Positions 1-64,000 of a stretch of DNA of 64,000 bases are shown here, one piece after another. This DNA comes from Flavobacterium lipolyticum (GTDB lineage: Bacteria > Bacteroidota > Bacteroidia > Flavobacteriales > Flavobacteriaceae): the NCBI RefSeq assembly GCF_020905335.1, contig NZ_JAJJMN010000001.1:1922001-1986000 (forward strand), in the 5' to 3' direction. The position numbers and the translations under genes are program-made. The notes beneath the pieces are model-generated. The model made no database searches, was not told the origin of the DNA, and saw nothing but the letters and a program-made list of their open reading frames with translations. Every line of letters begins with the position of its first letter. Within the stretch, counting starts at the first letter, position 1.

Positions 1-1
1 A

Positions 2-283
2 CTCATTAGTAATTTAGACGTAATGCTTTCTATGGATTCCGGAAATGCACATATTGCGGCAATGCTGGGAGTAAAAGTCATTACACTTTGGGGTGCTACA
101 CATCCGTATGCGGGATTTTTACCATTCGGACAAACAATGGAAAATGCTTTGATTTCAGACAGAAATCAATATCCTAAATTACCAACATCTGTTTATGGAA
201 ACAAAATCGTTGAAGGTTATGAAGACGCTATGAGATCGATTTCGCCCAAAGATATAGTCAAGAAGATTCAATTAAGCATATAA
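2..283 (+). CDS. Glycosyltransferase family 9 (heptosyltransferase-like), C-terminal part
   Basis: The frame is open from base 2, so the gene starts upstream of the window; only about 93 C-terminal residues are visible. The stretch with DSGNAHIAAMLG followed by LWGATHP and a GF.PFGQ segment matches the nucleotide-sugar binding half of ADP-heptose:LPS heptosyltransferases (GT9), which add sugars to lipopolysaccharide core on the cytoplasmic face. The acceptor cannot be told from this fragment. Its 3' end overlaps the convergent small gene at 272-685 by 12 bases. Confidence 0.8.
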   Translation, partial: LISNLDVMLSMDSGNAHIAAMLGVKVITLWGATHPYAGFLPFGQTMENALISDRNQYPKLPTSVYGNKIVEGYEDAMRSISPKDIVKKIQLSI

Positions 284-685
284 TCCATTTAAATCATAAA
301 GAAAGTAGCCAACTGTTTTCTTTTTGTTTTTATTAGCAACGATTACAACAAAATGATTTTCTTTTTCTGTAGACAATAAAATGTGCTCAAAATCTTCCGT
401 TGAATTTCTGTAGATTTTGTGCACCAATTGTGACTCTTTAATTTTATTCGATAGTATTTTAGCCGCTTTTAATTTGCTTATGTAGGGCCAGATATTAAAA
501 GTATTCTTCTCAGAAACATTTATTTCAGTCATTTTACCAATCATTGTTGCACTATATTTTTCTTTGGTAAGCAATTTGGGACCTTTTTTATTTTGTTGTT
601 TCTTAATTATAAAGTAGATACAAAAAAGAGCTGTTATTACAAAAAGTGCTATAAATGATAAACGAAGTAAGTGATGTATTGTCAT
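272..685 (-). CDS. Hypothetical membrane-anchored protein (137 aa)
   Basis: I do not recognise a family. One hydrophobic segment (about residues 7-27) is followed by a KKQQNKK basic stretch, so an N-in single-pass anchor with a soluble C-terminal domain of about 105 residues is likely. The soluble part has alternating hydrophobic strands near its end (HFVVIVANK, VGYFLYDLNG). It converges on and overlaps the glycosyltransferase tail by 12 bases. The long clean frame, ATG start and Bacteroidota-like composition support a real gene. Confidence 0.55.
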   Translation of the reverse strand: MTIHHLLRLSFIALFVITALFCIYFIIKKQQNKKGPKLLTKEKYSATMIGKMTEINVSEKNTFNIWPYISKLKAAKILSNKIKESQLVHKIYRNSTEDFEHILLSTEKENHFVVIVANKNKKKTVGYFLYDLNGLYA

Positions 686-836
686 AATATTTAAGATTTA
701 AACGTGTTGACAAATTCGATTTAGCCCTACATATCTACACAAAAACATATGAGATTGTGATTGCTATAATTTTACCTCTAATATAATAAAAATTCAGCAA
801 TATTTTATCGAAAAAATGCTTTTATTGTAATTGTAA

Positions 837-1145
837 TTAGAGCCAAATTTTTTCATCCCGGCATCTGCTATAAATATAACTTTTTAGATTCGAAATTGTG
901 ACTTGATAATTTGGTGCTTCATAACCAAATCGTTCATGTTCCATTTGTTCTTTTTCGACAGCATCGCAGCCTTTTATAACTTCTTTAAGCATATCCAGCA
1001 TGGCGAGTTCTTTATTGTTTGTCTTCTGAAATTTAAATTCTATAAGTTCATCCTGAAGTTCTTCACAATATTCCACAAGTTTTTCAACTTCAGGTTCTTC
1101 TAGAAGATATTCTTTATTTTTAAAAATTTCCTGTACAGATTTCAT
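837..1145 (-). CDS. Hypothetical small acidic cytosolic protein (about 102 aa)
   Basis: The frame can be extended to a TTG at 1172, but the ATG at 1145 (MKSVQEIFKNK) is the more likely start. The product is hydrophilic, Glu/Lys-rich and predicted mostly helical (EEPEVEKLVEYCEELQDELIEF), with no signal peptide or membrane segment. No domain is recognised. It stands alone between two spacers, downstream of the ferredoxin reductase gene on the same strand but separated from it by a strong terminator. Confidence 0.55.
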   Translation of the reverse strand: MKSVQEIFKNKEYLLEEPEVEKLVEYCEELQDELIEFKFQKTNNKELAMLDMLKEVIKGCDAVEKEQMEHERFGYEAPNYQVTISNLKSYIYSRCRDEKIWL

Positions 1146-1208
1146 AACGTAAATTTTAAGTTCCAAATTCAAATTTTACAAAGATTGCTAATAATTATAA
1201 AACAAAAA

Positions 1209-1248
1209 AAATTCCAAATCCCAATTGTAAGTTTGGGATTTGGAATTT
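1209..1248 (-). terminator. Rho-independent terminator after the ferredoxin reductase gene
   Basis: Inverted repeat with 16-base arms (AAATTCCAAATCCCAA and its complement, 1209-1224 and 1233-1248) around an 8-base loop. Read on the minus strand it is followed by a run of Ts. It lies 22 bases after the stop of the 1271-2323 gene. Confidence 0.85.
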
Positions 1249-1270
1249 GAATATTTTGAGATTTTAACGA

Positions 1271-2323
1271 TTAAACATCATCATAATCTACATAAATAGA
1301 CTCTGAAGTAGGATGTGCCTGGCAGGTTAAAATTAAACCTTCAGCAATTTCGCTATCCGTTAAAATCGAGTTTTTAGTCATTTCAGCACTTCCGGAAGTT
1401 ACACGAGCCAGACAGCTGCTGCAAATTCCTCCCTGACAAGAGTATGGCGCGTCGATTCCTTGTTTTAAAGCGGCATCAAGGATGGTTTGCTTTTGAGACA
1501 TTTCGAATGTAACTTCGTCATCATCAACCAAAACCGTAATTTTTGTATGCCCTTCTAAGGAAGTATTGATTTTATTTTCCTGAGTAGAAGAAGTAAAAAG
1601 TTCAAATTTAATTGCGGATTCTTTTACATTCTTTTCCTTTAAAATTGCCGAAACCGTATCGATCATTTCTTCAGGACCACACAAGAAAAATTTGTCAAAT
1701 TGTAATTCTTTGTGTTTGTTATTCAGTACAAAATTTACTGCCGATTTATCAATTCTTCCAAACAAAGCATTTTCAGCCTTAGCCTGACTAAAAACATAAT
1801 GGATGAAAAAACGGCCTACATACTGTAATTGTAAATCGTGTAGTTCCTGATGGAAAATAGTATCTTCAGGAGTTTTGTTTCCATAAACCAATACAAATGA
1901 ACTTTTTGGCTCACTTTTTAAAACCGATTTAATAATAGAAAGTACCGGAGTAATTCCGCTTCCGGCCACAAAAGCCGCATAGTTTTTTTGTCTTTCAGCA
2001 TCTGGCTCAAAAGTAAATTTTCCTTCCGGATGACCTACTTCAAGAACATCTCCAGCCTTAAGTTTCGTATTGGCAAATTGAGAAAACAAACCATTTTTTA
2101 CTGCTTTTACAGCAATGCGTAATTCGCTGCTTTCCGGTGCAGAACAAATAGAATAAGCACGACGAATCTCTTGGTTATCAAGAGTTAGTTTTAAATTTAT
2201 GTATTGTCCGGCTATAAATTTATAGTCTGATTTTAGTTCTTCGGGAACATTAAAAAGTACAGAAACAGCATCGGCAGTTTCGCGTTTTACCTCTTTAATT
2301 ATTAGTTTTAAGAATGAAGGCAT
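1271..2323 (-). CDS. PaaE-like ferredoxin--NAD(P)H reductase with C-terminal 2Fe-2S domain
   Basis: A 350-residue soluble electron-transfer protein. Residues about 5-105 form an FAD-binding domain with RAYSICSAPES. Residues about 115-225 form an NAD(P)-binding domain with GSGITPVLS and CGPEEM. Residues about 260-350 form a plant-type 2Fe-2S ferredoxin with Cys-X4-Cys-X2-Cys-X29-Cys (CQGGICSSC then TCQAHP). This order is that of PaaE, the reductase of the phenylacetyl-CoA epoxidase. No paaABCD oxygenase genes are nearby, so its oxygenase partner is unknown and it may serve another acceptor. A -7 box lies at 2340-2347 and a strong terminator follows. Confidence 0.88.
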   Translation of the reverse strand: MPSFLKLIIKEVKRETADAVSVLFNVPEELKSDYKFIAGQYINLKLTLDNQEIRRAYSICSAPESSELRIAVKAVKNGLFSQFANTKLKAGDVLEVGHPEGKFTFEPDAERQKNYAAFVAGSGITPVLSIIKSVLKSEPKSSFVLVYGNKTPEDTIFHQELHDLQLQYVGRFFIHYVFSQAKAENALFGRIDKSAVNFVLNNKHKELQFDKFFLCGPEEMIDTVSAILKEKNVKESAIKFELFTSSTQENKINTSLEGHTKITVLVDDDEVTFEMSQKQTILDAALKQGIDAPYSCQGGICSSCLARVTSGSAEMTKNSILTDSEIAEGLILTCQAHPTSESIYVDYDDV

Positions 2324-2339
2324 GATTGTATTTTTTATG

Positions 2340-2347
2340 CAAAAGTA
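2340..2347 (-). promoter_or_regulatory. Candidate -7 promoter box for the ferredoxin reductase gene
   Basis: The minus strand reads TACTTTTG, matching the Bacteroidota TAnnTTTG consensus, 17 bases upstream of the ATG at 2323. The -33 TTG element is not obvious, so this is tentative. Confidence 0.5.
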
Positions 2348-2410
2348 GCAAACGACAGTTAATTGACAGGCACTAAACGATTATTTTTAACTTTTTTTGT
2401 AACGTTTTCT

Positions 2411-2418
2411 TACATTTG
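2411..2418 (+). promoter_or_regulatory. Candidate -7 promoter box for the ABC permease gene
   Basis: TACATTTG matches TAnnTTTG and lies 32 bases before the ATG at 2451. A well-spaced -33 element is not clear. Confidence 0.45.
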
Positions 2419-2450
2419 ATCACATACTAGAAAACTCAAAACAAATAACC

Positions 2451-3911
2451 ATGATTAAAAAGTTTATTTATCTGGAATGGAAAGCCTTTGTTAGATCTGC
2501 ATCATTTGGCACAAGTGTCGTGATGAAAGTTTTATTAGGTTTTTTAATGGTCTATTTTTCCTTGCTTTTTGTTGGAGCTGGAATAGGAGCATTCTATATT
2601 TTAAAAAAAATGAAACTGGAGCCTCTGGTGACAATCAACCAATTTTTGATTTATTATTTTCTTTTCGATCTGGTAGTTCGTTTATTGATGCAGGCAATTC
2701 CGGTTTTGAATATTAAACCATTATTGATTCTACCGTTCAGAAAATCGACCATTGTTCATTTTTCATTAGGCAAAACAGCATTGTCTTTTTTCAATTGGGT
2801 TCATGCACTGTTTTTTATTCCTTTTTCAATAGTGTTAGTTTTAGAAGGGTATGATCTTTTGGGAGTTATCTTCTGGTTTTTAGCGGCATTCTCCTTAATT
2901 TATATCAACAATTTTTTGAATATTATTCTAAGTAATATCGACAAGTTGTTTGTCGTTTTTGTTGGAGCAATTATCGCTTTAGGAGCCGCTCAGTATTATA
3001 AACTCTTTGATATTACCAGTTTTACAACGCCAATTTTCCAAGGTTTTTATGCAACAAAAGGATTGTTTTTGATTCCTGCTTTGATTCTGATAGGACTCTA
3101 TCTGTTTACCTTCAAATATTTCAAGAATAATTTGTTTTTAGATGCAGGACTTTCGCAAAAAGAAGATATCGCTACCACTGAAAACCTTTCGTGGCTGAAT
3201 CAATTCGGGACTTTAGGAACCTTTCTTAAAAACGATATCAAATTGATTAAGAGAAACAAAAGATCAAAAACGACTCTGGTAATGAGTTTTATCTTTTTGT
3301 TTTACGGACTTATCTTTTTCGGAAACAAACAACAGCCCGAGGTGATGACCATCTTTGCCGGAATATTTGTTTCTGGTGGATTCTTATTTGTCTTCGGACA
3401 ATTTGTACCGAGTTGGGATAGTTCGTATTACCAATTAATGATGACGCAGAATATTCCGTATCGCGGATACATAACGTCAAAATGGTGGCTGATTGTTATT
3501 GCTACTTTCATCTCTACAATACTGGCGTCTTTTTATCTTTTCTTTGGATGGCAAATTTATTTAACGGTTGTTGTTGGAGCAATTTACAATATAGGAGTCA
3601 ATTCGCATCTGGTACTTTTGGGCGGTGCTTTTACAAAAACGCCAATTGATTTGAGTTCGGCGGGAGGGGCCTTTGGAGATAAAAAAGCGTTTAATGTTAA
3701 TGCAATGCTACTGACATTACCAAAGATATTAGTGCCTTTAGGACTTTATGGAATCGGATTGTATTTAGGGAATAAAACCATAGGATTAGCACTTGTAGCC
3801 GGTGCCGGAGTTTTAGGTTTTGCTTTTAAAGAAAAAGTATTTTCACTGATCGAAAAAAGATATAAAATAGAGAAGTACAGCACTATAAGCGCTTATAAAC
3901 AAAAAAACTAA
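2451..3911 (+). CDS. DUF5687-like membrane protein, probable ABC exporter permease
   Basis: A 486-residue polytopic protein with about ten hydrophobic segments spread over the full length and a soluble loop near residues 230-270 (LSQKEDIATTENLSWLNQFG). Architecture and length fit the Bacteroidota DUF5687 permeases. The next gene, 99 bases downstream on the same strand, is an ABC ATPase, so the two probably form one exporter. The family assignment is from memory of the sequence type. The substrate is unknown. Confidence 0.7.
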   Translation: MIKKFIYLEWKAFVRSASFGTSVVMKVLLGFLMVYFSLLFVGAGIGAFYILKKMKLEPLVTINQFLIYYFLFDLVVRLLMQAIPVLNIKPLLILPFRKSTIVHFSLGKTALSFFNWVHALFFIPFSIVLVLEGYDLLGVIFWFLAAFSLIYINNFLNIILSNIDKLFVVFVGAIIALGAAQYYKLFDITSFTTPIFQGFYATKGLFLIPALILIGLYLFTFKYFKNNLFLDAGLSQKEDIATTENLSWLNQFGTLGTFLKNDIKLIKRNKRSKTTLVMSFIFLFYGLIFFGNKQQPEVMTIFAGIFVSGGFLFVFGQFVPSWDSSYYQLMMTQNIPYRGYITSKWWLIVIATFISTILASFYLFFGWQIYLTVVVGAIYNIGVNSHLVLLGGAFTKTPIDLSSAGGAFGDKKAFNVNAMLLTLPKILVPLGLYGIGLYLGNKTIGLALVAGAGVLGFAFKEKVFSLIEKRYKIEKYSTISAYKQKN

Positions 3912-4010
3912 TTAGTTAATTAGAAAATGTGTCAATTAGAAAATTGATAGCATATAATTGGAAATCAATTAAATTAACGATTAATCAAATCAACAATTAA
4001 ACTTTCAAAA
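3912..4010. repeat. AT-rich spacer with repeated AATTAG/CAATTA words
   Basis: The 99-base gap between the permease and ATPase genes is built from short degenerate words (TTAATTAGAAAA, CAATTAGAAAA, GGAAATCAATTA). They resemble the AATTAGATAATTAG tandem seen between atpA and atpG. No gene or clear hairpin terminator is present, so co-transcription is possible. Confidence 0.4.
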
Positions 4011-4706
4011 ATGATACAAGTAAACCAACTTTCAAAAAAATATAACGATACAACAGTTTTAAACATAAACAATCTTGAAATTCCAAAAGGGCAGAGCTTC
4101 GGATTAGTAGGAAATAACGGGGCAGGAAAAACCACTTTTTTCAGCTTGTTACTCGATTTGATTCAGCCTTCAACCGGAAATATAGTAAACAACAATATTC
4201 AGGTGAATGCAAACGAGCACTGGAAATCCTTCACAGGATCTTTTCTCGATGAAAGTTTTTTGATTGGGTATTTAACTCCTGAGGAATATTTTTATTTTAT
4301 TGGGGATTTACGTCACCAGAACAAAGCCGATATTGATGCCTTATTACAGCAGCATGAAGAGTTTTTTAACGGAGAAATCCTGAACAACAAAAAATATTTG
4401 AGAGATTTATCTAAGGGAAATCAGAAGAAAGTAGGTATCATTGCTACACTTATCGGTAACCCTGAAGTTGTTATTTTAGATGAACCTTTTGCAAATCTGG
4501 ATCCGACAACGGTAAGCCGATTAAAAAAGATTATTAAAGATTTGGCAGATAATCCAAACGTTACTGTGCTGGTTTCCAGTCATGATTTGCAGCATACCGT
4601 AGAGGTTTGTGACCGAATAGTAGCCTTAAATAAAGGAGAAATTGTAAAAGATATTCAAACTTCAAAAGAAACCTTACAAGAACTGGAGTTGTTTTTTGCA
4701 GTATAA
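4011..4706 (+). CDS. ABC transporter ATP-binding protein
   Basis: A 231-residue cytosolic ATPase with Walker A GNNGAGKTT (residues 34-42), Walker B VVILDEPF and H-loop SSHD. The signature motif is LSKGN, a departure from canonical LSGGQ. It is predicted to energise the DUF5687-like permease encoded just upstream. The sequence fits the drug/antimicrobial peptide exporter type of ATPase; the actual substrate cannot be deduced. Confidence 0.88.
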   Translation: MIQVNQLSKKYNDTTVLNINNLEIPKGQSFGLVGNNGAGKTTFFSLLLDLIQPSTGNIVNNNIQVNANEHWKSFTGSFLDESFLIGYLTPEEYFYFIGDLRHQNKADIDALLQQHEEFFNGEILNNKKYLRDLSKGNQKKVGIIATLIGNPEVVILDEPFANLDPTTVSRLKKIIKDLADNPNVTVLVSSHDLQHTVEVCDRIVALNKGEIVKDIQTSKETLQELELFFAV

Positions 4707-4794
4707 GTTTCTATATTTCAAAAAGAAGCGTATTTTTACAAGTCAATATACTAAAAATCCTTTTTAGAAGTTAATTGATATAAACTCTTTTCTA

Positions 4795-7413
4795 TTGAAA
4801 AAGAATATTCTTAAATATAGTTTTTTTATTGTTTTTTTATTCTTTTTGATAGCCTGTTCTACCAAGAAAAATAATTTTTTGGCCAGAAATTCCCATGCGC
4901 TAAGTACAAAATATAACATTCTGTACAATGGCGGAATTGGTCTTGACAAAGGATTAAAGGCTGTTCATGCGAATAATCAGGATAACTTCTGGAAAATGCT
5001 TCCGATCGAAAAGATGCAGTTTGATGAGAATTTTTCACAAGGGGATAAACCCAAAAATGCTGATTTCGAAAAAGCGGAGACCAAGGCTACAAAAGCGATT
5101 CAGAAGCATTCCATGAATATTGGAGGAAGAGAGCGAAATTCACAAATAGACGAAGCATATTTAATGCTTGGGAAAGCCAGATACTACGATCAGAGGTTTA
5201 TTCCGGCTTTGGAGGCATTCAATTATATTTTGTACAAATACCCAAACAGCAGTAATATTTATACTGCGAAAATCTGGCGCGAGAAAACCAATATGCGTTT
5301 AGGTAATGATGCCATTGCGGTAAAAAATATCAATCTGCTCTTAAAAAATACAGATCTGAACAAGCAGACATTTTCGGATGCGAATGCTTTATTGGCAGAA
5401 GCGTATTTAAATTTGGAAAAAAAGGACAGTGCGGTTGCTAAACTTAAAATCGCTGAGGAGTTTACCAGAATAAATGAAGACCGTGCACGTTACCGTTTTA
5501 TCTTAGGTCAGATGTATCAGGAAGCCGGAATAAGAGACAGCGCCTTCTATTACTATGACGGTGTAATTGACATGAACAGAAAAGCGGATCGAAAATACAT
5601 GATGCATGCCTATGCAAAAAAGGCGCAAATGTTTGATTATAAAAATGGAGATCAGGATTTGTTTTTAGAAATGTACAATAAGTTAGTGGCAGATCGTGAA
5701 AACAGACCTTATTTGGATGTTTTATTTTATGAAATGGGAGTCTTCTTTGATAAAAATGAGGAGCAACAGGATGCTTTGGTTTTCTACAACAGGTCATTGG
5801 GAAGAAAATCAAAAGACCCTTACTTGGTAGCGTCGACTTATAGAAATATTGGCGACATGTATTTTAAGAATACCAACTACACTATCGCTGCCAAATATTA
5901 TGACAGTACGTTAGTAAAATTAGATCCTAAATCCAGAGAGTTTGCTTTTATTGAAAAAAACAGAAAAAATCTGGACAACGTTATCAAGTACGAAGCAATT
6001 GCAAAACGTAACGATAGTATCATAAAAGTATATGGTTTGTCTCCGACTGACAGAAAAAATTATTTTAATGATTATATCGCTGTTCTCAAAGAAAAAGACG
6101 AGGAGAAACGAATTTTAGAAGAAAAAGAAAAGGAAAAACTGGCCAATATCGATCGTAATACAAATGCTAATGGAGGACCAACAGCGGTTAATCCTCAGTC
6201 AGTTGGAACGGCTAATCCCGGAATAGGAGCATTTAATCCGCCGCCAGGAAATGAAACGGCAAGTACCGGTACCAGTACTTTTTATTTTTACAATCCTACC
6301 ACAGTTGCTTACGGAAAATTACAGTTTAAGAAATTATGGGGTAATAGAGTTTTAGAAGGCAACTGGAGATTGGCCGCTGCGAAATCAGCCAATAATGCCG
6401 CATTAAATGATACTTTAAATAAAAATGCGGCAAATACTCTCAAAGATTCTATAGTTATTGAAAAATATACTACAGATTTCTACGAAAAACAGCTCCCTCA
6501 AACACAAGCTGCAATCGATAGTATTGGTGTAGAACGCAATTTTGCGTACTATCAATTAGGACTTATTTACAAAGAAAAATTTAAGGAATACAATCTGGCG
6601 AGTGACAAACTGGAACAATTATTAAAAAATAAGCCGGAAGAAAAATTGATTTTACCGGCGATGTATAACTTGTACAAAATATATCAAATTACAAATCCTG
6701 CCCGCGCCGAAAGGATAAAATCAGATATTACAAACAATTATCCGACTTCACGATACGCTCAAATTTTGAACAATACCAATGCGGGCGATTTAGCATCACC
6801 GGATAAAGAGTACCAAAAATGGTATAAATTGTTTCAGGAGGAGCAGTTTGATACCGTCTTGGATAATATTGACAATCTGATCAATCAATATTCAGGTGAT
6901 GAAATTGTTTCTAAGTATGAATTGTTAAAAGCCAATACCTTAGGAAAAGTAAATGGTTTAACCGCATACAAAAAAGGTTTAGAATCAGTTGCCGATAATT
7001 ATCCAAACAGTGATGAAGGAAAAAATGCGCGCGAGATTTTAGAAAAGCAAATACCAGTTTTAGAAAAACTTGATTTTACTTCAGTTGACAGTAAAAACTG
7101 GAAAATTGTATATGTAGTTGCTAATAACGACACTAAAACCCGTCAAAAGATTGAAGAAGCGATCAGAGTCTTTTTATTAGTTGAAAATTATGAGAGATTG
7201 ACAACTTCTTTTGATAAATACAATAGAACTGAAAGTTTTGTGGTGATTCACGGTTTAAAATCAGAGGCATACGCCAGAGATATTTCAGGAGTTTTTAGAG
7301 ATGATAAAAAGTATAAAATACCGAATCCCGCAATTATCATATCGAGTGATAATTACAAATTGATTCAAATTAAGAAAAACCTCGATACCTACTTAGCCCC
7401 CAAAACACCATAA
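4795..7413 (+). CDS. sprE: SprE/PorW, type IX secretion and gliding motility lipoprotein with TPRs
   Basis: An 872-residue protein with a lipoprotein signal (FFLIACSTKK, acylated Cys21), repeated TPR-like helices over residues about 110-400 and again after residue 560, and a low-complexity Asn/Gly/Pro/Thr linker near residues 450-490. Length, lipobox and the opening NNFLARNSHALSTKYNILYNGG match Flavobacterium SprE (PorW in Porphyromonas), needed for T9SS secretion and gliding. The start is TTG at 4795. The bactofilin gene follows 2 bases after the stop, implying co-transcription. A T9SS cargo is encoded at the far end of the window. Confidence 0.9.
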   Translation: MKKNILKYSFFIVFLFFLIACSTKKNNFLARNSHALSTKYNILYNGGIGLDKGLKAVHANNQDNFWKMLPIEKMQFDENFSQGDKPKNADFEKAETKATKAIQKHSMNIGGRERNSQIDEAYLMLGKARYYDQRFIPALEAFNYILYKYPNSSNIYTAKIWREKTNMRLGNDAIAVKNINLLLKNTDLNKQTFSDANALLAEAYLNLEKKDSAVAKLKIAEEFTRINEDRARYRFILGQMYQEAGIRDSAFYYYDGVIDMNRKADRKYMMHAYAKKAQMFDYKNGDQDLFLEMYNKLVADRENRPYLDVLFYEMGVFFDKNEEQQDALVFYNRSLGRKSKDPYLVASTYRNIGDMYFKNTNYTIAAKYYDSTLVKLDPKSREFAFIEKNRKNLDNVIKYEAIAKRNDSIIKVYGLSPTDRKNYFNDYIAVLKEKDEEKRILEEKEKEKLANIDRNTNANGGPTAVNPQSVGTANPGIGAFNPPPGNETASTGTSTFYFYNPTTVAYGKLQFKKLWGNRVLEGNWRLAAAKSANNAALNDTLNKNAANTLKDSIVIEKYTTDFYEKQLPQTQAAIDSIGVERNFAYYQLGLIYKEKFKEYNLASDKLEQLLKNKPEEKLILPAMYNLYKIYQITNPARAERIKSDITNNYPTSRYAQILNNTNAGDLASPDKEYQKWYKLFQEEQFDTVLDNIDNLINQYSGDEIVSKYELLKANTLGKVNGLTAYKKGLESVADNYPNSDEGKNAREILEKQIPVLEKLDFTSVDSKNWKIVYVVANNDTKTRQKIEEAIRVFLLVENYERLTTSFDKYNRTESFVVIHGLKSEAYARDISGVFRDDKKYKIPNPAIIISSDNYKLIQIKKNLDTYLAPKTP

Positions 7414-7415
7414 TC

Positions 7416-7844
7416 ATGTTTGATAAAGTAAAAAAAAACGGAACAGAACTTTTAGGAAAAACGAATCGAATAGTTGAAGGAACCTCTATTGTAGGAGACA
7501 TTGTTGCTAAAGACGATTTTAGACTGGACGGAGAATTGATAGGAAATTTTACTTCGCAGGGCAAACTGGTTATAGGAGCCTCCGGCATTGTAAAAGGCGA
7601 AATTGTTTGTAATAATGCTGATATTGAAGGCGTATTTCAGGGAAAAATTAAAGTTTTAGAAGTCCTTAATATAAAAGCATCGGCACAGATTCATGGAGAA
7701 GTTGCCATAGGAAAACTGTCTATTGAACCAGGCGCAAATTTTACCGCTACCTGTACCATGTTAGCTCATACTAAAGATGTAACCCTAAAAGATGGAAAAG
7801 GAACCGAACAAAAACAAAAGGAACAAGTGGCTTCCGCTCATTAA
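7416..7844 (+). CDS. Bactofilin (polymer-forming cytoskeletal protein)
   Basis: A 142-residue protein whose centre (about residues 18-120) is a run of short beta-strand repeats (IVGDIVAKDDFRLDG, KLVIGASGIVKGEIVC, SAQIHGEVAIGKLSIEPGA) typical of the bactofilin right-handed beta helix. Such proteins self-assemble on the inner membrane and scaffold envelope enzymes. It begins 2 bases after sprE and its 3' end overlaps the atpZ-like frame, linking the gliding/secretion gene to the ATP synthase operon. Confidence 0.88.
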   Translation: MFDKVKKNGTELLGKTNRIVEGTSIVGDIVAKDDFRLDGELIGNFTSQGKLVIGASGIVKGEIVCNNADIEGVFQGKIKVLEVLNIKASAQIHGEVAIGKLSIEPGANFTATCTMLAHTKDVTLKDGKGTEQKQKEQVASAH

Positions 7845-8019
7845 TATTCCCGTTCAAATGGGGATTATTATTTTTTTATTTTCCTATTTTGGTACCTGGC
7901 TGGATGAAAATCATCCCAGTCCAAAATTAGATTACAACACCATTTTTGTCATGATTGGAGTTGGATTGGCTTTGTACAATGTAATTCGTCAAGTTAACGA
8001 AATCAATAAAACAAAGTAA
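7792..8019 (+). CDS. atpZ: AtpZ/AtpI-family ATP synthase accessory protein
   Basis: A 75-residue protein with two hydrophobic segments (PVQMGIIIFLFSYFGTWLD and TIFVMIGVGLALYNVIRQV) separated by a short polar loop, the layout of AtpZ. It precedes the F0F1 genes, where members of this family assist c-ring assembly or ion supply. The ATG at 7792 makes a 53-base overlap with the bactofilin gene. A start much further downstream would remove the first membrane segment, so the overlap is probably real. Confidence 0.75.
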   Translation: MEKEPNKNKRNKWLPLINIPVQMGIIIFLFSYFGTWLDENHPSPKLDYNTIFVMIGVGLALYNVIRQVNEINKTK

Positions 8020-8027
8020 ATCATCTT

Positions 8028-8052
8028 TTAAACGGCTTGAAATAAATATTGC
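8028..8052 (+). promoter_or_regulatory. Weak candidate promoter before the small membrane protein gene
   Basis: CATCTTTG deviates by one base from TAnnTTTG and lies about 20 bases before the ATG at 8074. The -33 element is poor. It is offered only because such near-consensus boxes are common in this genus. Confidence 0.3.
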
Positions 8053-8073
8053 ATCTTTGCAAAAAAAAATCAA

Positions 8074-8466
8074 ATGCTTTTAAAAAATTACAAACCCATT
8101 TTATATTTATTCTTTTTTGCTTTGGCGGCTTACTTATTGCACAAAGCACTTTTTTCAGTTTTAGAAATTAATACCCAAAACTTTTATTATAGTACAGCCT
8201 TTTTGTATTTGATTTTTTTCGCACTGTCGGCATTTTTATACCTTATATTATTAGTAGTAAAAAAGAAGAATTTTGAAATTGTCGGAATGGCTTTCCTGTT
8301 CGGGACCGCCAGCCAAATGTTATTGGCCTATTTAATTTTAAGACCGATTTTGGAAAACAAAAGTGGCGAGATGATGGTTGAAAAAATCAATTTTTTTATA
8401 ACATTTATTTTGTTTTTGTTATTTCAGACGCTTTTAACTGTCCGATTATTAAATGAAAAGCATTAA
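8074..8466 (+). CDS. DUF6168-like four-helix membrane protein in the atp operon
   Basis: A 130-residue protein with four hydrophobic helices and Lys-rich loops. Its place between atpZ and atpB corresponds to the atpI position, and size and topology also match the small integral proteins found there. I assign it to the DUF6168 type by resemblance only. Its role is presumably in F0 assembly, but no functional residue supports that. Confidence 0.6.
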   Translation: MLLKNYKPILYLFFFALAAYLLHKALFSVLEINTQNFYYSTAFLYLIFFALSAFLYLILLVVKKKNFEIVGMAFLFGTASQMLLAYLILRPILENKSGEMMVEKINFFITFILFLLFQTLLTVRLLNEKH

Positions 8467-8513
8467 AATGGGGATTATGCAAAAGAAGGTTCAAAAATAA
8501 TTTTTCATATCCT

Positions 8514-8542
8514 TTTGAATATTAATAAAAAATGTACCTTTG
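8514..8542 (+). promoter_or_regulatory. Promoter for the core ATP synthase operon
   Basis: TTTG at 8514-8517 and TACCTTTG at 8535-8542 are separated by 17 bases, matching the Bacteroidota TTTG/TAnnTTTG arrangement. The predicted transcript starts near 8546, leaving about 40 bases of leader before atpB. Confidence 0.75.
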
Positions 8543-8584
8543 CACCAAATTTTAGAAACGTAAAAAATAAGATTTTTAACAGAT

Positions 8585-9763
8585 ATGGTGATTTCAAACA
8601 AACCGCTCAAATTTATTCTTGCAGCTTTAGTAGCTTGTTCTCCAGTAATGAGTTTTGCAAATTCAGAGAATGACTCAACGCATGTACATGCTGAAGCCGC
8701 TCATGAAGAAAAAGTAATTTCACATAACGCGCCGTCGGAAGAGGAGCATGCAGCTCTTGACCCAAAAGCAAAAGTGGACGCTTTTATTGATCATCACTTA
8801 CAAGATTCTCATGATTTTGTTTTCTTCTCAGATGAAAAAGAAAATAAACATTACGGTTTTCCATTACCTGTAATTCTTATTGACGGAGGTTTGAAAATTT
8901 TCTCTTCTTCAAAATTACACCACGGTGAAGCAGTTGCTGAAGTTGACGGAAACTTCTACAAATTAGTTCACGGTAAAATTTACAAAACAGATGCTGCGGG
9001 AACTATTACTTTTAATGACCACGGACATCCTGAAAACGAAAAACCATTAGATTTTTCGATTACAAAAAATGTAGTGTCAATGCTTTTTGTTTCGGTATTA
9101 TTATTTTTAATGTTTACCGGATTAGCGAAGTCTTATAAAAAAGGACCAATCCCAACTGGTTTCGGAAGAGTATTAGAACCGCTTATTATTTTCATCAGAG
9201 ATGAGATCGCTGTTCCAAATATTGGAGAGAAAAAATACAGAAAATTTATGGGTTACCTTTTAACGGTGTTTTTCTTTGTATGGTTGTTAAACTTATTAGG
9301 TATGACTCCACTTGGAATTAACGTTACAGGAAATATTGCAATCACAGTTTGTTTAGCTGCGTTTACTTTTATCATTACTCAGTTTAGTGCTAACAAAGAT
9401 TATTGGGGACACATTTTCTGGATGCCAGGAGTACCAGTTCCGATGAAAATTATTTTAGCTCCGATCGAAGTTTTAGGTACATTAACAAAACCATTTGCAT
9501 TATTAATTCGTTTGTATGCAAATATTACTGCAGGTCACGTAGTAATTATGAGTTTGATCGCGATGATTTTCGTAGGTAAAAATTTAGCAGCAGATTTGCC
9601 AATCTCTTTAGGACTAACATTATTTATTTCGGTAATTGAAGTTTTAGTTGCATTTTTGCAAGCGTTTATTTTCACAATGTTATCGTCATTATTTATAGGT
9701 ATGGCTGTTGCAGATCACGACCATGATCATGGACACGGACACGATGATAATGTTATTATTTAA
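8585..9763 (+). CDS. atpB: F0F1 ATP synthase subunit a
   Basis: A 392-residue integral membrane subunit forming the half-channels for ions against the c-ring. The essential arginine is Arg309 in LLIRLYANITAG. The first 26 residues look like a cleavable signal peptide (cleavage near MSFA-NSEN) followed by a His/Glu-rich periplasmic extension of about 130 residues, as in other Bacteroidota AtpB. The C-terminus is a run of alternating Asp and His with Gly (DHDHDHGHGHDD). It opens the operon atpB-E-F-H-A-G. Confidence 0.95.
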   Translation: MVISNKPLKFILAALVACSPVMSFANSENDSTHVHAEAAHEEKVISHNAPSEEEHAALDPKAKVDAFIDHHLQDSHDFVFFSDEKENKHYGFPLPVILIDGGLKIFSSSKLHHGEAVAEVDGNFYKLVHGKIYKTDAAGTITFNDHGHPENEKPLDFSITKNVVSMLFVSVLLFLMFTGLAKSYKKGPIPTGFGRVLEPLIIFIRDEIAVPNIGEKKYRKFMGYLLTVFFFVWLLNLLGMTPLGINVTGNIAITVCLAAFTFIITQFSANKDYWGHIFWMPGVPVPMKIILAPIEVLGTLTKPFALLIRLYANITAGHVVIMSLIAMIFVGKNLAADLPISLGLTLFISVIEVLVAFLQAFIFTMLSSLFIGMAVADHDHDHGHGHDDNVII

Positions 9764-9796
9764 TTTAGAAGTTTAATTTTATATATATAAATACTT

Positions 9797-9994
9797 ATGG
9801 GAACAATTCCAACTTTAGTAGGTGCAGGTTTAGTAGTAATCGGTGCTGGTTTAGGTCTAGGTAAAATCGGTGGATCTGCTATGGACGCTATTGCTCGTCA
9901 GCCAGAAGCTGCTGGTAAAATTCAAACTGCGATGATTATTATCGCGGCTTTATTAGAAGGTTTAGCATTTGCTGCTTTGATCTTAGGAAAATAA
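9797..9994 (+). CDS. atpE: F0F1 ATP synthase subunit c
   Basis: A 65-residue hairpin of two glycine/alanine-rich membrane helices joined by the polar loop ARQPEA. The ion-binding carboxylate is Glu54 (ALLEGLAF). The Gln and Ser/Thr ligands typical of sodium-binding c subunits are not visible around it, so proton coupling is inferred. A hairpin directly follows the gene and may raise its expression relative to downstream subunits. Confidence 0.95.
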   Translation: MGTIPTLVGAGLVVIGAGLGLGKIGGSAMDAIARQPEAAGKIQTAMIIIAALLEGLAFAALILGK

Positions 9995-10007
9995 TAAAGA
10001 AAGAACT

Positions 10008-10042
10008 AACAACATCTTTAACGGTTGGTTAAAGGTGTTGTT
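10008..10042 (+). promoter_or_regulatory. Intercistronic hairpin between atpE and atpF
   Basis: Arms AACAACATCTTTAAC (10008-10022) and GTTAAAGGTGTTGTT (10028-10042) pair over 15 positions with one G-U and a 5-base loop. There is no long U-run after it, so it may stabilise upstream mRNA or attenuate partially rather than end transcription. Confidence 0.7.
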
Positions 10043-10083
10043 ACTTTTAAAAAAAGAAATTAAATATTTAATATAGTTATAAA

Positions 10084-10584
10084 ATGGATAAGTTAATTAA
10101 CGATTTTTCATTCGGTTTATTCTTTTGGCAAGCACTAATCTTGTTGGTTTTGATTTTACTTTTAGTAAAGTTTGCCTGGAAACCAATTATGGAATCTATT
10201 ACAGCAAGAGAAGAAGGTATTAAAGATGCATTACTTTCTGCAGAAAATGCAAAGAGAGAAATGGAAAACTTACAAGCTGACAATCAAAGAATTTTGAATG
10301 AAGCTCGTGCAGAGCGTGACGCGATGCTAAAAGAAGCTCGTGAAATGAAAGAGAAAATGATTGCTGATTCTAAAAACGAAGCACAAGAAGCGGGTCAAAA
10401 AATGATCGAGCAAGCTAAAGCTGCTATCGAAAGTGAAAAGAATGCTGCTATGGCTGAATTGAAATCACAAGTTTCAACTTTATCATTAAGCATCGCTGAA
10501 AAATTATTGAAAGAAGAATTATCTAACAAAGAATCTCAAACTAAATTAGTAGAGAAAATGTTAGGTGACGTAAAGCTAAACTAA
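10084..10584 (+). CDS. atpF: F0F1 ATP synthase subunit b
   Basis: A 166-residue stator subunit. One N-terminal membrane helix (about residues 10-30, FGLFFWQALILLVLILLLVKFAW as a whole) precedes a long charged helix rich in Ala, Glu and Lys that forms the coiled-coil stalk. The pattern FFWQ...KFAWKPI is typical for bacterial b subunits. It follows atpE and precedes atpH by 4 bases. Confidence 0.95.
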   Translation: MDKLINDFSFGLFFWQALILLVLILLLVKFAWKPIMESITAREEGIKDALLSAENAKREMENLQADNQRILNEARAERDAMLKEAREMKEKMIADSKNEAQEAGQKMIEQAKAAIESEKNAAMAELKSQVSTLSLSIAEKLLKEELSNKESQTKLVEKMLGDVKLN

Positions 10585-10588
10585 GATT

Positions 10589-11122
10589 ATGGCAAGTACA
10601 AGAGCAGCAATTCGTTATGCAAAAGCAATTCTGGACTTAGCAAACTCTAAAGGTGTTGCCGAAGCTGTCAATAACGATATGAAGTCAATTGCAACGGCAA
10701 TTGAGAGTAATGAAGAATTAAGTGCCTTTATTCAAAACCCAACTACAAAAGTTGAAGTTAAAGAAAGTGCTCTTTTAGAAGTTTTTGCAGATGTAAATGG
10801 TGTAACTAAAGGGTTATTTCATTTATTATTTGAAAACAAAAGATTTGAAATTCTGGAAGCTATCGCTTTAGAATACAAAAAAATATTTGACGAAGGTAAT
10901 GGTGTTGAAGTAGCAAAAGTTACAACAGCAATCCCAATGGATGCCGCTTTAGAAGCTAAAGTTTTGGCAAAAGTGGCAACTTTATCAGATAAAAAAATAA
11001 CAATTGAAAATACAGTAGACCCATCTATCATTGGAGGGTTTATTTTAAGAATAGGGGATCAACAATACAATGCTTCTGTTGCAAACAGATTGCAGGTATT
11101 AAAAAGAGAGTTAAGTAATTAG
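10589..11122 (+). CDS. atpH: F0F1 ATP synthase subunit delta
   Basis: A 177-residue stator protein joining b to the top of the alpha3beta3 head. The N-terminal helical domain begins TRAAIRYAKAILDLA, and the C-terminal segment VDPSIIGGFILRIGDQQYNASV is the conserved delta/OSCP signature. It starts 4 bases after atpF and ends 38 bases before atpA. Confidence 0.95.
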   Translation: MASTRAAIRYAKAILDLANSKGVAEAVNNDMKSIATAIESNEELSAFIQNPTTKVEVKESALLEVFADVNGVTKGLFHLLFENKRFEILEAIALEYKKIFDEGNGVEVAKVTTAIPMDAALEAKVLAKVATLSDKKITIENTVDPSIIGGFILRIGDQQYNASVANRLQVLKRELSN

Positions 11123-11160
11123 TTTTATTACACATAAAAGTGTCTAAATTATAAATTAAG

Positions 11161-12738
11161 ATGGCGGAAATCAAACCTGCTGAAATTTCAGCAATATTAA
11201 GAAAGCAAGTAGAAGGTTTTGAATCTGGTGCTACGCTAGAGGAAGTAGGAACAGTACTTCAAGTTGGAGACGGTATTGCTCGTATTTACGGGCTATCGAA
11301 TGTACAATATGGTGAGTTAGTTGAATTTGACAACGGACTTGAAGCTATTGTATTGAACCTTGAAGAAGACAACGTTGGTGTGGTACTTTTAGGACCATCA
11401 ACTGGAATCAAAGAAGGATCAACAGCAAAAAGAACGCAACGTATTGCTTCTCTTAAAGTAGGTGAGCAAATGGTAGGACGTGTAGTAAACACTCTTGGTT
11501 TTCCAATTGATGGAAAAGGACCAATTGGTGGAGACTTATACGAAATGCCTTTAGAAAGAAAAGCACCTGGTGTTATCTTCCGTCAGCCGGTAACGGAGCC
11601 ATTACAAACAGGAGTAAAAGCAGTTGATGCTATGATCCCGGTTGGTCGTGGACAACGTGAGCTTGTAATTGGTGACCGTCAAACAGGTAAATCAACTGTT
11701 TGTATCGATACAATCTTAAATCAAAAAGAATTTTATGATGCAGGAAAACCTGTATTCTGTATATATGTTGCAATTGGGCAAAAAGCTTCAACTGTAGCAG
11801 GAATTGCTAAAATGTTAGAAGAAAAAGGTGCAATGGCTTATACAGTTATTGTTGCAGCTAATGCTTCTGATCCAGCTCCAATGCAAGTTTATGCTCCTTT
11901 CGCAGGTGCTGCAATTGGAGAGTATTTTAGAGATTCAGGTCGTCCGGCTTTAATTGTTTATGACGATTTATCTAAACAAGCTGTTGCTTACCGTGAGGTT
12001 TCTCTTTTATTAAGAAGACCACCGGGACGTGAGGCTTACCCTGGAGACGTTTTTTACTTACACTCTCGTTTATTAGAGCGTGCTTGTAAAGTAATTGCTG
12101 ATGATGGAATTGCTAAAAACATGAACGATTTACCAGATTCTATCAAGTCTATCGTAAAAGGTGGTGGTTCGTTAACGGCATTACCAATTATCGAAACTCA
12201 GGCTGGTGACGTTTCTGCATATATCCCAACAAACGTAATTTCGATTACAGATGGTCAGATTTTCCTTGATGGAGATTTGTTCAACTCTGGAGTTCGTCCT
12301 GCGATCAACGTAGGTATCTCTGTATCTCGTGTTGGAGGTAATGCTCAGATTAAATCAATGAAAAAAGTTTCAGGAACTTTAAAATTAGATCAAGCTCAAT
12401 TCCGTGAATTAGAAGCTTTCGCTAAATTTGGTTCTGACTTAGATTCAGTTACTTTAAACGTAATTGAAAAAGGAAAAAGAAACGTTGAAATCTTAAAACA
12501 AGGTTTAAATGATCCTTATCCTGTTGAAAATCAAGTAGCTATTATTTATGCAGGTTCTAAAAACTTATTAAGAAACGTACCTGTAAATAAAGTAAAAGAA
12601 TTTGAAGCTGATTTCTTAGCTTACTTAAACAGCAAACATAAAGATACGCTTAACGCGTTAAAAGCTGGTAAGTTAGATGACAACATTACTGATGTTATCG
12701 AAAAAGCAGCAAAAGAAATTTCAGCAAAATATAACTAA
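11161..12738 (+). CDS. atpA: F0F1 ATP synthase subunit alpha
   Basis: A 525-residue non-catalytic nucleotide-binding subunit. Walker A is GDRQTGKST (residues 171-179). The [29 protein letters not shown] region is intact, with the alpha-type Gln in GDRQTGKS and the conserved Arg of the arginine finger later in ISVSRVGG. Full length and undamaged. The paired catalytic beta subunit gene is not in this window. Confidence 0.97.
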
Positions 12739-12798
12739 TTAGATAATTAGTGAATTAGATAATTAGTGAATGTTCCGCATTTTTCTAATTATCTAATT
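12737..12798. repeat. 16-bp tandem repeat and inverted copy between atpA and atpG
   Basis: AATTAGATAATTAGTG occurs twice head to tail at 12737-12752 and 12753-12768, and TCTAATTATCTAATT at 12784-12798 is nearly its reverse complement. The transcript could fold into alternative hairpins between the alpha and gamma genes. The first copy begins within the atpA stop codon region. Confidence 0.7.
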
Positions 12799-12827
12799 TG
12801 CAAATTGTCACATTTTCTAATTAATAG

Positions 12828-13688
12828 ATGGCAAATTTAAAGGAAATCCGTAATAGAATTACTTCCGTTTCATCGACGATGCAGATTACATCGGCTATGA
12901 AAATGGTTTCTGCTGCAAAGCTTAAGAAAGCACAAGATGCAATCACTGCGATGCGCCCTTATGCCGAGAAATTAACGGAGTTGTTGCAAAATCTTTCCGC
13001 TACACTTGATGGTGAAGTTGGAGGTGATTACACTACTCAACGTGAAGTAAAAAAAGTATTGCTTGTAGCCATAACTTCAAACAGAGGTTTATGTGGTGCA
13101 TTCAATTCTAACGTAATTAAAGAGGTTAAGAATCGTACCGAATTTTACGCAGGAAAACAAGTTGACGTTTTTGCTATTGGTAAAAAAGGAAATGATGTTT
13201 TAAGCAAAACGCATAAAGTACACGGTCATCATAATGCAATTTTTGATCATTTAACTTTTGAAAATGTTGCCGGAATTGCTGATAGTTTAACAGAGAAATT
13301 CCTTACTGGAGAGTACGACAGAATCGAATTGATCTACAATCAGTTTAAAAATGCTGCGACTCAAATTGTTCAGACAGAACAGTTTTTACCGTTAGCGCCA
13401 ATTAAATCTGATGCTGCAGTTTCTACAGGAGATTACATTTTTGAACCTTCAAAAGAAGAAATCGTGTTGACTTTGATTCCGAAATCATTGAAAACACAAT
13501 TATATAAAGGAATCCGCGATTCATTTGCTTCAGAACACGGAGCACGTATGACAGCAATGCACAAAGCAACTGACAACGCAACTGAATTAAGAAACCAATT
13601 GAAATTAACTTACAATAAAGCACGTCAGGCTGCTATTACTAACGAGATCTTAGAAATCGTTGGTGGAGCGGAAGCTTTGAACGGATAG
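12828..13688 (+). CDS. atpG: F0F1 ATP synthase subunit gamma
   Basis: A 286-residue central rotor subunit. The N-terminal helix (IRNRITSVSSTMQITSAMKMVSAAKL as a region) and the C-terminal helix (RMTAMHKATDNA..N..KLTYNKARQAAITNEILEIVGGAEAL as a region) are the conserved coiled-coil halves. It is the last gene of the operon here; a terminator follows 26 bases later and neither atpD nor atpC comes next. Confidence 0.96.
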   Translation: MANLKEIRNRITSVSSTMQITSAMKMVSAAKLKKAQDAITAMRPYAEKLTELLQNLSATLDGEVGGDYTTQREVKKVLLVAITSNRGLCGAFNSNVIKEVKNRTEFYAGKQVDVFAIGKKGNDVLSKTHKVHGHHNAIFDHLTFENVAGIADSLTEKFLTGEYDRIELIYNQFKNAATQIVQTEQFLPLAPIKSDAAVSTGDYIFEPSKEEIVLTLIPKSLKTQLYKGIRDSFASEHGARMTAMHKATDNATELRNQLKLTYNKARQAAITNEILEIVGGAEALNG

Positions 13689-13713
13689 CTTATTTAAGAT
13701 ATTTTTAAAATAT

Positions 13714-13751
13714 AAAAAGAGTTTGAGTCTTAGATTTAAACTCTTTTTTTT
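13714..13751 (+). terminator. Terminator of the ATP synthase operon
   Basis: AAAAAGAGTTT (13714-13724) pairs with AAACTCTTTTT (13738-13748) across a 13-base loop and is followed by more Ts. It lies 26 bases after atpG. Confidence 0.85.
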
Positions 13752-13852
13752 ATTCAAGTACTTTTAAAAAAAAGACCTATTTTGGTTTTAAAAATATATA
13801 GCTATCCGAAATCTACCGCTTTTACTTGGTTTTTTGAGCCATAAATGCATTT

Positions 13853-14185
13853 TTAAAGCAGGTTAAAATGTTTACCTGCCGGACTGCGAAAATTATACTT
13901 ATCACCTGTTTGTTCATTTACCAAACTAATAATAAAGCAATATTGCTTCCCTCCTTCAAGATATTTTGAAGGCTGTATTGATAATTTTGTATACTTTTCA
14001 TGATCTATTATATGTGCAGTTGCAGGACGCTGATGACGTTGTCCTTCTGCTACGGGATAAAACATAGCATTAAGAACTCTAAGAGAATTTGGAGGAACTT
14101 CCTGAGGGGGCGCAAATATGGTAATTGTTGACCCTATTCTTTCAGATGTCGGAGTAAAATCTGTTACATCAATGTTTGTTATCAT
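13853..14185 (-). CDS. Hypothetical small protein (110 aa)
   Basis: No family recognised. The product has no signal peptide and is predicted mostly beta (TITIFAPPQ, YCFIISLVNEQTGDKYNFRSPAG). The phrase TPTSERIGSTITIFAPP is faintly like an IPT/TIG immunoglobulin-like strand, but this is weak. A well-formed promoter lies upstream at 14290-14321, which supports a transcribed single gene. Confidence 0.55.
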   Translation of the reverse strand: MITNIDVTDFTPTSERIGSTITIFAPPQEVPPNSLRVLNAMFYPVAEGQRHQRPATAHIIDHEKYTKLSIQPSKYLEGGKQYCFIISLVNEQTGDKYNFRSPAGKHFNLL

Positions 14186-14289
14186 GGTTTTTATTTTTTT
14201 TAAAGTAAGTCCGGTGAGCCAGTAATGTACTTATGTTATATATACTAGACAAGTAACAGAAAATAGGTATCCTTGTCCTAAGATTTTTA

Positions 14290-14321
14290 CAAAAGTAAGA
14301 ATAATCTTAATTAAGAACAAA
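14290..14321 (-). promoter_or_regulatory. Promoter for the 13853-14185 gene
   Basis: On the minus strand, TTTG (14321-14318) and TACTTTTG (14297-14290) are separated by 20 bases, a good Bacteroidota -33/-7 pair. The leader to the ATG at 14185 would be about 100 bases. Confidence 0.65.
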
Positions 14322-14580
14322 GACTTTCTTAGTAAAATGAAAATTAACTGTAACATTTTAGTGTGACAATGAGAATTAAAGTTATTTTCAGTTGTTAGTC
14401 CTAAAATGACGGTTTTTGATCATATTGGATGCTAGAAAAAATTTGAAATAAAAGAAAGACTGTCTAAAAGCATTGTCCGGAAGCAGATTAGCGGTTATTC
14501 GTGTATTTCCTATATCGGGTTGAGAATTATATAAGCGACAACGAAAAAATAAGTATTTTTGAAATCTATTTTTTTAAACA
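14322..14580. other. Non-coding spacer before the GNAT gene
   Basis: Part of a 395-base gap (14186-14580) between divergent genes. Apart from the minus-strand promoter and a TATTTTTG box at 14554-14561, 20 bases before the GNAT start, I see no gene, hairpin or repeat here. Confidence 0.5.
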
Positions 14581-15027
14581 ATGAAACTACAAATAAAAGA
14601 ACTCACGACAATCAAAGAAATGGTGGATCAGATTGATACCATGCGATTTCTTTATCCAAATCTTTCAGTTGAAAAGTACACGGCCTATCTTTCAGAAATG
14701 GTTCCTCATAATTATATCCAGATCGGTGTTTTTGAAGAGGGTGTTTGTTTAGGGATTACCGGTTGCTGGTCGGCTACAAAACTATGGACAGGGAAATATC
14801 TTGAGATAGACAATTTTGTCGTAAATCCGGACGTTAGATCAAAAGGAATTGGAAAATTGCTAACGGATTATATCGAACAAAAAGCAATTGATTTAGATTG
14901 CAGCAGTATCGTTCTGGATGCATTTACCGGAAATTTTGCTGCGCACCGTTTCTATTACAATCAGGGGTACGGACCAAGAGGTTTTCATTTTGTTAAAATT
15001 TTAGACGAAAAAAAATTAACTCACTAA
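14581..15027 (+). CDS. GNAT-family N-acetyltransferase
   Basis: A 148-residue protein of the acetyl-CoA dependent GNAT fold. The acetyl-CoA pyrophosphate-binding motif is RSKGIG (R-x-x-G-x-G) in NPDVRSKGIGKLLTDYIEQKA, followed by the motif B-like end FAAHRFYYNQGYGPRGFHF. The acceptor is unknown. It is monocistronic or the first gene before the flippase operon, 94 bases upstream of it. A TATTTTTG box precedes it. Confidence 0.85.
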   Translation: MKLQIKELTTIKEMVDQIDTMRFLYPNLSVEKYTAYLSEMVPHNYIQIGVFEEGVCLGITGCWSATKLWTGKYLEIDNFVVNPDVRSKGIGKLLTDYIEQKAIDLDCSSIVLDAFTGNFAAHRFYYNQGYGPRGFHFVKILDEKKLTH

Positions 15028-15121
15028 AATTCCGGCAAGTTCTTTTATTGAAGCGCAAAATCAATAATAAACCAAAGAATTGGTTATTTTTGTTTTATAA
15101 ATTTTATTACACACATATATT

Positions 15122-16582
15122 TTGGGATTATATAAAAATCTATTCAAACAAACGGCTATTTATGGACTAGCGACGGTTTTGCCGCGAATGCTGAGTTTTC
15201 TGTTAGTCAGATTGTATACCGGTATTTTACCAACTGCAGAATACGGTGAAGTTTCGATTGTTTTGTCCTGGATGGTTTTCTTTAATGTGGTACTTTCGTA
15301 CGGAATGGAGACGGCATTTTTTAGGTTTTACAGTGCCGAAGACGACAAGAAAAATGTAATAGCAACGTCTACGATTTCAATATTTTGGTCGTCCATAATT
15401 TTCTTATTTGCAGCCTTAATTTTTAGAAATACATTGGCAACTTTGGCCGAAGTAGATGTGCAGTACATCACGTACACCGTATGGATCCTGGTTTTAGATG
15501 CTTTGGTTTTAATCCCTTTTTCTAAGTTAAGAGCCAATCAGCGGCCTATGGTTTATGCGGCGATTAAAATAGGTAATGTTGTAATCAATCTGTTACTGAA
15601 CATATTTTTCCTGATGTACCTTCCTAAACTGGCAGCATCAAACCCTAATTCTGTTTGGGATAATTTGTATGTCGAAAATTTTCAGATTGCTTATATTTTC
15701 ATTGCAAATTTATTGGCGAGTTTAGCGACGTTCATCGTGCTTTCACCAAACTATCTTTCACTTGGACGAAAATTTGATCCGGTACTTTGGAAGAAAATGA
15801 TGAGATATGGTTTGCCTATTTTAGTGGCAGGACTTGCTTTCGCAGTTAACGAACATTTTGATAAAATTTTGCTGGGATATCTGTTGCCGGAGAATCTTGC
15901 AAAATCTGAAGTTGGAGCGTATTCAGCCTGTTATAAATTAGGGTTGTTCATGGTTTTATTTGCAACGGCCTTCAGACTCGGGATTGAACCCTTCTTTTTC
16001 AGTCATGCGAAAAACGAAAATGCACCTCAGACCTATGCCGTAATTACAAAATACTTCGTGATTTTAGGATCATTGATTTTATTAGGTGTTATTGTATTTG
16101 CAGACGTTTTAAAATATTTATTGCTAGATAATAAATCGTATTGGGAGGCCATGAAAGTGGTGCCGTTAATCATTTTAGCAAACTTCTTTTTAGGGATTTA
16201 CAACAACTTATCGGTTTGGTATAAACTAACAGACAAAACACAAATTGGAGCTTATATCTCGATTGTGGGAGCCATCGTGACTTTGATTTTAAACTATGTT
16301 TTAATTCCAAAGTACAGTTACTACGGTTCTGCAATTGCGACTATTTCAGCGTACGGAAGTATGATGCTGATTTCTTATATTTTAGGGAACAGATACTATC
16401 CCATCCCTTATGATATGAACAAAATTGGAGCTTATTTAGGAATTTCAATTGTATTTTCGGCTATCTCTTTTTACGGATTCAGAGAAAATTATTTTGTTGG
16501 AATCCCTTTGTTTTTGGGCTTTGTCTATTTTGTTTATCATAACGAAAAACAAACAATCAAAGGAATTATGAATAAAAAGTAA
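15122..16582 (+). CDS. Wzx-type oligosaccharide flippase
   Basis: A 486-residue polytopic protein with about 14 hydrophobic helices, opening LFKQTAIYGLATVLPRMLSFLLVRLYT, typical for polysaccharide-biosynthesis flippases of the MOP superfamily that move lipid-linked sugars across the inner membrane. The start codon is TTG at 15122. The dUTPase gene follows 28 bases later and a sugar nucleotidyltransferase two genes on, supporting a role in envelope glycan assembly. Confidence 0.85.
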   Translation: MGLYKNLFKQTAIYGLATVLPRMLSFLLVRLYTGILPTAEYGEVSIVLSWMVFFNVVLSYGMETAFFRFYSAEDDKKNVIATSTISIFWSSIIFLFAALIFRNTLATLAEVDVQYITYTVWILVLDALVLIPFSKLRANQRPMVYAAIKIGNVVINLLLNIFFLMYLPKLAASNPNSVWDNLYVENFQIAYIFIANLLASLATFIVLSPNYLSLGRKFDPVLWKKMMRYGLPILVAGLAFAVNEHFDKILLGYLLPENLAKSEVGAYSACYKLGLFMVLFATAFRLGIEPFFFSHAKNENAPQTYAVITKYFVILGSLILLGVIVFADVLKYLLLDNKSYWEAMKVVPLIILANFFLGIYNNLSVWYKLTDKTQIGAYISIVGAIVTLILNYVLIPKYSYYGSAIATISAYGSMMLISYILGNRYYPIPYDMNKIGAYLGISIVFSAISFYGFRENYFVGIPLFLGFVYFVYHNEKQTIKGIMNKK

Positions 16583-16610
16583 GGGTACTTTTTAATCTTT
16601 TAAAATAAAA

Positions 16611-17045
16611 ATGAAAATACAAATTATCAATAAATCACAGCACGCTTTACCGAACTATGAAACGATCGCTTCGGCAGGAATGGATTTACGTGCCAATTTA
16701 ACAGAAGCTATTACGTTAAAACCCTTAGAAAGAACCATTGTAAAAACCGGACTTTTTATAGAGTTGCCTATTGGTTATGAGGCACAAGTACGACCAAGAA
16801 GCGGACTGGCGGCGAAAAAAGGAGTAACCGTTTTAAACTCTCCCGGAACTGTCGATGCAGATTATAGAGGCGAAATAGGCGTAATTTTAGTAAATTTATC
16901 CAACGAAGAATTTGTAATTGAAAATGGAGAGCGAATCGCACAACTTATCATTGCAAAACACGAAAGAGCAGAATGGATAGAAGTGAACGAGCTTTCTGAA
17001 ACGTCAAGAGGAGAAGGCGGATTTGGAAGTACAGGAGTAAAATAG
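16611..17045 (+). CDS. dut: dUTP diphosphatase
   Basis: A 144-residue trimeric enzyme hydrolysing dUTP to dUMP and pyrophosphate, keeping uracil out of DNA and supplying dTMP synthesis. All conserved motifs are visible: [36 protein letters not shown] and the C-terminal [10 protein letters not shown] that closes over the substrate. It lies between the flippase and nucleotidyltransferase genes. Confidence 0.97.
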
Positions 17046-17249
17046 TTTTCAGTTACGGTCGCAGTAATCAGTTTAATAGATTGCGATCTTAAAAATGAAA
17101 TGAAAAAACTTAGCAATCTTTGTGAAAAAGCTTTGCGAACTTTGCGGTAAAAAAGTTTTAACTTACAGTATAAATAACCTTTACGATTAAAATTAAGAAC
17201 CAAACTAAGAAGGTTTTTTAAACCTTTCCATTAAAATAAATAAAAAGAA
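17046..17249. repeat. Spacer with CTTTGCG words and a small hairpin
   Basis: The segment GCAATCTTTGTG..AAGCTTTGCGAACTTTGCGG is one of the CTTTGCG-type words recurring in other gaps (54.2 and 56.7 kb). A small AAGGTTT/AAACCTT hairpin at 17210-17226 lies just before the nucleotidyltransferase gene. No gene is seen. Confidence 0.5.
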
Positions 17250-18266
17250 ATGAAGATAATCGTTCCAATGGCGGGTCGTGGATCAAGACTTAGACCACAT
17301 ACTTTAACAGTTCCAAAACCATTAATTCCGGTTGCAGGTAAATCGATCGTGCACCGATTGGTGGAAGACATTGCCAAAATATTAAAAGAACCTATTGAAG
17401 AGGTTGCTTTTATTTTAGGAGATCCTGCTTTTTTTGGTGATGATCTTGTAGCAAGTTTAGAAGAATTGGCAGGAAGTTTAGGAGCCAAAGCTTCCATCTA
17501 CCGTCAGGATTTACCTTTAGGGACTGGACATGCGATTATGTGTGCCAAAGAATCTTTATCAGGTCCGGCAGTAATTGCTTATGCAGATACTTTGATCAGA
17601 GCCGATTTTGAATTAGATCCTTCTGCCGATGCTGTTATTTGGGTGAAACAAGTGGATCAGCCGGAAGCATTTGGTGTCGTAAAATTAAATACTAATAATG
17701 AAATTATAGAATTAGTAGAAAAACCAAAAGAATTTGTTAGTGACTTAGCAGTTATTGGAATCTATTATTTTAAAGAAGTAGGTGATTTGAAAAAGGAACT
17801 TCAGGGAGTTTTGGATAATAATATTCAAAATGGTGGAGAATATCAGATCAACGACGGAATTAAAGCCATGATGGCAAACGGTAAAGTGTTTAAAACCGGA
17901 AGTGTGGATGAATGGATGGATTGCGGAAATAAGGATGTTACCGTTGAAACAAATTCAAGAATGTTAGGGTTTTTACACAATGATGGGGAGCATTTAGTAG
18001 ATTACGATGTGAAATTGGAAAACTCAACTATCATTCCACCGTGTTATATTGGCGAAAATGTAGTGTTGAAAAACACAACAGTTGGTCCAAATGTATCCAT
18101 TGGTAAAGGTTGTCACGTTACAGACAGTACAATTAGCAACAGTTTAATACAAACTTATTCTCAAATAAAAAATGCACAGCTTGACAATGCAATGATTGGA
18201 AATCATGTGGTTTATGATGGTAAGTTTAGCAGTGTTAGCATCGGAGATTATTCAGTTTTAGAATAG
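17250..18266 (+). CDS. Sugar nucleotidyltransferase with left-handed beta-helix tail
   Basis: A 338-residue enzyme of the NTP_transferase family: the N-terminal signature MAGRGSRLRPHTLTVPKPLIPVAGKSI (a G-x-G-x-R-L dinucleotide loop followed by PKPL) binds NTP, and GTGHAI and WMDCGNK lie in the catalytic core. From about residue 255 it has hexapeptide-like repeats (CYIGENVVLKN, VGPNVSIGKGC). It probably makes an NDP-sugar from a sugar 1-phosphate for envelope glycans; which base and sugar are used cannot be told. Confidence 0.85.
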   Translation: MKIIVPMAGRGSRLRPHTLTVPKPLIPVAGKSIVHRLVEDIAKILKEPIEEVAFILGDPAFFGDDLVASLEELAGSLGAKASIYRQDLPLGTGHAIMCAKESLSGPAVIAYADTLIRADFELDPSADAVIWVKQVDQPEAFGVVKLNTNNEIIELVEKPKEFVSDLAVIGIYYFKEVGDLKKELQGVLDNNIQNGGEYQINDGIKAMMANGKVFKTGSVDEWMDCGNKDVTVETNSRMLGFLHNDGEHLVDYDVKLENSTIIPPCYIGENVVLKNTTVGPNVSIGKGCHVTDSTISNSLIQTYSQIKNAQLDNAMIGNHVVYDGKFSSVSIGDYSVLE

Positions 18267-18315
18267 ATTATCAGTTGGAATAGATTCGTTTTTGTTTAAA
18301 AATAAATTTTAAAAA

Positions 18316-19668
18316 ATGATACAAAAAGGAGTTATCGCGATTTTATTTTTCGTTTTGCTTGGCAATCCCATTTCGGTTATGGCTCAAACAGAGCCGGAAG
18401 ATATTGCTGTGGCAACCGATGAGTATCAGGATGCTTTTTATGAATCGTTGAAACAAAAAGGAATTGAAAATTATGATAAGGCCGTCATTTCATTACAAAA
18501 GTGTATCAAACTAAAACCTAATGATGCGGTGGCTTATTTTGAACTCGGGAAAAATTATCTGTCCTTAAAAGATTATCGAAGCGCGCAGGATTCGTTTGAA
18601 AAAGCGACTCAGCTTGATCCTAAAAACAAATGGTATTGGCTGGGAATTTATGATGTAAGTTTTGAAACCAAAAATTATCCTTTGGCGATTGAAACCATTC
18701 AGAAAATAATGGTTTTTGATGAAGAGTACAAAGATGATTTGATTTCGCTGTATATGATCACCAATCAGTTTGATAAAGCGTTGGTGGCGATCAATGAAAT
18801 GAATGATAAGTATGGGAAATCAGAAGATCGTGATCGCTATAGATTGCAAATCTTATCTCAGGGGAAATATCAAAATGCAGAAATTGATAACTTGATTGAG
18901 CAGATAAAGCAGCATCCAAAAGAAGAATCAAATTATGTAAATCTGATTTTTTTATATTCAAAATCAGAAGAATCAGATAAGGCGCTAAATGTTGCAAAAC
19001 AGCTGGCAAAGGAAATTCCAACTTCAGAATGGGCGCAGGTAAGTTTGTTTAAAGGGTATCTGGATTCCAATCAGGCTGATAAAGCGATTAAGGCAATGAA
19101 TGTAATTTTGGGAAGTTCAAAAATTGATTCCAAAATAAAACATCGTACCTTAAATGAGTTTTTGATCTATACGAACAAAAATCCACAGTATGCGTCAGAT
19201 TTAGAGAAAGCCATTTCCTATTTCGATAATGATCCGAATGTGGATGTGGCCAAAGAAATTGGAAAATTCTATCACAGTAAAGGTCAGTTTGAAAATGCGA
19301 TTAAATATTATGAAAAAGATTTAAAAGCCAATTCAGAGACAGACCGTGAAACTAATTTGCTTTTGCTTGAAGCGTATGCTCAGATGAAACAGTTTGAGCC
19401 AATGACAAAAAGAGCAATGAGCATGATTGAGGTTTATCCAAGTCAGCCGCAGTTTTATTACTATGCCGGTTTAGGAAATAATCAGTTAAAGCAATTTAAA
19501 AATGCAAAAACCGTTTTAGAAATAGGACTCGATTATGTGGTAGAGGACAAAACACTGGAGGCAAATTTTAATATTCAGTTGGGAGAGGCTTACAATGGAT
19601 TGGGAGATGCAAAGAAAAAAGAGGAATACTTTTTGAGGGCAAATGAATTATTGAAAAAGAAAAAATAG
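18316..19668 (+). CDS. Exported tetratricopeptide repeat protein
   Basis: A 450-residue protein with a Sec signal peptide (cleavage near VMAQ-TEPE, residue 24) followed by TPR units over most of its length, clearest at residues 60-130 (AVAYFELGKNYLSLKDYRSAQDSFEKA as a region) and 310-360. TPRs mediate protein-protein contacts; here probably in the periplasm. It lies 49 bases after the nucleotidyltransferase and ahead of two further envelope genes. Confidence 0.85.
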   Translation: MIQKGVIAILFFVLLGNPISVMAQTEPEDIAVATDEYQDAFYESLKQKGIENYDKAVISLQKCIKLKPNDAVAYFELGKNYLSLKDYRSAQDSFEKATQLDPKNKWYWLGIYDVSFETKNYPLAIETIQKIMVFDEEYKDDLISLYMITNQFDKALVAINEMNDKYGKSEDRDRYRLQILSQGKYQNAEIDNLIEQIKQHPKEESNYVNLIFLYSKSEESDKALNVAKQLAKEIPTSEWAQVSLFKGYLDSNQADKAIKAMNVILGSSKIDSKIKHRTLNEFLIYTNKNPQYASDLEKAISYFDNDPNVDVAKEIGKFYHSKGQFENAIKYYEKDLKANSETDRETNLLLLEAYAQMKQFEPMTKRAMSMIEVYPSQPQFYYYAGLGNNQLKQFKNAKTVLEIGLDYVVEDKTLEANFNIQLGEAYNGLGDAKKKEEYFLRANELLKKKK

Positions 19669-19806
19669 AGGAAAGAAAATAGAGGAAAGAGGGGGATGTG
19701 CTTATATGCTAAGATCTTGATTTTTATTTTCGACAACCTGAAACAACACTATAAACAATTAAACAGATTTTGATTTGTACAGATTCAAAATTAAAAAAGG
19801 CGGTAA

Positions 19807-20592
19807 ATGAAAAAATATATAGCGATAGCGGTATTATCCGTTTTTATGATTTCCTGTAAATCAAAGGCGGTTGCCGTGCAGAACAATACCAGCGAAGTAA
19901 AAGAAATTACGCCAAAAGAAGAAAAAAAAGTAATAGAGAATCATTATAACAATAAGTTAGATTTTTCAACGCTGTACGTAAAAGCCGGTGCACGATATGT
20001 TGACGATAAACAAAGTCAGAATGTTACCGCCGAGATTAAAATTGAAAAAGACAAACAAATTTTAGTAAGTGTTCGTTTCCTGGGTATTACTATGGCAAAA
20101 GCTTTGATTACGCCAACAGCAGTAAGCTACTACGAAAAAATAAACGGTACCTACTACGAAGGTGATTTTACAAGTTTAAGTAAATGGCTGGGAACAGAAC
20201 TGGATTACAGTAAAGTTCAGAACCTATTGGTTGGTGAAGCTTTAGATGATTTGAGAAAAGGGAAATATGCACAAACGATAGTAGATAATCTTTTTCGTTT
20301 AGAAGATGAAAAAGATTCTAATCTGAAAAAATCATTCTATTTGGATCCTGAAAAATACCTGTTGCAAAAAGAAGAGATCTCGCAGCCATCAGAAAACAGA
20401 TTCCTGCAGATTTCCTATGCCGACAGTAAGGTTTTCAATCAGGGAATACTTCCAACAAGTATTGAAATCAGTGCAATTCAGCCAAAAGGAAAAACAAATA
20501 TTAGTTTAAATTACAATACGATTTCGTTTAACGAAGAACTTTCTTTTCCTTACAGTGTGCCAAGTGGTTATAAGAAAGTTATAATTAAGTAA
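19807..20592 (+). CDS. DUF4292-type lipoprotein
   Basis: A 261-residue lipoprotein with lipobox MISCKSK (Cys18). The remainder is beta-rich and ends with ISFNEELSFPYSVPSGYKKV, the arrangement seen in the DUF4292 family, which is structurally related to LolA/LolB lipid-binding folds. The gene for the EnvC-like protein starts immediately after its stop, so the two are probably translated together. The function is not established. Confidence 0.78.
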   Translation: MKKYIAIAVLSVFMISCKSKAVAVQNNTSEVKEITPKEEKKVIENHYNNKLDFSTLYVKAGARYVDDKQSQNVTAEIKIEKDKQILVSVRFLGITMAKALITPTAVSYYEKINGTYYEGDFTSLSKWLGTELDYSKVQNLLVGEALDDLRKGKYAQTIVDNLFRLEDEKDSNLKKSFYLDPEKYLLQKEEISQPSENRFLQISYADSKVFNQGILPTSIEISAIQPKGKTNISLNYNTISFNEELSFPYSVPSGYKKVIIK

Positions 20593-20615
20593 ATTTGCAA
20601 AAAGAAAATATAAAC

Positions 20616-21869
20616 ATGCCAAAATTTCTCCTAAGCCTAATTTTTATATGTGCCACTACTTTTATGTGGGCACAAGATTCGCAACAAGAAAAACTGGAAC
20701 AGCGTAAAGCTCAGATTCAGCAGGAAATTAGAGATAATGAAAAGATGCTGCAATCGGTAAAGAAAAAAGAAAAATCGGCAGTAAATGTTTATTTAATTCA
20801 GTCCAATAAAATCAAGCTGAAAGAAAAGCTGATTAATACTACTGCAAAACAGGAAAAACTTTTGAGTAATGACATGTATATTAATCAGGTTAAGGTTAAT
20901 AAACTTAAAAAAGAACTGGAAGTATTAAAGGCAGATTATTCAAAAATGATTCTTAAATCATACAAAAGCCGATCTGAGCAAAGCAGAGCTATGTTTATTT
21001 TATCTTCAGAGAGCTTTTTACAAGCTTATAAAAGAGCACAATATTTAAAACAATATACCAATTTCAGAAAAAACCAGGGATTGGAAATTCAATCCAAAAC
21101 GGCACAGCTGGAAGACTATAATGCGAGACTGAACGGTCAGCGTATTGTGAAGAAGAAGATTATTGCTGAAAATGAAAAAGAAAAACAAAGTTTAGAAACG
21201 GAAAAGAAAGAGCAGCAAAAACTAGTTAATTCGATTAAAAAGGACAAGAACAAAATTATTGCCGATACGAGAAGCAAACAGCAGGAAGCCAAAAGAATCG
21301 ACAGACAAATTGATCGTTTGATCCGTGAAGCCATTGCAGAAGCCAACAGAAAAGCTGCCCTGGAAAGAGCAAAAGAAAATCCTGGTTCGACAGCATCTAA
21401 AACTCCGGTTTCCTCGTCTAAAATTGCATTGACTCCGGAAGGAAAAATTTTAGCTGCCGACTTTAAAGCCAACAGAGGAAAATTACCATGGCCGGTAGAA
21501 AAAGGATTTATTTCATTAGGATATGGTGATCAGCCTCACCCTCTTTATCCGACATTAACGGTGCATAATTCAGGAGTTGAGATTACAACAGAACAAGGAG
21601 CAAGTGCCCGTGCCGTATTTGAAGGAGTAGTATCGAGTGTAATTGTTTTGTCTCCAATCAACAGAGCTGTTATGATTCAGCATGGAGATTATTTTACCGT
21701 TTATCAAAACCTTAGTCAGGTTTTTGTGGAGAAAGGCGATAAAGTAAATGTAAAACAAAGTATAGGAAAAGTGAGAACCAGTGGTGACACCGGAAAAACC
21801 ATCATTAAGTTTTTGATTCTTCAAAATACATCGAATAACAATCCGGAGGGATGGTTGCAAAACAGATAA
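20616..21869 (+). CDS. EnvC-like murein hydrolase activator (degenerate M23/LytM)
   Basis: The frame opens with a TTG at 20595, but the ATG at 20616 gives a proper signal peptide (MPKFLLSLIFICATTFMWAQ), so I place the start there (417 residues). Residues about 20-260 form long charged coiled coils. The C-terminal ~120 residues are a LytM fold in which the zinc ligands look lost: the usual H..D segment reads NSGVEI, the Y-x-H segment reads YFTVYQNL and the last H-x-H reads FLILQN. This coiled coil plus inactive LytM is the EnvC pattern, activating amidases at septa. Confidence 0.85.
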   Translation: MPKFLLSLIFICATTFMWAQDSQQEKLEQRKAQIQQEIRDNEKMLQSVKKKEKSAVNVYLIQSNKIKLKEKLINTTAKQEKLLSNDMYINQVKVNKLKKELEVLKADYSKMILKSYKSRSEQSRAMFILSSESFLQAYKRAQYLKQYTNFRKNQGLEIQSKTAQLEDYNARLNGQRIVKKKIIAENEKEKQSLETEKKEQQKLVNSIKKDKNKIIADTRSKQQEAKRIDRQIDRLIREAIAEANRKAALERAKENPGSTASKTPVSSSKIALTPEGKILAADFKANRGKLPWPVEKGFISLGYGDQPHPLYPTLTVHNSGVEITTEQGASARAVFEGVVSSVIVLSPINRAVMIQHGDYFTVYQNLSQVFVEKGDKVNVKQSIGKVRTSGDTGKTIIKFLILQNTSNNNPEGWLQNR

Positions 21870-22331
21870 TAGTATTGAATGGGAGCTTTTAAATTTTCGA
21901 CTATCCGTTACTTCTATTAATCTAGATAAATATAATTTTGAAAATGGCCGTAGATGCCACAGATGAATTCCGAATTGGGCTCCAGAGGAGTCTAATAGGT
22001 ATAGCACAATTATCAAGCACGACAAATGAGCTCCAGCGGAGCGCTATGTCAGAGGTTGTTGTTTCTATTATCAGGATAAAATTTGGTAAAAATTGTATAA
22101 TCGCAGCGAAGATTTTTTTGCTTGTCAAAATGACTGGATTGCGGAAAATTTGGTATAAAAAGGGAGGGGTTAAAAGATTTACATTCCGATCCCCTGGAGC
22201 TTTTTGATACCGTGAAATTAAAATTACTATACCTATTTTGCTCTACTGGAGCAGTTTTAAAAAAAGTAATAGTCCCTTTTTAAAAAGCTTCCAAAAAGTA
22301 CAATATTAAAGTTGATTCAGGACTTAAATAG
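21870..22331. repeat. 511-base spacer with GCTCC..GGAGC palindromic words
   Basis: Four related short palindromes occur: GCTCCAGAGGAG at 21979, GCTCCAGCGGAGC at 22030-22042, CCCCTGGAGC near 22193 and GCTCTACTGGAGC at 22240-22252, several followed by AT-rich words. The open frames here have no coding character. The same word family appears at 61.87-61.98 kb. Confidence 0.65.
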
Positions 22332-22372
22332 AAAACCTTTTCACCGGAAATAGACTGGTGAAAAGGTTTTTT
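22332..22372. terminator. Bidirectional terminator between the EnvC-like and CBS genes
   Basis: Perfect 14-base arms AAAACCTTTTCACC (22332-22345) and GGTGAAAAGGTTTT (22357-22370) around an 11-base loop, with T-rich sequence on both outer sides. It serves the minus-strand CBS gene ending at 22381 and possibly plus-strand transcripts. Confidence 0.88.
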
Positions 22373-22380
22373 ATTTAAAG

Positions 22381-22800
22381 TTAATCGTATTGTTCAAGTA
22401 AATATTTCATAACATCTGTTGTCGTTACAATACCGGTAAGTTTGCCATTGTCGACAACAGGAAGTGCGTGAAATTCCTCCATAACTAAAATTTGAGCTAA
22501 ATCCCGAATACTGGTATCGGATGAAACGGTTTTTGGCTTTGAAGTCATGATTTGAGAAATACTGAGCATTTCTAAAATAGCTTCGTCAGCTTCCTCCTGT
22601 CCTTCGAACAAAGCACCAAAAGTTAGGCGATTAATATCCGTGCGGCTTATGATACCAATTACTTCTTTGCCTCTGACGATTGGGATATGTCGGATAGAGT
22701 GATGTTTTATAAGTTCAACGATTTTTTTAAGGTCGTCACTTTCACTTGCAGTAATGACGCTTTTAGTCATAATATGACTGATAGGTTCTCTCTTTTTCAT
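22381..22800 (-). CDS. Tandem CBS-domain protein
   Basis: A 139-residue cytosolic protein made of two CBS domains only: residues about 8-60 (ISHIMTKSVITASESDDLKKIVELIKHHSIRHIPIV region, ending GIISRTDI) and about 78-138 (ISQIMTSKPKTVSSDTSIRDLAQ region, ending GIVTTTDVMKYL). Such pairs bind adenine nucleotides and act as energy-sensing regulatory modules. No effector domain is fused and no partner gene is adjacent, so the target is unknown. Confidence 0.9.
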   Translation of the reverse strand: MKKREPISHIMTKSVITASESDDLKKIVELIKHHSIRHIPIVRGKEVIGIISRTDINRLTFGALFEGQEEADEAILEMLSISQIMTSKPKTVSSDTSIRDLAQILVMEEFHALPVVDNGKLTGIVTTTDVMKYLLEQYD

Positions 22801-23018
22801 AATAGGAAGTGTTGTATTATTTCTATTAAAATTGTGAAATAATCCACATAAAACAAATGACCTTTATCATGTTTTACAATTTCTCAAAATGTTGAAACAA
22901 GTAGAGTACAGGCTGAATTTTCTTTAAAAGGTGAGTTATTTTTGAAAGAAAGTGAACGAGAATACAAAAATCATCCTATTGTTCATTTGAAATTGCACCG
23001 ATTGAAATTTAAAAATAG

Positions 23019-23026
23019 TATTTTTG
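23019..23026 (+). promoter_or_regulatory. -7 promoter box almost touching the rbfA start codon
   Basis: TATTTTTG matches TAnnTTTG and ends 4 bases before the ATG at 23031. A TTG at 22993-22995 lies 23 bases upstream as a possible -33. The predicted transcript would have essentially no leader. Confidence 0.55.
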
Positions 23027-23030
23027 CAGT

Positions 23031-23423
23031 ATGGAAACAAACAGACAGAAAAAAATAGGCGGTGTCATCCAAAAAGATTTGGTTGATATTTTGCAAGGTG
23101 AAGTGCGAAAAAACGGAATCACTAATTTAGTAATTTCAGTATCCAAAGTTAGTGTTACTACAGATTTATCGGTAGCGACAGTTTATTTAAGCATCTTTCC
23201 TCAGGATAAAGCTCAAGAAACTTTAGAAGGCATAAAGTCAAATACAACTTTAATCAAACACGATTTGTCACAACGCGTGCGTTTGCAATTGCGTCGTGTA
23301 CCCAACCTGGTGTTTTTTATTGATGACTCTTTAGATTATATCGAAAAGATTGATAATGCATTATCTAACAGAGAGAACCCAATTGAAAACCGTGATCTTT
23401 TAGAAAAAAGAAGAAAATCATAA
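23031..23423 (+). CDS. rbfA: Ribosome-binding factor A
   Basis: A 130-residue KH-fold protein that binds the 30S subunit and helps 16S rRNA 5' end maturation. The opening METNRQKKIGGVIQKDLVDIL and the central ATVYLSIFP and RRVPNLVFFIDDSLDY are conserved RbfA features. The permease gene begins one base after the stop, so they are likely co-transcribed. Confidence 0.93.
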   Translation: METNRQKKIGGVIQKDLVDILQGEVRKNGITNLVISVSKVSVTTDLSVATVYLSIFPQDKAQETLEGIKSNTTLIKHDLSQRVRLQLRRVPNLVFFIDDSLDYIEKIDNALSNRENPIENRDLLEKRRKS

Positions 23424-23424
23424 A

Positions 23425-24624
23425 TTGAATTTCCCCCTTTACATAGCCAAACGTTATATTTTTAGCAGAAGTAAAAACAATGCTATCAATATCATCAATC
23501 GTATTGCCAGCATGGGAATTATTGTTGGAACGATGGCTTTGTTTGTGGTTTTGTCCGTTTTTAGCGGACTAAAGGTTTTCAGTCTTTCGTTCACCAACGA
23601 AATAGATCCTGATCTGAAAATAAGCAGCACTTACGGAAAATCATTTTTTGTAACGCCGGATCAGGAAACTCAGCTTAAAAATATTGATGGAATTGCTTCC
23701 TACAGTAAGATTATCGAAGAACGGGTTTTGTTTTTGTTTAAAGACAAACAGCTGGTAACCTACTTAAAAGGCGTTGACAAAAACTATATTGTTGTTAACG
23801 ATATCAGGAAAAAACTTTTTAACGGAGAATGGCTAAAACCGGATACCTATCAGGTGGTCATTGGTTATGGAATTGCTCGTGATTTTTCGTTAGGAATTCT
23901 TGATTTCGAAAATCCTTTACAGATATTTGCACCTAAACCAGGAAAAGGAGCGATCGAAAATCCGGAAGAAGCGTTTAATAAAACAGACGTTTTACCAGTT
24001 GCAATTTACTCCATCAGTGAAGATTTAGATTCAAAATATGTTTTTGCAGATTTGGGTCTGACGCAGGAATTACTGCTGTATAAAACAAACCAGATTTCCG
24101 GAATAGAATTCAATCTGAAAGAAAACGCCAATGAAACTGCGATCAGATCTCAGCTTGAAAAGATATTCAAAAATAAAATCACTATAAAAAACAGAGCACA
24201 GCTTAACGAATCTTTGTATAAGATGCTCAATACCGAAAACATTGTAGTGTACCTGATCTTTACACTAGTAATTATCGTAGCCCTTTTTAATTTAGTGGGT
24301 GCTTTAATTATGATGATTTTAGAGAAGAAGCACAATCTGAAAACGCTTTTTAATCTGGGAACAGAAATCACCAGTTTACGCAAAATATTCCTGCTTCAGG
24401 GAACCTTGTTAAGTGTTTTTGGAGGTATAATTGGTCTTGTTCTGGGCATCATTTTAGTATTGCTTCAACAAGAATACAATCTGATTATGCTGACACCCAC
24501 TTTGGCCTATCCGGTAGTTTTTACTTTAGAAAATGTACTTATTGTGATGGCAACTATTGTATCACTTGGTTTTGTGGCTTCTTTAATTGCCAGCAGCCGT
24601 GTGAGTAAAAAGCTTCTTGATTAG
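23425..24624 (+). CDS. LolC/LolE-type ABC transporter permease (FtsX family)
   Basis: A 399-residue inner-membrane protein with the MacB/LolC layout: one N-terminal helix (about residues 25-45), a periplasmic domain of about 220 residues, then three C-terminal helices (about 275-395) including the FtsX core. The N-terminal YIAKRYIFSRSKNNAINIINRIA matches lipoprotein-releasing permeases that extract lipoproteins for LolA. The start codon is TTG at 23425. No ATPase gene is adjacent; LolD would be encoded elsewhere. Confidence 0.85.
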   Translation: MNFPLYIAKRYIFSRSKNNAINIINRIASMGIIVGTMALFVVLSVFSGLKVFSLSFTNEIDPDLKISSTYGKSFFVTPDQETQLKNIDGIASYSKIIEERVLFLFKDKQLVTYLKGVDKNYIVVNDIRKKLFNGEWLKPDTYQVVIGYGIARDFSLGILDFENPLQIFAPKPGKGAIENPEEAFNKTDVLPVAIYSISEDLDSKYVFADLGLTQELLLYKTNQISGIEFNLKENANETAIRSQLEKIFKNKITIKNRAQLNESLYKMLNTENIVVYLIFTLVIIVALFNLVGALIMMILEKKHNLKTLFNLGTEITSLRKIFLLQGTLLSVFGGIIGLVLGIILVLLQQEYNLIMLTPTLAYPVVFTLENVLIVMATIVSLGFVASLIASSRVSKKLLD

Positions 24625-24793
24625 TATTTCTACCAGAAAAATATTACCTATATTTACCGTCTTAAAAATCTACAGCATATGATAGTTTCTGCTTAGTCCT
24701 ATTTTATTTTTAGAATAATTAGGATACTTACGTTTGTTTTTTGAGTTCAGATCGTTGCATTTGGACAAATTTTATCATTTATCTTAATTTATT

Positions 24794-26221
24794 ATGACAG
24801 AAACTACCATACAGAAAAATCTATTTTCTAAAATTTACACGACTTTAAAACAGGCTCTCCAGGGAGATGAGTCTTTTGATTATACCGCAGGAAGCATTAA
24901 AAAAGCAGTCATTTTATTAGCCATTCCGATGGTTTTGGAAATGATGATGGAATCTGTTTTTGCTCTCGTCGATTTGTATTTTGTCGGGCATTTGGAGCAC
25001 AGCAGTTTTGCAATCCAGACGGTTGGATTAACCGAATCGGTTTTAACCATTATATATTCTATTGACATCGGGTTAAGTATGGCAGCAACTGCAGTGGTAG
25101 CAAGGCGTATTGGAGAAAAAGATCCCGTCGCTGCTGCAAAAGCAGGAATGCAGGCCATCGTTATTGCATTTGTGTTAAGTATTTTTTTAAGCATTTTTGG
25201 AATTATCTATGCCAAAGATATTCTCCTTTTAATGGGAGCATCTGTAGACGCGGCCGAACATGGTTTTAGATATACCCAGATTATGATTGGTTCCAGTTTA
25301 AGTATTACACTTTTATTTCTGATTAATGGAATCTTCCGTGGTGCCGGAAATGCTGCAATCGCCATGAAAAGTCTTTGGATTGCCAATATTTGTAATATTA
25401 TTTTATGCCCGATACTAATTAATGGTTTTGCCGAAATTCCTGCACTTGGTTTACTTGGTGCTGCGATTGCCACCACTACCGGAAGAAGTATTGGTGTCCT
25501 GTATCAAATTTATCATTTGTTCTACGGAAATGGAGTTTTGAAAATTAAAATGTCCTACCTCTTACCGGATTTTAAACAGATAAATGCCTTAGTAAAAATT
25601 GCAGCACCGGGCGTATTACAGTTTGTGATCGCTTCCTGCAGTTGGATTTTTCTGGCACAGCTGGTAGCAACAACGGGAGGAGATCATGGGTCGGCAGGTT
25701 ATCAGACCGCTCTTAGAATAATGATGTTTTTTATTCTTCCGGCCTGGGGATTGAGTAATGCCGCTGCGACTTTGGTAGGACAAAATTTAGGAGCCAAACA
25801 AATTGAGCGCGCGGAGAAATCTGTTTATACTACAGCAAAATACAATGTCATCTTCATGGCGACTATTATGATCATTACCTTGTGTTTTGGAGAATATATC
25901 ATTTCATTTTTTACCAATGACGAAATGGTAAAAACCATTGCTGTTGAAGCATTACAGATTATGAGTGTAGGATTTATTTTTTACGGAATCGGGATGGTTT
26001 TGATCAACACATTTAATGGGGCGGGAGATACCTGGACACCAACAGGAATTAATTTCTTTGGATTTTGGCTGTTTCAGATTCCCCTAGCATTTGTGCTGGC
26101 AAAACATTTTAATATGGGACCAAAAGGCGTTTTCATTGCAATTCCGGTTGCTGAAACGGCTATTACTTTAGCAGGGATTTTCTTTTACAAAAAAGGAAAA
26201 TGGAAACGTGTTCAGGTGTAA
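24794..26221 (+). CDS. MATE-family multidrug/sodium efflux transporter
   Basis: A 475-residue protein with 12 predicted membrane helices in two homologous halves. Features of the MATE family include the segment PMVLEMMMESVFALVDLYFVG and ASVDAAEHGFRYTQIM in the first half and GGAGDTW-like FNGAGDTWTPTGIN in the second. It would export cationic compounds using Na+ or H+. A short hypothetical gene begins inside or just after its end. Confidence 0.92.
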   Translation: MTETTIQKNLFSKIYTTLKQALQGDESFDYTAGSIKKAVILLAIPMVLEMMMESVFALVDLYFVGHLEHSSFAIQTVGLTESVLTIIYSIDIGLSMAATAVVARRIGEKDPVAAAKAGMQAIVIAFVLSIFLSIFGIIYAKDILLLMGASVDAAEHGFRYTQIMIGSSLSITLLFLINGIFRGAGNAAIAMKSLWIANICNIILCPILINGFAEIPALGLLGAAIATTTGRSIGVLYQIYHLFYGNGVLKIKMSYLLPDFKQINALVKIAAPGVLQFVIASCSWIFLAQLVATTGGDHGSAGYQTALRIMMFFILPAWGLSNAAATLVGQNLGAKQIERAEKSVYTTAKYNVIFMATIMIITLCFGEYIISFFTNDEMVKTIAVEALQIMSVGFIFYGIGMVLINTFNGAGDTWTPTGINFFGFWLFQIPLAFVLAKHFNMGPKGVFIAIPVAETAITLAGIFFYKKGKWKRVQV

Positions 26222-26238
26222 TTTTAAGTGAAAATAGT

Positions 26239-26562
26239 ATGGAATTAATAAGTATTAGAGAGGTATTATCGCATCCGGAAAAGAATTTAGAATGGTTTTA
26301 TCTTCCTCCAAATTCTGGCGAATGGAATTTAGATACCTTAGGAATTTTTTCACTTGATAGTCGTGATTTTGCACCAGACTCGGATGAATATTTGCCAAAA
26401 CAAGTAAAAGAAAAGGGTTGGGTGGAAACATTGGATGGTGCAAGTATTGAAGATGTGGTAGAAAATGCAAAAGAAGAATTAGAAAATCCATCCATAAATC
26501 AATTGTTTGATGCATTCATTTTTTATTTTGAAAATGATGCATTTCTTGAGTTTGAGAATTAA
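26239..26562 (+). CDS. Hypothetical acidic protein (107 aa)
   Basis: The frame can begin at an ATG at 26200 inside the MATE gene, but MELISIREVLSHPEKN from 26239 is the more natural start and avoids the overlap. The product is small and acidic, with no signal or membrane segment, and contains SLDSRDFAPDSDEYLPKQVKEKGW and a Glu-rich helix. It resembles uncharacterised immunity-like or DUF7716-like proteins, but I cannot assign it firmly. A terminator follows. Confidence 0.55.
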   Translation: MELISIREVLSHPEKNLEWFYLPPNSGEWNLDTLGIFSLDSRDFAPDSDEYLPKQVKEKGWVETLDGASIEDVVENAKEELENPSINQLFDAFIFYFENDAFLEFEN

Positions 26563-26574
26563 ATGATTTTATGC

Positions 26575-26614
26575 AAAAAGAGGAAGCCATGTAAATGAAA
26601 CTTCCTCTTTTTTT
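26575..26614. terminator. Bidirectional terminator between the hypothetical gene and dusB
   Basis: AAAAAGAGGAAG (26575-26586) pairs with CTTCCTCTTTTT (26601-26612) across a 14-base loop. T-rich flanks on both sides serve the plus-strand gene ending at 26562 and the minus-strand dusB ending at 26620. Confidence 0.85.
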
Positions 26615-26619
26615 ATTTT

Positions 26620-27612
26620 TTAAACAAACTCATATCCGGCATAAACCTGTTCGATTTCTTTCATAACAGCGAAAAGATTTTCAGGTTCGTCTGTAGTAAC
26701 TAGTTTTTGTTTGTATTCTTTAAACGAATGGATTCCTTTGAAATAATTGGTGTAATGACGGCGCATTTCTACAATTCCCAAGCGTTCGCCTTTCCAATCC
26801 ATAGACCATTGCAAATGATTTCTGGCCGCTTCAACACGATCAATTACGGTAGGAGAAGGTAAATGCTCCCCGGTATTAAAATAGTGCTTGATTTCGTTAA
26901 AAATCCACGGATAACCAATCGCAGCGCGACCAATCATGATCCCGTCGATACCGTATTCATTTTTATATTTTAATGCTTTCTCAGGACTGTCGATATCGCC
27001 ATTTCCAAAAATAGGCATGGTGATTCTTGGGTTGTTTTTTACACGTGCAATGTGCGACCAATCCGAATGGCCTTTATACATTTGTGCACGGGTTCTGGCG
27101 TGAATCGTCAGAGCCTGAACACCAATATCCTGAAGCCTTTCGGCTACTTCATCAATATTAATAGAGCTGTCATCCCAGCCCAAACGCGTTTTTACCGTTA
27201 CAGGTAAATCGGTACTTCTGATCACCGCTTTGGTTAAACGTACCATCAGATCGACATCTTTTAAAACTCCGGCTCCGGCACCTTTGCAAACTACTTTTTT
27301 TACCGGACATCCAAAGTTAATATCCACCAAATCCGGTTTTACGGCAGAAACAATTTTAGACGAAAGTGCCATTGCTTCTTCATCACCACCAAAAATCTGG
27401 ATTCCAACAGGACGTTCGTAATCAAAAATATCCAGCTTCATTCGACTTTTGATAGCATCACGAATTAATCCTTCCGACGAAATAAATTCAGAATACATTA
27501 AGTCAGCGCCATGCGTTTTGCACAATCTGCGAAACGGTGGATCGCTCACATCTTCCATCGGTGCGAGTAATAAAGGAAATTCGGGTAATTCTATGTTGCC
27601 AATCTTGACCAT
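26620..27612 (-). CDS. dusB: tRNA-dihydrouridine synthase
   Basis: A 330-residue FMN-dependent TIM-barrel enzyme reducing uridines in the tRNA D-loop. LLLAPMEDVSDPPFR opens the barrel, NFGCPVKKVV holds the catalytic Cys102, TVKTRLGWD and ALTIHARTRAQMYKG bind FMN and tRNA, and PIFGNGDI and GIMIGRAAIG bind the phosphate. I start at 27612 (MVKIGNIELPE) because the longer start at 27630 would fall within a -7 box at 27628-27635. Confidence 0.93.
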   Translation of the reverse strand: MVKIGNIELPEFPLLLAPMEDVSDPPFRRLCKTHGADLMYSEFISSEGLIRDAIKSRMKLDIFDYERPVGIQIFGGDEEAMALSSKIVSAVKPDLVDINFGCPVKKVVCKGAGAGVLKDVDLMVRLTKAVIRSTDLPVTVKTRLGWDDSSINIDEVAERLQDIGVQALTIHARTRAQMYKGHSDWSHIARVKNNPRITMPIFGNGDIDSPEKALKYKNEYGIDGIMIGRAAIGYPWIFNEIKHYFNTGEHLPSPTVIDRVEAARNHLQWSMDWKGERLGIVEMRRHYTNYFKGIHSFKEYKQKLVTTDEPENLFAVMKEIEQVYAGYEFV

Positions 27613-27627
27613 CTTCAATATTTTTTG

Positions 27628-27635
27628 CAAAATTA
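27628..27635 (-). promoter_or_regulatory. -7 box of dusB
   Basis: The minus strand reads TAATTTTG (TAnnTTTG) 16 bases before the ATG at 27612, giving a leader of roughly 12 bases. The -33 element is not well placed. Confidence 0.5.
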
Positions 27636-27655
27636 CAACATTTAGTTCAATTTAA

Positions 27656-27758
27656 AAGATTCTAAGTCTCTAAGATGCTAAGGTTCTGAGTTTTCATTCT
27701 TATTAAATAGTAAAAGAGAAACTTAGATCCTTAGAATCTCAGTATCTTAGCAACTTTA
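27656..27758. repeat. TTAG/CTAAG word repeat with imperfect long hairpin
   Basis: The left half (AGATTCTAAGTCTCTAAG then ATGCTAAGGTTCTGAG) and the right half (CTTAGATCCTTAGAATC then TCAGTATCTTAGCAAC) are made of 8-9 base variants of TCTTAGAA and are roughly inverted to each other. The element fills the gap between dusB and the AMP-ligase gene. Confidence 0.6.
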
Positions 27759-29051
27759 AACCGTAACTCGGTAATCAAAAAAACGAATAGGTTTTCGGCT
27801 CATAGGGTTAAAAACCAAAGGATTCAACGCTTCTTTTGGAGCGAATTCAATTTTTGGGGTTACTCTTAATTTGGCTCTGAAATGATCTTTGATCTCCTGT
27901 AAGAATTCAGGAGTCTGATTTTTCACGGCTATTTTTATCAGGATCTCATCGGTTCCTAAATCGTTGGTAGAGATCTCGATAATATGATTTTCGATATTGT
28001 CAAAACCACTCAGAACATCATTCATCGCAGGCGGATAAAGTGTTGTACCTTTGTATTTGATCATTTGTTTTTTGCGGCCAACCACCGGACCAACACGCAA
28101 GGTATTTCTTCCGCAGGCACAAGGACCGTTGTGTAGTTGTACAATATCTCCGGTTTTAAAACGCAGTAAAGGCATAGCTTCAATACCTAAAGTGGTAAAA
28201 GTCAATTCGCCAATTTCACCTTCTTTTACAGGCCTATTATTTTCATCTAAAACTTCTACAATGATCAATTCCGGATGATGATGACCGCCAACACCGTGTT
28301 CACATTCGGTAAAAGCGGTGCTCATTTCGGTAGACGCATAAGTGGAGAACAACTTAATATTCCACTTTTCAGTGATTTTGTTTGACAGGGTATTCATTGA
28401 AAAATCCTGATTTCGCAAAGGTTCGCCAATACAAATGGCGCCTTTTATGCTGGAGTTGTTGTAATCAATTCCGTGTGCTTCGGCATATTCGATTAATTTC
28501 AGTAAAAAGGAAGGAACGGTAATCAGGTAAGACGGTTTGTATTTTAAAATCGAATCCCATTGCAATTCCGGAATTCCGGCACCAACGCGGATTACCCCCA
28601 CTTTTAATTTTCGCAGTCCCAGAAAATAAGCCAGACCGGCCATAAACTTTCTGTCAATTGTCGTCATCAGTTGTACTACATCACCTTCGGCAATTCCGGC
28701 GCAGGCAAACGAAATGGCTTCGTTATAAGCCAGACGATCCAGATCAGAATCGGTTAAACCAAAAGTAACGGGATCACCCAGAGTTCCGGAAGTAGAAGCA
28801 TAATCAATAATCTGATGTTGCGGAACACATAAAAAATCATCGTTGTACTCTTGTAAATCTTCTTTTGTTGTTACGGGTAAATGCTGTAAATCTTCCAGAG
28901 TTTTAATCTTCGAAAGATCAATGTTTTGTCCGGCGAAAAGACGTTTGTAAAAAGGAGAATTTTGACTGATATAGTGTAATAGTTCCGCTAACTTCTGCTC
29001 TTGAAAAATTTTAATTTCTTCTAGAGAATTTTTTTCTATTAATGGAATCAT
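27756..29051 (-). CDS. PaaK-like AMP-dependent ligase, probable 4-coumarate-activating enzyme of the pigment cluster
   Basis: A 431-residue adenylate-forming ligase of the phenylacetate-CoA ligase family. The phosphate-binding loop is TSGTLGDP, the acceptor motif YASTEMSTAFTECE, then FKTGDIV and the CACGRNTLRVGP cysteine-containing segment before the C-terminal domain. In this cluster, with tyrosine ammonia-lyase, the natural substrate is inferred to be 4-coumarate (transferred to CoA or ACP as polyene starter). It is the last gene of a tight operon, overlapping the preceding gene by 4 bases. Confidence 0.82.
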   Translation of the reverse strand: MIPLIEKNSLEEIKIFQEQKLAELLHYISQNSPFYKRLFAGQNIDLSKIKTLEDLQHLPVTTKEDLQEYNDDFLCVPQHQIIDYASTSGTLGDPVTFGLTDSDLDRLAYNEAISFACAGIAEGDVVQLMTTIDRKFMAGLAYFLGLRKLKVGVIRVGAGIPELQWDSILKYKPSYLITVPSFLLKLIEYAEAHGIDYNNSSIKGAICIGEPLRNQDFSMNTLSNKITEKWNIKLFSTYASTEMSTAFTECEHGVGGHHHPELIIVEVLDENNRPVKEGEIGELTFTTLGIEAMPLLRFKTGDIVQLHNGPCACGRNTLRVGPVVGRKKQMIKYKGTTLYPPAMNDVLSGFDNIENHIIEISTNDLGTDEILIKIAVKNQTPEFLQEIKDHFRAKLRVTPKIEFAPKEALNPLVFNPMSRKPIRFFDYRVTV

Positions 29052-30715
29052 TGTAATTTTCTTTTGATTTTTTTTAAATATTTTTCAATGACTGTTTTGT
29101 CAGGAACAGTTGTGATTTCTTTTGTTAGTGCTTTTTCAAAATTGGACTGAGAAAGACGGTACTCTTTTTTTTGATAAAAGTACAACCCTGCTTTGTAATA
29201 CACAACCCAATTATCAGGGTTTAACGATTGGTAATTCGGTATGAATTCAGGACTTATTGTTTCTTTGTTTTTCAGATACGAATCAAATTTGTGGTCTTCG
29301 ACTCTAAATTTTTGGTAATTTTTATAGGCTATTGTTTCTAAAAAAGGATCTTTCGGAATGTCTAAATTTACTTGCTGTAAGGAAACAATGCGATCTGTTT
29401 TTCTTTCTTTAAAAATGGTATCCAGATTATAACACACAAATTCGCCTAATTGATACGGATTTGTGGATACCCAAACTTGTTTTGTAGCAGGTTTAAAGAT
29501 AACACCGTGATGAGCCATCAGCTGGTTAAGTGCTTTTTCATTACCATATCCCAAACTAATATTATTTAAACCCTCTTTATTTCGAAGAATTTCAGAGGCA
29601 ATTTTAGGATCGATTTTCGGATTTTGAGAAAAAAGTTCCTTCATCTTTTCCATACGATATTCAGAATGACTGTTGGCCATTTGGAAGCGATTGCGTTTTT
29701 CGTTTTTTAAATCTTCTCCCTGAAAATGATTCGAACAAAATAATTGATTGCTGTTTGGAGTCTCGTAAACGTCCATTTTTTGAGGGGTGACTTCAATCAG
29801 AACGGCTTTGTTATCTTCGGCACTTCCCACCATAATTGATTCGGATACAAAAACGGCTCTTTTTTTGGCAATAGCAATTGCTTCGTTTATGTTTTTGGCG
29901 TGCTGTAATATTTCGCGGGTAAGGATTGAAATGGGTGTTTTGGCAATCAACGGAATTTCAGATTTTCCGGCATTAATGGTAACCGTTAGTCCTTTTTCAT
30001 TCATTCCGGAAACCGCACCAATCATTCCGGGCCAGGTAATCATCATAAATTTGTGACCTTCTTTCGGATTGATAAACGCCACGATTTTATTTTCTGCGAA
30101 AGCATCATTCACATAAAAATCAAAGTTGCGTCCGAGGATTAAATTTCCGTCTTCCGATTTTTCTCCCCATGCTGCAAAGGATGAACAGCCCACTAAAGCC
30201 AAATCCTGCAAGGCATGGCCAATATCGTGTGCAGCATGCAGGTACAGACTGCGCTGGTATCGTGGTGCAATGTTATTAAAATCAGGAGAGGTGTATTGTG
30301 AAACTCCAAAAATTTCGGTTTGATATTCTTCCGGAACATTCAAATATAGTTTTCGATTGTACCATTTCAGGAAATGGCGAAGGAGTTTCTGCTGAAATTT
30401 TGACGGAACGATATCCTGTATTTTAGAGAAGAAAATACGTTCTTGTTTTTTTAAAAGCGAATCTGATAAAGCACCCGTGTTGAGTCCGATTTCTAACGGA
30501 TCGCCTTCGGCATACAATTCCCAAAGGCCTTGTCTGTTTTTTAAAAGCGAATTTTTTCCGGAAACAAAAATACTGTCCGATAGTTTAGTGACAACAGGTT
30601 TTGTCGCATTGTATTTGGCAATCTCAGGCTGGTGTCGCATTGATTTTGATGTTCCGCAAGAGGCCAACATCGTTAAAAAACCGATAAATAAAAAGAATAT
30701 AATTCGGTTTTTCAT
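29048..30715 (-). CDS. C45/AAT-like Ntn-hydrolase or acyltransferase lipoprotein
   Basis: A 555-residue lipoprotein (lipobox LASC, Cys20). Residues about 165-450 resemble acyl-CoA:6-aminopenicillanate acyltransferase and other Ntn hydrolases: the candidate nucleophile is Cys177 in LVGCSSFAAWG, which would become N-terminal after self-cleavage, followed by GRNFDFYV and MNEKGLTVTINA. The C-terminal ~70 residues look helical and TPR-like. Such enzymes hydrolyse or form amide or ester bonds. In this cluster it is a candidate for late acyl transfer, which is inference. It overlaps the ligase gene by 4 bases. Confidence 0.78.
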   Translation of the reverse strand: MKNRIIFFLFIGFLTMLASCGTSKSMRHQPEIAKYNATKPVVTKLSDSIFVSGKNSLLKNRQGLWELYAEGDPLEIGLNTGALSDSLLKKQERIFFSKIQDIVPSKFQQKLLRHFLKWYNRKLYLNVPEEYQTEIFGVSQYTSPDFNNIAPRYQRSLYLHAAHDIGHALQDLALVGCSSFAAWGEKSEDGNLILGRNFDFYVNDAFAENKIVAFINPKEGHKFMMITWPGMIGAVSGMNEKGLTVTINAGKSEIPLIAKTPISILTREILQHAKNINEAIAIAKKRAVFVSESIMVGSAEDNKAVLIEVTPQKMDVYETPNSNQLFCSNHFQGEDLKNEKRNRFQMANSHSEYRMEKMKELFSQNPKIDPKIASEILRNKEGLNNISLGYGNEKALNQLMAHHGVIFKPATKQVWVSTNPYQLGEFVCYNLDTIFKERKTDRIVSLQQVNLDIPKDPFLETIAYKNYQKFRVEDHKFDSYLKNKETISPEFIPNYQSLNPDNWVVYYKAGLYFYQKKEYRLSQSNFEKALTKEITTVPDKTVIEKYLKKIKRKLQ

Positions 30716-30721
30716 AGCTTT

Positions 30722-32239
30722 TTATTCAGATGCCTGATTGATTTTGTTTACCAAATATTCTTTACCAACAATTTCAGAACAGGTTACCACGGCTCCAATA
30801 GTTACTCCGAGAACCCCATGCATGTTGATACTTTGGCCCGTAAGATACAAATTATCCAGTTTGGTTTTTGAGGGAATCAGCGTTTTCATCGGATTATTCG
30901 AATCCTTAACATATCCGTACATATTGCCATTGTGCCCGCCAATATAATCGCGATAGGAGAGTGGTGTTGAAGTATGAACGGATTGAATGCAATTTTTGAT
31001 CCCCGGAAATTTTAGTTCGATTTCGTCTAAGAATTTGGTTGCCTTTCTGGATTTAAATTCTTCGTAACTCTCTCCGCGGTCATTTTCTTCAACGGTAGTG
31101 TTAAAAGTATCTGCCCACGGGATTACATCATCGTATTTCATGTAGGTAATAAAAGTCATTCCTTCTGCCCATTCTTCCTGTTTTTTGGAGGTATTCATTG
31201 AGGCCATAAAGCCTTTTGGCCAGGAATCATCATCATAGTTATGAGCGGTCCAGACTTCGCTGCTTTTCTTAAAATGATAATGGTTATGATTGATGTATTT
31301 AAAAGTTTTCGGTTTAAAGACAATGTACAGACTAAACGCCGAAATTACACCTTCAAGACTTTGAACTCTACTGTAAAATGATTTTCGGAAGTGTTCCTCA
31401 CCGGTCATTTTAAGAGTTGTTTTAGGCTCTATGTTTGAGATAAAATAAGTACCGGAAACATTGGTCCCGTCCTTCATGTTTACCGAAGTTACTTTTTTAT
31501 TTTCAACATTAAAACGGGTAACTTCTTTGTATTTGTAAAATTCACCACCATATTTTTTAAGCTGTTTTAAAAGCTGCTTGGTAATCTGACTTCCGCCATT
31601 GATGCAGCGCCACGAACTTTGAATATAGGAATTTACAGAAAGTGCATGAACATAAAAAGGTGTTTTGTCGGCAATTCCGGCATACAAAAAATTAGAACCG
31701 GCAAGAACAGCTTTCAGTTTTTCATTTTGGGTGCATTCATCGATCGTCTGTTTGGCGTTTAAGCCTAAGATTTCATTATCGTATTTACCTTCCCATTCTA
31801 AATTGTAGAGCGGAAAAGATTCGCAAATTGTTTTGATTCTTTTGCAGTACTCCTCAATACCGGTTTTTTCTTCCGGAAAAAAATGTTCCAATTGAGAGGT
31901 AAAATTAGCGTAACCCTGTGCATGAGGATATTCGTTTTGATCGTCTTCAAAAGAGATGATGTCAAAACCGTTATCGTCCATTTTTTTGAGGTTAAGATGC
32001 TCCATAATGCCCAAATAGTTGAAATATTTGTACAAATTTTGTCCTTTTTCTAAGCCTCCGATGTAATGAATTCCGGTATCAAAAATGGTTTTGTCACGTA
32101 CAAAAGTCTGGAGATTTCCACCATACTGATTGTTTTTTTCAAGTACGCAGACGCTATAACCTTCTTTGGCGAGAATAATCGAAGAGACTAATCCACCCAA
32201 TCCACTGCCAACAATTACAACATCGTAATGTTCTTTCAT
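30722..32239 (-). CDS. CrtI-like FAD-dependent oxidoreductase
   Basis: A 505-residue flavoprotein with an N-terminal dinucleotide fold (VVIVGSGLGGLVSSIILAKEGY region, GSGLGGL at residues 11-17) followed by VLEKNNQYGGNLQTF and a C-terminal LYLTGQSINMHGVLGVTIGAV typical of phytoene desaturase/carotenoid isomerase relatives. Within the pigment cluster it may desaturate or isomerise the aryl polyene chain. It overlaps the trifunctional MMPL gene by 4 bases (ATGA), so tight coupling is likely. Confidence 0.82.
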   Translation of the reverse strand: MKEHYDVVIVGSGLGGLVSSIILAKEGYSVCVLEKNNQYGGNLQTFVRDKTIFDTGIHYIGGLEKGQNLYKYFNYLGIMEHLNLKKMDDNGFDIISFEDDQNEYPHAQGYANFTSQLEHFFPEEKTGIEEYCKRIKTICESFPLYNLEWEGKYDNEILGLNAKQTIDECTQNEKLKAVLAGSNFLYAGIADKTPFYVHALSVNSYIQSSWRCINGGSQITKQLLKQLKKYGGEFYKYKEVTRFNVENKKVTSVNMKDGTNVSGTYFISNIEPKTTLKMTGEEHFRKSFYSRVQSLEGVISAFSLYIVFKPKTFKYINHNHYHFKKSSEVWTAHNYDDDSWPKGFMASMNTSKKQEEWAEGMTFITYMKYDDVIPWADTFNTTVEENDRGESYEEFKSRKATKFLDEIELKFPGIKNCIQSVHTSTPLSYRDYIGGHNGNMYGYVKDSNNPMKTLIPSKTKLDNLYLTGQSINMHGVLGVTIGAVVTCSEIVGKEYLVNKINQASE

Positions 32240-35200
32240 GCTCCTTTTTTCTTTAATACAATTATACTGTTATCTTCAAAAACACATTCAAAATCAAATG
32301 TAATCAAAGTGTTTTTTAAATCAGAAGGATTGAGCAAGATTACCGTAGAAGTTAGAGAAATGATTTTTTCAAGATCATTGGCTTGATTTTTATCGGAAAT
32401 CAAAAGAACATCATATTGATTTTGCAAAGCCGGTTCAAGCGTATCTAAATAAGAGATTTTTCTTTTTTTGAGGAAATAATTGGTTTTTGAAATCGCTCGT
32501 TTTTCTTCGTCAAAATTAAACGAAGTTATTTTTCGCTGAGGCTCCTGCAAGCTTAGTAACACATCTAATTGTCCATAATCATTGGATAAATGGAGTATCC
32601 TGTCTTTTGCCGAAAGCTGTTTGTTTAAACGATAATAGACTTCCAGATGCTCTTTTAAATCGCTCTTGACGTTATGGATGATTTCCATTTCTTTATAATC
32701 GAAACTGTGTAAAATCATTTTTTTGAAGTAGTCCGGACCTTCTAATTGTTGACGGATTTTGTGGTACTCTTCTTTGAAAAAAGCACTCATTTGTTTGGTT
32801 CTCTCAGCATAATTTTTTCCGAAAGAAGCGTTGTCCGGAGAAATTCGTTCCAGAATTGAAATCGTAAGATGGCTGTGATGAATGACAAAATCGCCTTTTG
32901 GAATCGCTTCTGAAGCTCCGTGAATGACCACAGGAATAATATCCAGATTAAATTCCTCAGCCAGGTAAAAGGCTCCTTTATGAAAACGTTTGACCTGATT
33001 GCTCTCAGAACGCGTTCCTTCTGGGAAAATCATTAACGAATACCCTTCGTTTACTTTTTGGCGCAAATGTTCCACTCCGCCTTCAATTCCTTCCGAAACC
33101 GGATAAAAACCTGCTTTTCTAACGGTACCGCCAAAAATAGGAGAGTTGTACACCCAGTCGCTTACTAAAAATATAATTTTAGGGCTCAGCATTCCCATTG
33201 CCAAAATATCAATAAACGAAGAATGGTTGGCAATAATAATGGCCGGTTTTTCGAAGGTTTCCCCAAATTTATTCACGACCTTTTTATGAATAAACGGATT
33301 GGAATACAATACCGATTTCATGAATTTTGAGATCACGTATCGGAAGGCTTTCATTTTTGTTTTCTCCTTAATCGGCAGCAACGGCATAATCGTGATACTG
33401 AAAAGCGACATCAAGATTCCGCCCATACCGTAATAGAAAAAAGAGATGACACCGTGTATAAAAGTGCGTAAGACAAACGGAGGATTTCCTTTTTTTGAAC
33501 GGTTTGAAATGAATATTTTAAAAAGAATAGGATAGAAAATAAACGTAATAATAAGGGCCGCAAAAACCCCGATTAGTGACACTGATGAAATAGATCGCAA
33601 GGCCGGATGCTTAGCAAAAATCATTGCACCGATTCCTAAAATAGTGGTGATTACGGCAAGAATAATAGAGGTTCGATAAATAGCAATTTCGTTTTTCCCG
33701 GTCGTGTATTCTTTTTGAAGGGCGCTGGTCATAAAAATACTGAAATCGACACCATGACCAAAAATCAGGGTACAGACGATCAAGCTGAATATATTCATCT
33801 GAAGTCCAAAAACACCCATAATCCCAGCCGTAACAATTCCCGTTAAAGCAATTGGAATACAGCTTACAATAACCAATTCCAGTCTTCGGAAAAAGAAAAA
33901 TAAAATCAGAATCACTGCTATAAACGAATAATTTACCAGTGTGTTGAAATCGGTTTTTAAAGTACTGAAAAACGTTTCATTCATCTGTTGGCGATCAATT
34001 GCAATCAGATTTTGTTTCGTCTCAGTTGATTTTACGAAAGAATCTCTTTGTTCAGGACTCACTTTTACGAGAGTAGAAATGGTGAAGAATCCGTTTTTTT
34101 CGGTTACAAATTCTTTCAGCTGTAAAGCCTGTATTTTCAAATATTCCTGTGCGGAAATGGGTTTGAAATTGAAATTCAAATGCTCAAAAAAAGCGGTGTA
34201 AGTAGTAGGTTTAAATCCGAGTTTGGAACCTTCGGCAATTAGTTGGGTTTGTAGAAGCTGTTTTTTGTTGGTGTCCCAAAACGAATTCCAGCGATCGATT
34301 TTTTGCTGTTGCTCCTTTTGCGAAAGCATAATACCGCCAACAGAACTAAAATTCAATATTTTGCCGTTTTGTTTTTCTTTTGATAAATCGGAGAACAGGG
34401 CAGTGTTATTTCGTAAAACCTCTTCCATACTATTTCCGTAGGCTGCGATATAGATAGTTTTGGAGGTTAGGCTAGTGCTTTCTTCCAGATCTTTTTCAGC
34501 CGCTTTTATTTCTGTCGGAATAAAATTCAGTTGTGACAAATCGTTGTTGAACCCCACATTCTTATAAGTAAAGCAGGAAACAATAACTATTAAAACACAA
34601 AAACCAATCAGAAATTTGTTGTTGTGAAAGGAAAAATGAGCCAGTTTATCAATCACATTTTTCTTGTGTTCTACGTTATTTCCTTTCGGTTTGTAGAGAT
34701 GCGGAATAATTAAAAGAGAGAAAAATGCAGAAGCCATTACGATAACGGCAGCGAAAATCCCCAAGTCATTTAAGGCATCTGATTTTACAAAAAGCAGGCA
34801 CAAAAAGGCAACAGCCGTTGTTGAACTGCTCATGATTACCGGCATAGTAATGTCTTTGTACAAGGTTTTTATATCGCTGTTGTGCTTGTAGTGTGTGAGA
34901 ATATGAAGGGAATAATCAATGGTGATTCCCAATAAAATAGAACCAATTCCTAATGAAATAGCAGAAATTTGTTCTTTTACAAAATATAAAAAGGCGATGG
35001 CAAACAAAGCGCCAAAAACAGTAGGAAGAAAAATAATTATCGGAATCAATACTTTTCTATAAAACAAAATCAAAATGAGCATCAGTGTAAACATCGCGAT
35101 TGATGTGGTCAGGATGATATCACTCTTAATTTGATTGGCATTTGCGACTGCGATCAGGGCGGAGCCAAAATAATGAATCGAGGTTTTGGTTTTGAATTTC

Positions 35201-35922
35201 TGATTCAGATTGTCCTGAATGGATTTCAGTTTTGCTGCGAAAATGGTATTCTGTTCGGTTTCGCTTGAAGGAAGATTTGAGGTAATAAAAAGAAGTAATT
35301 TCTTTTTGTCTTTGGTCACGACAAAACCATTGTCAAGCGTAAAATCGTCACCAATATTTAATTGCTGTAATTTTTTTAAAGCGATAAAGGAGATTCCTAA
35401 CGGATCCTGTAAAATAAAATCTTTCGTGATAAATCCGGATGGAGCGATAATTGATTTATAATTTCCCTGAACTGTCGCCGCGATACTGTCTTTTTGAAGT
35501 TTACTTTGCAGGACTTCGTAATCTTTATTTTCCAGGAAAAGAGGCAGATTGCGGTAGACGAAATCAATGGTTTCCTGAATATTTTCTTCGTCAATTTTTC
35601 CCTGAATACCGCTTACATAGGGCTTGCAGGACTGAGTGACACTGTCTGAAAAAGCAGTTGCCATTTCTTTTAGATCGTCTTCGGTTCCGTTTTTATCGAG
35701 TTTGAAAATAACCGTAGTTTTATCAGCAAAATTAAGCTGTTTAAGCACTTTTGCCGTGACATCTGTTTTATCATTCGTGGGAATCAGTTTGGTGATATCC
35801 TCTTCAAATTTAATTTGAGAGGCAAAAAAGCCAAAAACAAAAAGGATCAAAATAGCCAGAATAACCGATAAAGATTTTCTTCGGTTTACAAATAGATGAA
35901 TGGCGTAGAAATATTGATGCAT
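32236..35922 (-). CDS. Trifunctional MMPL exporter / lysophospholipid acyltransferase / degenerate methyltransferase-like fusion
   Basis: A 1228-residue fusion. Residues about 1-790 form an RND-like MMPL exporter (12 hydrophobic helices in two halves and two large periplasmic loops). Residues about 860-1060 form a PlsC-type acyltransferase with NHSSFID (about residue 899) and FPEGTRS (about 965). Residues about 1090-1228 have a Rossmann-like order of strands, but the SAM-binding glycine loop reads LHLSNDYGQLD, so methyltransferase activity is doubtful. It probably moves and acylates the flexirubin or its precursor at the inner membrane. The same fusion is recognised in related Flavobacteriia. 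Confidence 0.85.
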   Translation of the reverse strand: MHQYFYAIHLFVNRRKSLSVILAILILFVFGFFASQIKFEEDITKLIPTNDKTDVTAKVLKQLNFADKTTVIFKLDKNGTEDDLKEMATAFSDSVTQSCKPYVSGIQGKIDEENIQETIDFVYRNLPLFLENKDYEVLQSKLQKDSIAATVQGNYKSIIAPSGFITKDFILQDPLGISFIALKKLQQLNIGDDFTLDNGFVVTKDKKKLLLFITSNLPSSETEQNTIFAAKLKSIQDNLNQKFKTKTSIHYFGSALIAVANANQIKSDIILTTSIAMFTLMLILILFYRKVLIPIIIFLPTVFGALFAIAFLYFVKEQISAISLGIGSILLGITIDYSLHILTHYKHNSDIKTLYKDITMPVIMSSSTTAVAFLCLLFVKSDALNDLGIFAAVIVMASAFFSLLIIPHLYKPKGNNVEHKKNVIDKLAHFSFHNNKFLIGFCVLIVIVSCFTYKNVGFNNDLSQLNFIPTEIKAAEKDLEESTSLTSKTIYIAAYGNSMEEVLRNNTALFSDLSKEKQNGKILNFSSVGGIMLSQKEQQQKIDRWNSFWDTNKKQLLQTQLIAEGSKLGFKPTTYTAFFEHLNFNFKPISAQEYLKIQALQLKEFVTEKNGFFTISTLVKVSPEQRDSFVKSTETKQNLIAIDRQQMNETFFSTLKTDFNTLVNYSFIAVILILFFFFRRLELVIVSCIPIALTGIVTAGIMGVFGLQMNIFSLIVCTLIFGHGVDFSIFMTSALQKEYTTGKNEIAIYRTSIILAVITTILGIGAMIFAKHPALRSISSVSLIGVFAALIITFIFYPILFKIFISNRSKKGNPPFVLRTFIHGVISFFYYGMGGILMSLFSITIMPLLPIKEKTKMKAFRYVISKFMKSVLYSNPFIHKKVVNKFGETFEKPAIIIANHSSFIDILAMGMLSPKIIFLVSDWVYNSPIFGGTVRKAGFYPVSEGIEGGVEHLRQKVNEGYSLMIFPEGTRSESNQVKRFHKGAFYLAEEFNLDIIPVVIHGASEAIPKGDFVIHHSHLTISILERISPDNASFGKNYAERTKQMSAFFKEEYHKIRQQLEGPDYFKKMILHSFDYKEMEIIHNVKSDLKEHLEVYYRLNKQLSAKDRILHLSNDYGQLDVLLSLQEPQRKITSFNFDEEKRAISKTNYFLKKRKISYLDTLEPALQNQYDVLLISDKNQANDLEKIISLTSTVILLNPSDLKNTLITFDFECVFEDNSIIVLKKKGA

Positions 35923-36056
35923 GTTTATTTAGTATTGTTTTTGCTTACAGTTTTTTTCGCCACGAATTTCACGAATTTTCGCCAATTAAATTGTGCTAAT
36001 TTGTGAAATTCGTGGCTAAAAAAATCCGTTTAATTCTTTCAATCTGTGGCAAAACA
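35923..36056. repeat. Spacer with AATTCGTGGC/GCCACGAATT inverted words
   Basis: CGCCACGAATTTCACGAATTT at 35961 onward and GTGAAATTCGTGGC near 36003 are inverted to each other, and TCTGTGGC follows. The same word family (AATTCGTGGC) recurs near 44.9 and 47.2 kb. No gene is seen. Confidence 0.55.
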
Positions 36057-37244
36057 TTATGTAATCTTTGTTTTGTTCTTCGCGCTGAAAGCGGTTAAAA
36101 GTAAATAACTTACCAGACCTGCTGAGAGCGCTAAAACGGATGCTAAAATAAGACTTCCCACGATATATTGTGTTGCATTTTTTTGAATATCATCGAGTGT
36201 AACCGAACCATTTGCAGTTAGCATAACATCGTTTGAAACAAAGTAACTTCCCATTTTTAAAGATCCGTAAATAACAAAAGGAATGAAAGGCGGAAAACTC
36301 ACATTTGAAGCTAAAAAAGCAATCACTTTGTTAAGCTTAAATAAGGTAGCAAAAGTTAAAAGCAAGATGGTTTGGAACCCCCAAAAAGGAGAAATTCCGA
36401 TAAAAATTCCCAAAGCAATTGCTGCCGATTTTTTAAAATTGGAATCACTACTTTCTAAAATGTCTTCCAAAAAGAATTTTTTAAAACCTTTTTTTTTTGC
36501 TTTTCTAAAAAAGTCTCTGGGTTTGATGTACAGCAATGCCCAAATGACCAAAACGGTATTTAATATGCTGATGCGGGTAAAGTCTTTAAACGGACGAAAA
36601 TGAGAAACACGTTCAGCAGGATCGTACAAAATTTGAACAGGAATATTTTTAACCACAATACCTTTCCAGGCAGAGCGAACAATTACTTCAATTTCGAATT
36701 CAAACTTATTGGTATAAAATTGTTTCGGAATGAGTTTCAAAGGATACAGTCGGTAACCGGATTGAGTATCGTCGAGTTGAATTCCGGTTTCAAATTTAAA
36801 CCAGAAATTAGAAAACTTATTTCCGAAACTGCTCTTTTTAGGAACATTTTCCTGAGTCATATTTCGGCTCCCAATCAATAAAGAATTAGGTTGGTTTTGA
36901 ATCTCGGCAATAAAATTCGGAATATCGGTAGCAAAATGCTGTCCGTCTGAATCAATTGTAATCGCGTATTCAAAATCTAATTCGATTGCTTTTCTGAAAC
37001 CATTTCGTAAGGCTCTTCCTTTTCCCAGATTTTTAGGATGATGAATCTGAGTGTATTGCGAATAGTGTTTCAGAATTTCAGAAGTTTCATCGGTCGAACC
37101 GTCATTAACAATAATGACATTTGAAGTGAAATCTAAAACAGAATCCAACACTCTTTTCAATGTTTTGTGATTATTGTACGTGGGTACAATCACACAAAAA
37201 TTTGTAGCGTTTAGTAATTCCTGCTGTGGTAAAGTAGGTATCAT
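36057..37244 (-). CDS. Glycosyltransferase family 2 fused to DUF2062
   Basis: A 395-residue protein. Residues about 14-215 are a GT2 domain of the dolichyl-phosphate sugar transferase type (CVIVPTYNNHKTLKRVLDS region; IIVNDGSTDET; TIDSDGQHF carrying the metal-binding DxD-like DSD). Residues about 245-390 carry helices of the DUF2062 type (GIFIGISPFWGFQT). Flexirubin clusters in Bacteroidota often include such a protein. Whether it glycosylates the pigment or a carrier lipid is not known. Confidence 0.85.
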   Translation of the reverse strand: MIPTLPQQELLNATNFCVIVPTYNNHKTLKRVLDSVLDFTSNVIIVNDGSTDETSEILKHYSQYTQIHHPKNLGKGRALRNGFRKAIELDFEYAITIDSDGQHFATDIPNFIAEIQNQPNSLLIGSRNMTQENVPKKSSFGNKFSNFWFKFETGIQLDDTQSGYRLYPLKLIPKQFYTNKFEFEIEVIVRSAWKGIVVKNIPVQILYDPAERVSHFRPFKDFTRISILNTVLVIWALLYIKPRDFFRKAKKKGFKKFFLEDILESSDSNFKKSAAIALGIFIGISPFWGFQTILLLTFATLFKLNKVIAFLASNVSFPPFIPFVIYGSLKMGSYFVSNDVMLTANGSVTLDDIQKNATQYIVGSLILASVLALSAGLVSYLLLTAFSAKNKTKIT

Positions 37245-37262
37245 GAGTTTTTTTTCCTTTAT

Positions 37263-37748
37263 CTACTTCACAAATTGTTTCTCTTTCTCAGAGAAACTCT
37301 TTGATTGTAAAACAAAGTTTTTTAGATATTCTTTTAAAGCAGCACTTTGCTCTGCGTAATGCTCGGTGAGGTATTTTCTGTCTTCTTTAATGTTTTTTCT
37401 ATAGCCGGTAATTCCAGGAACGTTCTCCTGAATACTCAGCCGAATCATTCTCATTTCGATATTATTGGGATCATTTTTTATAGTGGCTTCCAATAATTTT
37501 GCGCCTTCTTTAAAACGATCCATTTTATCTTTTAACCGGTTTTTAAATTTCGAATCCAATAAAATAGAAGCCGCTTTATAGGCTACCAGAATTTTATCAT
37601 CGTTGGCAGAAATACCAGAAAGTTTTTCTGAAAATTCTTTAGCGTTTGCTTCTGATTTTGTGACGTCGGCATACATTTTTCTGATGCTGGACAAATCCGG
37701 AGTACTCACAAAATGAACCCATAAAAACAATGACAATACTAATTTCAT
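37263..37748 (-). CDS. Hypothetical exported protein of the pigment cluster (161 aa)
   Basis: Begins with a hydrophobic stretch (MKLVLSLFLWVHFVST) likely to be a signal sequence, followed by a mainly helical, Lys-rich protein (KMYADVTKSEANAKEFSEKL, MRMIRLSIQENVPGITGYR). No family is recognised with confidence. It sits 2 bases after the hotdog-protein gene and 18 bases before the GT2-DUF2062 gene on the same strand, so it is part of that transcript. Confidence 0.6.
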   Translation of the reverse strand: MKLVLSLFLWVHFVSTPDLSSIRKMYADVTKSEANAKEFSEKLSGISANDDKILVAYKAASILLDSKFKNRLKDKMDRFKEGAKLLEATIKNDPNNIEMRMIRLSIQENVPGITGYRKNIKEDRKYLTEHYAEQSAALKEYLKNFVLQSKSFSEKEKQFVK

Positions 37749-37750
37749 AG

Positions 37751-38122
37751 TTATATTTTTTTGTACACATTGCTCAGTTTCAGCGCAACGGTGTCGTTAA
37801 AAAAAGTGGTGTTTTTCACCTTAACCAAATCTTCTTCTGTTGTAACAATATCAAGTTCTAAGCGTAATTCCGGATTTACTTCGGGATTGATTAGCGCCAT
37901 AAATTTCACATTGGAAAGTGTCTGCATGATCAAAGTACTTTTGGTGATAGACTCCGTAAGTTCTTTAATAATCTGAATCATGCAAACTCCAGGCATAATC
38001 GGATTGCCCGGGAAATGACCTTTGAAAACGTCGTGTTTTTCATTGATCAGAATCGAAATTGTGTATTTAGAATCTCCTGTTTTTTCTTCGGAAAGAACTT
38101 TGTAAAAATCTTTTAAAACCAT
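37751..38122 (-). CDS. FabZ/FabA-like hotdog 3-hydroxyacyl-ACP dehydratase
   Basis: The ATG at 38122 (MVLKDFYKVL) is preferred to the one at 38155, which would overlap the preceding porin gene. The 123-residue hotdog domain carries FKGHFPGNPIMPGVCMIQII: the dehydratase His is present, but the usual downstream Glu (PGVxxIE) is Gln. It may dehydrate polyene intermediates or act as a thioesterase-like binding partner. Confidence 0.75.
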   Translation of the reverse strand: MVLKDFYKVLSEEKTGDSKYTISILINEKHDVFKGHFPGNPIMPGVCMIQIIKELTESITKSTLIMQTLSNVKFMALINPEVNPELRLELDIVTTEEDLVKVKNTTFFNDTVALKLSNVYKKI

Positions 38123-38129
38123 ATTTTTT

Positions 38130-38744
38130 TTATTTGCCAAAAGGATAAGAAACACCTATTTGAAAACTAACATTTGTATTATAATCTCTAAACCAATAAT
38201 CATTATTGTTACCGTTGCTGCCGTAATAATCACTATCAAGAACATCCACAATTCCTTTTTTGAAACGAGCCTCAAAAGTCAATCCGGAAGGTAATCTATA
38301 ACCAATACCCATTATAAAAGCCAGATCAATATCTGATTTTTCATAAAGCAAGTTGTCTTGTAATCTAAAATCTAAAGTGGGCCCAGCCTGAAACTGAAAG
38401 CCATTTTTTAAAGTAAATTTATTGACTACAGCAATGGAAAGATAATCAATTTCTAAATCTTTCGAACTCACAACATCATTGCCATTATTATAACTGATAA
38501 AAGTTTTAACGTTACTCGCTCCTTGCTGGCTATACGTGATTTCCGGTTGTAAAGTGTAAATTTTAGTCAATTTGATTTCACCAAAACCTCCAATATAAAA
38601 ATCAGTTTTATAGTCGGAACGTGTATTGGAGAATGTAGAAAAAGAAGCTCCTGCTCTCAGACCAGGTTTAAAGGTAACTTGTGCCTGTGAACTTGTTACG
38701 GCAAACAAGGCCAATACGATAATTATTAAATTTCTTTTGTTCAT
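38130..38744 (-). CDS. Outer membrane beta-barrel protein (porin-like), copy 1
   Basis: A 204-residue exported protein (signal cleavage near SSQA-QVTF) with alternating aromatic/hydrophobic strands and a C-terminal aromatic-containing strand (SFQIGVSYPFGK). The fold matches the small outer membrane beta-barrel family PF13568. It is a tandem paralogue of the next gene, with shared FKPGLRAGASFS/VSPGLRGGLNIS starts and GLTFEARFKKGIVD/GLTFEARLKQGLVD segments. It may insert the pigment into, or simply reside in, the outer membrane. Confidence 0.8.
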   Translation of the reverse strand: MNKRNLIIIVLALFAVTSSQAQVTFKPGLRAGASFSTFSNTRSDYKTDFYIGGFGEIKLTKIYTLQPEITYSQQGASNVKTFISYNNGNDVVSSKDLEIDYLSIAVVNKFTLKNGFQFQAGPTLDFRLQDNLLYEKSDIDLAFIMGIGYRLPSGLTFEARFKKGIVDVLDSDYYGSNGNNNDYWFRDYNTNVSFQIGVSYPFGK

Positions 38745-38752
38745 GATTTAAA

Positions 38753-39385
38753 TTATTTTACTTTGAACGTGTAACTAATACCAATCTGGAAAACCTGATT
38801 TAAAGTAATGTCATCATAATAGCGTCTGTTATTATCATTATCATAATCATATCCGTCGTAGCCATAAATATCAACTAATCCTTGTTTCAATCGGGCTTCA
38901 AAAGTTAATCCGTTTGGAAGGGTATATCCAACTCCGCCAACAATAGCAAAGTCAACATCAACAGGGTTCTCGCCAAATTTGTCAAAATTATCATTGGTTT
39001 TTAAATCTATTGATGGTCCTGCTAATACGTGGAAACCTTTTCCTTTAAAATTAAATTTAGCCACAGCTCCAAGTGTAAGATAGTTGATTTCGGCTTTCTG
39101 GCTTCTGCGACGGGAAGTATTGTTGTCAAAATCTAAATAAGACAAACGAATATCAGCGCCTTGTCTGGAATAATTTAACTCGGGCTGCAGCGTAAAATAT
39201 TTATTGAATTTTATAGCCATTAACGCACCCACATAAAAATCAGATTTTGAACTGCTATTCCCCGGCATATTACTTAAATCCGATATATTTAAACCTCCGC
39301 GTAATCCCGGACTAACCTTTACCTGGGCATTTGACGTTATAACTCCAATACATAAAACAAAGGCAATTACGGTTATTTTTTTCAT
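38753..39385 (-). CDS. Outer membrane beta-barrel protein (porin-like), copy 2
   Basis: A 210-residue paralogue of the preceding gene (signal cleavage near SNA-QVKV; GLTFEARLKQGLVDIYG; terminal strand VFQIGISYTFKVK). The loop near residues 170-190 is Tyr/Asp/Asn-rich (YDGYDYDNDNNRRYYDD), suggesting an exposed surface loop. The two copies are 8 bases apart and clearly arose by tandem duplication. Confidence 0.8.
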   Translation of the reverse strand: MKKITVIAFVLCIGVITSNAQVKVSPGLRGGLNISDLSNMPGNSSSKSDFYVGALMAIKFNKYFTLQPELNYSRQGADIRLSYLDFDNNTSRRRSQKAEINYLTLGAVAKFNFKGKGFHVLAGPSIDLKTNDNFDKFGENPVDVDFAIVGGVGYTLPNGLTFEARLKQGLVDIYGYDGYDYDNDNNRRYYDDITLNQVFQIGISYTFKVK

Positions 39386-39422
39386 TTTTGGTTTGATTTA
39401 AGTTTAGGTTTAGTTTAAATTT

Positions 39423-40058
39423 TTACTCTGATTTCAAATAATTTAATTCAATTTTCAGCTTAATATTTTGATGATTAATCAAAATTTTCTCCGCAAAAAT
39501 ATTGTTTTCTGAACTAAATGTCAGTGTAAATTTTTCTTTTGTTTTAGAAGACTGAACCACCTTTTCTAACTTTTGGTCTTTTTTGGAGACAAAAAGATAG
39601 TTGTCACGTTTTCCATCCTGTGATTTATAGATGTCAGCTGATTCGTTTTCGAATTGTTTTTGAAAGATATAATCTTTTTTCAGCAGCAAGCGAAAATCTT
39701 CTCTTAGCGTATTGATAAGGATTTTTCGGTCTAATTCGGATACAATCGAATTGATTTTAAAGTCTCTTTCAGAAATCTCAAAATCCATTAATTTGTTGCC
39801 AAATTCTGTTGTAAAAACAATACGATGTGTAGTGTCATTGATTTTTTTGGCGATGAAAATTCCAGACATTTCATGGCCGTAAACCGTAATGTTGGTTTTA
39901 TACACGTAATCGGTTTTTGAATCTGCGAAATAAGGGACCTGATAAGACGTTCGGTCTAATTTTTTAGGAGTATAGTTTTTTGTGACAGAACCACAAGAAA
40001 CCAGAACAATTGCAAGGAAGCAATTAATTATTAAAAACTGAATCGTCGATTTTTGCAT
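39423..40058 (-). CDS. Lipoprotein of the aryl polyene cluster (211 aa)
   Basis: Lipobox LVSCGSV (about Cys22) and a beta-rich remainder (VYKTNITVYGHEMSGIFIAKKIND, FTTEFGNKLMDFEI). Overlaps the LolA-like gene by 35 bases. Aryl polyene clusters of proteobacteria carry a DUF3261 lipoprotein beside LolA and MMPL genes, and this protein occupies that place, though I see only general resemblance. It probably helps place the lipid pigment in the outer membrane. Confidence 0.65.
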   Translation of the reverse strand: MQKSTIQFLIINCFLAIVLVSCGSVTKNYTPKKLDRTSYQVPYFADSKTDYVYKTNITVYGHEMSGIFIAKKINDTTHRIVFTTEFGNKLMDFEISERDFKINSIVSELDRKILINTLREDFRLLLKKDYIFQKQFENESADIYKSQDGKRDNYLFVSKKDQKLEKVVQSSKTKEKFTLTFSSENNIFAEKILINHQNIKLKIELNYLKSE

Positions 40059-40650
40059 TGATCACTTTATTTTTAAGTACAATTCGGGTATAATCTTCAG
40101 AGGATTCTAAGAGTTTTACCTGAACGACAGTTGCTTCTTCTTTGTCGAAAGTCAGTTCAATTTGTTTGATGTATTTTTTTAAAGTGGCATCTTTAGGAGC
40201 AAACTTAGCGATATTCTGTCCCTTTGATTTGAAATAAGAAATGACAAACTCCTTATCGTCAAACATATTACCGCTTACGCTTCCGACAATCAATTTGTTG
40301 ATTCTGCCAAAGATTTTGCTGTTGCCAATATCAACGGCACTTTTCTTCCCTTCGTCGTTAATCAGGATTTTCCCGTTTTTAAAAACAATGCTGTAATTGT
40401 ATGGTTTCTTGTATTGCCATTGTAATAAAGAAGGTTCTTTAAAAACCATTTTTCCCGAAGTCTCAATATCTTTCGATAAAAAGTCCAAGTGTTTGTACTG
40501 AACAAAATCGGTACTCAGGGTTTTGATTTTTTTGGAAACTACATTTACATCCTGCTTGAAAGCATTAATTTCGGCATCAGACATTTTTTGTTCCTGAGCC
40601 AACAAATTGCCTGAGATAAATAAAATTAAGAGTGCTATTTTAGTTTTCAT
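40024..40650 (-). CDS. LolA-like periplasmic carrier protein
   Basis: A 208-residue exported protein (signal cleavage near LLAQ-EQKM). It has the LolA fold signature: MKTLSTDFVQYKHL-like strand, ETSGKMVFKEPSLLQWQYKKPYNYSIVFKNGKILINDEG, then a series of beta strands. LolA carries lipoproteins across the periplasm. The cluster-specific copy is thought to carry the pigment or its acyl intermediate. It lies next to the lipoprotein gene with which it overlaps. Confidence 0.85.
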   Translation of the reverse strand: MKTKIALLILFISGNLLAQEQKMSDAEINAFKQDVNVVSKKIKTLSTDFVQYKHLDFLSKDIETSGKMVFKEPSLLQWQYKKPYNYSIVFKNGKILINDEGKKSAVDIGNSKIFGRINKLIVGSVSGNMFDDKEFVISYFKSKGQNIAKFAPKDATLKKYIKQIELTFDKEEATVVQVKLLESSEDYTRIVLKNKVINAKIDDSVFNN

Positions 40651-40768
40651 ATTTATTACGAATTGTGCTTTATTAGTTTGCCACAGATTAAAGGATTTTC
40701 GCAGATTAAAGTATTAAAATCCGTTTTTTATCCACGTCTTCGCGTAAGCGAATCAGCTTCATCCGCGT
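40651..40768. repeat. Spacer with degenerate 'cacagatt/cgcagattaaag' words
   Basis: The gap between the LolA-like and deacetylase genes contains CCACAGATTAAAGG, CGCAGATTAAAG, AAAATCCG and CGTCTTCGCGTAAGCGAATC. These are variants of the word family seen near 36.0 and 62.8-63.2 kb. No gene or clear terminator is present. Confidence 0.45.
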
Positions 40769-41545
40769 TCAGTTTTCATAAGCTTTCAGATTCAAAAGTT
40801 CTTCGGTTGAAATTACTTTATAATTGTTTTGCTGCAAAAATTGCAAAAACTGTTCCAGTACTAAAACAGAGTGTACTCCTGTGTCGTGCAAAAGTACAAT
40901 TCCTCCCGGAGAAATACGTTTTATGATTCGTTTGAAAATTAAACTTTGGTTGGTTGTGCCACCGTCCAATGAACGAATATTCCACCCAATTACTTTGTGG
41001 CCGGTACGTTTTAAAGCTCTTCGGATGGAGGGTGTCGTAACCCCGTAGGGCGGGCGGAAAAAATTTATTTTTTTGGAGGTGTACTTTTCTAAAAGAGCAT
41101 CCGTTTTCTGAATTTCAGTCGTGATTTTTGTAGCATTGTAAAAATCAAAAAAAGGAGAATGGCTGTACGAATGATTGCCAACCAAATGTCCTTCTGCTAT
41201 AATTTGTTGTACGATTTCAGGATGAGTTTCGATGTTTTTTCCGATGCAGAAAAAAGTAGCTTTGACCTCATATTTCTTTAAAAGAGTCAAAACTTCCGGA
41301 GTAAAAATAGAGGGTCCGTCATCAAAGGTAATCGCAATTTTCTTTTGGGTTTCCAATGAATTATTGCAGTAAGCTTTTACATGATAATTAGAAGAAATTA
41401 CAGCAGAGCCCACAGTATTTATGCCTAACCAAATTAAAACAATTGCGATAAACCATGCTCCGTTAATTGCTGTATAGAGATTCAGAAGAAGCAGTAGCAG
41501 CAATACAAAGAGAAAGAATAACGAAATGTTTTTATGCGTTATCAT
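40769..41545 (-). CDS. Polysaccharide deacetylase (NodB homology) membrane protein
   Basis: A 258-residue protein with two N-terminal hydrophobic segments (about residues 8-45) and a carbohydrate esterase 4 domain: ITFDDGPS (catalytic Asp and metal Asp), GNHSYSHSP (metal His residues), RPPYG and VLLHDTG. It would deacetylate an amino sugar or possibly another ester at the periplasmic face. Overlaps the preceding ketosynthase-like gene by 4 bases, so it is firmly in the operon despite an unexpected activity for pigment synthesis. Confidence 0.85.
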   Translation of the reverse strand: MITHKNISLFFLFVLLLLLLLNLYTAINGAWFIAIVLIWLGINTVGSAVISSNYHVKAYCNNSLETQKKIAITFDDGPSIFTPEVLTLLKKYEVKATFFCIGKNIETHPEIVQQIIAEGHLVGNHSYSHSPFFDFYNATKITTEIQKTDALLEKYTSKKINFFRPPYGVTTPSIRRALKRTGHKVIGWNIRSLDGGTTNQSLIFKRIIKRISPGGIVLLHDTGVHSVLVLEQFLQFLQQNNYKVISTEELLNLKAYEN

Positions 41546-42609
41546 TTTGAAAGTAACGTAAAACTATGGTTTTTTCCGTTGAGCTGATTGTACAATAAAA
41601 TCGTATTATAAGCCGGTCTTTCGACTGAATTTACTTTTATAATTTCAGGGATTTCCTGAGTTTTTAAAATTTTAGACGCCATCCATAAAGCAAAAGCCGA
41701 AGCGGTATCGTATTCACCACTCAAATGTTTGTAATACAATTGCGGAGTTTGAGCGAAGTCCTTTTGGGTTAGATTTTTATAATAATTTTCAAAATCTGCA
41801 TTACCGTCAAATCCTAAAATCAAGGCATCGACATCTGAAATTTCTAATTGATTGGATTTCAAAAAAAATCTGATTGCGGCTTCAATTTCATTTTCTTCCA
41901 GTGTATTTAGTATGGCAATGTCCAGTACTTCAGCATAGGTAGTCTCTTTTCGTTCATTTTCCAGAACAAAAAAACTGGCACCTTCTCCGTAAACGGCACC
42001 GCCTGTAGTAGCCTCTAAAAGGTTGTAGGGTTGCTGGCCGTCTGGTTTGATACGTCCTGACAATTTAAAAAGCGCAGTAGTGTAATCACCATTTTCATCC
42101 ACACCGCCCACAAGAACAGACTGTACTTCTTCTTCCTCAATTTGCATTTTAGCATCTAAAAGTGCCGATTCAAAAGAGACAGCTCCATTGACATAGGTAA
42201 AATTGTAACCGTTGCATTTTTGCAACAACGCAATTTGAGCGCCAACCGTATTATGTGTCGACTGGATGAATGAAGTTGGTGTTAAGAATTGCTCATTATT
42301 ATCGAGGATGTTGGTCAGGAATTTTTCAGAATCTTCAATACATCCTAATCCTGTTCCGGTAATAATGGCATCTACATTTTCAAGTTGTGCATCTTTCATG
42401 GCAATTGCCGAGGCCACGATTCCGTTTTTCACACCTTTTGCCATTCTTCTTATGGCAGCAGGAGAAATATAATCCTTGTAAACCGGCGGAACGATTTTAA
42501 GTACATTCTCGTCGAGGTTGTGTGTGGCTTCTTCTAAAAAAACAGTATCAAATGTTTTTTGAGTCGAAATACAACCTATTCCATTTATATATGTTTTTTT
42601 TAATTGCAT
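41542..42609 (-). CDS. Catalytically dead ketosynthase-like protein (chain-length-factor type)
   Basis: A 355-residue thiolase-fold protein aligned to ketosynthases by GYNFTYVNGAVSFESALLDAKM and GATTGGAVYGEGASFFVLE regions. The active-site Cys (usually in TACSSS) is replaced within VNGAVSFE, the HGTATP motif is replaced by LGFDGNAD, and KxxxGH is replaced by KHLSGEYD. Overlap of 10 bases with the active ketosynthase upstream suggests a KS/CLF heterodimer setting polyene length, as in aryl polyene systems. Confidence 0.82.
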   Translation of the reverse strand: MQLKKTYINGIGCISTQKTFDTVFLEEATHNLDENVLKIVPPVYKDYISPAAIRRMAKGVKNGIVASAIAMKDAQLENVDAIITGTGLGCIEDSEKFLTNILDNNEQFLTPTSFIQSTHNTVGAQIALLQKCNGYNFTYVNGAVSFESALLDAKMQIEEEEVQSVLVGGVDENGDYTTALFKLSGRIKPDGQQPYNLLEATTGGAVYGEGASFFVLENERKETTYAEVLDIAILNTLEENEIEAAIRFFLKSNQLEISDVDALILGFDGNADFENYYKNLTQKDFAQTPQLYYKHLSGEYDTASAFALWMASKILKTQEIPEIIKVNSVERPAYNTILLYNQLNGKNHSFTLLSK

Positions 42610-43802
42610 TTTGAGAAGATAAGAGTGGAACAGTTTCCTCCAAACCCAAAAGAGTTAGACAGAACATGTTCAATATTTTTATTCTTTAAAGTCGTTTGCG
42701 GTTTTAAGTCAAACTCTTCCATTGGAGTTTCAAAATTCAGATTGGGGTAAACCACATTATTCTGAATCGCCAGAACGCTGTAAACAGCTTCAATGGCGGC
42801 AGCAGCTGCCAAAGTATGTCCTGTATAAGGTTTTGTCGAACTAAAATCGGGTACTTTTTCATCACCGTAAATTCGAAGTATAGCTCTTCCTTCAGACAAA
42901 TCATTGTTGGGAGTAGCTGTTCCGTGCACGTTGATATAGTCAATTTCACTTGGTTTTAAACCCGAAACGTCAAAGGCTTTTTTCATGGCCAGGTAAGCAC
43001 CATCTCCATTTTCTGAAGAAGCCGTTTGGTGAAAAGCATCATTGGCATTGCCATAACCTGAAACACGGGCCAGAACTTTTTTGTTTTGTTTCTGAACGAC
43101 TTCATCGGATTCTAAAACCAGAAAAGCGGCTGCTTCACCCAGATTTAGTCCTTTTCGGTTGTTGTCGAAAGGTTTGTTGTAATCGTCAGATAAAATCATG
43201 AGGGTTTTGAATCCGTTGATCGTAAATTTTGCAAGAGCGTCAGTTCCGCCAACAATTACGCGGTCCAGTTTTCCGGATTTTATAAGTCTTGCTCCCAACA
43301 TAATTGCGTTTGCTGCCGATGAACAAGCCGTGCTTATAGTGGTTACAATTCCTTTTAAACCTAACTCGTCTGCAATTTTTTCGGCTACATCGCCAGCATC
43401 ATGACAAGTAATGTATTTGACAAGTTCAGGATGTTTGAAATAATCGTAATAATGCTTTTCGGTCATATCCATCCCACCCACGCTTGTCGCCGAAATGAGC
43501 CCGGTTCTGAATTCGTTTATCGCCGTGATTCCGGCATTTTTAACAGCCTGTTTCGCTGCAAAAGTGCCAATCATAGCAGTCCTCGAAAAGTTATTATCGG
43601 GAGTAAGTTCTAATTCCTGAACCAATTCATCATTAGTTTTTTTAATTTCACCTACCTTATTTATAGCAGCGTGAATCGTTTCAATGTTTTCGATACGCGT
43701 TACCGCAACTTTATTTTCGATTAACGAAATGTAATTTTCTTCGACTGAATTTCCAATCGAGGAGATAATTCCCATTCCGGTTATTGCAACACCTTTTTTC
43801 AT
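42600..43802 (-). CDS. Beta-ketoacyl-ACP synthase (active KS partner)
   Basis: A 400-residue FabF-type condensing enzyme. The full catalytic triad is visible: Cys in ISTACSSAANAIM, His in HGTATPNND, His in KPYTGHTLAAAAA, and a C-terminal NSFGFGGNCS loop. It decarboxylates malonyl-ACP and extends the polyene. Overlaps the dead KS-like gene by 10 bases, consistent with stoichiometric production of a heterodimer. Confidence 0.93.
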   Translation of the reverse strand: MKKGVAITGMGIISSIGNSVEENYISLIENKVAVTRIENIETIHAAINKVGEIKKTNDELVQELELTPDNNFSRTAMIGTFAAKQAVKNAGITAINEFRTGLISATSVGGMDMTEKHYYDYFKHPELVKYITCHDAGDVAEKIADELGLKGIVTTISTACSSAANAIMLGARLIKSGKLDRVIVGGTDALAKFTINGFKTLMILSDDYNKPFDNNRKGLNLGEAAAFLVLESDEVVQKQNKKVLARVSGYGNANDAFHQTASSENGDGAYLAMKKAFDVSGLKPSEIDYINVHGTATPNNDLSEGRAILRIYGDEKVPDFSSTKPYTGHTLAAAAAIEAVYSVLAIQNNVVYPNLNFETPMEEFDLKPQTTLKNKNIEHVLSNSFGFGGNCSTLIFSKCN

Positions 43803-43945
43803 TTAGATTATTGGATTGTTGGATTGTTTGGATTGTTGGACTATTCTTTTTGGCTCATAAAAGTTTTAAAAACTATTTTGAATTAGATTTTTGAATATTT
43901 TCATTTAAGAAATCTAAAAGTCTAATAATCCAACAATCTAAAAAT
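43803..43945. repeat. GGATTGTT tandem words and partial inverted copy
   Basis: The left part (43811-43840) contains about four near-copies of GGATTGTT; the right part (about 43917-43942) contains TAATAATCCAACAATCT, inverted to it. A long imperfect hairpin could form between the ACP and KS genes. No gene is present. Confidence 0.6.
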
Positions 43946-44203
43946 CTATTTAGTTCTGTTAGCGCTAATGTACGCCGCCATCGTTTCGATGGATTGAAAA
44001 ATGGTTTTTCCTTCTTTTGGGTCTACCAGTTTAATTCCGTAATCTTTATCTAGAATCACGATTAATTCAAGCGCATCAATGGAGTCTAAACCTAAACCAT
44101 CTCCAAACAAAGGATCGTTATCTGCAATATCTTCGATCGCGATATCTTCAAGGTTTAAAGTAGTAATGATTTTGTTTTTTAATTCTTCTTTTAATGCTTC
44201 CAT
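43946..44203 (-). CDS. Acyl carrier protein
   Basis: An 85-residue acidic four-helix carrier with the phosphopantetheine site GLGLDSIDALEL (Ser in DSI). Cluster-specific carrier that would hold growing polyene chains for the neighbouring KS, KS-like and dehydratase proteins. It begins 2 bases after the truncated KS-like gene upstream. A second ACP is encoded at 55133-55387. Confidence 0.93.
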   Translation of the reverse strand: MEALKEELKNKIITTLNLEDIAIEDIADNDPLFGDGLGLDSIDALELIVILDKDYGIKLVDPKEGKTIFQSIETMAAYISANRTK

Positions 44204-44205
44204 GA

Positions 44206-44823
44206 TTATTTATTGTATAATGTATTGATAGTTTCGTTGTTATATTTTGTGCTTTCTTCCTTGCTAATGGTGCAAAGAAAAGCCTTGTAATCGTCGTTGA
44301 AAAATTCTACCCAGCCACAAAGAACCCTGTCGGCTTTATTTGTATTCAGAAGAATAGTAGAATAATTGGACATAAATTCGGTGTTAAAGGCATCAAATAT
44401 AAAGAAAGAATTTTCACTTTTCAGCTGATGGCGGATACTTATTTCGCCCAGACAAATATTTGGCAGAGTATAAACAAAAACTGCCGGACTTGGGAAGTAG
44501 TTTTCTTTGTCGGAAATAGATTCCTGATACTTAACATCGGTATCTAAACTTGAGGATTTGTTGGCCAGAACCAAGGCAATATTGTTTTCTTTTTCATCAG
44601 AAGTTATCGGACTCAAAAGCAATTCAGCTCCTAAAAAAGCAAGCTTGCTCAAAGCATCCATTTTGAAAAACTTTGGGTATTGCAGGTCAAAATTGCGATA
44701 AGCCTGTTTTGAGAAATCACCAAAATTCGTCGGTTCAATTTTGAATACCGAAGTCCCGTTCAAAACAATTTCGTTGTTTTCAATGGTGCAATAGGATTGT
44801 ATGTTAGTTTTGTTTGGATTCAT
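44206..44823 (-). CDS. Truncated ketosynthase-like protein (205 aa, N-terminal half only)
   Basis: Corresponds only to the N-terminal region of a KS fold: FKMDALSKLAFLGAELLL, NIALVLANKSSSLDTDVKYQ and FPSPAVFVYTLPNICLGEISIRHQLKSEN. The nucleophile Cys segment reads FFIFDAFNTEFMS, so there is no catalytic residue, and the C-terminal half is absent. Homologues of this size are found in other flexirubin clusters, so it is probably a real accessory protein rather than a fragment. It could be a structural or chain-binding partner for an ACP. Confidence 0.7.
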   Translation of the reverse strand: MNPNKTNIQSYCTIENNEIVLNGTSVFKIEPTNFGDFSKQAYRNFDLQYPKFFKMDALSKLAFLGAELLLSPITSDEKENNIALVLANKSSSLDTDVKYQESISDKENYFPSPAVFVYTLPNICLGEISIRHQLKSENSFFIFDAFNTEFMSNYSTILLNTNKADRVLCGWVEFFNDDYKAFLCTISKEESTKYNNETINTLYNK

Positions 44824-44917
44824 TGTTTTAATTTAACACTAATTGCACAAATTAGCACGAATTGATTTTGGGGTTAAATTACACTAATTAATCTGTGAAA
44901 ATTAGTGCAATTCGCGG
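44824..44917. repeat. Spacer with CGAATTG/CAATTCGCGG inverted words
   Basis: AATTAGCACGAATTG and AATTAGTGCAATTCGCGG flank the centre of this spacer in inverted and direct forms, the same word family as at 35.96 and 47.15 kb. No open frame here looks coding. Confidence 0.5.
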
Positions 44918-44989
44918 TTAATCATTTTTTACCTTTTCAAATATCACCGCCGTATTACAACCTCCGAATCCGGAAGCTGTTTTTAGGGA
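44918..44989 (-). pseudogene. Duplicated 3'-terminal fragment of the ketosynthase gene
   Basis: Translated on the minus strand, 44986 to 44918 gives LKTASGFGGCNTAVIFEKVK plus Asn-Asp and a stop. This is nearly identical to the last 20 residues of the intact KS gene ending at 45961 (same segment with Ile-Val swapped). The nucleotide match between the two copies is about 84% over about 60 bases by eye. No start or upstream KS sequence is attached: the 266-residue gene ends 6 bases before this fragment. Confidence 0.85.
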
Positions 44990-44994
44990 ATATA

Positions 44995-45795
44995 TTATCC
45001 TATTTCTTTTACTATGCTATTATATGTTTGTTCAATATCTGTCCAATTTGTTTTATTAACTGATTCTTGTTTTAGCATTTTGAATGCATTCCAAAAATCT
45101 TCTTTTCTTTCTTGATGTTCTTCAACTAACCTTTTTTTATCAATATGTATATTTTTAAAATCTTTAGATAATGCTAATTCAATTTGGTTGTCCATTTTAT
45201 TAAAAAAATCTTCTCCGAACAATTTAATTTCATTCACAAAATCATGGTAGTTCATTTCGCAGAAGCCATCTTTCACTGTCCATAAACTTATACCATTTTC
45301 TAAAGTATATTCAGCTTCCCAAATAATTTTTATTTGATCATTTTTTCTGAAGAAAAATAAATTCGGACCACCAATTAAGTGTGCTGAATCTAATGTTCTC
45401 TCATTAATCCACGAAAGTAATTTATAATATTCATCAAAATAAAAATCAGTATTCTCATTTTCATCTGTATCATGAATACTAAACCAATTTTCTGATTCAG
45501 TTTTAAACTTTTCTAAATCTTCAGTTAAAGAGTAAAATTTTTCAGGAATGCTTTCATTTATTTTTCCAAAAAGGTTAGTAAAATCCTCAATGAATCTGAC
45601 CAAATAATACTCATTATATGATGTTGATTTATTTCCAAAATAATAAATTGCTTCATCAGAATACTCGTAAATTATCTCATTTTCGAAATCAAGCCATAAC
45701 TCTCCATCTGTTAGCCAAAACCAACTTAAACGTTGATTTGGTTCTTGACCAATAGGAACTATTTCATCAATATATTTTAATTTGAAATTTATCAT
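44995..45795 (-). CDS. DUF5984-like protein inserted inside the pigment operon (266 aa)
   Basis: A soluble, acidic, aromatic-rich protein without signal or membrane segment: IDEIVPIGQEPNQRLSWFWLTDGELWLDFENEIIYEYSDE opens it. The W-x-LTDG segment resembles DUF5984 proteins, a family often found in contact-dependent toxin/immunity settings; I rate this family call as moderate. It is unlike every neighbour in the polyketide-type cluster, is very AT-rich, and is bounded by a duplicated KS end and a set of hairpins, all pointing to an inserted gene. Confidence 0.7.
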   Translation of the reverse strand: MINFKLKYIDEIVPIGQEPNQRLSWFWLTDGELWLDFENEIIYEYSDEAIYYFGNKSTSYNEYYLVRFIEDFTNLFGKINESIPEKFYSLTEDLEKFKTESENWFSIHDTDENENTDFYFDEYYKLLSWINERTLDSAHLIGGPNLFFFRKNDQIKIIWEAEYTLENGISLWTVKDGFCEMNYHDFVNEIKLFGEDFFNKMDNQIELALSKDFKNIHIDKKRLVEEHQERKEDFWNAFKMLKQESVNKTNWTDIEQTYNSIVKEIG

Positions 45796-45858
45796 TTTTA
45801 GAATTTAGATATAAATGACAATCATTTTTTTTCGATTTTCTATGAATTTTAAATATTG

Positions 45859-45959
45859 AACTTGTAAATTTTCTTTACAAGTTGGATCTTGAACTCTCAA
45901 GATTTCCTTGTTAGTTGGACTTTACTTTTGAACTGTTCGGAATTTCCGAATAGTTCAAA
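45859..45959. repeat. Three consecutive hairpins between the KS stop and the inserted gene
   Basis: AACTTGTAAA / TTTACAAGTT (45859-45868, 45874-45883, 5-base loop); ATCTTGA / TCAAGAT (45886-45892, 45897-45903, 4-base loop); TTTGAACTGTTCGGAA / TTCCGAATAGTTCAAA (45927-45942, 45944-45959, one G-T pair). The last ends 1 base from the KS stop codon. No long T-run follows on the minus strand, so simple termination is not the only reading. Confidence 0.8.
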
Positions 45960-45960
45960 T

Positions 45961-47100
45961 TTATTTTACTTTCTCAAAAACAATCGCCGTATTACAACCT
46001 CCAAATCCGGAAGCTGTTTTCAGGAAAAAATCAATTGTCTTTTCTTCCTTTTTCTCAATAACATTTATTGGTTCGCTAACCCCAATTTCATCAAAACCTT
46101 TTGATTCAAAAAGCTTATTTTGATTGGCAGATTCAATGGCAATTACGGTTTCTAACAATCCCGAAGCGCCTAAGGTATGACCGTAAAATCCTTTCAGACT
46201 ATTGACAGGAACATTTTGCAGACCTAAACGGTTTAGGGCAATGGCTTCCATTTCGTCGTTGAAAGGCGTTGCGGTTCCGTGTGCTGAAATATAATCGATT
46301 TTTGCAGCTTCAATTTGAGCTTCTTTCAAAGCATTTTGAATACTTCTGAACAAACCTTCACCGGTTCTCGATGGACCCGAAATATGATTGGCATCGTTTA
46401 TCGAACTGTCTCCGATAACTTTTATTTTGGCATTTGCAGTTTCGGCGGTAACTAACACTGCGGCTGTCGCTTCTCCCAAACTTACACCGGTTCTGTTTTT
46501 AGAATACGGTTTGCATGGTAAATCGCTCATAGCCTGAAATGCATTAAAACCGGACAAAACAAATTCTGAAACTTCGTCACCCGCCACAACAAAAGCATGG
46601 TCATAAAGACCTGACTGAATCATTCTTTTGGCAACAGAAATGGCTAAAATTCCGGATACACAGGCATTCGAAACCACAATGGGCGGTGTTTGAAATCCGA
46701 AAAAAACGGCAACATTTTTTGCCAAAACATCTAAATGTGCATTAGTAAAACTGTCAACAGAATCATTTTTTAAAGCCGTTACATTTCCTTTGGTTGTCGA
46801 AAGGATAAAGGCTGCTTTGGAATTTAGTTCAACTCCCGAGTTTTTGATAATCGGTTCTAAAGCCAAAATCATCATTTTCTCTAAACGGGAGTATTTTGTT
46901 TCTGTACTTATTTTTGCGAAGGCACTGTTTATTTTTTCATCAGAAATAATAGAAGCATAAAATGAATTGGGCATTAAAGAAATATCATTTTGAATCTGAA
47001 TACCGGAATCTCCTCGAAGAATTGCTTCAACGTTTGATTCGACATCAAAACCTAATGATGTGATGCAGTTGGTTTGCGTGATGTATATTTCTCTTAACAT
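45961..47100 (-). CDS. Beta-ketoacyl-ACP synthase
   Basis: A 379-residue KS with intact catalytic residues: VSNACVSGILAIS (Cys), SAHGTATPFND (His), KGFYGHTLGASGLLE (His) and the C-terminal KTASGFGGCNTA loop. An aryl polyene/flexirubin condensing enzyme. The 3' ~60 bases are duplicated about 1 kb downstream on the other side of an inserted gene, so its C-terminus may have been replaced by an incoming copy. Confidence 0.93.
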   Translation of the reverse strand: MLREIYITQTNCITSLGFDVESNVEAILRGDSGIQIQNDISLMPNSFYASIISDEKINSAFAKISTETKYSRLEKMMILALEPIIKNSGVELNSKAAFILSTTKGNVTALKNDSVDSFTNAHLDVLAKNVAVFFGFQTPPIVVSNACVSGILAISVAKRMIQSGLYDHAFVVAGDEVSEFVLSGFNAFQAMSDLPCKPYSKNRTGVSLGEATAAVLVTAETANAKIKVIGDSSINDANHISGPSRTGEGLFRSIQNALKEAQIEAAKIDYISAHGTATPFNDEMEAIALNRLGLQNVPVNSLKGFYGHTLGASGLLETVIAIESANQNKLFESKGFDEIGVSEPINVIEKKEEKTIDFFLKTASGFGGCNTAIVFEKVK

Positions 47101-47200
47101 TTTATGATTTTAATTTCGTGAAATTTTTGCTCGCAGATTTGGCAGATTGAGCAGATTCCGATTTTAATTTTTTCTAATTCGTGAATTCGTGGCTAAAACT
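47101..47200. repeat. Spacer with AATTCGTGGC and GCAGATT words
   Basis: TTTCGTGAAATTT, CGCAGATTTGGCAGATTGAGCAGATT and CTAATTCGTGAATTCGTGGC are variants of words found at 36.0, 40.7 and 44.9 kb. No gene is present. Confidence 0.5.
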
Positions 47201-47650
47201 TTACTTTAATAACCCCACTTTTCGTTTCCATTCTTCGTAAAAAGGAGGATTGGTCAGCATTAGATTTCCTTCCTGATCTAAAAAAACCTGAACGGTTTCT
47301 CCGGTGCAGGCCACTTCACCTTTATCGTCCAGTATTCTGAAACGATAGATCATTTTGGCAGCGGGTGTGTCAATTACCGTAGTTTCTATGGTTACCACAT
47401 CGCCATAACGCAAAGACAATTTGTGTTCGCATTTTGATTTTACGATTGGGGTGGTGTAGCCTGTTTTGGCAATGTCCAAATAAGTAAGTCCGTGTTGTCG
47501 ACCAAAAGCTTCACGTCCGTCTTCAAAATAGGTGATATAATTGCCGTGCCACACGATTCCAAGCGGATCCGTTTCGTTAAAACGAATTCTGATTTCATGT
47601 GAAACGGTTAGTTCGGTTGCTTCGTTAAACTGTTCTTTTCTTTTTGTCAT
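47201..47650 (-). CDS. 4-Hydroxybenzoyl-CoA thioesterase-type hotdog enzyme
   Basis: Start at the ATG at 47650 (MTKRKEQFNEA) is preferred to 47662. The 149-residue hotdog domain has IRFNETDPLGIVWHGNYITYFEDGREAFG, matching the 4HBT motif with the catalytic Asp (DPLGIVWHGNY). It would release an aryl or acyl group from CoA or ACP. It overlaps the end of the ABC permease gene by 26 bases. Confidence 0.87.
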   Translation of the reverse strand: MTKRKEQFNEATELTVSHEIRIRFNETDPLGIVWHGNYITYFEDGREAFGRQHGLTYLDIAKTGYTTPIVKSKCEHKLSLRYGDVVTIETTVIDTPAAKMIYRFRILDDKGEVACTGETVQVFLDQEGNLMLTNPPFYEEWKRKVGLLK

Positions 47651-48914
47651 AGAATAATGCAATGGATGTTGTGATAATAAAGAACAAAAATAACAAACTT
47701 ATTTTTGGGATGATTTCAAGGAAAGATACGTTGCGAAGTAAAACATCATAGAAAGCTTCTAATCCCCAGTTCATAGGTGATGATTTAGCAATAAGCTGCA
47801 TGATGCCGGGCATTGCAAAAACGGGAACCCAGATTCCGCCAATCGCTGCCAGGATAATAACACTTGTTGCACCAAAAGGAGCCGATTGTTCCTGCGTGCT
47901 TGCGACCGTTCCCAATAAAATTCCGAAACCAATAGCCGCGAAACCTGAAAATAAGGCTACAACACTCATTAAAAATAAATGGCCTTCAATATTTAAAGAA
48001 GGTAAACCAATATGTGGAAACAAAAAGACTGCGACCGCCACCATCATGTAAAACTGTATCATACAAATGACAGAGTAGGTGATGGTTTTACCAATTATAA
48101 CCACAATATTAGAAACCGGATTGGTCAATAAACGAACAAAGGTTCCCTGTGATTTTTCTTTTACAATATTGATAGATAAAGGAATTACAATAAAGAATAT
48201 AGCAAAAAGGGTCCAGGCCGGAACATTATGCTGCACGGAGTTTGGACGCACTTCTTTGTTGTTTATTTTTGGAATAATTTCTTTAAAGGTGATGAAACTT
48301 TTTTGTTCAAATTCGGCATTTCCTTCTCCCAGCTGATTTTGAAAAGTGGTATAAATAGACTTGGTTTCGATCTGTGAAATCATCTTATCGATGGAACTCA
48401 TCACGGCATTCTTGAAGCTCATTTGAACCGCAGGATCAAAATACAATTTAACTTCTTTTTCTTTAATTACTTTCGGTTTTTTGGCTTGAGCCGAAGTATC
48501 TGTTTCTGTTAGCCCCATTTTGCTCACAATGTTTTCGACATTCTGATCAATTTTGGTTTGCAGATCAACACTTAGTTTTTCCGGAATTACAATGGCCAGC
48601 TGAAACTTTCCTTTGTAAACGGCTTCCCTGGCAATTTCTTCCGTAATGGGTTTATGATCAATTTGTGTGACCACACTAAAAAGCTGACTTTTCTCCAGAT
48701 TATCAAAAACGGTTTTAGACACTGAACCTTTATCGTTATCAACCAGTAAAATCTGAATTTTGGTATCGCTAACGGTTTTGAAAGTACTGTCCTGAATCAA
48801 GGTTACGGTAATCACCAAAACCAAAGGCATGATGAATAAAATGATCAAACCGCCCAGATCTCGTTTGAGCAGGAGAAATTCTTTTACGACCGACATCCAA
48901 ATTTTATATACCAT
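47625..48914 (-). CDS. ABC-2 type transporter permease
   Basis: A 429-residue membrane protein: one N-terminal helix (about residues 20-40), a periplasmic domain of about 180 residues, and five C-terminal helices (about 240-425). This is the Ccm/YhhJ-like exporter architecture. With the ATPase gene just upstream (11-base overlap) it would export pigment or lipid from the inner membrane. Confidence 0.88.
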   Translation of the reverse strand: MVYKIWMSVVKEFLLLKRDLGGLIILFIMPLVLVITVTLIQDSTFKTVSDTKIQILLVDNDKGSVSKTVFDNLEKSQLFSVVTQIDHKPITEEIAREAVYKGKFQLAIVIPEKLSVDLQTKIDQNVENIVSKMGLTETDTSAQAKKPKVIKEKEVKLYFDPAVQMSFKNAVMSSIDKMISQIETKSIYTTFQNQLGEGNAEFEQKSFITFKEIIPKINNKEVRPNSVQHNVPAWTLFAIFFIVIPLSINIVKEKSQGTFVRLLTNPVSNIVVIIGKTITYSVICMIQFYMMVAVAVFLFPHIGLPSLNIEGHLFLMSVVALFSGFAAIGFGILLGTVASTQEQSAPFGATSVIILAAIGGIWVPVFAMPGIMQLIAKSSPMNWGLEAFYDVLLRNVSFLEIIPKISLLFLFFIITTSIALFYDKKKRTV

Positions 48915-49656
48915 CTCTAAAGTCTTTACCGGTTAATGAAATAAAAACTTCTTCAAGATTACGAGCTTCTTCAGTAGAAGCAATTAGGCTCGAAGGTGTA
49001 CCTTGGGCATAAATTCTGCCGCGGTCTAAAATGGCAATATGAGTACAGAAATCTTCCGCTTCTGCTAAATGGTGTGAGGTATAGATAATGGTGGTTCCGT
49101 TTTGATTTAAGAATTTTAAATAGTCTATGATGGCATTTTTCGATTGAACGTCAACACCCACGGTTGGTTCGTCTAAAAACAAAACTTTGGGATTGTGTAA
49201 AATTCCGGCAATCAAATTGACTCTGCGCTTCATACCGCCTGAGAAAGTCTCAATACGCTTGTCGGCAAATTTTAATAATCCTAAAAGATCTAAGGTTTCA
49301 ATGACCTTGTCTTTTAGATAATTGCCTTTTAGTCCGTACATGCTTCCAAAATAATGTAAATTTTCCCGGGCTGTTAGGGTAGGGTATAAAGCATACTCCT
49401 GAGGGACAACGCCAATTATTTTTTTGATTTTGGAGGAATGATGGGTATAATTCAGACTATCAATAGTGAAATGTCCTGAAGTTGGTTTGATCAGTCCGCA
49501 AAGCATGGAGATTAAAGTGGTTTTTCCGGCACCATTAGGCCCCAATAACCCAAAAATCTGACCTTGATTAATCTCCAGCGAAACATCGTTCAAAGAATAC
49601 AGATCTGCATTTTTGTACTTTTTCGAAAGGGATTCTATTTTTATTATGGATTGCAA
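48904..49656 (-). CDS. ABC transporter ATP-binding protein
   Basis: A 250-residue ATPase with Walker A GPNGAGKTT (about residues 39-47), signature FSGGMKRR, Walker B VLFLDEPTVGVD and H-loop TSHHLAEAE. This is the DrrA/NatA-type exporter ATPase. It pairs with the ABC-2 permease immediately downstream. Confidence 0.92.
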   Translation of the reverse strand: MQSIIKIESLSKKYKNADLYSLNDVSLEINQGQIFGLLGPNGAGKTTLISMLCGLIKPTSGHFTIDSLNYTHHSSKIKKIIGVVPQEYALYPTLTARENLHYFGSMYGLKGNYLKDKVIETLDLLGLLKFADKRIETFSGGMKRRVNLIAGILHNPKVLFLDEPTVGVDVQSKNAIIDYLKFLNQNGTTIIYTSHHLAEAEDFCTHIAILDRGRIYAQGTPSSLIASTEEARNLEEVFISLTGKDFRDGI

Positions 49657-49663
49657 AATATTC

Positions 49664-50662
49664 TTAGCTAATAGCTTTTTTTAGTTTTTTGAAAAAGATT
49701 TCTTCACGATTGGCAATGTCCAGTAGTTCATCGGCAATTGTATTGTAGGCATCTTCTTTGGCGCTTCTGTTTTTGTAAATTCTTGAGGCTTCAACGGCAA
49801 AATCACGCCATGAATCACCGATTTGTGTCATCTCTTTTGAAAGGGATTTTAATTCTTCATTGTTCAGAATAACTGAAGCTTCCTGTAAAAAAGCGGCATA
49901 AATAAATCGGAAACCTCCGCCTCCTGTACCTATTTCTTCCTGCATACGAACCATTTGTGCCAAATAGTGATTGGCTTTTTTAGTACCGTGTTTTACAGGC
50001 CATTTTCGGATTTGTTTGGAAACAAATTTGATTCCGCGGACACCCACAATAGGCATTGGTGCCAACATATCGCGGCAGGTATTTTTGATTCCTTTTATAA
50101 TGGCGCTTTTTAAATCAACGTCCTTCGGAATTTGAATCGGATAGTACATTTGTCCTCTTGGTGCAAAAGCTCCTTTGGCAAAACGGACCTTGTCCAGTTC
50201 GTCATGTGTCAGGGTGGTAACGGTTTCCATTACAGGATCACTCACCAGATAATCGGTTTCGGTTTTTCCGTAAACCACTAAATTGTGTGCGTTAAAATGA
50301 AAGCGGTATTCATCAGGGAAATAACTCAAATGGTACACGCCAACTTGTAATCCGGTTGGAATATTATTTTTTAAATTTTCATCTAAGGCCTTGTTGGCAT
50401 TTATTACAGAGGAAAATTTTTGTCTTTTTATTTTTAAGTTTAAACGGCTCGCCAGTTTGTTAAAAATCTGTCCAGGCAAAGTTCTGTAACTAATGGCCGG
50501 AGCGTGATTGACTTTTATAAACGGCAGGTATACGAAGAAAAGTCCGGAGCCAATACCAAAAACCATTGGTTCACTGATATTCAGTCCGTTGTTTTTTAAC
50601 AAATTCGAAGCTACTCCATTTTCGCAATGAGCAGATTGATGATGTGTAAAATTAGTTTGCAT
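49664..50662 (-). CDS. BtrH-like papain-fold acyltransferase
   Basis: A 332-residue protein whose N-terminal ~135 residues match the BtrH N-terminal domain (HCENGVASNLLKNNGL with candidate nucleophile Cys13, then FHFNAHNLVVYGKT with a candidate His). The C-terminal part is of the DUF4872 type. BtrH moves an acyl group from ACP to an amine in butirosin synthesis. Here an ester- or amide-forming role with polyene-ACP is inferred. The start ATG overlaps the stop of the preceding gene (TAATG). Confidence 0.78.
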   Translation of the reverse strand: MQTNFTHHQSAHCENGVASNLLKNNGLNISEPMVFGIGSGLFFVYLPFIKVNHAPAISYRTLPGQIFNKLASRLNLKIKRQKFSSVINANKALDENLKNNIPTGLQVGVYHLSYFPDEYRFHFNAHNLVVYGKTETDYLVSDPVMETVTTLTHDELDKVRFAKGAFAPRGQMYYPIQIPKDVDLKSAIIKGIKNTCRDMLAPMPIVGVRGIKFVSKQIRKWPVKHGTKKANHYLAQMVRMQEEIGTGGGGFRFIYAAFLQEASVILNNEELKSLSKEMTQIGDSWRDFAVEASRIYKNRSAKEDAYNTIADELLDIANREEIFFKKLKKAIS

Positions 50663-51066
50663 TACGCGGTTTTAATATTTTTTAATTCAGCTATTGAAAT
50701 TTCAAAAGCATCGGCATATTTCTGTAAAGTAGTGTTGCTCAATTGGGCAAAAACAGAGGGTTTAAAATGTCTTTTTACACGCCATTTCCACATTCCAACA
50801 TAACTGGAAAGAATGGTGAGATCCATTTTATTAAGTTCCATATAATAACAAATCGGACTTACTTCACCTATTTCTACCTGTTGTTTTGCTTCGGCAATTC
50901 GTTCGTTTATGTCATCGATCGAATTGGATAGTGCAATGGTTTTAGGTTCCCAACCAGTACTTAAAGTTGTGGTATAGTCACCATTTTCATCGGTGGCGTA
51001 AAGCAGTTCTTTGAGATTATTTTTGGTTAAATTGCCGTTGTCTTGTGGTACTTTTTCTTTTTCCAT
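50662..51066 (-). CDS. Hypothetical protein coupled to the BtrH-like gene (134 aa)
   Basis: A cytosolic, mainly helical protein. The C-terminal LSNTTLQKYADAFEISIAELKNIK looks like the last helices of an Xre-type helix-turn-helix, although the DNA-binding helix pair is not clear. The middle (EVSPICYYMELNKMDLTILSSYVGMWKWRVKRHF) has a conserved look but no known motif. The TAATG junction with the BtrH-like gene implies joint translation, so it could be a partner protein rather than a regulator. Confidence 0.6.
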   Translation of the reverse strand: MEKEKVPQDNGNLTKNNLKELLYATDENGDYTTTLSTGWEPKTIALSNSIDDINERIAEAKQQVEIGEVSPICYYMELNKMDLTILSSYVGMWKWRVKRHFKPSVFAQLSNTTLQKYADAFEISIAELKNIKTA

Positions 51067-51089
51067 GGCCTTTATATTTTCGGGAGAAG

Positions 51090-51554
51090 TTATGAAATAG
51101 CCGAAATCGTTTGTTGGATGAACAGATTAATTTCGCATTCTAAAAGTATTTTGTCATCAACTAAACTTTCGCAACTCATGGTGCATAAAGTATAATCGTC
51201 ACCCGCAAATTTTGAAACTAAATTTGCTTTGGTAATAATGGTGTCATTAACTTTTGGCAGCGCATGTATTTTCAGATTCTTTATGGCGCTGATGAAACCA
51301 ATTACATTTACGTTTTCATTTTCTGTCCCGTCATCGTCAAAAAAATATTTTTTGCCTACAATTGAGGAACAGGTTTGTGCGGTGTTTTCGATGAGTCCGG
51401 CTTCAATAAAAATGTTGTTGTCAACAAAAATATTGTCTTCACGGATCAAAAAGGTGGTTTCTACAAAACTGGAATTTATATCCAAAATTAAATCCACCAT
51501 AAGCAGTGGCGCTCGGTGGGGCAGATAGTTTTGTATGTCGACTCCGGTTTTCAT
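51090..51554 (-). CDS. ApeP-like hotdog protein A (atypical dehydratase)
   Basis: A 154-residue hotdog domain protein: YLPHRAPLLMVDLIL is the FabZ-like opening, but the catalytic GHFPG His segment is absent, replaced by IREDNIFVDNNIFIEAGLIENTAQ. The proteobacterial aryl polyene dehydratase ApeP also lacks the FabZ His. It lies 11 bases after a clear paralogue (51566-51997), suggesting a heterodimeric 3-hydroxyacyl-ACP dehydratase. Confidence 0.77.
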   Translation of the reverse strand: MKTGVDIQNYLPHRAPLLMVDLILDINSSFVETTFLIREDNIFVDNNIFIEAGLIENTAQTCSSIVGKKYFFDDDGTENENVNVIGFISAIKNLKIHALPKVNDTIITKANLVSKFAGDDYTLCTMSCESLVDDKILLECEINLFIQQTISAIS

Positions 51555-51565
51555 TCCTATTTATA

Positions 51566-51997
51566 TTATTTGGCTAAAACGGTCTTCATTTGTCCGTTCG
51601 CAATTTCTTCATTATTCAGATACGTTACGATGTCTACCAGAGTAATTCCGGCAAACTCCTGTAAAATAGTTATGGTCGATTGAATTGAGTCGTTGACTTT
51701 GGGTAACTTTTTTATTTCAATTTCTTTGATCGATCCAATGTAGCCTGTTGGGGCTGTTTCGTTTTTTAGGAAAAATTGATAACCTGTGTGCAAAGCCACA
51801 GATTGCGCCATATGCTCGATTAAACCCGCTTCTAAAAAGGTATCGTTGTCGGAAAAAATATTATCGTTTTCAATTTTTAATCCCGCAACCAATGAGGTCT
51901 CAGTAAACGAATACATTTTATCAACCATAACAAAAGGAAACTTTTGAGGCAATAAATTTTCGACAGCGTTTTTTTCTAAAAGTAAAGTGGTTTCCAT
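51566..51997 (-). CDS. ApeP-like hotdog protein B (atypical dehydratase)
   Basis: The frame extends to 52165 inside darB, but the ATG at 51997 (METTLLLEKNAVENLLPQKFPFVMVDKM), fused to the darB stop as TAATG, is the natural start. The 143-residue protein is a paralogue of the next gene: LPQKFPFVMVD, KIENDNIFSDNDTFLEAGLIEHMAQS. It too lacks the GHFPG His, but has EHMAQ with a His and Glu near the expected site. Likely the second half of a polyene dehydratase. Confidence 0.77.
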   Translation of the reverse strand: METTLLLEKNAVENLLPQKFPFVMVDKMYSFTETSLVAGLKIENDNIFSDNDTFLEAGLIEHMAQSVALHTGYQFFLKNETAPTGYIGSIKEIEIKKLPKVNDSIQSTITILQEFAGITLVDIVTYLNNEEIANGQMKTVLAK

Positions 51998-53130
51998 TAG
52001 CAAACAGTTAAATAAGCATACGCAAAAGAGAATCTTCCGCTTTCCGGAACAGATAATAAAATACGTTCTCCTTTTTTCAAATTTCCTGAATTCATTAATT
52101 CTTCCAAAGCTAAGTAAATAGAGGCAGAGCCAACATTTCCAACTCTTGAAAGATTCATGAACCATTTTTCATCGGCCATACCGATTCCTTTTTCATTCAG
52201 TCCTTTTTTTAGTCCTTCCACAAAAAAGTTTGAAGAAACGTGAGGGATAAAATAATCGACATGATCTGATGTGATCTTGTTTTTATCCATAGCATCTTTC
52301 ATACTTTCTGCTCCTTTGGAAAGAATAAACTCGTCCAGTAATTTCACATCTTGTTTGATGGCAAAAACCGATTCGTTTAACCATTGTTCCGGTGCATAAT
52401 CGCTCCAGGCTTTGATCTCACCATTTTCTAATTTATCACCACCGGCATACATACAGGTTTCTAATTCGTAAGCATACGAAAAGGCTTCCATCCACTCAAT
52501 TTTTAAAGAGATCGCTCCTTTTGGTTGATTTTCTAATAAAAACGCTCCTGCACCATCAGATAACATCCAGCGTAAAAAATCTTTTTTGAAGGCAATGATG
52601 GGCTGTTCTTCCAGATTTTTCAAATTAGCCGCTTCGTGGTTGTACATTTGGGCATTGAGCCAGGTCGAAACTTTTTCAGATCCCGTACAAATGGCATTTT
52701 TAGAGTTTCCGGATTTTACAGACAGGAAACCAAATTTTAAAGAATTCATACCTGCACAGCAAACTCCTGTTGAAGAATTTAGTTCTACAGATTTGTTTTT
52801 CAATAAACCATGTACCATCGCAGCATGCGAAGGAAGGAAGATATCAGGTGTTGAGGTTCCGCAGGAAAGGACTTCAAGATCCAGTGCTGTAAAGTTTTCA
52901 TCAAACAATTGCAGAATTGCATTTCGGGTTAACTCGGCGTTGTTATGCGTGCTTTTCCCGGACTTATCTATTGCGTAATAACGAGTTGTGATTTTATTAT
53001 TGCGCAAAATAATACGTCTTGCTTTAGAGGCAGCATCATTAATGAGGCCTAAATAACTTTCCATCTCATCATTAGAAATGGCTTCATTTGGCAAATACTT
53101 TGCGGCTTTGGTAATATATACTTCAAACAT
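51997..53130 (-). CDS. darB: DarB, ketosynthase III-like dialkylresorcinol cyclising enzyme
   Basis: A 377-residue KAS III-fold enzyme. The catalytic residues are Cys125 in TGVCCAGMNSL, His in YFIPHVSS and Asn in RVGNVGSAS. It lies 16 bases after DarA, the known darA-darB order. By analogy to characterised systems DarB condenses a beta-ketoacyl-ACP with an enoyl-ACP to a cyclohexanedione carboxylate that DarA aromatises to a dialkylresorcinol, the second half of flexirubin. Confidence 0.92.
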   Translation of the reverse strand: MFEVYITKAAKYLPNEAISNDEMESYLGLINDAASKARRIILRNNKITTRYYAIDKSGKSTHNNAELTRNAILQLFDENFTALDLEVLSCGTSTPDIFLPSHAAMVHGLLKNKSVELNSSTGVCCAGMNSLKFGFLSVKSGNSKNAICTGSEKVSTWLNAQMYNHEAANLKNLEEQPIIAFKKDFLRWMLSDGAGAFLLENQPKGAISLKIEWMEAFSYAYELETCMYAGGDKLENGEIKAWSDYAPEQWLNESVFAIKQDVKLLDEFILSKGAESMKDAMDKNKITSDHVDYFIPHVSSNFFVEGLKKGLNEKGIGMADEKWFMNLSRVGNVGSASIYLALEELMNSGNLKKGERILLSVPESGRFSFAYAYLTVC

Positions 53131-53146
53131 AATCTAATTTCGTCTT

Positions 53147-54049
53147 CTAAACTCCTTGATAATATTGAGTTTCTCTTTTTATGGTATTTAACTTAAAGGG
53201 GTAGGTAATAAGGTGCAATATATACACTATTGGCGAGATTAACCATATTGCAAGGAATAAATAAACATTAAATACTTTAAGAAGTGTTTTTCTGTTTTTT
53301 TGATTTTTATAAATCAGATTCGACCACTTATTAAAGATTTTATTTGCCGTTTTATCAACGGTGACCAAATAAGGGCTAATTTTAACAGCATCAATGGCAA
53401 CTAATTTGGGCTGTAAGTTCTGTAATTGATTTTGTTTAAATTCAGAAAGTATCGTTTCTCCAAATTTATCGGACTCCAGTATGTCTTTTTCTGATACTCC
53501 CGGCAGTGGAAAAATACCAAGATATTTTTTCTTTACGCCCGAAAACATCCATTCTACAATCGTAATTACACTGATTAAATTTCCAACACGATCTACTAAA
53601 GCAACATTTCCAACAAGCTGAGCATTGGCTTCTTTTAGTAAAACTTTGATTTTTTCCTGTGCCATAATCCACATATTACGAGAGCCGCTTATGGTGATAA
53701 CAGGTGTGTTGTTTAATATTTTTTTGGCTTCGGCACTTTTTAGAAAAGAGTTAATCGGAATAGAAGGGGACAAATACCAAACCTGATAGTGAAACAATAC
53801 CAGATCGTATTTAGTGTTTAGAATTTCTTCCGGAACCGGTTTTAGTTCGGTTGGAATTTGCAGAAATGATTCCGGGAAAGCATCGAAAAAAGAGTCTTTA
53901 TCCCATGGAAAAGGAAAAGTTTTCTGCAGTTGTATTTCGTGAAAAGTTACATTGATCTCCCCTGAATTCAGGAAGGGTTTTGCAATATTTCGTGCAATTG
54001 TTCCCAGTTGTCCAGACTGCGTATAATAAATTATGAGAACATTTTTCAT
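53147..54049 (-). CDS. darA: DarA, dialkylresorcinol aromatising enzyme
   Basis: The first residues of the longer frame are unlikely; I start at 54049 (MKNVLIIYYTQSGQ). The flavodoxin-like FMN-binding fold is visible in IIYYTQSGQLGTIARNIAKP, in FHYQVWYLSPSIPINSFL and in ISGSRNMWIMAQEK. C-terminal hydrophobic helices (VYLFLAIWLISPIVYILHLITYPF region) suggest membrane association. It oxidises (aromatises) the DarB product. A -7 box at 54077-54084 precedes it. Confidence 0.93.
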   Translation of the reverse strand: MKNVLIIYYTQSGQLGTIARNIAKPFLNSGEINVTFHEIQLQKTFPFPWDKDSFFDAFPESFLQIPTELKPVPEEILNTKYDLVLFHYQVWYLSPSIPINSFLKSAEAKKILNNTPVITISGSRNMWIMAQEKIKVLLKEANAQLVGNVALVDRVGNLISVITIVEWMFSGVKKKYLGIFPLPGVSEKDILESDKFGETILSEFKQNQLQNLQPKLVAIDAVKISPYLVTVDKTANKIFNKWSNLIYKNQKNRKTLLKVFNVYLFLAIWLISPIVYILHLITYPFKLNTIKRETQYYQGV

Positions 54050-54076
54050 TGTGGTATACTTGCTTTTGGTTGCGAA

Positions 54077-54084
54077 CAAAAATA
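54077..54084 (-). promoter_or_regulatory. -7 box of the dar operon
   Basis: The minus strand reads TATTTTTG (TAnnTTTG), 27 bases before the ATG at 54049. It makes the longer in-frame start at 54079 impossible for a transcript starting here. No clear -33 TTG. Confidence 0.5.
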
Positions 54085-54119
54085 GGTAAATTTATTTAAA
54101 CGAATTTTCTTGTTTAAAT

Positions 54120-54252
54120 GAATTGTTTTTGGGCCACAGATTTTTGTTGGGTTTTTTAATCTCGCAAAGGTACAGAGACGCAAAGTTTTAATTTGAAATG
54201 ACAAAACGGAGTAAAAACTTTGCGACTTCGCGTCTCTGCGAGATTTTTTAAG
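54120..54252. repeat. Long imperfect hairpin of CTTTGCG/CGCAAAG words
   Basis: AATCTCGCAAAGG...AGAGACGCAAAGTTTTA (54158-54190) pairs with AAAAACTTTGCGACTTCGCGTCTCTGCGAGATT (region 54213-54246) over about 30 bases with bulges, and T-rich sequence follows on the plus strand. Similar words occur at 17.1 and 56.7 kb. It separates darA from the LpxL-like gene. Confidence 0.7.
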
Positions 54253-54254
54253 TT

Positions 54255-55133
54255 TTATTTCAGATTATTCCAGAAATCGAAATAATTGAACCATTGCAGC
54301 GGATATTTTTGCAGAATAGTCTCAACGCTTTGTACATATTCTTTCAGCAATCCTTTTTCATCACGATGTTTCGAGGCAGCTTCTCTGGCGTACAAATGAT
54401 AATGTAAGTTAGGTTCTTTCATTACATAAACAAAAACAACAGGAACTTTTAATCGTGAAGCAATTAAAAACGGACCCGCAGGAAAATTGGCTTCCTTACC
54501 CAATAGGTTTTCCGAAAGAGATTTGGTGCCTTCAAAGTAACGATCGCCGGTAAAACAAACCAGTTCGTTATTGGTTAAAGCAGCATTGATCTCAAAAATA
54601 TGAGACAAATCGTCTTTAATAATGATAAATTTTACGGTAGGTTTTTGGGTAACGCTTTCCAGGTAGTTTTTTATAGCAGAATGTTCCAAATCGGTAGTAA
54701 CCAGATTGATTTGAAAATTAAGATCAATATCACCCAGGAAATGTTCGGCAATTTCGAAATTTCCAACATGAGCACTAATTAAAACACCTCCTTTTTTCTC
54801 GGCCAAGAGTTTTTTCAGTACCTCAATTCCGTCAAATTCATAAGTGAATCTGTTTCGCATTCCTGCCGAAATGGAAATTTTATCAATGATCGTCTGTCCA
54901 AAAGTATAGTAACTTTTGAAGACCATTTTTTTAGATTTGAACCAGGAATATTGAAGCCTTTCTTTAAAGTAATAGAAAATGGCTTTGTTGCTTTTTTTTA
55001 AAAACAAAAAGTAATATGAAGCAACAAAATAAAGCAGGACATAAGCAGCCTTAATACCCGCTTTTTGTATTAAAAAAACGAATATTCTATAGCCTAAAAC
55101 TGTTCCCTTTGATTTGCCATCCCATTGACTCAT
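54255..55133 (-). CDS. LpxL/HtrB-family lysophospholipid-type acyltransferase
   Basis: A 292-residue inner-membrane acyltransferase with one or two N-terminal hydrophobic segments and the HX4(D/E) catalytic motif in ISAHVGNFEIAEHF, followed by FTGDRYFEG and the region FPAGPFLIASRLKVPVVFVYVM. It belongs to the lipid A late acyltransferase family. In aryl polyene clusters homologues acylate the pigment head group, so it could attach a fatty acid or the polyene. Overlaps the ACP gene by 1 base. Confidence 0.85.
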   Translation of the reverse strand: MSQWDGKSKGTVLGYRIFVFLIQKAGIKAAYVLLYFVASYYFLFLKKSNKAIFYYFKERLQYSWFKSKKMVFKSYYTFGQTIIDKISISAGMRNRFTYEFDGIEVLKKLLAEKKGGVLISAHVGNFEIAEHFLGDIDLNFQINLVTTDLEHSAIKNYLESVTQKPTVKFIIIKDDLSHIFEINAALTNNELVCFTGDRYFEGTKSLSENLLGKEANFPAGPFLIASRLKVPVVFVYVMKEPNLHYHLYAREAASKHRDEKGLLKEYVQSVETILQKYPLQWFNYFDFWNNLK

Positions 55134-55387
55134 TAAACAGCTTTAGCTTTTAGTTTGGTTTCAATAAGGTCATAAAAATTCTGAAAAGTAGCAATTCCAA
55201 CAAAATCAGCTTCTACCAGTTTCACACCAAAGTTAGATTCGATCGAGACTACTAAATCTACATAATCTAAACTATCTAATCCAAGTGTCTCTTTTAAATT
55301 AGCATCCGGTTCGATATCATCATTGTCTACTTCAAATTCATCAACCAAAAAACCATTAATTTTTGCTATAATCTCTTCTTTATTCAT
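55133..55387 (-). CDS. Acyl carrier protein (second copy)
   Basis: An 84-residue acidic carrier with TLGLDSLDYVDLV (Ser in DSL). The 3' end overlaps the LpxL-like gene by 1 base and the 5' end overlaps the upstream KS gene by 8 bases. Different sequence from the ACP at 43946-44203 (DSI), so the two carriers probably serve different condensing enzymes. Confidence 0.93.
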   Translation of the reverse strand: MNKEEIIAKINGFLVDEFEVDNDDIEPDANLKETLGLDSLDYVDLVVSIESNFGVKLVEADFVGIATFQNFYDLIETKLKAKAV

Positions 55388-56615
55388 CGCTCAATTTAAA
55401 CTTTTTAACCACCAACGCAGAGTTGGTTCCTCCGAATCCGAAGGAATTGGACAAAAATATGTCAAATTTTTTGTTTAAAGTAGTTTTGACCAAATTTAAT
55501 TTAGCAGCATCTTCGTCAGGATTTTCTAAATTGATGTTTGGAGCAATGAAATCGTGCTGCATCATTAAGATAGAGTAGATTACTTCGCTTGCTCCTGCCA
55601 TCCAGCATTCGTGACCTGTCATCGATTTGGTAGAACTTACATAGGGATTTCTCTCTCCGAAAACTTCGAAAATGGCTTTAGCTTCATTTCCGTCTCCAAC
55701 AGGAGTTGAGGTTGCATGAGCATTTATATAATCAACATCCGCTGCTTTTAGCTGTGCATCGTCAAGTGCTCGTTGCATGGCTATAGACGGCCCTTCAACA
55801 TTAGGCGTCGAGATGTGTCCGCCGTTTGAAGAGAATCCGTAACCCGCAACTTCGGCAATGATGGTTGCGCCTCTGGCAATAGCCGATTCATAGCTCTCCA
55901 GAATTAATGTTGCACCACCACCACTCGGAATTAATCCGTCGCGGTCTTTGTCGAACGGACGGGAAGCTTTTTCCGGTTCGCTTTCTCTGGCCGAAAAAAC
56001 ACCCAAACCATCAAAACTGCTCATCGCATATTTATTGATTTCCTGTGCGCCTCCACAGATGATAACGTCCTGAAATCCGCTTTTGATTAAAAAATAAGCG
56101 AGTCCTATAGAGTGTGATCCGCTGGCACAGGCTGCACTTACAGTAAGATTGATACCGCGAAGTTTAAAAATCGTCGATAAATTCATGGTTACCGTTGAAT
56201 TCATCGATTTAAAAATAGCACCTGAACCTATTAAAGCGGTGTCTTTTTTATCTCTGACAATATCAGTAGCTTCAATAACAGCTTTTGATACACTGTCATT
56301 TCCGTACATAATTCCCACTTCGCGTTCTTCAAAAAAGGCATCATCTATATTCGCATTTTTCAATGCTTCGATTGTTGCCATATAAGCATACTCGGTCTCT
56401 TCACCAATGCTCATTCGCTGTCTGCGGGTCAATAAATTTTTTAAATCAGCCTTCGGAACCATTCCCGTCAGGGCCGATTGGAAACCAAATTCTTTTCTTT
56501 CAGAATCAAACTGAATACCTGATTTTCCCTGGTATAAAGATTCCTTTACTTCATCTAAAGAAGTTCCGATACAAGAATAAATTCCCATTCCAGTAATTAC
56601 AACTCTTTTATTCAT
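55380..56615 (-). CDS. Beta-ketoacyl-ACP synthase (FabF-like)
   Basis: A 411-residue KS with VSAACASGSHSIG (active Cys), INAHATSTPVGD (His), KSMTGHECWMAGAS (His) and NSFGFGGTNSALV near the end. It overlaps the ACP gene by 8 bases. It may elongate the alkyl chains or the polyene; which substrate cannot be told from sequence. Confidence 0.93.
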   Translation of the reverse strand: MNKRVVITGMGIYSCIGTSLDEVKESLYQGKSGIQFDSERKEFGFQSALTGMVPKADLKNLLTRRQRMSIGEETEYAYMATIEALKNANIDDAFFEEREVGIMYGNDSVSKAVIEATDIVRDKKDTALIGSGAIFKSMNSTVTMNLSTIFKLRGINLTVSAACASGSHSIGLAYFLIKSGFQDVIICGGAQEINKYAMSSFDGLGVFSARESEPEKASRPFDKDRDGLIPSGGGATLILESYESAIARGATIIAEVAGYGFSSNGGHISTPNVEGPSIAMQRALDDAQLKAADVDYINAHATSTPVGDGNEAKAIFEVFGERNPYVSSTKSMTGHECWMAGASEVIYSILMMQHDFIAPNINLENPDEDAAKLNLVKTTLNKKFDIFLSNSFGFGGTNSALVVKKFKLSDE

Positions 56616-56749
56616 GGTGGTATTTCAAAGTATTTTCTATCCTAAGTGTATTTTTTGAAGTTTTTTTAATAAAACTTTGCGACTCTGCGTCTTTGTGAGC
56701 AATTTTTGACGTTTAAAAAACTTAAAACAATCTCACAAACATAGGATTA
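56616..56749. repeat. Spacer with AACTTTGCGACTCTGCGTC word
   Basis: AAACTTTGCGACTCTGCGTC then TTTGTGAGCAATTTTTG (about 56672-56706) is a variant of the long hairpin word at 54.2 kb. No gene or clear terminator is present between the KS and fabG genes. Confidence 0.5.
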
Positions 56750-57481
56750 TTAAGAATATATTCCTCCATTTATATTGATAATCTCTCCTGTAATGTAACT
56801 TGATTTTTTTGAAATCAAAAAGCTTACCAAATCTGCAACTTCCTCAGCTTCTCCAAAACGGTTTACCGGAATCAGCTTTAATAATTCTTTTTCATCCAGT
56901 TCACTGGTCATGTCCGTTTTAATAAAACCGGGTGCAACAGCATTTACAGTAATATTTCGTTTGGCAACTTCCTGAGCCAGTGCTTTGGTTGCTGCGACAA
57001 TTGCGCCTTTTGCTGCCGAATAATTCGTTTGTCCGGCTGTTCCTTTCACTCCTGAAACGGAAACCATATTAACAATTCGGCCGTATTTATTGCGTAGCAT
57101 TTTTTGAATAAAAAACTGCGTAACATTAAAAAAACCATTCAAACTGGTGTTTACTACACCATTCCAGTCTTCGGGACTCATCCACATAAAAAGACCGTCT
57201 TTTGTAATTCCGGCATTGTTTACAATTGCTTCTACAATTGCTTCCGGATTAGCTTCCTGCCATTGTGTTAATGTTTTTTGTACATCTTCAAAATTGGAAA
57301 CATCAAAACCTAAAATTTCTCCCGTTGCTCCTAGTTTTTGTATTTCCTGAAGGGTTACTTCAGCAGCTGTTTTATTCGAGTGATAGTTAATCAGGATATG
57401 ATAATTTGCATCAACGGCTAATTTTTTACAAATAGCACTTCCAATTCCTCGTGAACCGCCAGTTACTAATACACATTTCAT
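56750..57481 (-). CDS. fabG: 3-Oxoacyl-ACP reductase (short-chain dehydrogenase)
   Basis: A 243-residue SDR with the NADPH loop TGGSRGIG (residues 7-14), NNAG at 88-91, catalytic Ser141/143, Tyr154 (NYSAAKGA) and Lys158. It reduces beta-ketoacyl-ACP for polyene extension, as ApeQ does in aryl polyene clusters. Downstream gene order (KS, ACP, LPLAT) supports cluster use rather than housekeeping fatty acid synthesis. Confidence 0.92.
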   Translation of the reverse strand: MKCVLVTGGSRGIGSAICKKLAVDANYHILINYHSNKTAAEVTLQEIQKLGATGEILGFDVSNFEDVQKTLTQWQEANPEAIVEAIVNNAGITKDGLFMWMSPEDWNGVVNTSLNGFFNVTQFFIQKMLRNKYGRIVNMVSVSGVKGTAGQTNYSAAKGAIVAATKALAQEVAKRNITVNAVAPGFIKTDMTSELDEKELLKLIPVNRFGEAEEVADLVSFLISKKSSYITGEIININGGIYS

Positions 57482-57565
57482 ATTCAGAATTTATTTTTAT
57501 TTGTTCGATATAAAATCACTTTTTGATTAGCAATTTCATATGCAAAACGTATAGGTTAATAGGTT

Positions 57566-58801
57566 TTATTTCTTCTTTTTGGCTACCGGTTTTTTGGTAG
57601 TTTTTGTCTCTGACTTTTCAGTCGTTTTCATTTCTGCTTTTGGTTTCTCTGCCGCGATTTCTGCTGTGCTGATTCTTTCTTTTGATTGTGAAAACAGTTC
57701 AGCATTTTCAAACCATTGGTTGCCTAATACAGTTCCGTCTGGTTTTAAGAATCCCCATTTTCCTTCATTTTTTACTCGGGCCAGACCATCGATAAAGCCT
57801 TTGTCTTGTTTTACGAACAGCGCAATAACAAAACCATTTGCTGTAATATTGTATTGGGTTGGAATAACTAATTTTCCGGTTTGATTGATGAATCCCCAGT
57901 TTTTTTCTTTTACCGGAGCCAGTCCGTCAGCACTAAAAACTTCGGCATCGCTGTAGGTAGGTTCGATTACAAATTCAGCTTTCGGATTGATATACCCCCA
58001 TTTTGAACCTACGCAAACCGGAGCTAAACTTTTTGAAAACGCTTTCACCTTGTCATAAATTGGAGTAATTACCCAATTTCCTTTTAAGTCAATGAATCCA
58101 ATTTTGCCATTTTTCTTGGCGTATGTAAGATCCTGCGTGTCAAAATCCCAGATTTTTTCAGCTCCGTCAACAGGAATAAAACTTCCTGAACTAACGATTC
58201 CAAAGGTTTTATCTTTTCTTGCCCAGCTTGTGTTCTTGAAATAATTTCCTATTTCTTCATACGCAGGCTCGATCATTTCTTTACCGGAAGTATTAATAAT
58301 TCCCCATTTTTTATTGTTTTCAACTCTGGCAAAACCGTTTTCAAAAGATTTGATCTGATCGTATTTTGGTTCTAAAACAACAGTCATTTTCGAATTGATT
58401 AATCCTACTTTGCCATTTTGTCGAATGAACGCTACGCCATTTTCGAAATCAAAAAGTTTGTCTGACACAGGAGCGTTCTGAACTTCTCCTTTTGTATTGA
58501 TATACACCCAGTCTTTGTCTTTTTGTACGACTGCAATTCCGCTGTTGAAATCTTTAACATTTTTAAAATCTGCCGGAATTACCCAGGCTCCTTTAGCATC
58601 TATAAACCCCCATTTTCCATTATTTTCCACAGCTGCCAATCCTTCAGAAAAGCTTCTTGCGGATTTGTACTGAGGTTCAATTTTAAAATTTCCGTCTTTG
58701 GAGAGATATCCAATTTTTGAATCTTTTTTAACTAACGCCAATTCCTGACTATTAACAAATTGAATAGTGAATGCAAATAAAATAATAAGTGTCTTTTTCA
58801 T
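57566..58801 (-). CDS. Exported WG-repeat protein with basic tail
   Basis: A 411-residue protein with a signal peptide (cleavage near FVNS-QELA) and about ten WG repeats (KWGFIDAKGAWVIP and KWGYINPKAEFVIEP types), forming a beta-rich periplasmic or surface structure. The C-terminal ~25 residues are low-complexity and Lys/Thr-rich (KTTKKPVAKKKK). It lies between fabG and the ammonia-lyase on the same strand. Its link to pigment synthesis is unproven; it may be a passenger. Confidence 0.85.
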   Translation of the reverse strand: MKKTLIILFAFTIQFVNSQELALVKKDSKIGYLSKDGNFKIEPQYKSARSFSEGLAAVENNGKWGFIDAKGAWVIPADFKNVKDFNSGIAVVQKDKDWVYINTKGEVQNAPVSDKLFDFENGVAFIRQNGKVGLINSKMTVVLEPKYDQIKSFENGFARVENNKKWGIINTSGKEMIEPAYEEIGNYFKNTSWARKDKTFGIVSSGSFIPVDGAEKIWDFDTQDLTYAKKNGKIGFIDLKGNWVITPIYDKVKAFSKSLAPVCVGSKWGYINPKAEFVIEPTYSDAEVFSADGLAPVKEKNWGFINQTGKLVIPTQYNITANGFVIALFVKQDKGFIDGLARVKNEGKWGFLKPDGTVLGNQWFENAELFSQSKERISTAEIAAEKPKAEMKTTEKSETKTTKKPVAKKKK

Positions 58802-58840
58802 GATTTTAAAGGTTCAATATTAATAATGTAAAAATAAGTA

Positions 58841-60361
58841 TTAACTGTGAATCAGGTAATCTTTTACTTTTTGAACAAAAGGATACATCACCTGATCTTC
58901 TTTAAATTCAGGAATAATGTTTCGAACATCGTCGTACCATTTTTTGGTAACGGATGAAATTTTATCTTTTTGTCCTAAATAATCAATAGCCTGAACGATG
59001 GTGATCATTTCGATACCTAAAACTTCAAAGGAATTTTCGATTACTTTTGAAGTAATAACGGCAGCATTGGTTCCCATACTTACAATGTCCTGATTGTCGT
59101 TGTTGTTCGGGATGCTGTGAACGTACATTGGGTTAGATAACATTTGGCTTTCGGCAGTGGTTGAGGTAGCGGTAAACTGAACCCCCTGCATTCCGAAATT
59201 GAATCCTAAAGTTCCTAAGTTAACAAACGGAGGAAGGATTTCGTTGATTTTTGAATTCAGTAAATAATTCAGCTGACGTTCAGCCAACATCGTTAATTTG
59301 GTAATAACAATTTTTAGTTTATCCATTTCAAGCGAGATATAATCGCCGTGGAAATTTCCTCCGTGATAAACGTGTTTGTTTTTTACATCTATAATAGGAT
59401 TGTCATTTGCCGAGTTAAATTCGTCTTCAAGAATTGAAGCGACATTGTTTATAGTTTCTAAAACCGGTCCTAAAATTTGAGGAACACAACGCAAAGAATA
59501 GTATTCCTGAACTTTTTCTTTGAAGATTTCTTCGGTGTTTTCTCCGGAATATAAGTGATCTTCTCTTTTACGGATCAAGGTACTGTCTGAAAGATTTTGT
59601 CTCATTCTTGAGGCTACTTCCTGTTGTCCTTTATGACGTTTGGTTTGGTTTAATTCTTCAGAGAAATGATCGTCGTAGGCCTGAACCAATTCGTTGATTG
59701 CGCAGGAACATTTTAAAGACCAGTCTAATAATTTTTTGGCAAGATGTACATTTACAACTCCAATTCCGGTCATTACCGAAGTTCCGTTGATTAAAGCCAG
59801 ACCTTCTCTGATTTCTACCTGAATAGGTTTTAAACCTTCAATTTCGAAAACTTCAGCAGTTGGTCTTCGGTCTCCTTTATAAAAAACTTCGCCTTCGCCA
59901 ATTAAAACCAAAGCTAAGTGTGATAATTGTACTAAATCTCCGCTGGCACCTACACCGCCATGCTCAAAAATAAGAGGAGTAATGTCTTTGTTGATCAGTT
60001 CTGCCATCAGGTGAATTACAGAAGGATGAACCCCTGAATTACCTAATGATAAAGTGTTTAAACGAGCCAAAATTGCTGCTTTCGCACAAACGGGGCTTAA
60101 AGGTTTTCCCGTTCCTGAAGAGTGGCTTCGGATTAAATTGTATTGTAATTGTATTTGATCAGATTCTTTAATTCTATATTGTGCCATTGGTCCGAAACCA
60201 GTGTTGACACCATATATTACTTTGTTTCCTGAAAATTCTTTTAGGAAATTGAAGCTTTCATTCACTCTGTTTAAAACAATATCGCTGATGACAACTTTAT
60301 TATTTCCAAAAATAATAGACTCGAATTCTGCTAAACTTAAATATTCATTAATTGTGTTCAT
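58841..60361 (-). CDS. Tyrosine ammonia-lyase (HAL/PAL/TAL family)
   Basis: A 506-residue lyase. The MIO prosthetic group forms from Ala139-Ser140-Gly141 (GGVGASGDLV), catalytic Tyr50 is in VIYGVNTGFG, and the helix QLQYNLIRSHSSGTG carries Ser79-His80 at the substrate-selectivity pair. The sequence is close to my recollection of F. johnsoniae TAL, shown to be tyrosine-specific, so it makes 4-coumarate, the aryl starter for flexirubin. The gene is divergent from the halogenase-like gene, sharing a palindromic promoter region. Confidence 0.93.
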   Translation of the reverse strand: MNTINEYLSLAEFESIIFGNNKVVISDIVLNRVNESFNFLKEFSGNKVIYGVNTGFGPMAQYRIKESDQIQLQYNLIRSHSSGTGKPLSPVCAKAAILARLNTLSLGNSGVHPSVIHLMAELINKDITPLIFEHGGVGASGDLVQLSHLALVLIGEGEVFYKGDRRPTAEVFEIEGLKPIQVEIREGLALINGTSVMTGIGVVNVHLAKKLLDWSLKCSCAINELVQAYDDHFSEELNQTKRHKGQQEVASRMRQNLSDSTLIRKREDHLYSGENTEEIFKEKVQEYYSLRCVPQILGPVLETINNVASILEDEFNSANDNPIIDVKNKHVYHGGNFHGDYISLEMDKLKIVITKLTMLAERQLNYLLNSKINEILPPFVNLGTLGFNFGMQGVQFTATSTTAESQMLSNPMYVHSIPNNNDNQDIVSMGTNAAVITSKVIENSFEVLGIEMITIVQAIDYLGQKDKISSVTKKWYDDVRNIIPEFKEDQVMYPFVQKVKDYLIHS

Positions 60362-60399
60362 TAAATCGTTTTTGGTTGTGCTAATTTAATTTTATTTAT

Positions 60400-60421
60400 C
60401 AAAATAAATGTAGTTATTTTG
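60400..60421. promoter_or_regulatory. Palindromic divergent promoter region between TAL and halogenase genes
   Basis: CAAAATAA (60400-60407) and TTATTTTG (60414-60421) are perfect inverted arms with a 6-base centre. Each arm read outward is one base off the TAnnTTTG box for the gene on its side. A possible -33 TTTG for the minus strand lies at 60429-60432. It could be a shared operator. Confidence 0.55.
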
Positions 60422-60462
60422 ATGATGGCAAATGTAGGTTAATAATTGATAATAATATTAAT

Positions 60463-61713
60463 ATGATAAAGGAGTTTGTTGATGTTTTAGTCATTGGCGC
60501 AGGACCATCAGGATGTGTCTCGGCATCGTATCTTCACAAAAACAACATTAAGATAAAAGTAGTTGAAAAAACAAAATTTCCAAGACTTGTAGTAGGGGAA
60601 AGTCTTATCCCTCGAGTAATGGATCATTTTGCTAAGGCTGAGCTTTTTGAGAGTTTGGATGCGATGAATTTTGAGAAAAAACTTGGCGCTCGTTTTATCA
60701 GAGGAGAAGAAATTTGTGTTTTTGATTTCAGTAAAAAATTTGGTGAAGGCTGGGACTGGACCTGGCAGGTACCGCGAGCTGATTTTGACAACACCATGGC
60801 GCAGGAAGTGATTAGAAAAGGAATTGATCTGGAATTTGAAACAGAGGTTCTGGAGGTTTCTTTTGAGGGTAAAAACTCTAAAACAATTGTAAAAGATAAG
60901 GATGGAAACCTAAAAGAAATACACGCTAAATTCATTATTGATTCCAGTGGATACGGCCGTGTTTTACCAAGACTTTTAGACTTGGATACCCCGTCAAAAC
61001 TAGATCCGCATTCTTCGATATTTACACATGTAAAAGATATTAACAGAGAAGAAGGAGAAGAGGGAACCCAAATTTCCTTTGATATTCTGGAAACCGAAGT
61101 TTGGTTATGGGTAATTCCTTTCTCCAACGGAAATACGAGTCTGGGGGTTGTAGGACCAACCGATTTTATTAATTCACTTTCAGAAAATAAAGATAATGCC
61201 GAGGCTTTAAGGAATGCGATTCAGAAATCGGATTATTATATTAAAAGATTTAAAGGAACCGAATTTTTATTTGAGCCGGTAAAATTGGAGAATTATTCAA
61301 GAGCGGTAAAAAGAATGTACGGTGATGGTTTTGCCTTAACAGGAAACAGTTCTGAATTTTTAGATCCGGTATTTTCTTCTGGAGTGGCCTTTGCAACCGA
61401 ATCCGGAATGCTGGCGGCCAAATTGTACCTTAAAGAATCTCAGGGAATCGAAGTGGATTGGGAAACAGAATTCACCGGATATATGAAAAGGGGGATAGCT
61501 GTTTTTACCACATATGTACAGGAATGGTACACCGGGAATCTTCAGACTTTGTTTTTTCATCAGCCGGAAAATCCGGATGTGAAAGAAAAGATTTGTTCGG
61601 TATTGGCGGGATATGTCTGGAACGAAGAAAATCCTTTTGTGAAGAAACACGATCATGTAATTAAAAATATGGCGTATTTACTCAATATGCAAAAAGAACA
61701 AAGCCCTGAATAA
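60463..61713 (+). CDS. Flavin-dependent halogenase-like oxidoreductase
   Basis: A 416-residue FAD enzyme with GAGPSG (residues 12-17), VVGESLIP and a WxWxIP motif (WLWVIP from Trp214), the last being characteristic for flavin-dependent halogenases. The DPVFSSGVAFATESGMLAAK region forms the FAD-binding C-terminal part. Aryl polyenes such as xanthomonadins and some flexirubins carry halogen on the ring; tailoring of the aryl head is inferred. Whether it halogenates or hydroxylates cannot be fixed from sequence. Confidence 0.85.
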   Translation: MIKEFVDVLVIGAGPSGCVSASYLHKNNIKIKVVEKTKFPRLVVGESLIPRVMDHFAKAELFESLDAMNFEKKLGARFIRGEEICVFDFSKKFGEGWDWTWQVPRADFDNTMAQEVIRKGIDLEFETEVLEVSFEGKNSKTIVKDKDGNLKEIHAKFIIDSSGYGRVLPRLLDLDTPSKLDPHSSIFTHVKDINREEGEEGTQISFDILETEVWLWVIPFSNGNTSLGVVGPTDFINSLSENKDNAEALRNAIQKSDYYIKRFKGTEFLFEPVKLENYSRAVKRMYGDGFALTGNSSEFLDPVFSSGVAFATESGMLAAKLYLKESQGIEVDWETEFTGYMKRGIAVFTTYVQEWYTGNLQTLFFHQPENPDVKEKICSVLAGYVWNEENPFVKKHDHVIKNMAYLLNMQKEQSPE

Positions 61714-61725
61714 TCAGGGCTTTTT
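61700..61725 (+). terminator. Terminator overlapping the halogenase-like stop codon
   Basis: AAAGCCCTGA (61700-61709) and TCAGGGCTTT (61714-61723) pair around a 4-base loop and are followed by Ts. The stop codon lies in the loop. Confidence 0.88.
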
Positions 61726-61739
61726 GTTTAGGTGATTGT

Positions 61740-61985
61740 TTCTATTGCAGTTATATTTCGCCCTTACAGGGCTCTAATTTATAAATAAACCTTTTATTTC
61801 TATAAATATGTTATTCCTCCGGGATATAAAAAAGGGAAGTAGTTTTTTAGTTAGAAAATTATTATTGTCTGCTCCGTCGGAGCAAAATATTTGTAATAAA
61901 TAGATTTATACGGGGAAGAAAGCACCAGCGGATTGCTCCATCGGAGCAAAATATTTATAGATTCCGGAGGAGCGGCATATTTTAG
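61740..61985. repeat. Spacer with GCTCC..GGAGC palindromes
   Basis: GCCCTTACAGGGC (61760-61772), GCTCCGTCGGAGC (61871-61883), GCTCCATCGGAGC (61935-61947) and CCGGAGGAGC near 61964 lie in this spacer. The GCTCC words are followed by AAAATATTTGTAATA or AAAATATTTATAG. Same family as at 21.98-22.25 kb. Confidence 0.7.
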
Positions 61986-62021
61986 GTTTTATTGTTTTTT
62001 AAAATCAATATAGGGAAATAA

Positions 62022-62055
62022 AGAGGAGAGCTGTCATAAAACAGCTCTCCTCTTA
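62022..62055 (-). terminator. Terminator of the 62061-62666 gene
   Basis: AAGAGGAGAGCTGT (62022-62035) and ACAGCTCTCCTCTT (62042-62055) are perfect 14-base arms with a 6-base loop, lying 5 bases after the stop on the minus strand and followed by T-rich sequence. Confidence 0.88.
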
Positions 62056-62060
62056 TCGTT

Positions 62061-62666
62061 TTATTTATAAGCTTTTTTTGCAATAAGTTTAGACATTGAT
62101 TTTGCTGTTTTGGCGAAACCTTCACCAATTCTGGTTTCGTTGCTGAAATTACTGCCCCATTGATCACCCGGAGCTTCTTCGCTTGTGATTTCTAAAAGGA
62201 CATTTGATTTATTAGCAGTTTCAACAAACTTTAAGTTGGTCGTTACTTTTGCGGGTTGTTTCATAATTCCTGCATCCCAACCCGGATAGATCCATACCGC
62301 AGTCACGATTAAAGTATAAGGAGTTTTTAAATTTTCCTGAAAGTTCAAATCCTTTTTTTCTTTGGTTAAAACAATATTGGCAATTTCTAAAAATTTAGGA
62401 GTCCAGATTTGGTCTTTTGCACTAATCCATTTTTTTTCCCAGATGTTTCCGTTGCCTTTTGCCTTTTGATCTAACTCGGCTTTATGCTCCTGGACATACT
62501 GTGCTTCCGATTTTTTTTCTTTCATCATCGTAAAGTTGCTGTAATCAAATTCGGTATTGATTTCTTTTTGATCTTTTAAGAAATCAAAGTTTCCTTTTAC
62601 TACTTCCATGTCCTGTGCAAAAGCTGCTCCGGAAATAATAAATAATGCAAAGATTAATTTTTTCAT
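62061..62666 (-). CDS. Hypothetical exported protein (201 aa)
   Basis: A signal peptide is clear (MKKLIFALFIISGAAFAQ-DMEV). The mature part is beta/alpha mixed, with PYTLIVTAVWIYPGWDAGIMKQPAKV and LEITSEEAPGDQWGS. No family is firmly recognised, but similar periplasmic proteins are common in Flavobacteriia. It lies alone, beyond the pigment cluster, between two repeat-rich spacers and with its own terminator. Confidence 0.7.
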   Translation of the reverse strand: MKKLIFALFIISGAAFAQDMEVVKGNFDFLKDQKEINTEFDYSNFTMMKEKKSEAQYVQEHKAELDQKAKGNGNIWEKKWISAKDQIWTPKFLEIANIVLTKEKKDLNFQENLKTPYTLIVTAVWIYPGWDAGIMKQPAKVTTNLKFVETANKSNVLLEITSEEAPGDQWGSNFSNETRIGEGFAKTAKSMSKLIAKKAYK

Positions 62667-62755
62667 TTTTTGTTTTGTTTTTGGTTATTAGTGTGTTAAA
62701 AGTAATTAAAATGTTTGTATAAATATTTTTCCTGTTAAAATAAAATCATCTACAC

Positions 62756-63170
62756 GCTAAAGTTCAAAAATGTTTTTAACGCAAAGAGCGCAGAAACATC
62801 TTATCGGTAACCAATATCAAAATGCTGTGCCCAAATTAGCATTAAAAAAGGGAACGCGGATTACACAGATTCATTTTGTGAAAACGCTGACAAAAACGGA
62901 TTCATTAGGAATAAAAATTATTCTCTAACCAATAATAAAAAATCCGTGCTGATCCGTGCTTTCGTGAAACGAATCCGTGTGCTGTTTTTTTAACCGCAAA
63001 GAGCGCAAAGGTTTACGCAAGGGACGCTTATGAAAACAGATTTGTTAGGAATAAAAATTATTTTTTACCCAGTATTAAAAAATCCGTGCTGATCCGTGCT
63101 TTCGTAAAGCGAATCCGTATAATCCGCGTGTTATTTTTTAACCGCAAAACATGCAAAGGTTCTCGTATGG
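62756..63170. repeat. 140-bp tandem repeat built from AATCCGTGCTGATCCGTGC words
   Basis: The 596-base gap contains two long direct repeats: TTAGGAATAAAAATTATT...AAAATCCGTGCTGATCCGTGC...CGAATCCGT...AACCGCAAA occurs at about 62904-63000 and again at about 63044-63150, with a 140-base period. An extra degenerate part (GCAAAGAGCGCAGAAACATC) lies near 62780. No gene is seen. Confidence 0.75.
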
Positions 63171-63190
63171 AAACAGATACATCAAAACAA

Positions 63191-63220
63191 AAAAGGAGGC
63201 GTTCACTAACGCCTCCTTTT
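63191..63220 (-). terminator. Terminator of the T9SS-secreted protein gene
   Basis: AAAAGGAGGCGTT (63191-63203) pairs with AACGCCTCCTTTT (63208-63220) around a 4-base loop. On the minus strand it follows the stop at 63263 by about 40 bases and continues into Ts. Confidence 0.9.
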
Positions 63221-63262
63221 ATTTATATTAATTAAAAAATAATTTTAGGTTTAAGATCCTGT

Positions 63263-64000
63263 TTAATTTTTTAATATTTTGTTGGAAATCTTTTTACCAT
63301 TTTCAAGTTTTACAGCTACTATGTACCAGCCGTTTTTAAGTTCGGAGAGATTGATTTTAGTTTTATTTTTCAGGGTGATAACATTTTCACCATTCATATC
63401 AAAAACATATACGACTTCAACTTTTTCTTTGGTGTCGATGCTTAGCTCTTCCTTAACGGGGTTCGGGTAGATAATCAGAGAGGAATTAAAAGTTAGATCA
63501 TCATTTAGAGCAGTAGCACTGGTTGTGCTAGTGCCGGAAGTTTGATTGATATAATAATCCTGTAACTTTTGAATCCAAAAATGATCATCGGTCAGCGTAG
63601 TTCCCGGGTTTCCAATTCCATCCGTACTGGCTCCTACACCAGCTCCCATTAACACAAGTTTGGTTCCGCTACTTTTTACCTCTGCAAAGTGATTTCCAAA
63701 AGTCACTTTTTTGGTGGTGGGATTAACCTGAAGTTTAGGGTCGGCATGTTTATTCTGACTGAAATAGTTATAACGAGTCGCGTCATTTGAGAAATTTACG
63801 GTATCTCCAAAGAAAAAAGTAGAAGCAGAATCTTCGTAGTGCTGGCTGGTATTATTTAAAATTTGGAAAGGACCTGCTGTTCGTTCATTTACGGTTTCTG
63901 AACCATTGATATGTCCTACCGGGATTTGCCATAGGACAACATGTTTGCCAGAGGCTTCGTAAAGTTTTTGAACAAAATTAAGGTAATTCATCCAGTGGTC
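63263..64000 (-). CDS. T9SS-secreted protein, C-terminal part with type A sorting domain
   Basis: The frame is open to the window edge (DHW before the first Met), so the N-terminus is missing. Residues near the start (FVQKLYEASGKHVVLWQIPVGHIN; DDHFWIQKLQDYYINQ) belong to an extracellular enzyme-like domain of unknown activity, possibly glycoside-hydrolase related. The C-terminal ~75 residues are a T9SS type A sorting domain: FNSSLIIYPNPVKEELSI, VYVFDMNGENV, LKNGWYIVAVKLENGKKISNKILKN. It would be exported by the system that includes SprE. Confidence 0.87.
   Translation of the reverse strand, partial: DHWMNYLNFVQKLYEASGKHVVLWQIPVGHINGSETVNERTAGPFQILNNTSQHYEDSASTFFFGDTVNFSNDATRYNYFSQNKHADPKLQVNPTTKKVTFGNHFAEVKSSGTKLVLMGAGVGASTDGIGNPGTTLTDDHFWIQKLQDYYINQTSGTSTTSATALNDDLTFNSSLIIYPNPVKEELSIDTKEKVEVVYVFDMNGENVITLKNKTKINLSELKNGWYIVAVKLENGKKISNKILKN

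Follow-up and report, generated by a model that had tools for sequence, protein, structure and literature searches.

Among described cases of gene accumulation at a fixed place, the closest to the locus analysed here are the T6SS immunity arrays of Vibrio cholerae, which have been explained by sequential displacement, with homology-facilitated illegitimate recombination as the proposed mechanism (PMC5361080). In the parts of that report on which we draw, the arrays share with our locus the addition of a gene behind a conserved anchor, the displacement of older genes and of the anchor's old 3′ end downstream, a small immunity-type cargo and, as proposed there, one homologous and one illegitimate side. 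They differ in that their anchor is a displaced toxin gene, whereas here it is a pigment-biosynthesis gene that stays intact, and in that the cargo here is mixed (lipoprotein-like, Fic, RhuM, DUF5984 and other proteins) and found across a whole clade of species. A second precedent is given by hotspots without mobile elements, in which turnover is attributed to recombination in the flanking core genes (PMC5635113). As far as that source is used here, the resemblance lies in a pair of conserved genes that enclose a strongly changing gene content, without a mobility gene being seen beside it; those hotspots lie between core genes and within a species, while ours is inside one biosynthetic operon, extends across species, takes up one to four genes at a time and retains readable tail remnants. 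The rAID loci (PMC12247911), likewise considered from part of their description, consist as ours do of co-oriented, short, AT-rich genes, some of which resemble immunity genes; the short motifs conserved between genes there may have a counterpart, in part of our loci, in the H1 and H2 palindromes described below. Unlike them, our locus has no tyrosine recombinase among the 16 window proteins scanned, mostly holds one or two genes and lies inside a pigment operon. Integron cassettes, finally, are also single, promoterless-looking genes in one orientation, the newest next to the anchor and the order permuted, but no integron integrase was found among the proteins scanned here, and the hairpins discussed below are absent from most loci. 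No title describing the present junction was found among those listed for the flexirubin literature.

The window, that is, the whole stretch of 64,000 nucleotides from Flavobacterium lipolyticum that was analysed, is read here on its minus strand, and all of its features named below lie on that strand. An intact ketosynthase gene of the pigment operon (KS, 47100-45961), identified by the N and C ketoacyl-synt domains of Pfam and by comparison with relatives, is followed by the leader of an inserted gene (45796-45960) and then by that gene itself (45795-44995), which encodes a DUF5984 protein of 266 amino acids, probably an immunity protein. Within the leader stand an inverted repeat that we call the H1 palindrome (45930..45956), an imperfect H2-like hairpin (45892..45916, recognized by eye against H2-like copies elsewhere) and the H2 palindrome (45859..45883), the 3′ limit of which is 64 nt ahead of the DUF5984 start codon. 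Two pairs of hairpin arms were computed in the leader, at 45927-45942/45944-45959 (94% complementary) and at 45849-45868/45874-45893 (80%), and a weaker third hairpin was seen by eye between them. Behind the inserted gene lies a stranded 3′ end of KS with its own TAA at 44918 (44990-44918), identified by the direct repeat described next and by its match to the KS end of F. tructae. It is followed by a repeat-like spacer of 94 nt (44824..44917), which in relatives constitutes the empty site and which is kept behind the insert, and by a KS-like gene of 205 residues (KSL, 44206..44823), the right border of the variable region when loci are compared.

That the KS 3′ end is present twice, on either side of a DUF5984-like gene, had been proposed in an initial annotation of this DNA and is confirmed by a PF19446 match and by a 64-nt direct repeat (44927-44990 versus 45964-46027). 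The two copies, put at about 84% identity by eye in that annotation, are 86% identical by computation over the 64 nt; since the second-best direct repeat found by the same search of the region measures only 33 nt at 73% identity, the duplication cannot be attributed to chance. The downstream copy had also been called in-frame: its frame is indeed open, but by counting it is not that of the DUF5984 gene. Whereas the duplicated gene end is present at both borders of the insert, an integrase gene within it is absent; its single ORF of at least 60 amino acids on the operon strand is the DUF5984 gene, without a match to a mobility family. Nor did a scan of 16 window proteins encoded between 36 and 53 kb reveal a recombinase.

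The nearest strains found without the DUF5984 gene at the junction are Flavobacterium sp. UGB4466 and F. tructae CCUG 60100, the KS genes of which are 98.2% and 96.6% identical to that of the window. In both, a 94-nt spacer separates KS from the 205-residue KSL, the arrangement predicted by the annotation for strains lacking the gene. Their KS 3′ ends also match the stranded copy better, as had been anticipated, with 98.5% identity over 66 nt in F. tructae and 94.2% over 69 nt in UGB4466. When the intact window KS is compared with that of F. tructae, positions -117 to -25 are identical (93 nt), six substitutions follow between -24 and -10, and the stop codon differs; the last 24 nt (45961-45984, eight codons with the stop) differ from both relatives. 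The stranded copy shows three differences from F. tructae near its start (973, 977 and 995 nt behind the KS stop), after which 140 nt are identical through the native stop and the spacer. Judged from these comparisons, the last 24 nt of the intact KS are foreign and the remainder of the gene native, while the stranded copy is foreign over its first 20 nt or so and native from about 44965 down, including the native KS stop. The order is thus native DNA into the KS tail, foreign DNA (KS end, hairpins, gene and the start of the KS-tail copy) and native DNA again within the tail. Because the KS ends of relatives with an empty site match the stranded copy and not the last 24 nt of the intact gene, the insert carried a replacement KS end, and the remnant at 44918 is the original one, as the annotation had suggested. 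Its estimate that some 20 codons had been imported does not hold, the demonstrable import being 24 nt; where the imported DNA starts upstream can be narrowed down only to between 25 and 117 nt from the KS end, a stretch over which the window does not differ from F. tructae.

A profile of the KS tail, searched against the gaps between KS and KSL, detected copies in the window (E 8e-18) and in a second genome, G159 (locus L125, E 7e-20), together with a weak one in locus L103 (E 0.19), where a decayed KS piece with a left limit different from that of the window lies between a RhuM gene and a Fic remnant. A fourth candidate, on the other strand, scored no better than chance (E 0.75); the majority of inserts are without a copy of the KS tail. 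The order in G159, which is probably F. johnsoniae UW101, is KS, DUF5984 (83% identical to that of the window), KS tail and RhuM, with the DUF5984 gene beginning at the KS stop and the hairpins missing. The limit between DUF5984 and the KS tail is the same in G159 and in the window, base for base around the DUF5984 stop codon. As this joint already exists in another species, a point that goes beyond the initial annotation, the window strain probably received gene and tail together.

To place the window in a wider frame, we gathered 80 named KS loci (the best 80 of 345), 55 stretches from other genomes, eight further loci and the window itself. For the other genomes, 155 had a KS match, of which 102 were considered (47 of these were skipped as the same loci) and 46 with a more distant KS were left out. 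With L078 (contig ends) and L138 (duplicate) dropped, 142 distinct loci with both borders were available. At a KS identity of at least 77% (116 loci), the gap between KS and KSL is 400 nt or more in 97 loci, below 150 nt in 15 and intermediate in 4, and ORFs of at least 60 amino acids in these loci form 26 sequence families, some of them probably spurious short ORFs; this is the pattern of a hotspot, with many accessory genes between two conserved ones. In the 26 more distant loci, KS and KSL abut or overlap in 24, the exceptions being L159 (116 nt) and L010 (564 nt, with two short ORFs). At seven other junctions of the cluster, used as controls, gaps above 400 nt occurred in 0/80, 0/80, 11/80 (thioesterase|KS), 0/116, 0/116, 0/108 and 0/71 loci. 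We read the KS|KSL junction of the pigment operon as a probable recombination hotspot in which single small genes accumulate, many different ones across the genus, a feature outside the reach of the annotation.

Some further features of the cluster deserve mention in their own right. The thioesterase|KS junction (47101-47200 in the window, and its equivalents) appears as a second, weaker insertion place, with its 11 long gaps among 80 loci and with small ORFs of its own, e.g. a 171-aa family in L040, L074, L081 and L096. Where the clade has no insert, the site consists of a repeat-like spacer of the CACGAATTNCACTAATTTTCACGAATTAAT type, found at 44824-44917 of the window and in other gaps; 59 copies at up to four substitutions are present in 1.1 Mb of loci, 31 of them in the KS|KSL junction, and the type is absent in the more distant species, where KS and KSL overlap. 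In L089 (gap of 168 nt) the spacer and the KSL start are tandemly duplicated, a different local duplication at the same junction.

The commonest insert family, lipoprotein-like F0, accounts for 44 ORFs in 43 loci, followed by a 178-aa family (F2, 20 loci), a 158-aa family (F3, 13), Fic proteins (F4, PF02661, 11) and RhuM proteins (F5, PF13310, 11 ORFs in 10 loci). Among the singletons are a GNAT acetyltransferase and a pentapeptide-repeat protein. No mobility-gene Pfam was found among the 21 of 26 ORF families scanned (F17, F20, F22, F24 and F27, short or single, were left out). Nine junction proteins were compared with the PADLOC profiles. Two of them, Fic and RhuM, fall into candidate families, F15 is weakly similar to Cas5b (E 9.6e-5), and the other six, including DUF5984, gave no match. 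All 132 counted ORFs lie on the operon strand (median 203 aa), 22 short opposite-strand F1 ORFs standing outside this count. These F1 ORFs (61-62 aa) lie either beside a Fic gene or alone; some loci have F1 without Fic just behind KS (L034, L047, L048, L062, L067, L072, L077, L085, L092, L143 and L148), where it may be a left-behind partner of Fic or a spurious ORF. Inserts occur in tandem, up to four in L053, in an order that varies between loci, and the first of them begins within 5 nt of the KS stop in 46 of 97 loci. The inserted region has a G+C content of 26.9% against 35.6% for KS, and is the AT-richer of the two in all 97 loci.

Across genomes, F0 was matched at any level in 67 of 398; among the matches listed, those of at least 55% identity sit, by eye, at the junction according to their coordinates, and one match at 53% and many at 25-41% lie elsewhere. 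F2 was found in 5 of 199 genomes, in four of them at the junction. The inserts that a locus carries are hardly, if at all, reflected by a tree of KS, a quick tree built from the gene minus its last 150 nt, which may itself be affected by recombination in KS: F0 (43 loci) requires 32 changes and F2 (20 loci) 19, and 60 shufflings of the labels did equally well or better 14 times for F0, 41 for F2 and 18 for F5. As only 3 and 1 of 60 shuffles match them, F3 and F4 keep some signal. On the same tree, 31 of 40 tested KSL SNPs (of 145 candidates), serving as a control, beat all 40 shuffles.

KS sequence tracks the type of the first insert only at the very 3′ end, in the last codons. In 30-nt windows over 86 loci the last window reached z 10.3 (0 of 500 permutations), and in 9-nt windows over 85 anchored loci the last reached z 3.5 (5 of 1000). 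On the KSL side (81 loci) no signal comparable to that of the KS end was seen, the best z being 2.2; long linked tracts of KS or KSL flanking the inserts were looked for and rejected, none extending beyond the last KS codons.

Taken as a whole, we consider it fairly probable that the window combines such a hotspot with KS-anchored recombination, an earlier joint made by homology-facilitated illegitimate recombination and an orphan immunity gene as cargo. Incoming DNA in which the hairpins and the DUF5984 gene stood between a KS end and a KS-tail copy would have recombined with the resident KS end, the left exchange falling within KS and replacing at least its last 24 nt, and the right exchange falling within the KS-tail copy, so that the old KS end was stranded behind the new gene. 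For the window strain this exchange can be read by comparison, since empty site, imported end and stranded native end are all available; the homologous side is visible in the imported 24 nt directly behind 93 nt identical to F. tructae. The DUF5984/KS-tail joint, common to the window and G159, would have formed earlier, and we infer that it probably arose by homology-facilitated illegitimate recombination, with KS homology on the left and a short-homology or non-homologous joint in the KS tail on the right; the limit of the L103 remnant is a different one. Once present, such a joint would let the gene enter a new genome by ordinary recombination, with KS serving as homology on its left side and the KS tail on its right, and the window looks like a secondary transfer of this kind. 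Against our reading it must be said that the donor was not found, that the linked KS stretch is very short and that most inserts are without a KS-tail copy.

Two alternatives would place the exchange in a single short stretch. A small circular cassette with an attachment core from the KS end could have been integrated by the recombinase of another locus, with the gene made whole again, as happens with islands that target the ends of tRNA genes; both exchanges fit one stretch of 18 nt, GGAGGTTGTAATACGGCG, its codons are among the best conserved DNA of KS (the FGGCNT window ranks 3 of 150), and inserts stand directly behind the KS stop, 46 of 97 first inserts within 5 nt. In species that lack inserts, however, conservation of this stretch is just as high (the FGGCNT window ranks 3 of 53), for which reason we rejected the FGGCNT block as a dedicated attachment site; moreover, the search of the other gaps yielded no KS-tail copy. 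Alternatively, RecA could have made the circle, the DUF5984 gene popping out between tandem KS ends and re-entering another KS end by a single crossover. The structure of the window (native DNA on either side of a foreign middle, with both joints in one and the same stretch) is the product expected of such an event, but linear donor DNA with two crossovers explains it equally. Although an exchange in GGAGGTTGTAATACGGCG by either route yields the same structure, we give it less weight because the left limit of the L103 remnant is a different one, because conservation is equal where inserts are lacking and because no recombinase occurs among the 16 window proteins scanned; site-specific integration appears rather unlikely to us, and the RecA-made circle unlikely. 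That the copy is all that remains of a second tandem KS, an alternative raised by the annotation, would account for its KS-like sequence and its stop codon, but the gap holds no second KS in any of the 142 distinct loci tabulated (the largest insert has 334 aa and none is KS-like by family), and the copy corresponds by orthology to the KS end of relatives that possess only one KS at this place, which makes such a loss very improbable. An assembly artefact might be suspected in a draft of 7 contigs; the identical joint around the DUF5984 stop in a second genome, on a single contig, leaves this explanation with next to no credit.

As for the cargo of KS-anchored recombination in the window, the DUF5984 protein matches PF19446 over residues 1-256 (E 1.2e-65, 221.6 bits, cut-off 23.8), and all 93 homologues belong to the same family. 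Matches at E 1e-10 were found in 5 of 398 genomes of the genus: the window, G159 and three others, in which the genes (55-60% identical; L117, L118 and L119) have other small genes as neighbours and are not at the KS junction. In L119 an ORF of 1175 residues, repeat-rich and Rhs/YD-like by eye, lies downstream of the DUF5984 gene. The fold is predicted with a pLDDT of 92.5 and its best structural neighbours are CdiI and other immunity proteins; this resemblance to the immunity proteins of CDI systems is weak, and a Foldseek search with the model gave no match at E 0.001 or better. Viral PHROGs profiles gave nothing under E 0.048, a plasmid collection held no match to the insert, and a literature search found no paper mentioning DUF5984. 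The predicted fold, together with the position and orientation of the gene, suggests that this is probably an orphan immunity gene expressed as part of the pigment operon.

The leader palindromes lead to a different gene of the junction. H1 and H2 are each single-copy in the window genome at up to 3 mismatches, which rules out a genome-wide repeat family there. At up to 4 substitutions in the 1.1 Mb of related loci, all 19 H1-like copies (20 with another centre) and all 25 H2-like copies lie in the junction, and among 169 genomes, at up to one mismatch, H1 and H2 each occur in 6, in one place per genome and at the junction by coordinates in 5 of the 6. Within the RhuM gene present there lie three of the five junction places of H2 and one of the five of H1; the remaining H2 is also in a RhuM gene (G169), and the remaining H1 is outside any RhuM ORF seen (G162). 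The palindromes occur both stand-alone, in 30 of 116 loci, and within the coding sequence of the junction RhuM gene, where they encode TVRNFRTVQ or STCKEILQVQ; RhuM is present in 10 loci, and the two sets do not overlap. Stand-alone H2-like copies (up to 6 substitutions) end 15-22 nt ahead of the next annotated start codon in 23 of 30 cases, the distance in the window being 64. In 23 distinct copies, two of the 11 pairs are changed on both sides (in 8 and 5 copies) and three pairs are broken in 5 to 14.

Genes of the RhuM family (PF13310; loci L051, L103, L125, L179-L235 and L237-L242) carry a palindrome inside the ORF just ahead of an NLDxIISVGYR motif, its sequence varying widely between genes; in other RhuM genes the amino acids at this site differ, yet it is usually palindromic again. 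Of 42 RhuM genes found among 57 RhuM loci retrieved, 34 have a palindrome that no more than 10 of 200 synonymous recodings could equal, and in 8 it was unexceptional. Six of seven plasmid RhuM genes from four phyla agree with a palindrome, the seventh being without a recognizable motif. The structure prediction for RhuM was too poor for use (pLDDT 47.5), and no paper on the RhuM family with an inverted repeat, nor on palindromes in RhuM genes, was found among the titles listed. One could imagine the junction as a landing platform of the integron type, though lacking its own integrase, which single-gene cassettes enter behind the KS stop while a RhuM-family protein binds, regulates or moves them via H1 and H2, an idea that we hold to be distinctly doubtful. 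The palindrome itself provides a handle on a widespread family of unknown function that PADLOC lists as a defence candidate.

The broader interest of the junction is that, in most of the clade's species, a single gap in a conserved operon has been filled anew by different single genes, with no mobility gene seen beside it, and that the window keeps a rare, readable footprint of a single entry event. With a probable second case in the genetically tractable F. johnsoniae UW101, the way in which genes enter such gaps, and the possibility that transcription of the operon is what attracts them, should be directly testable.
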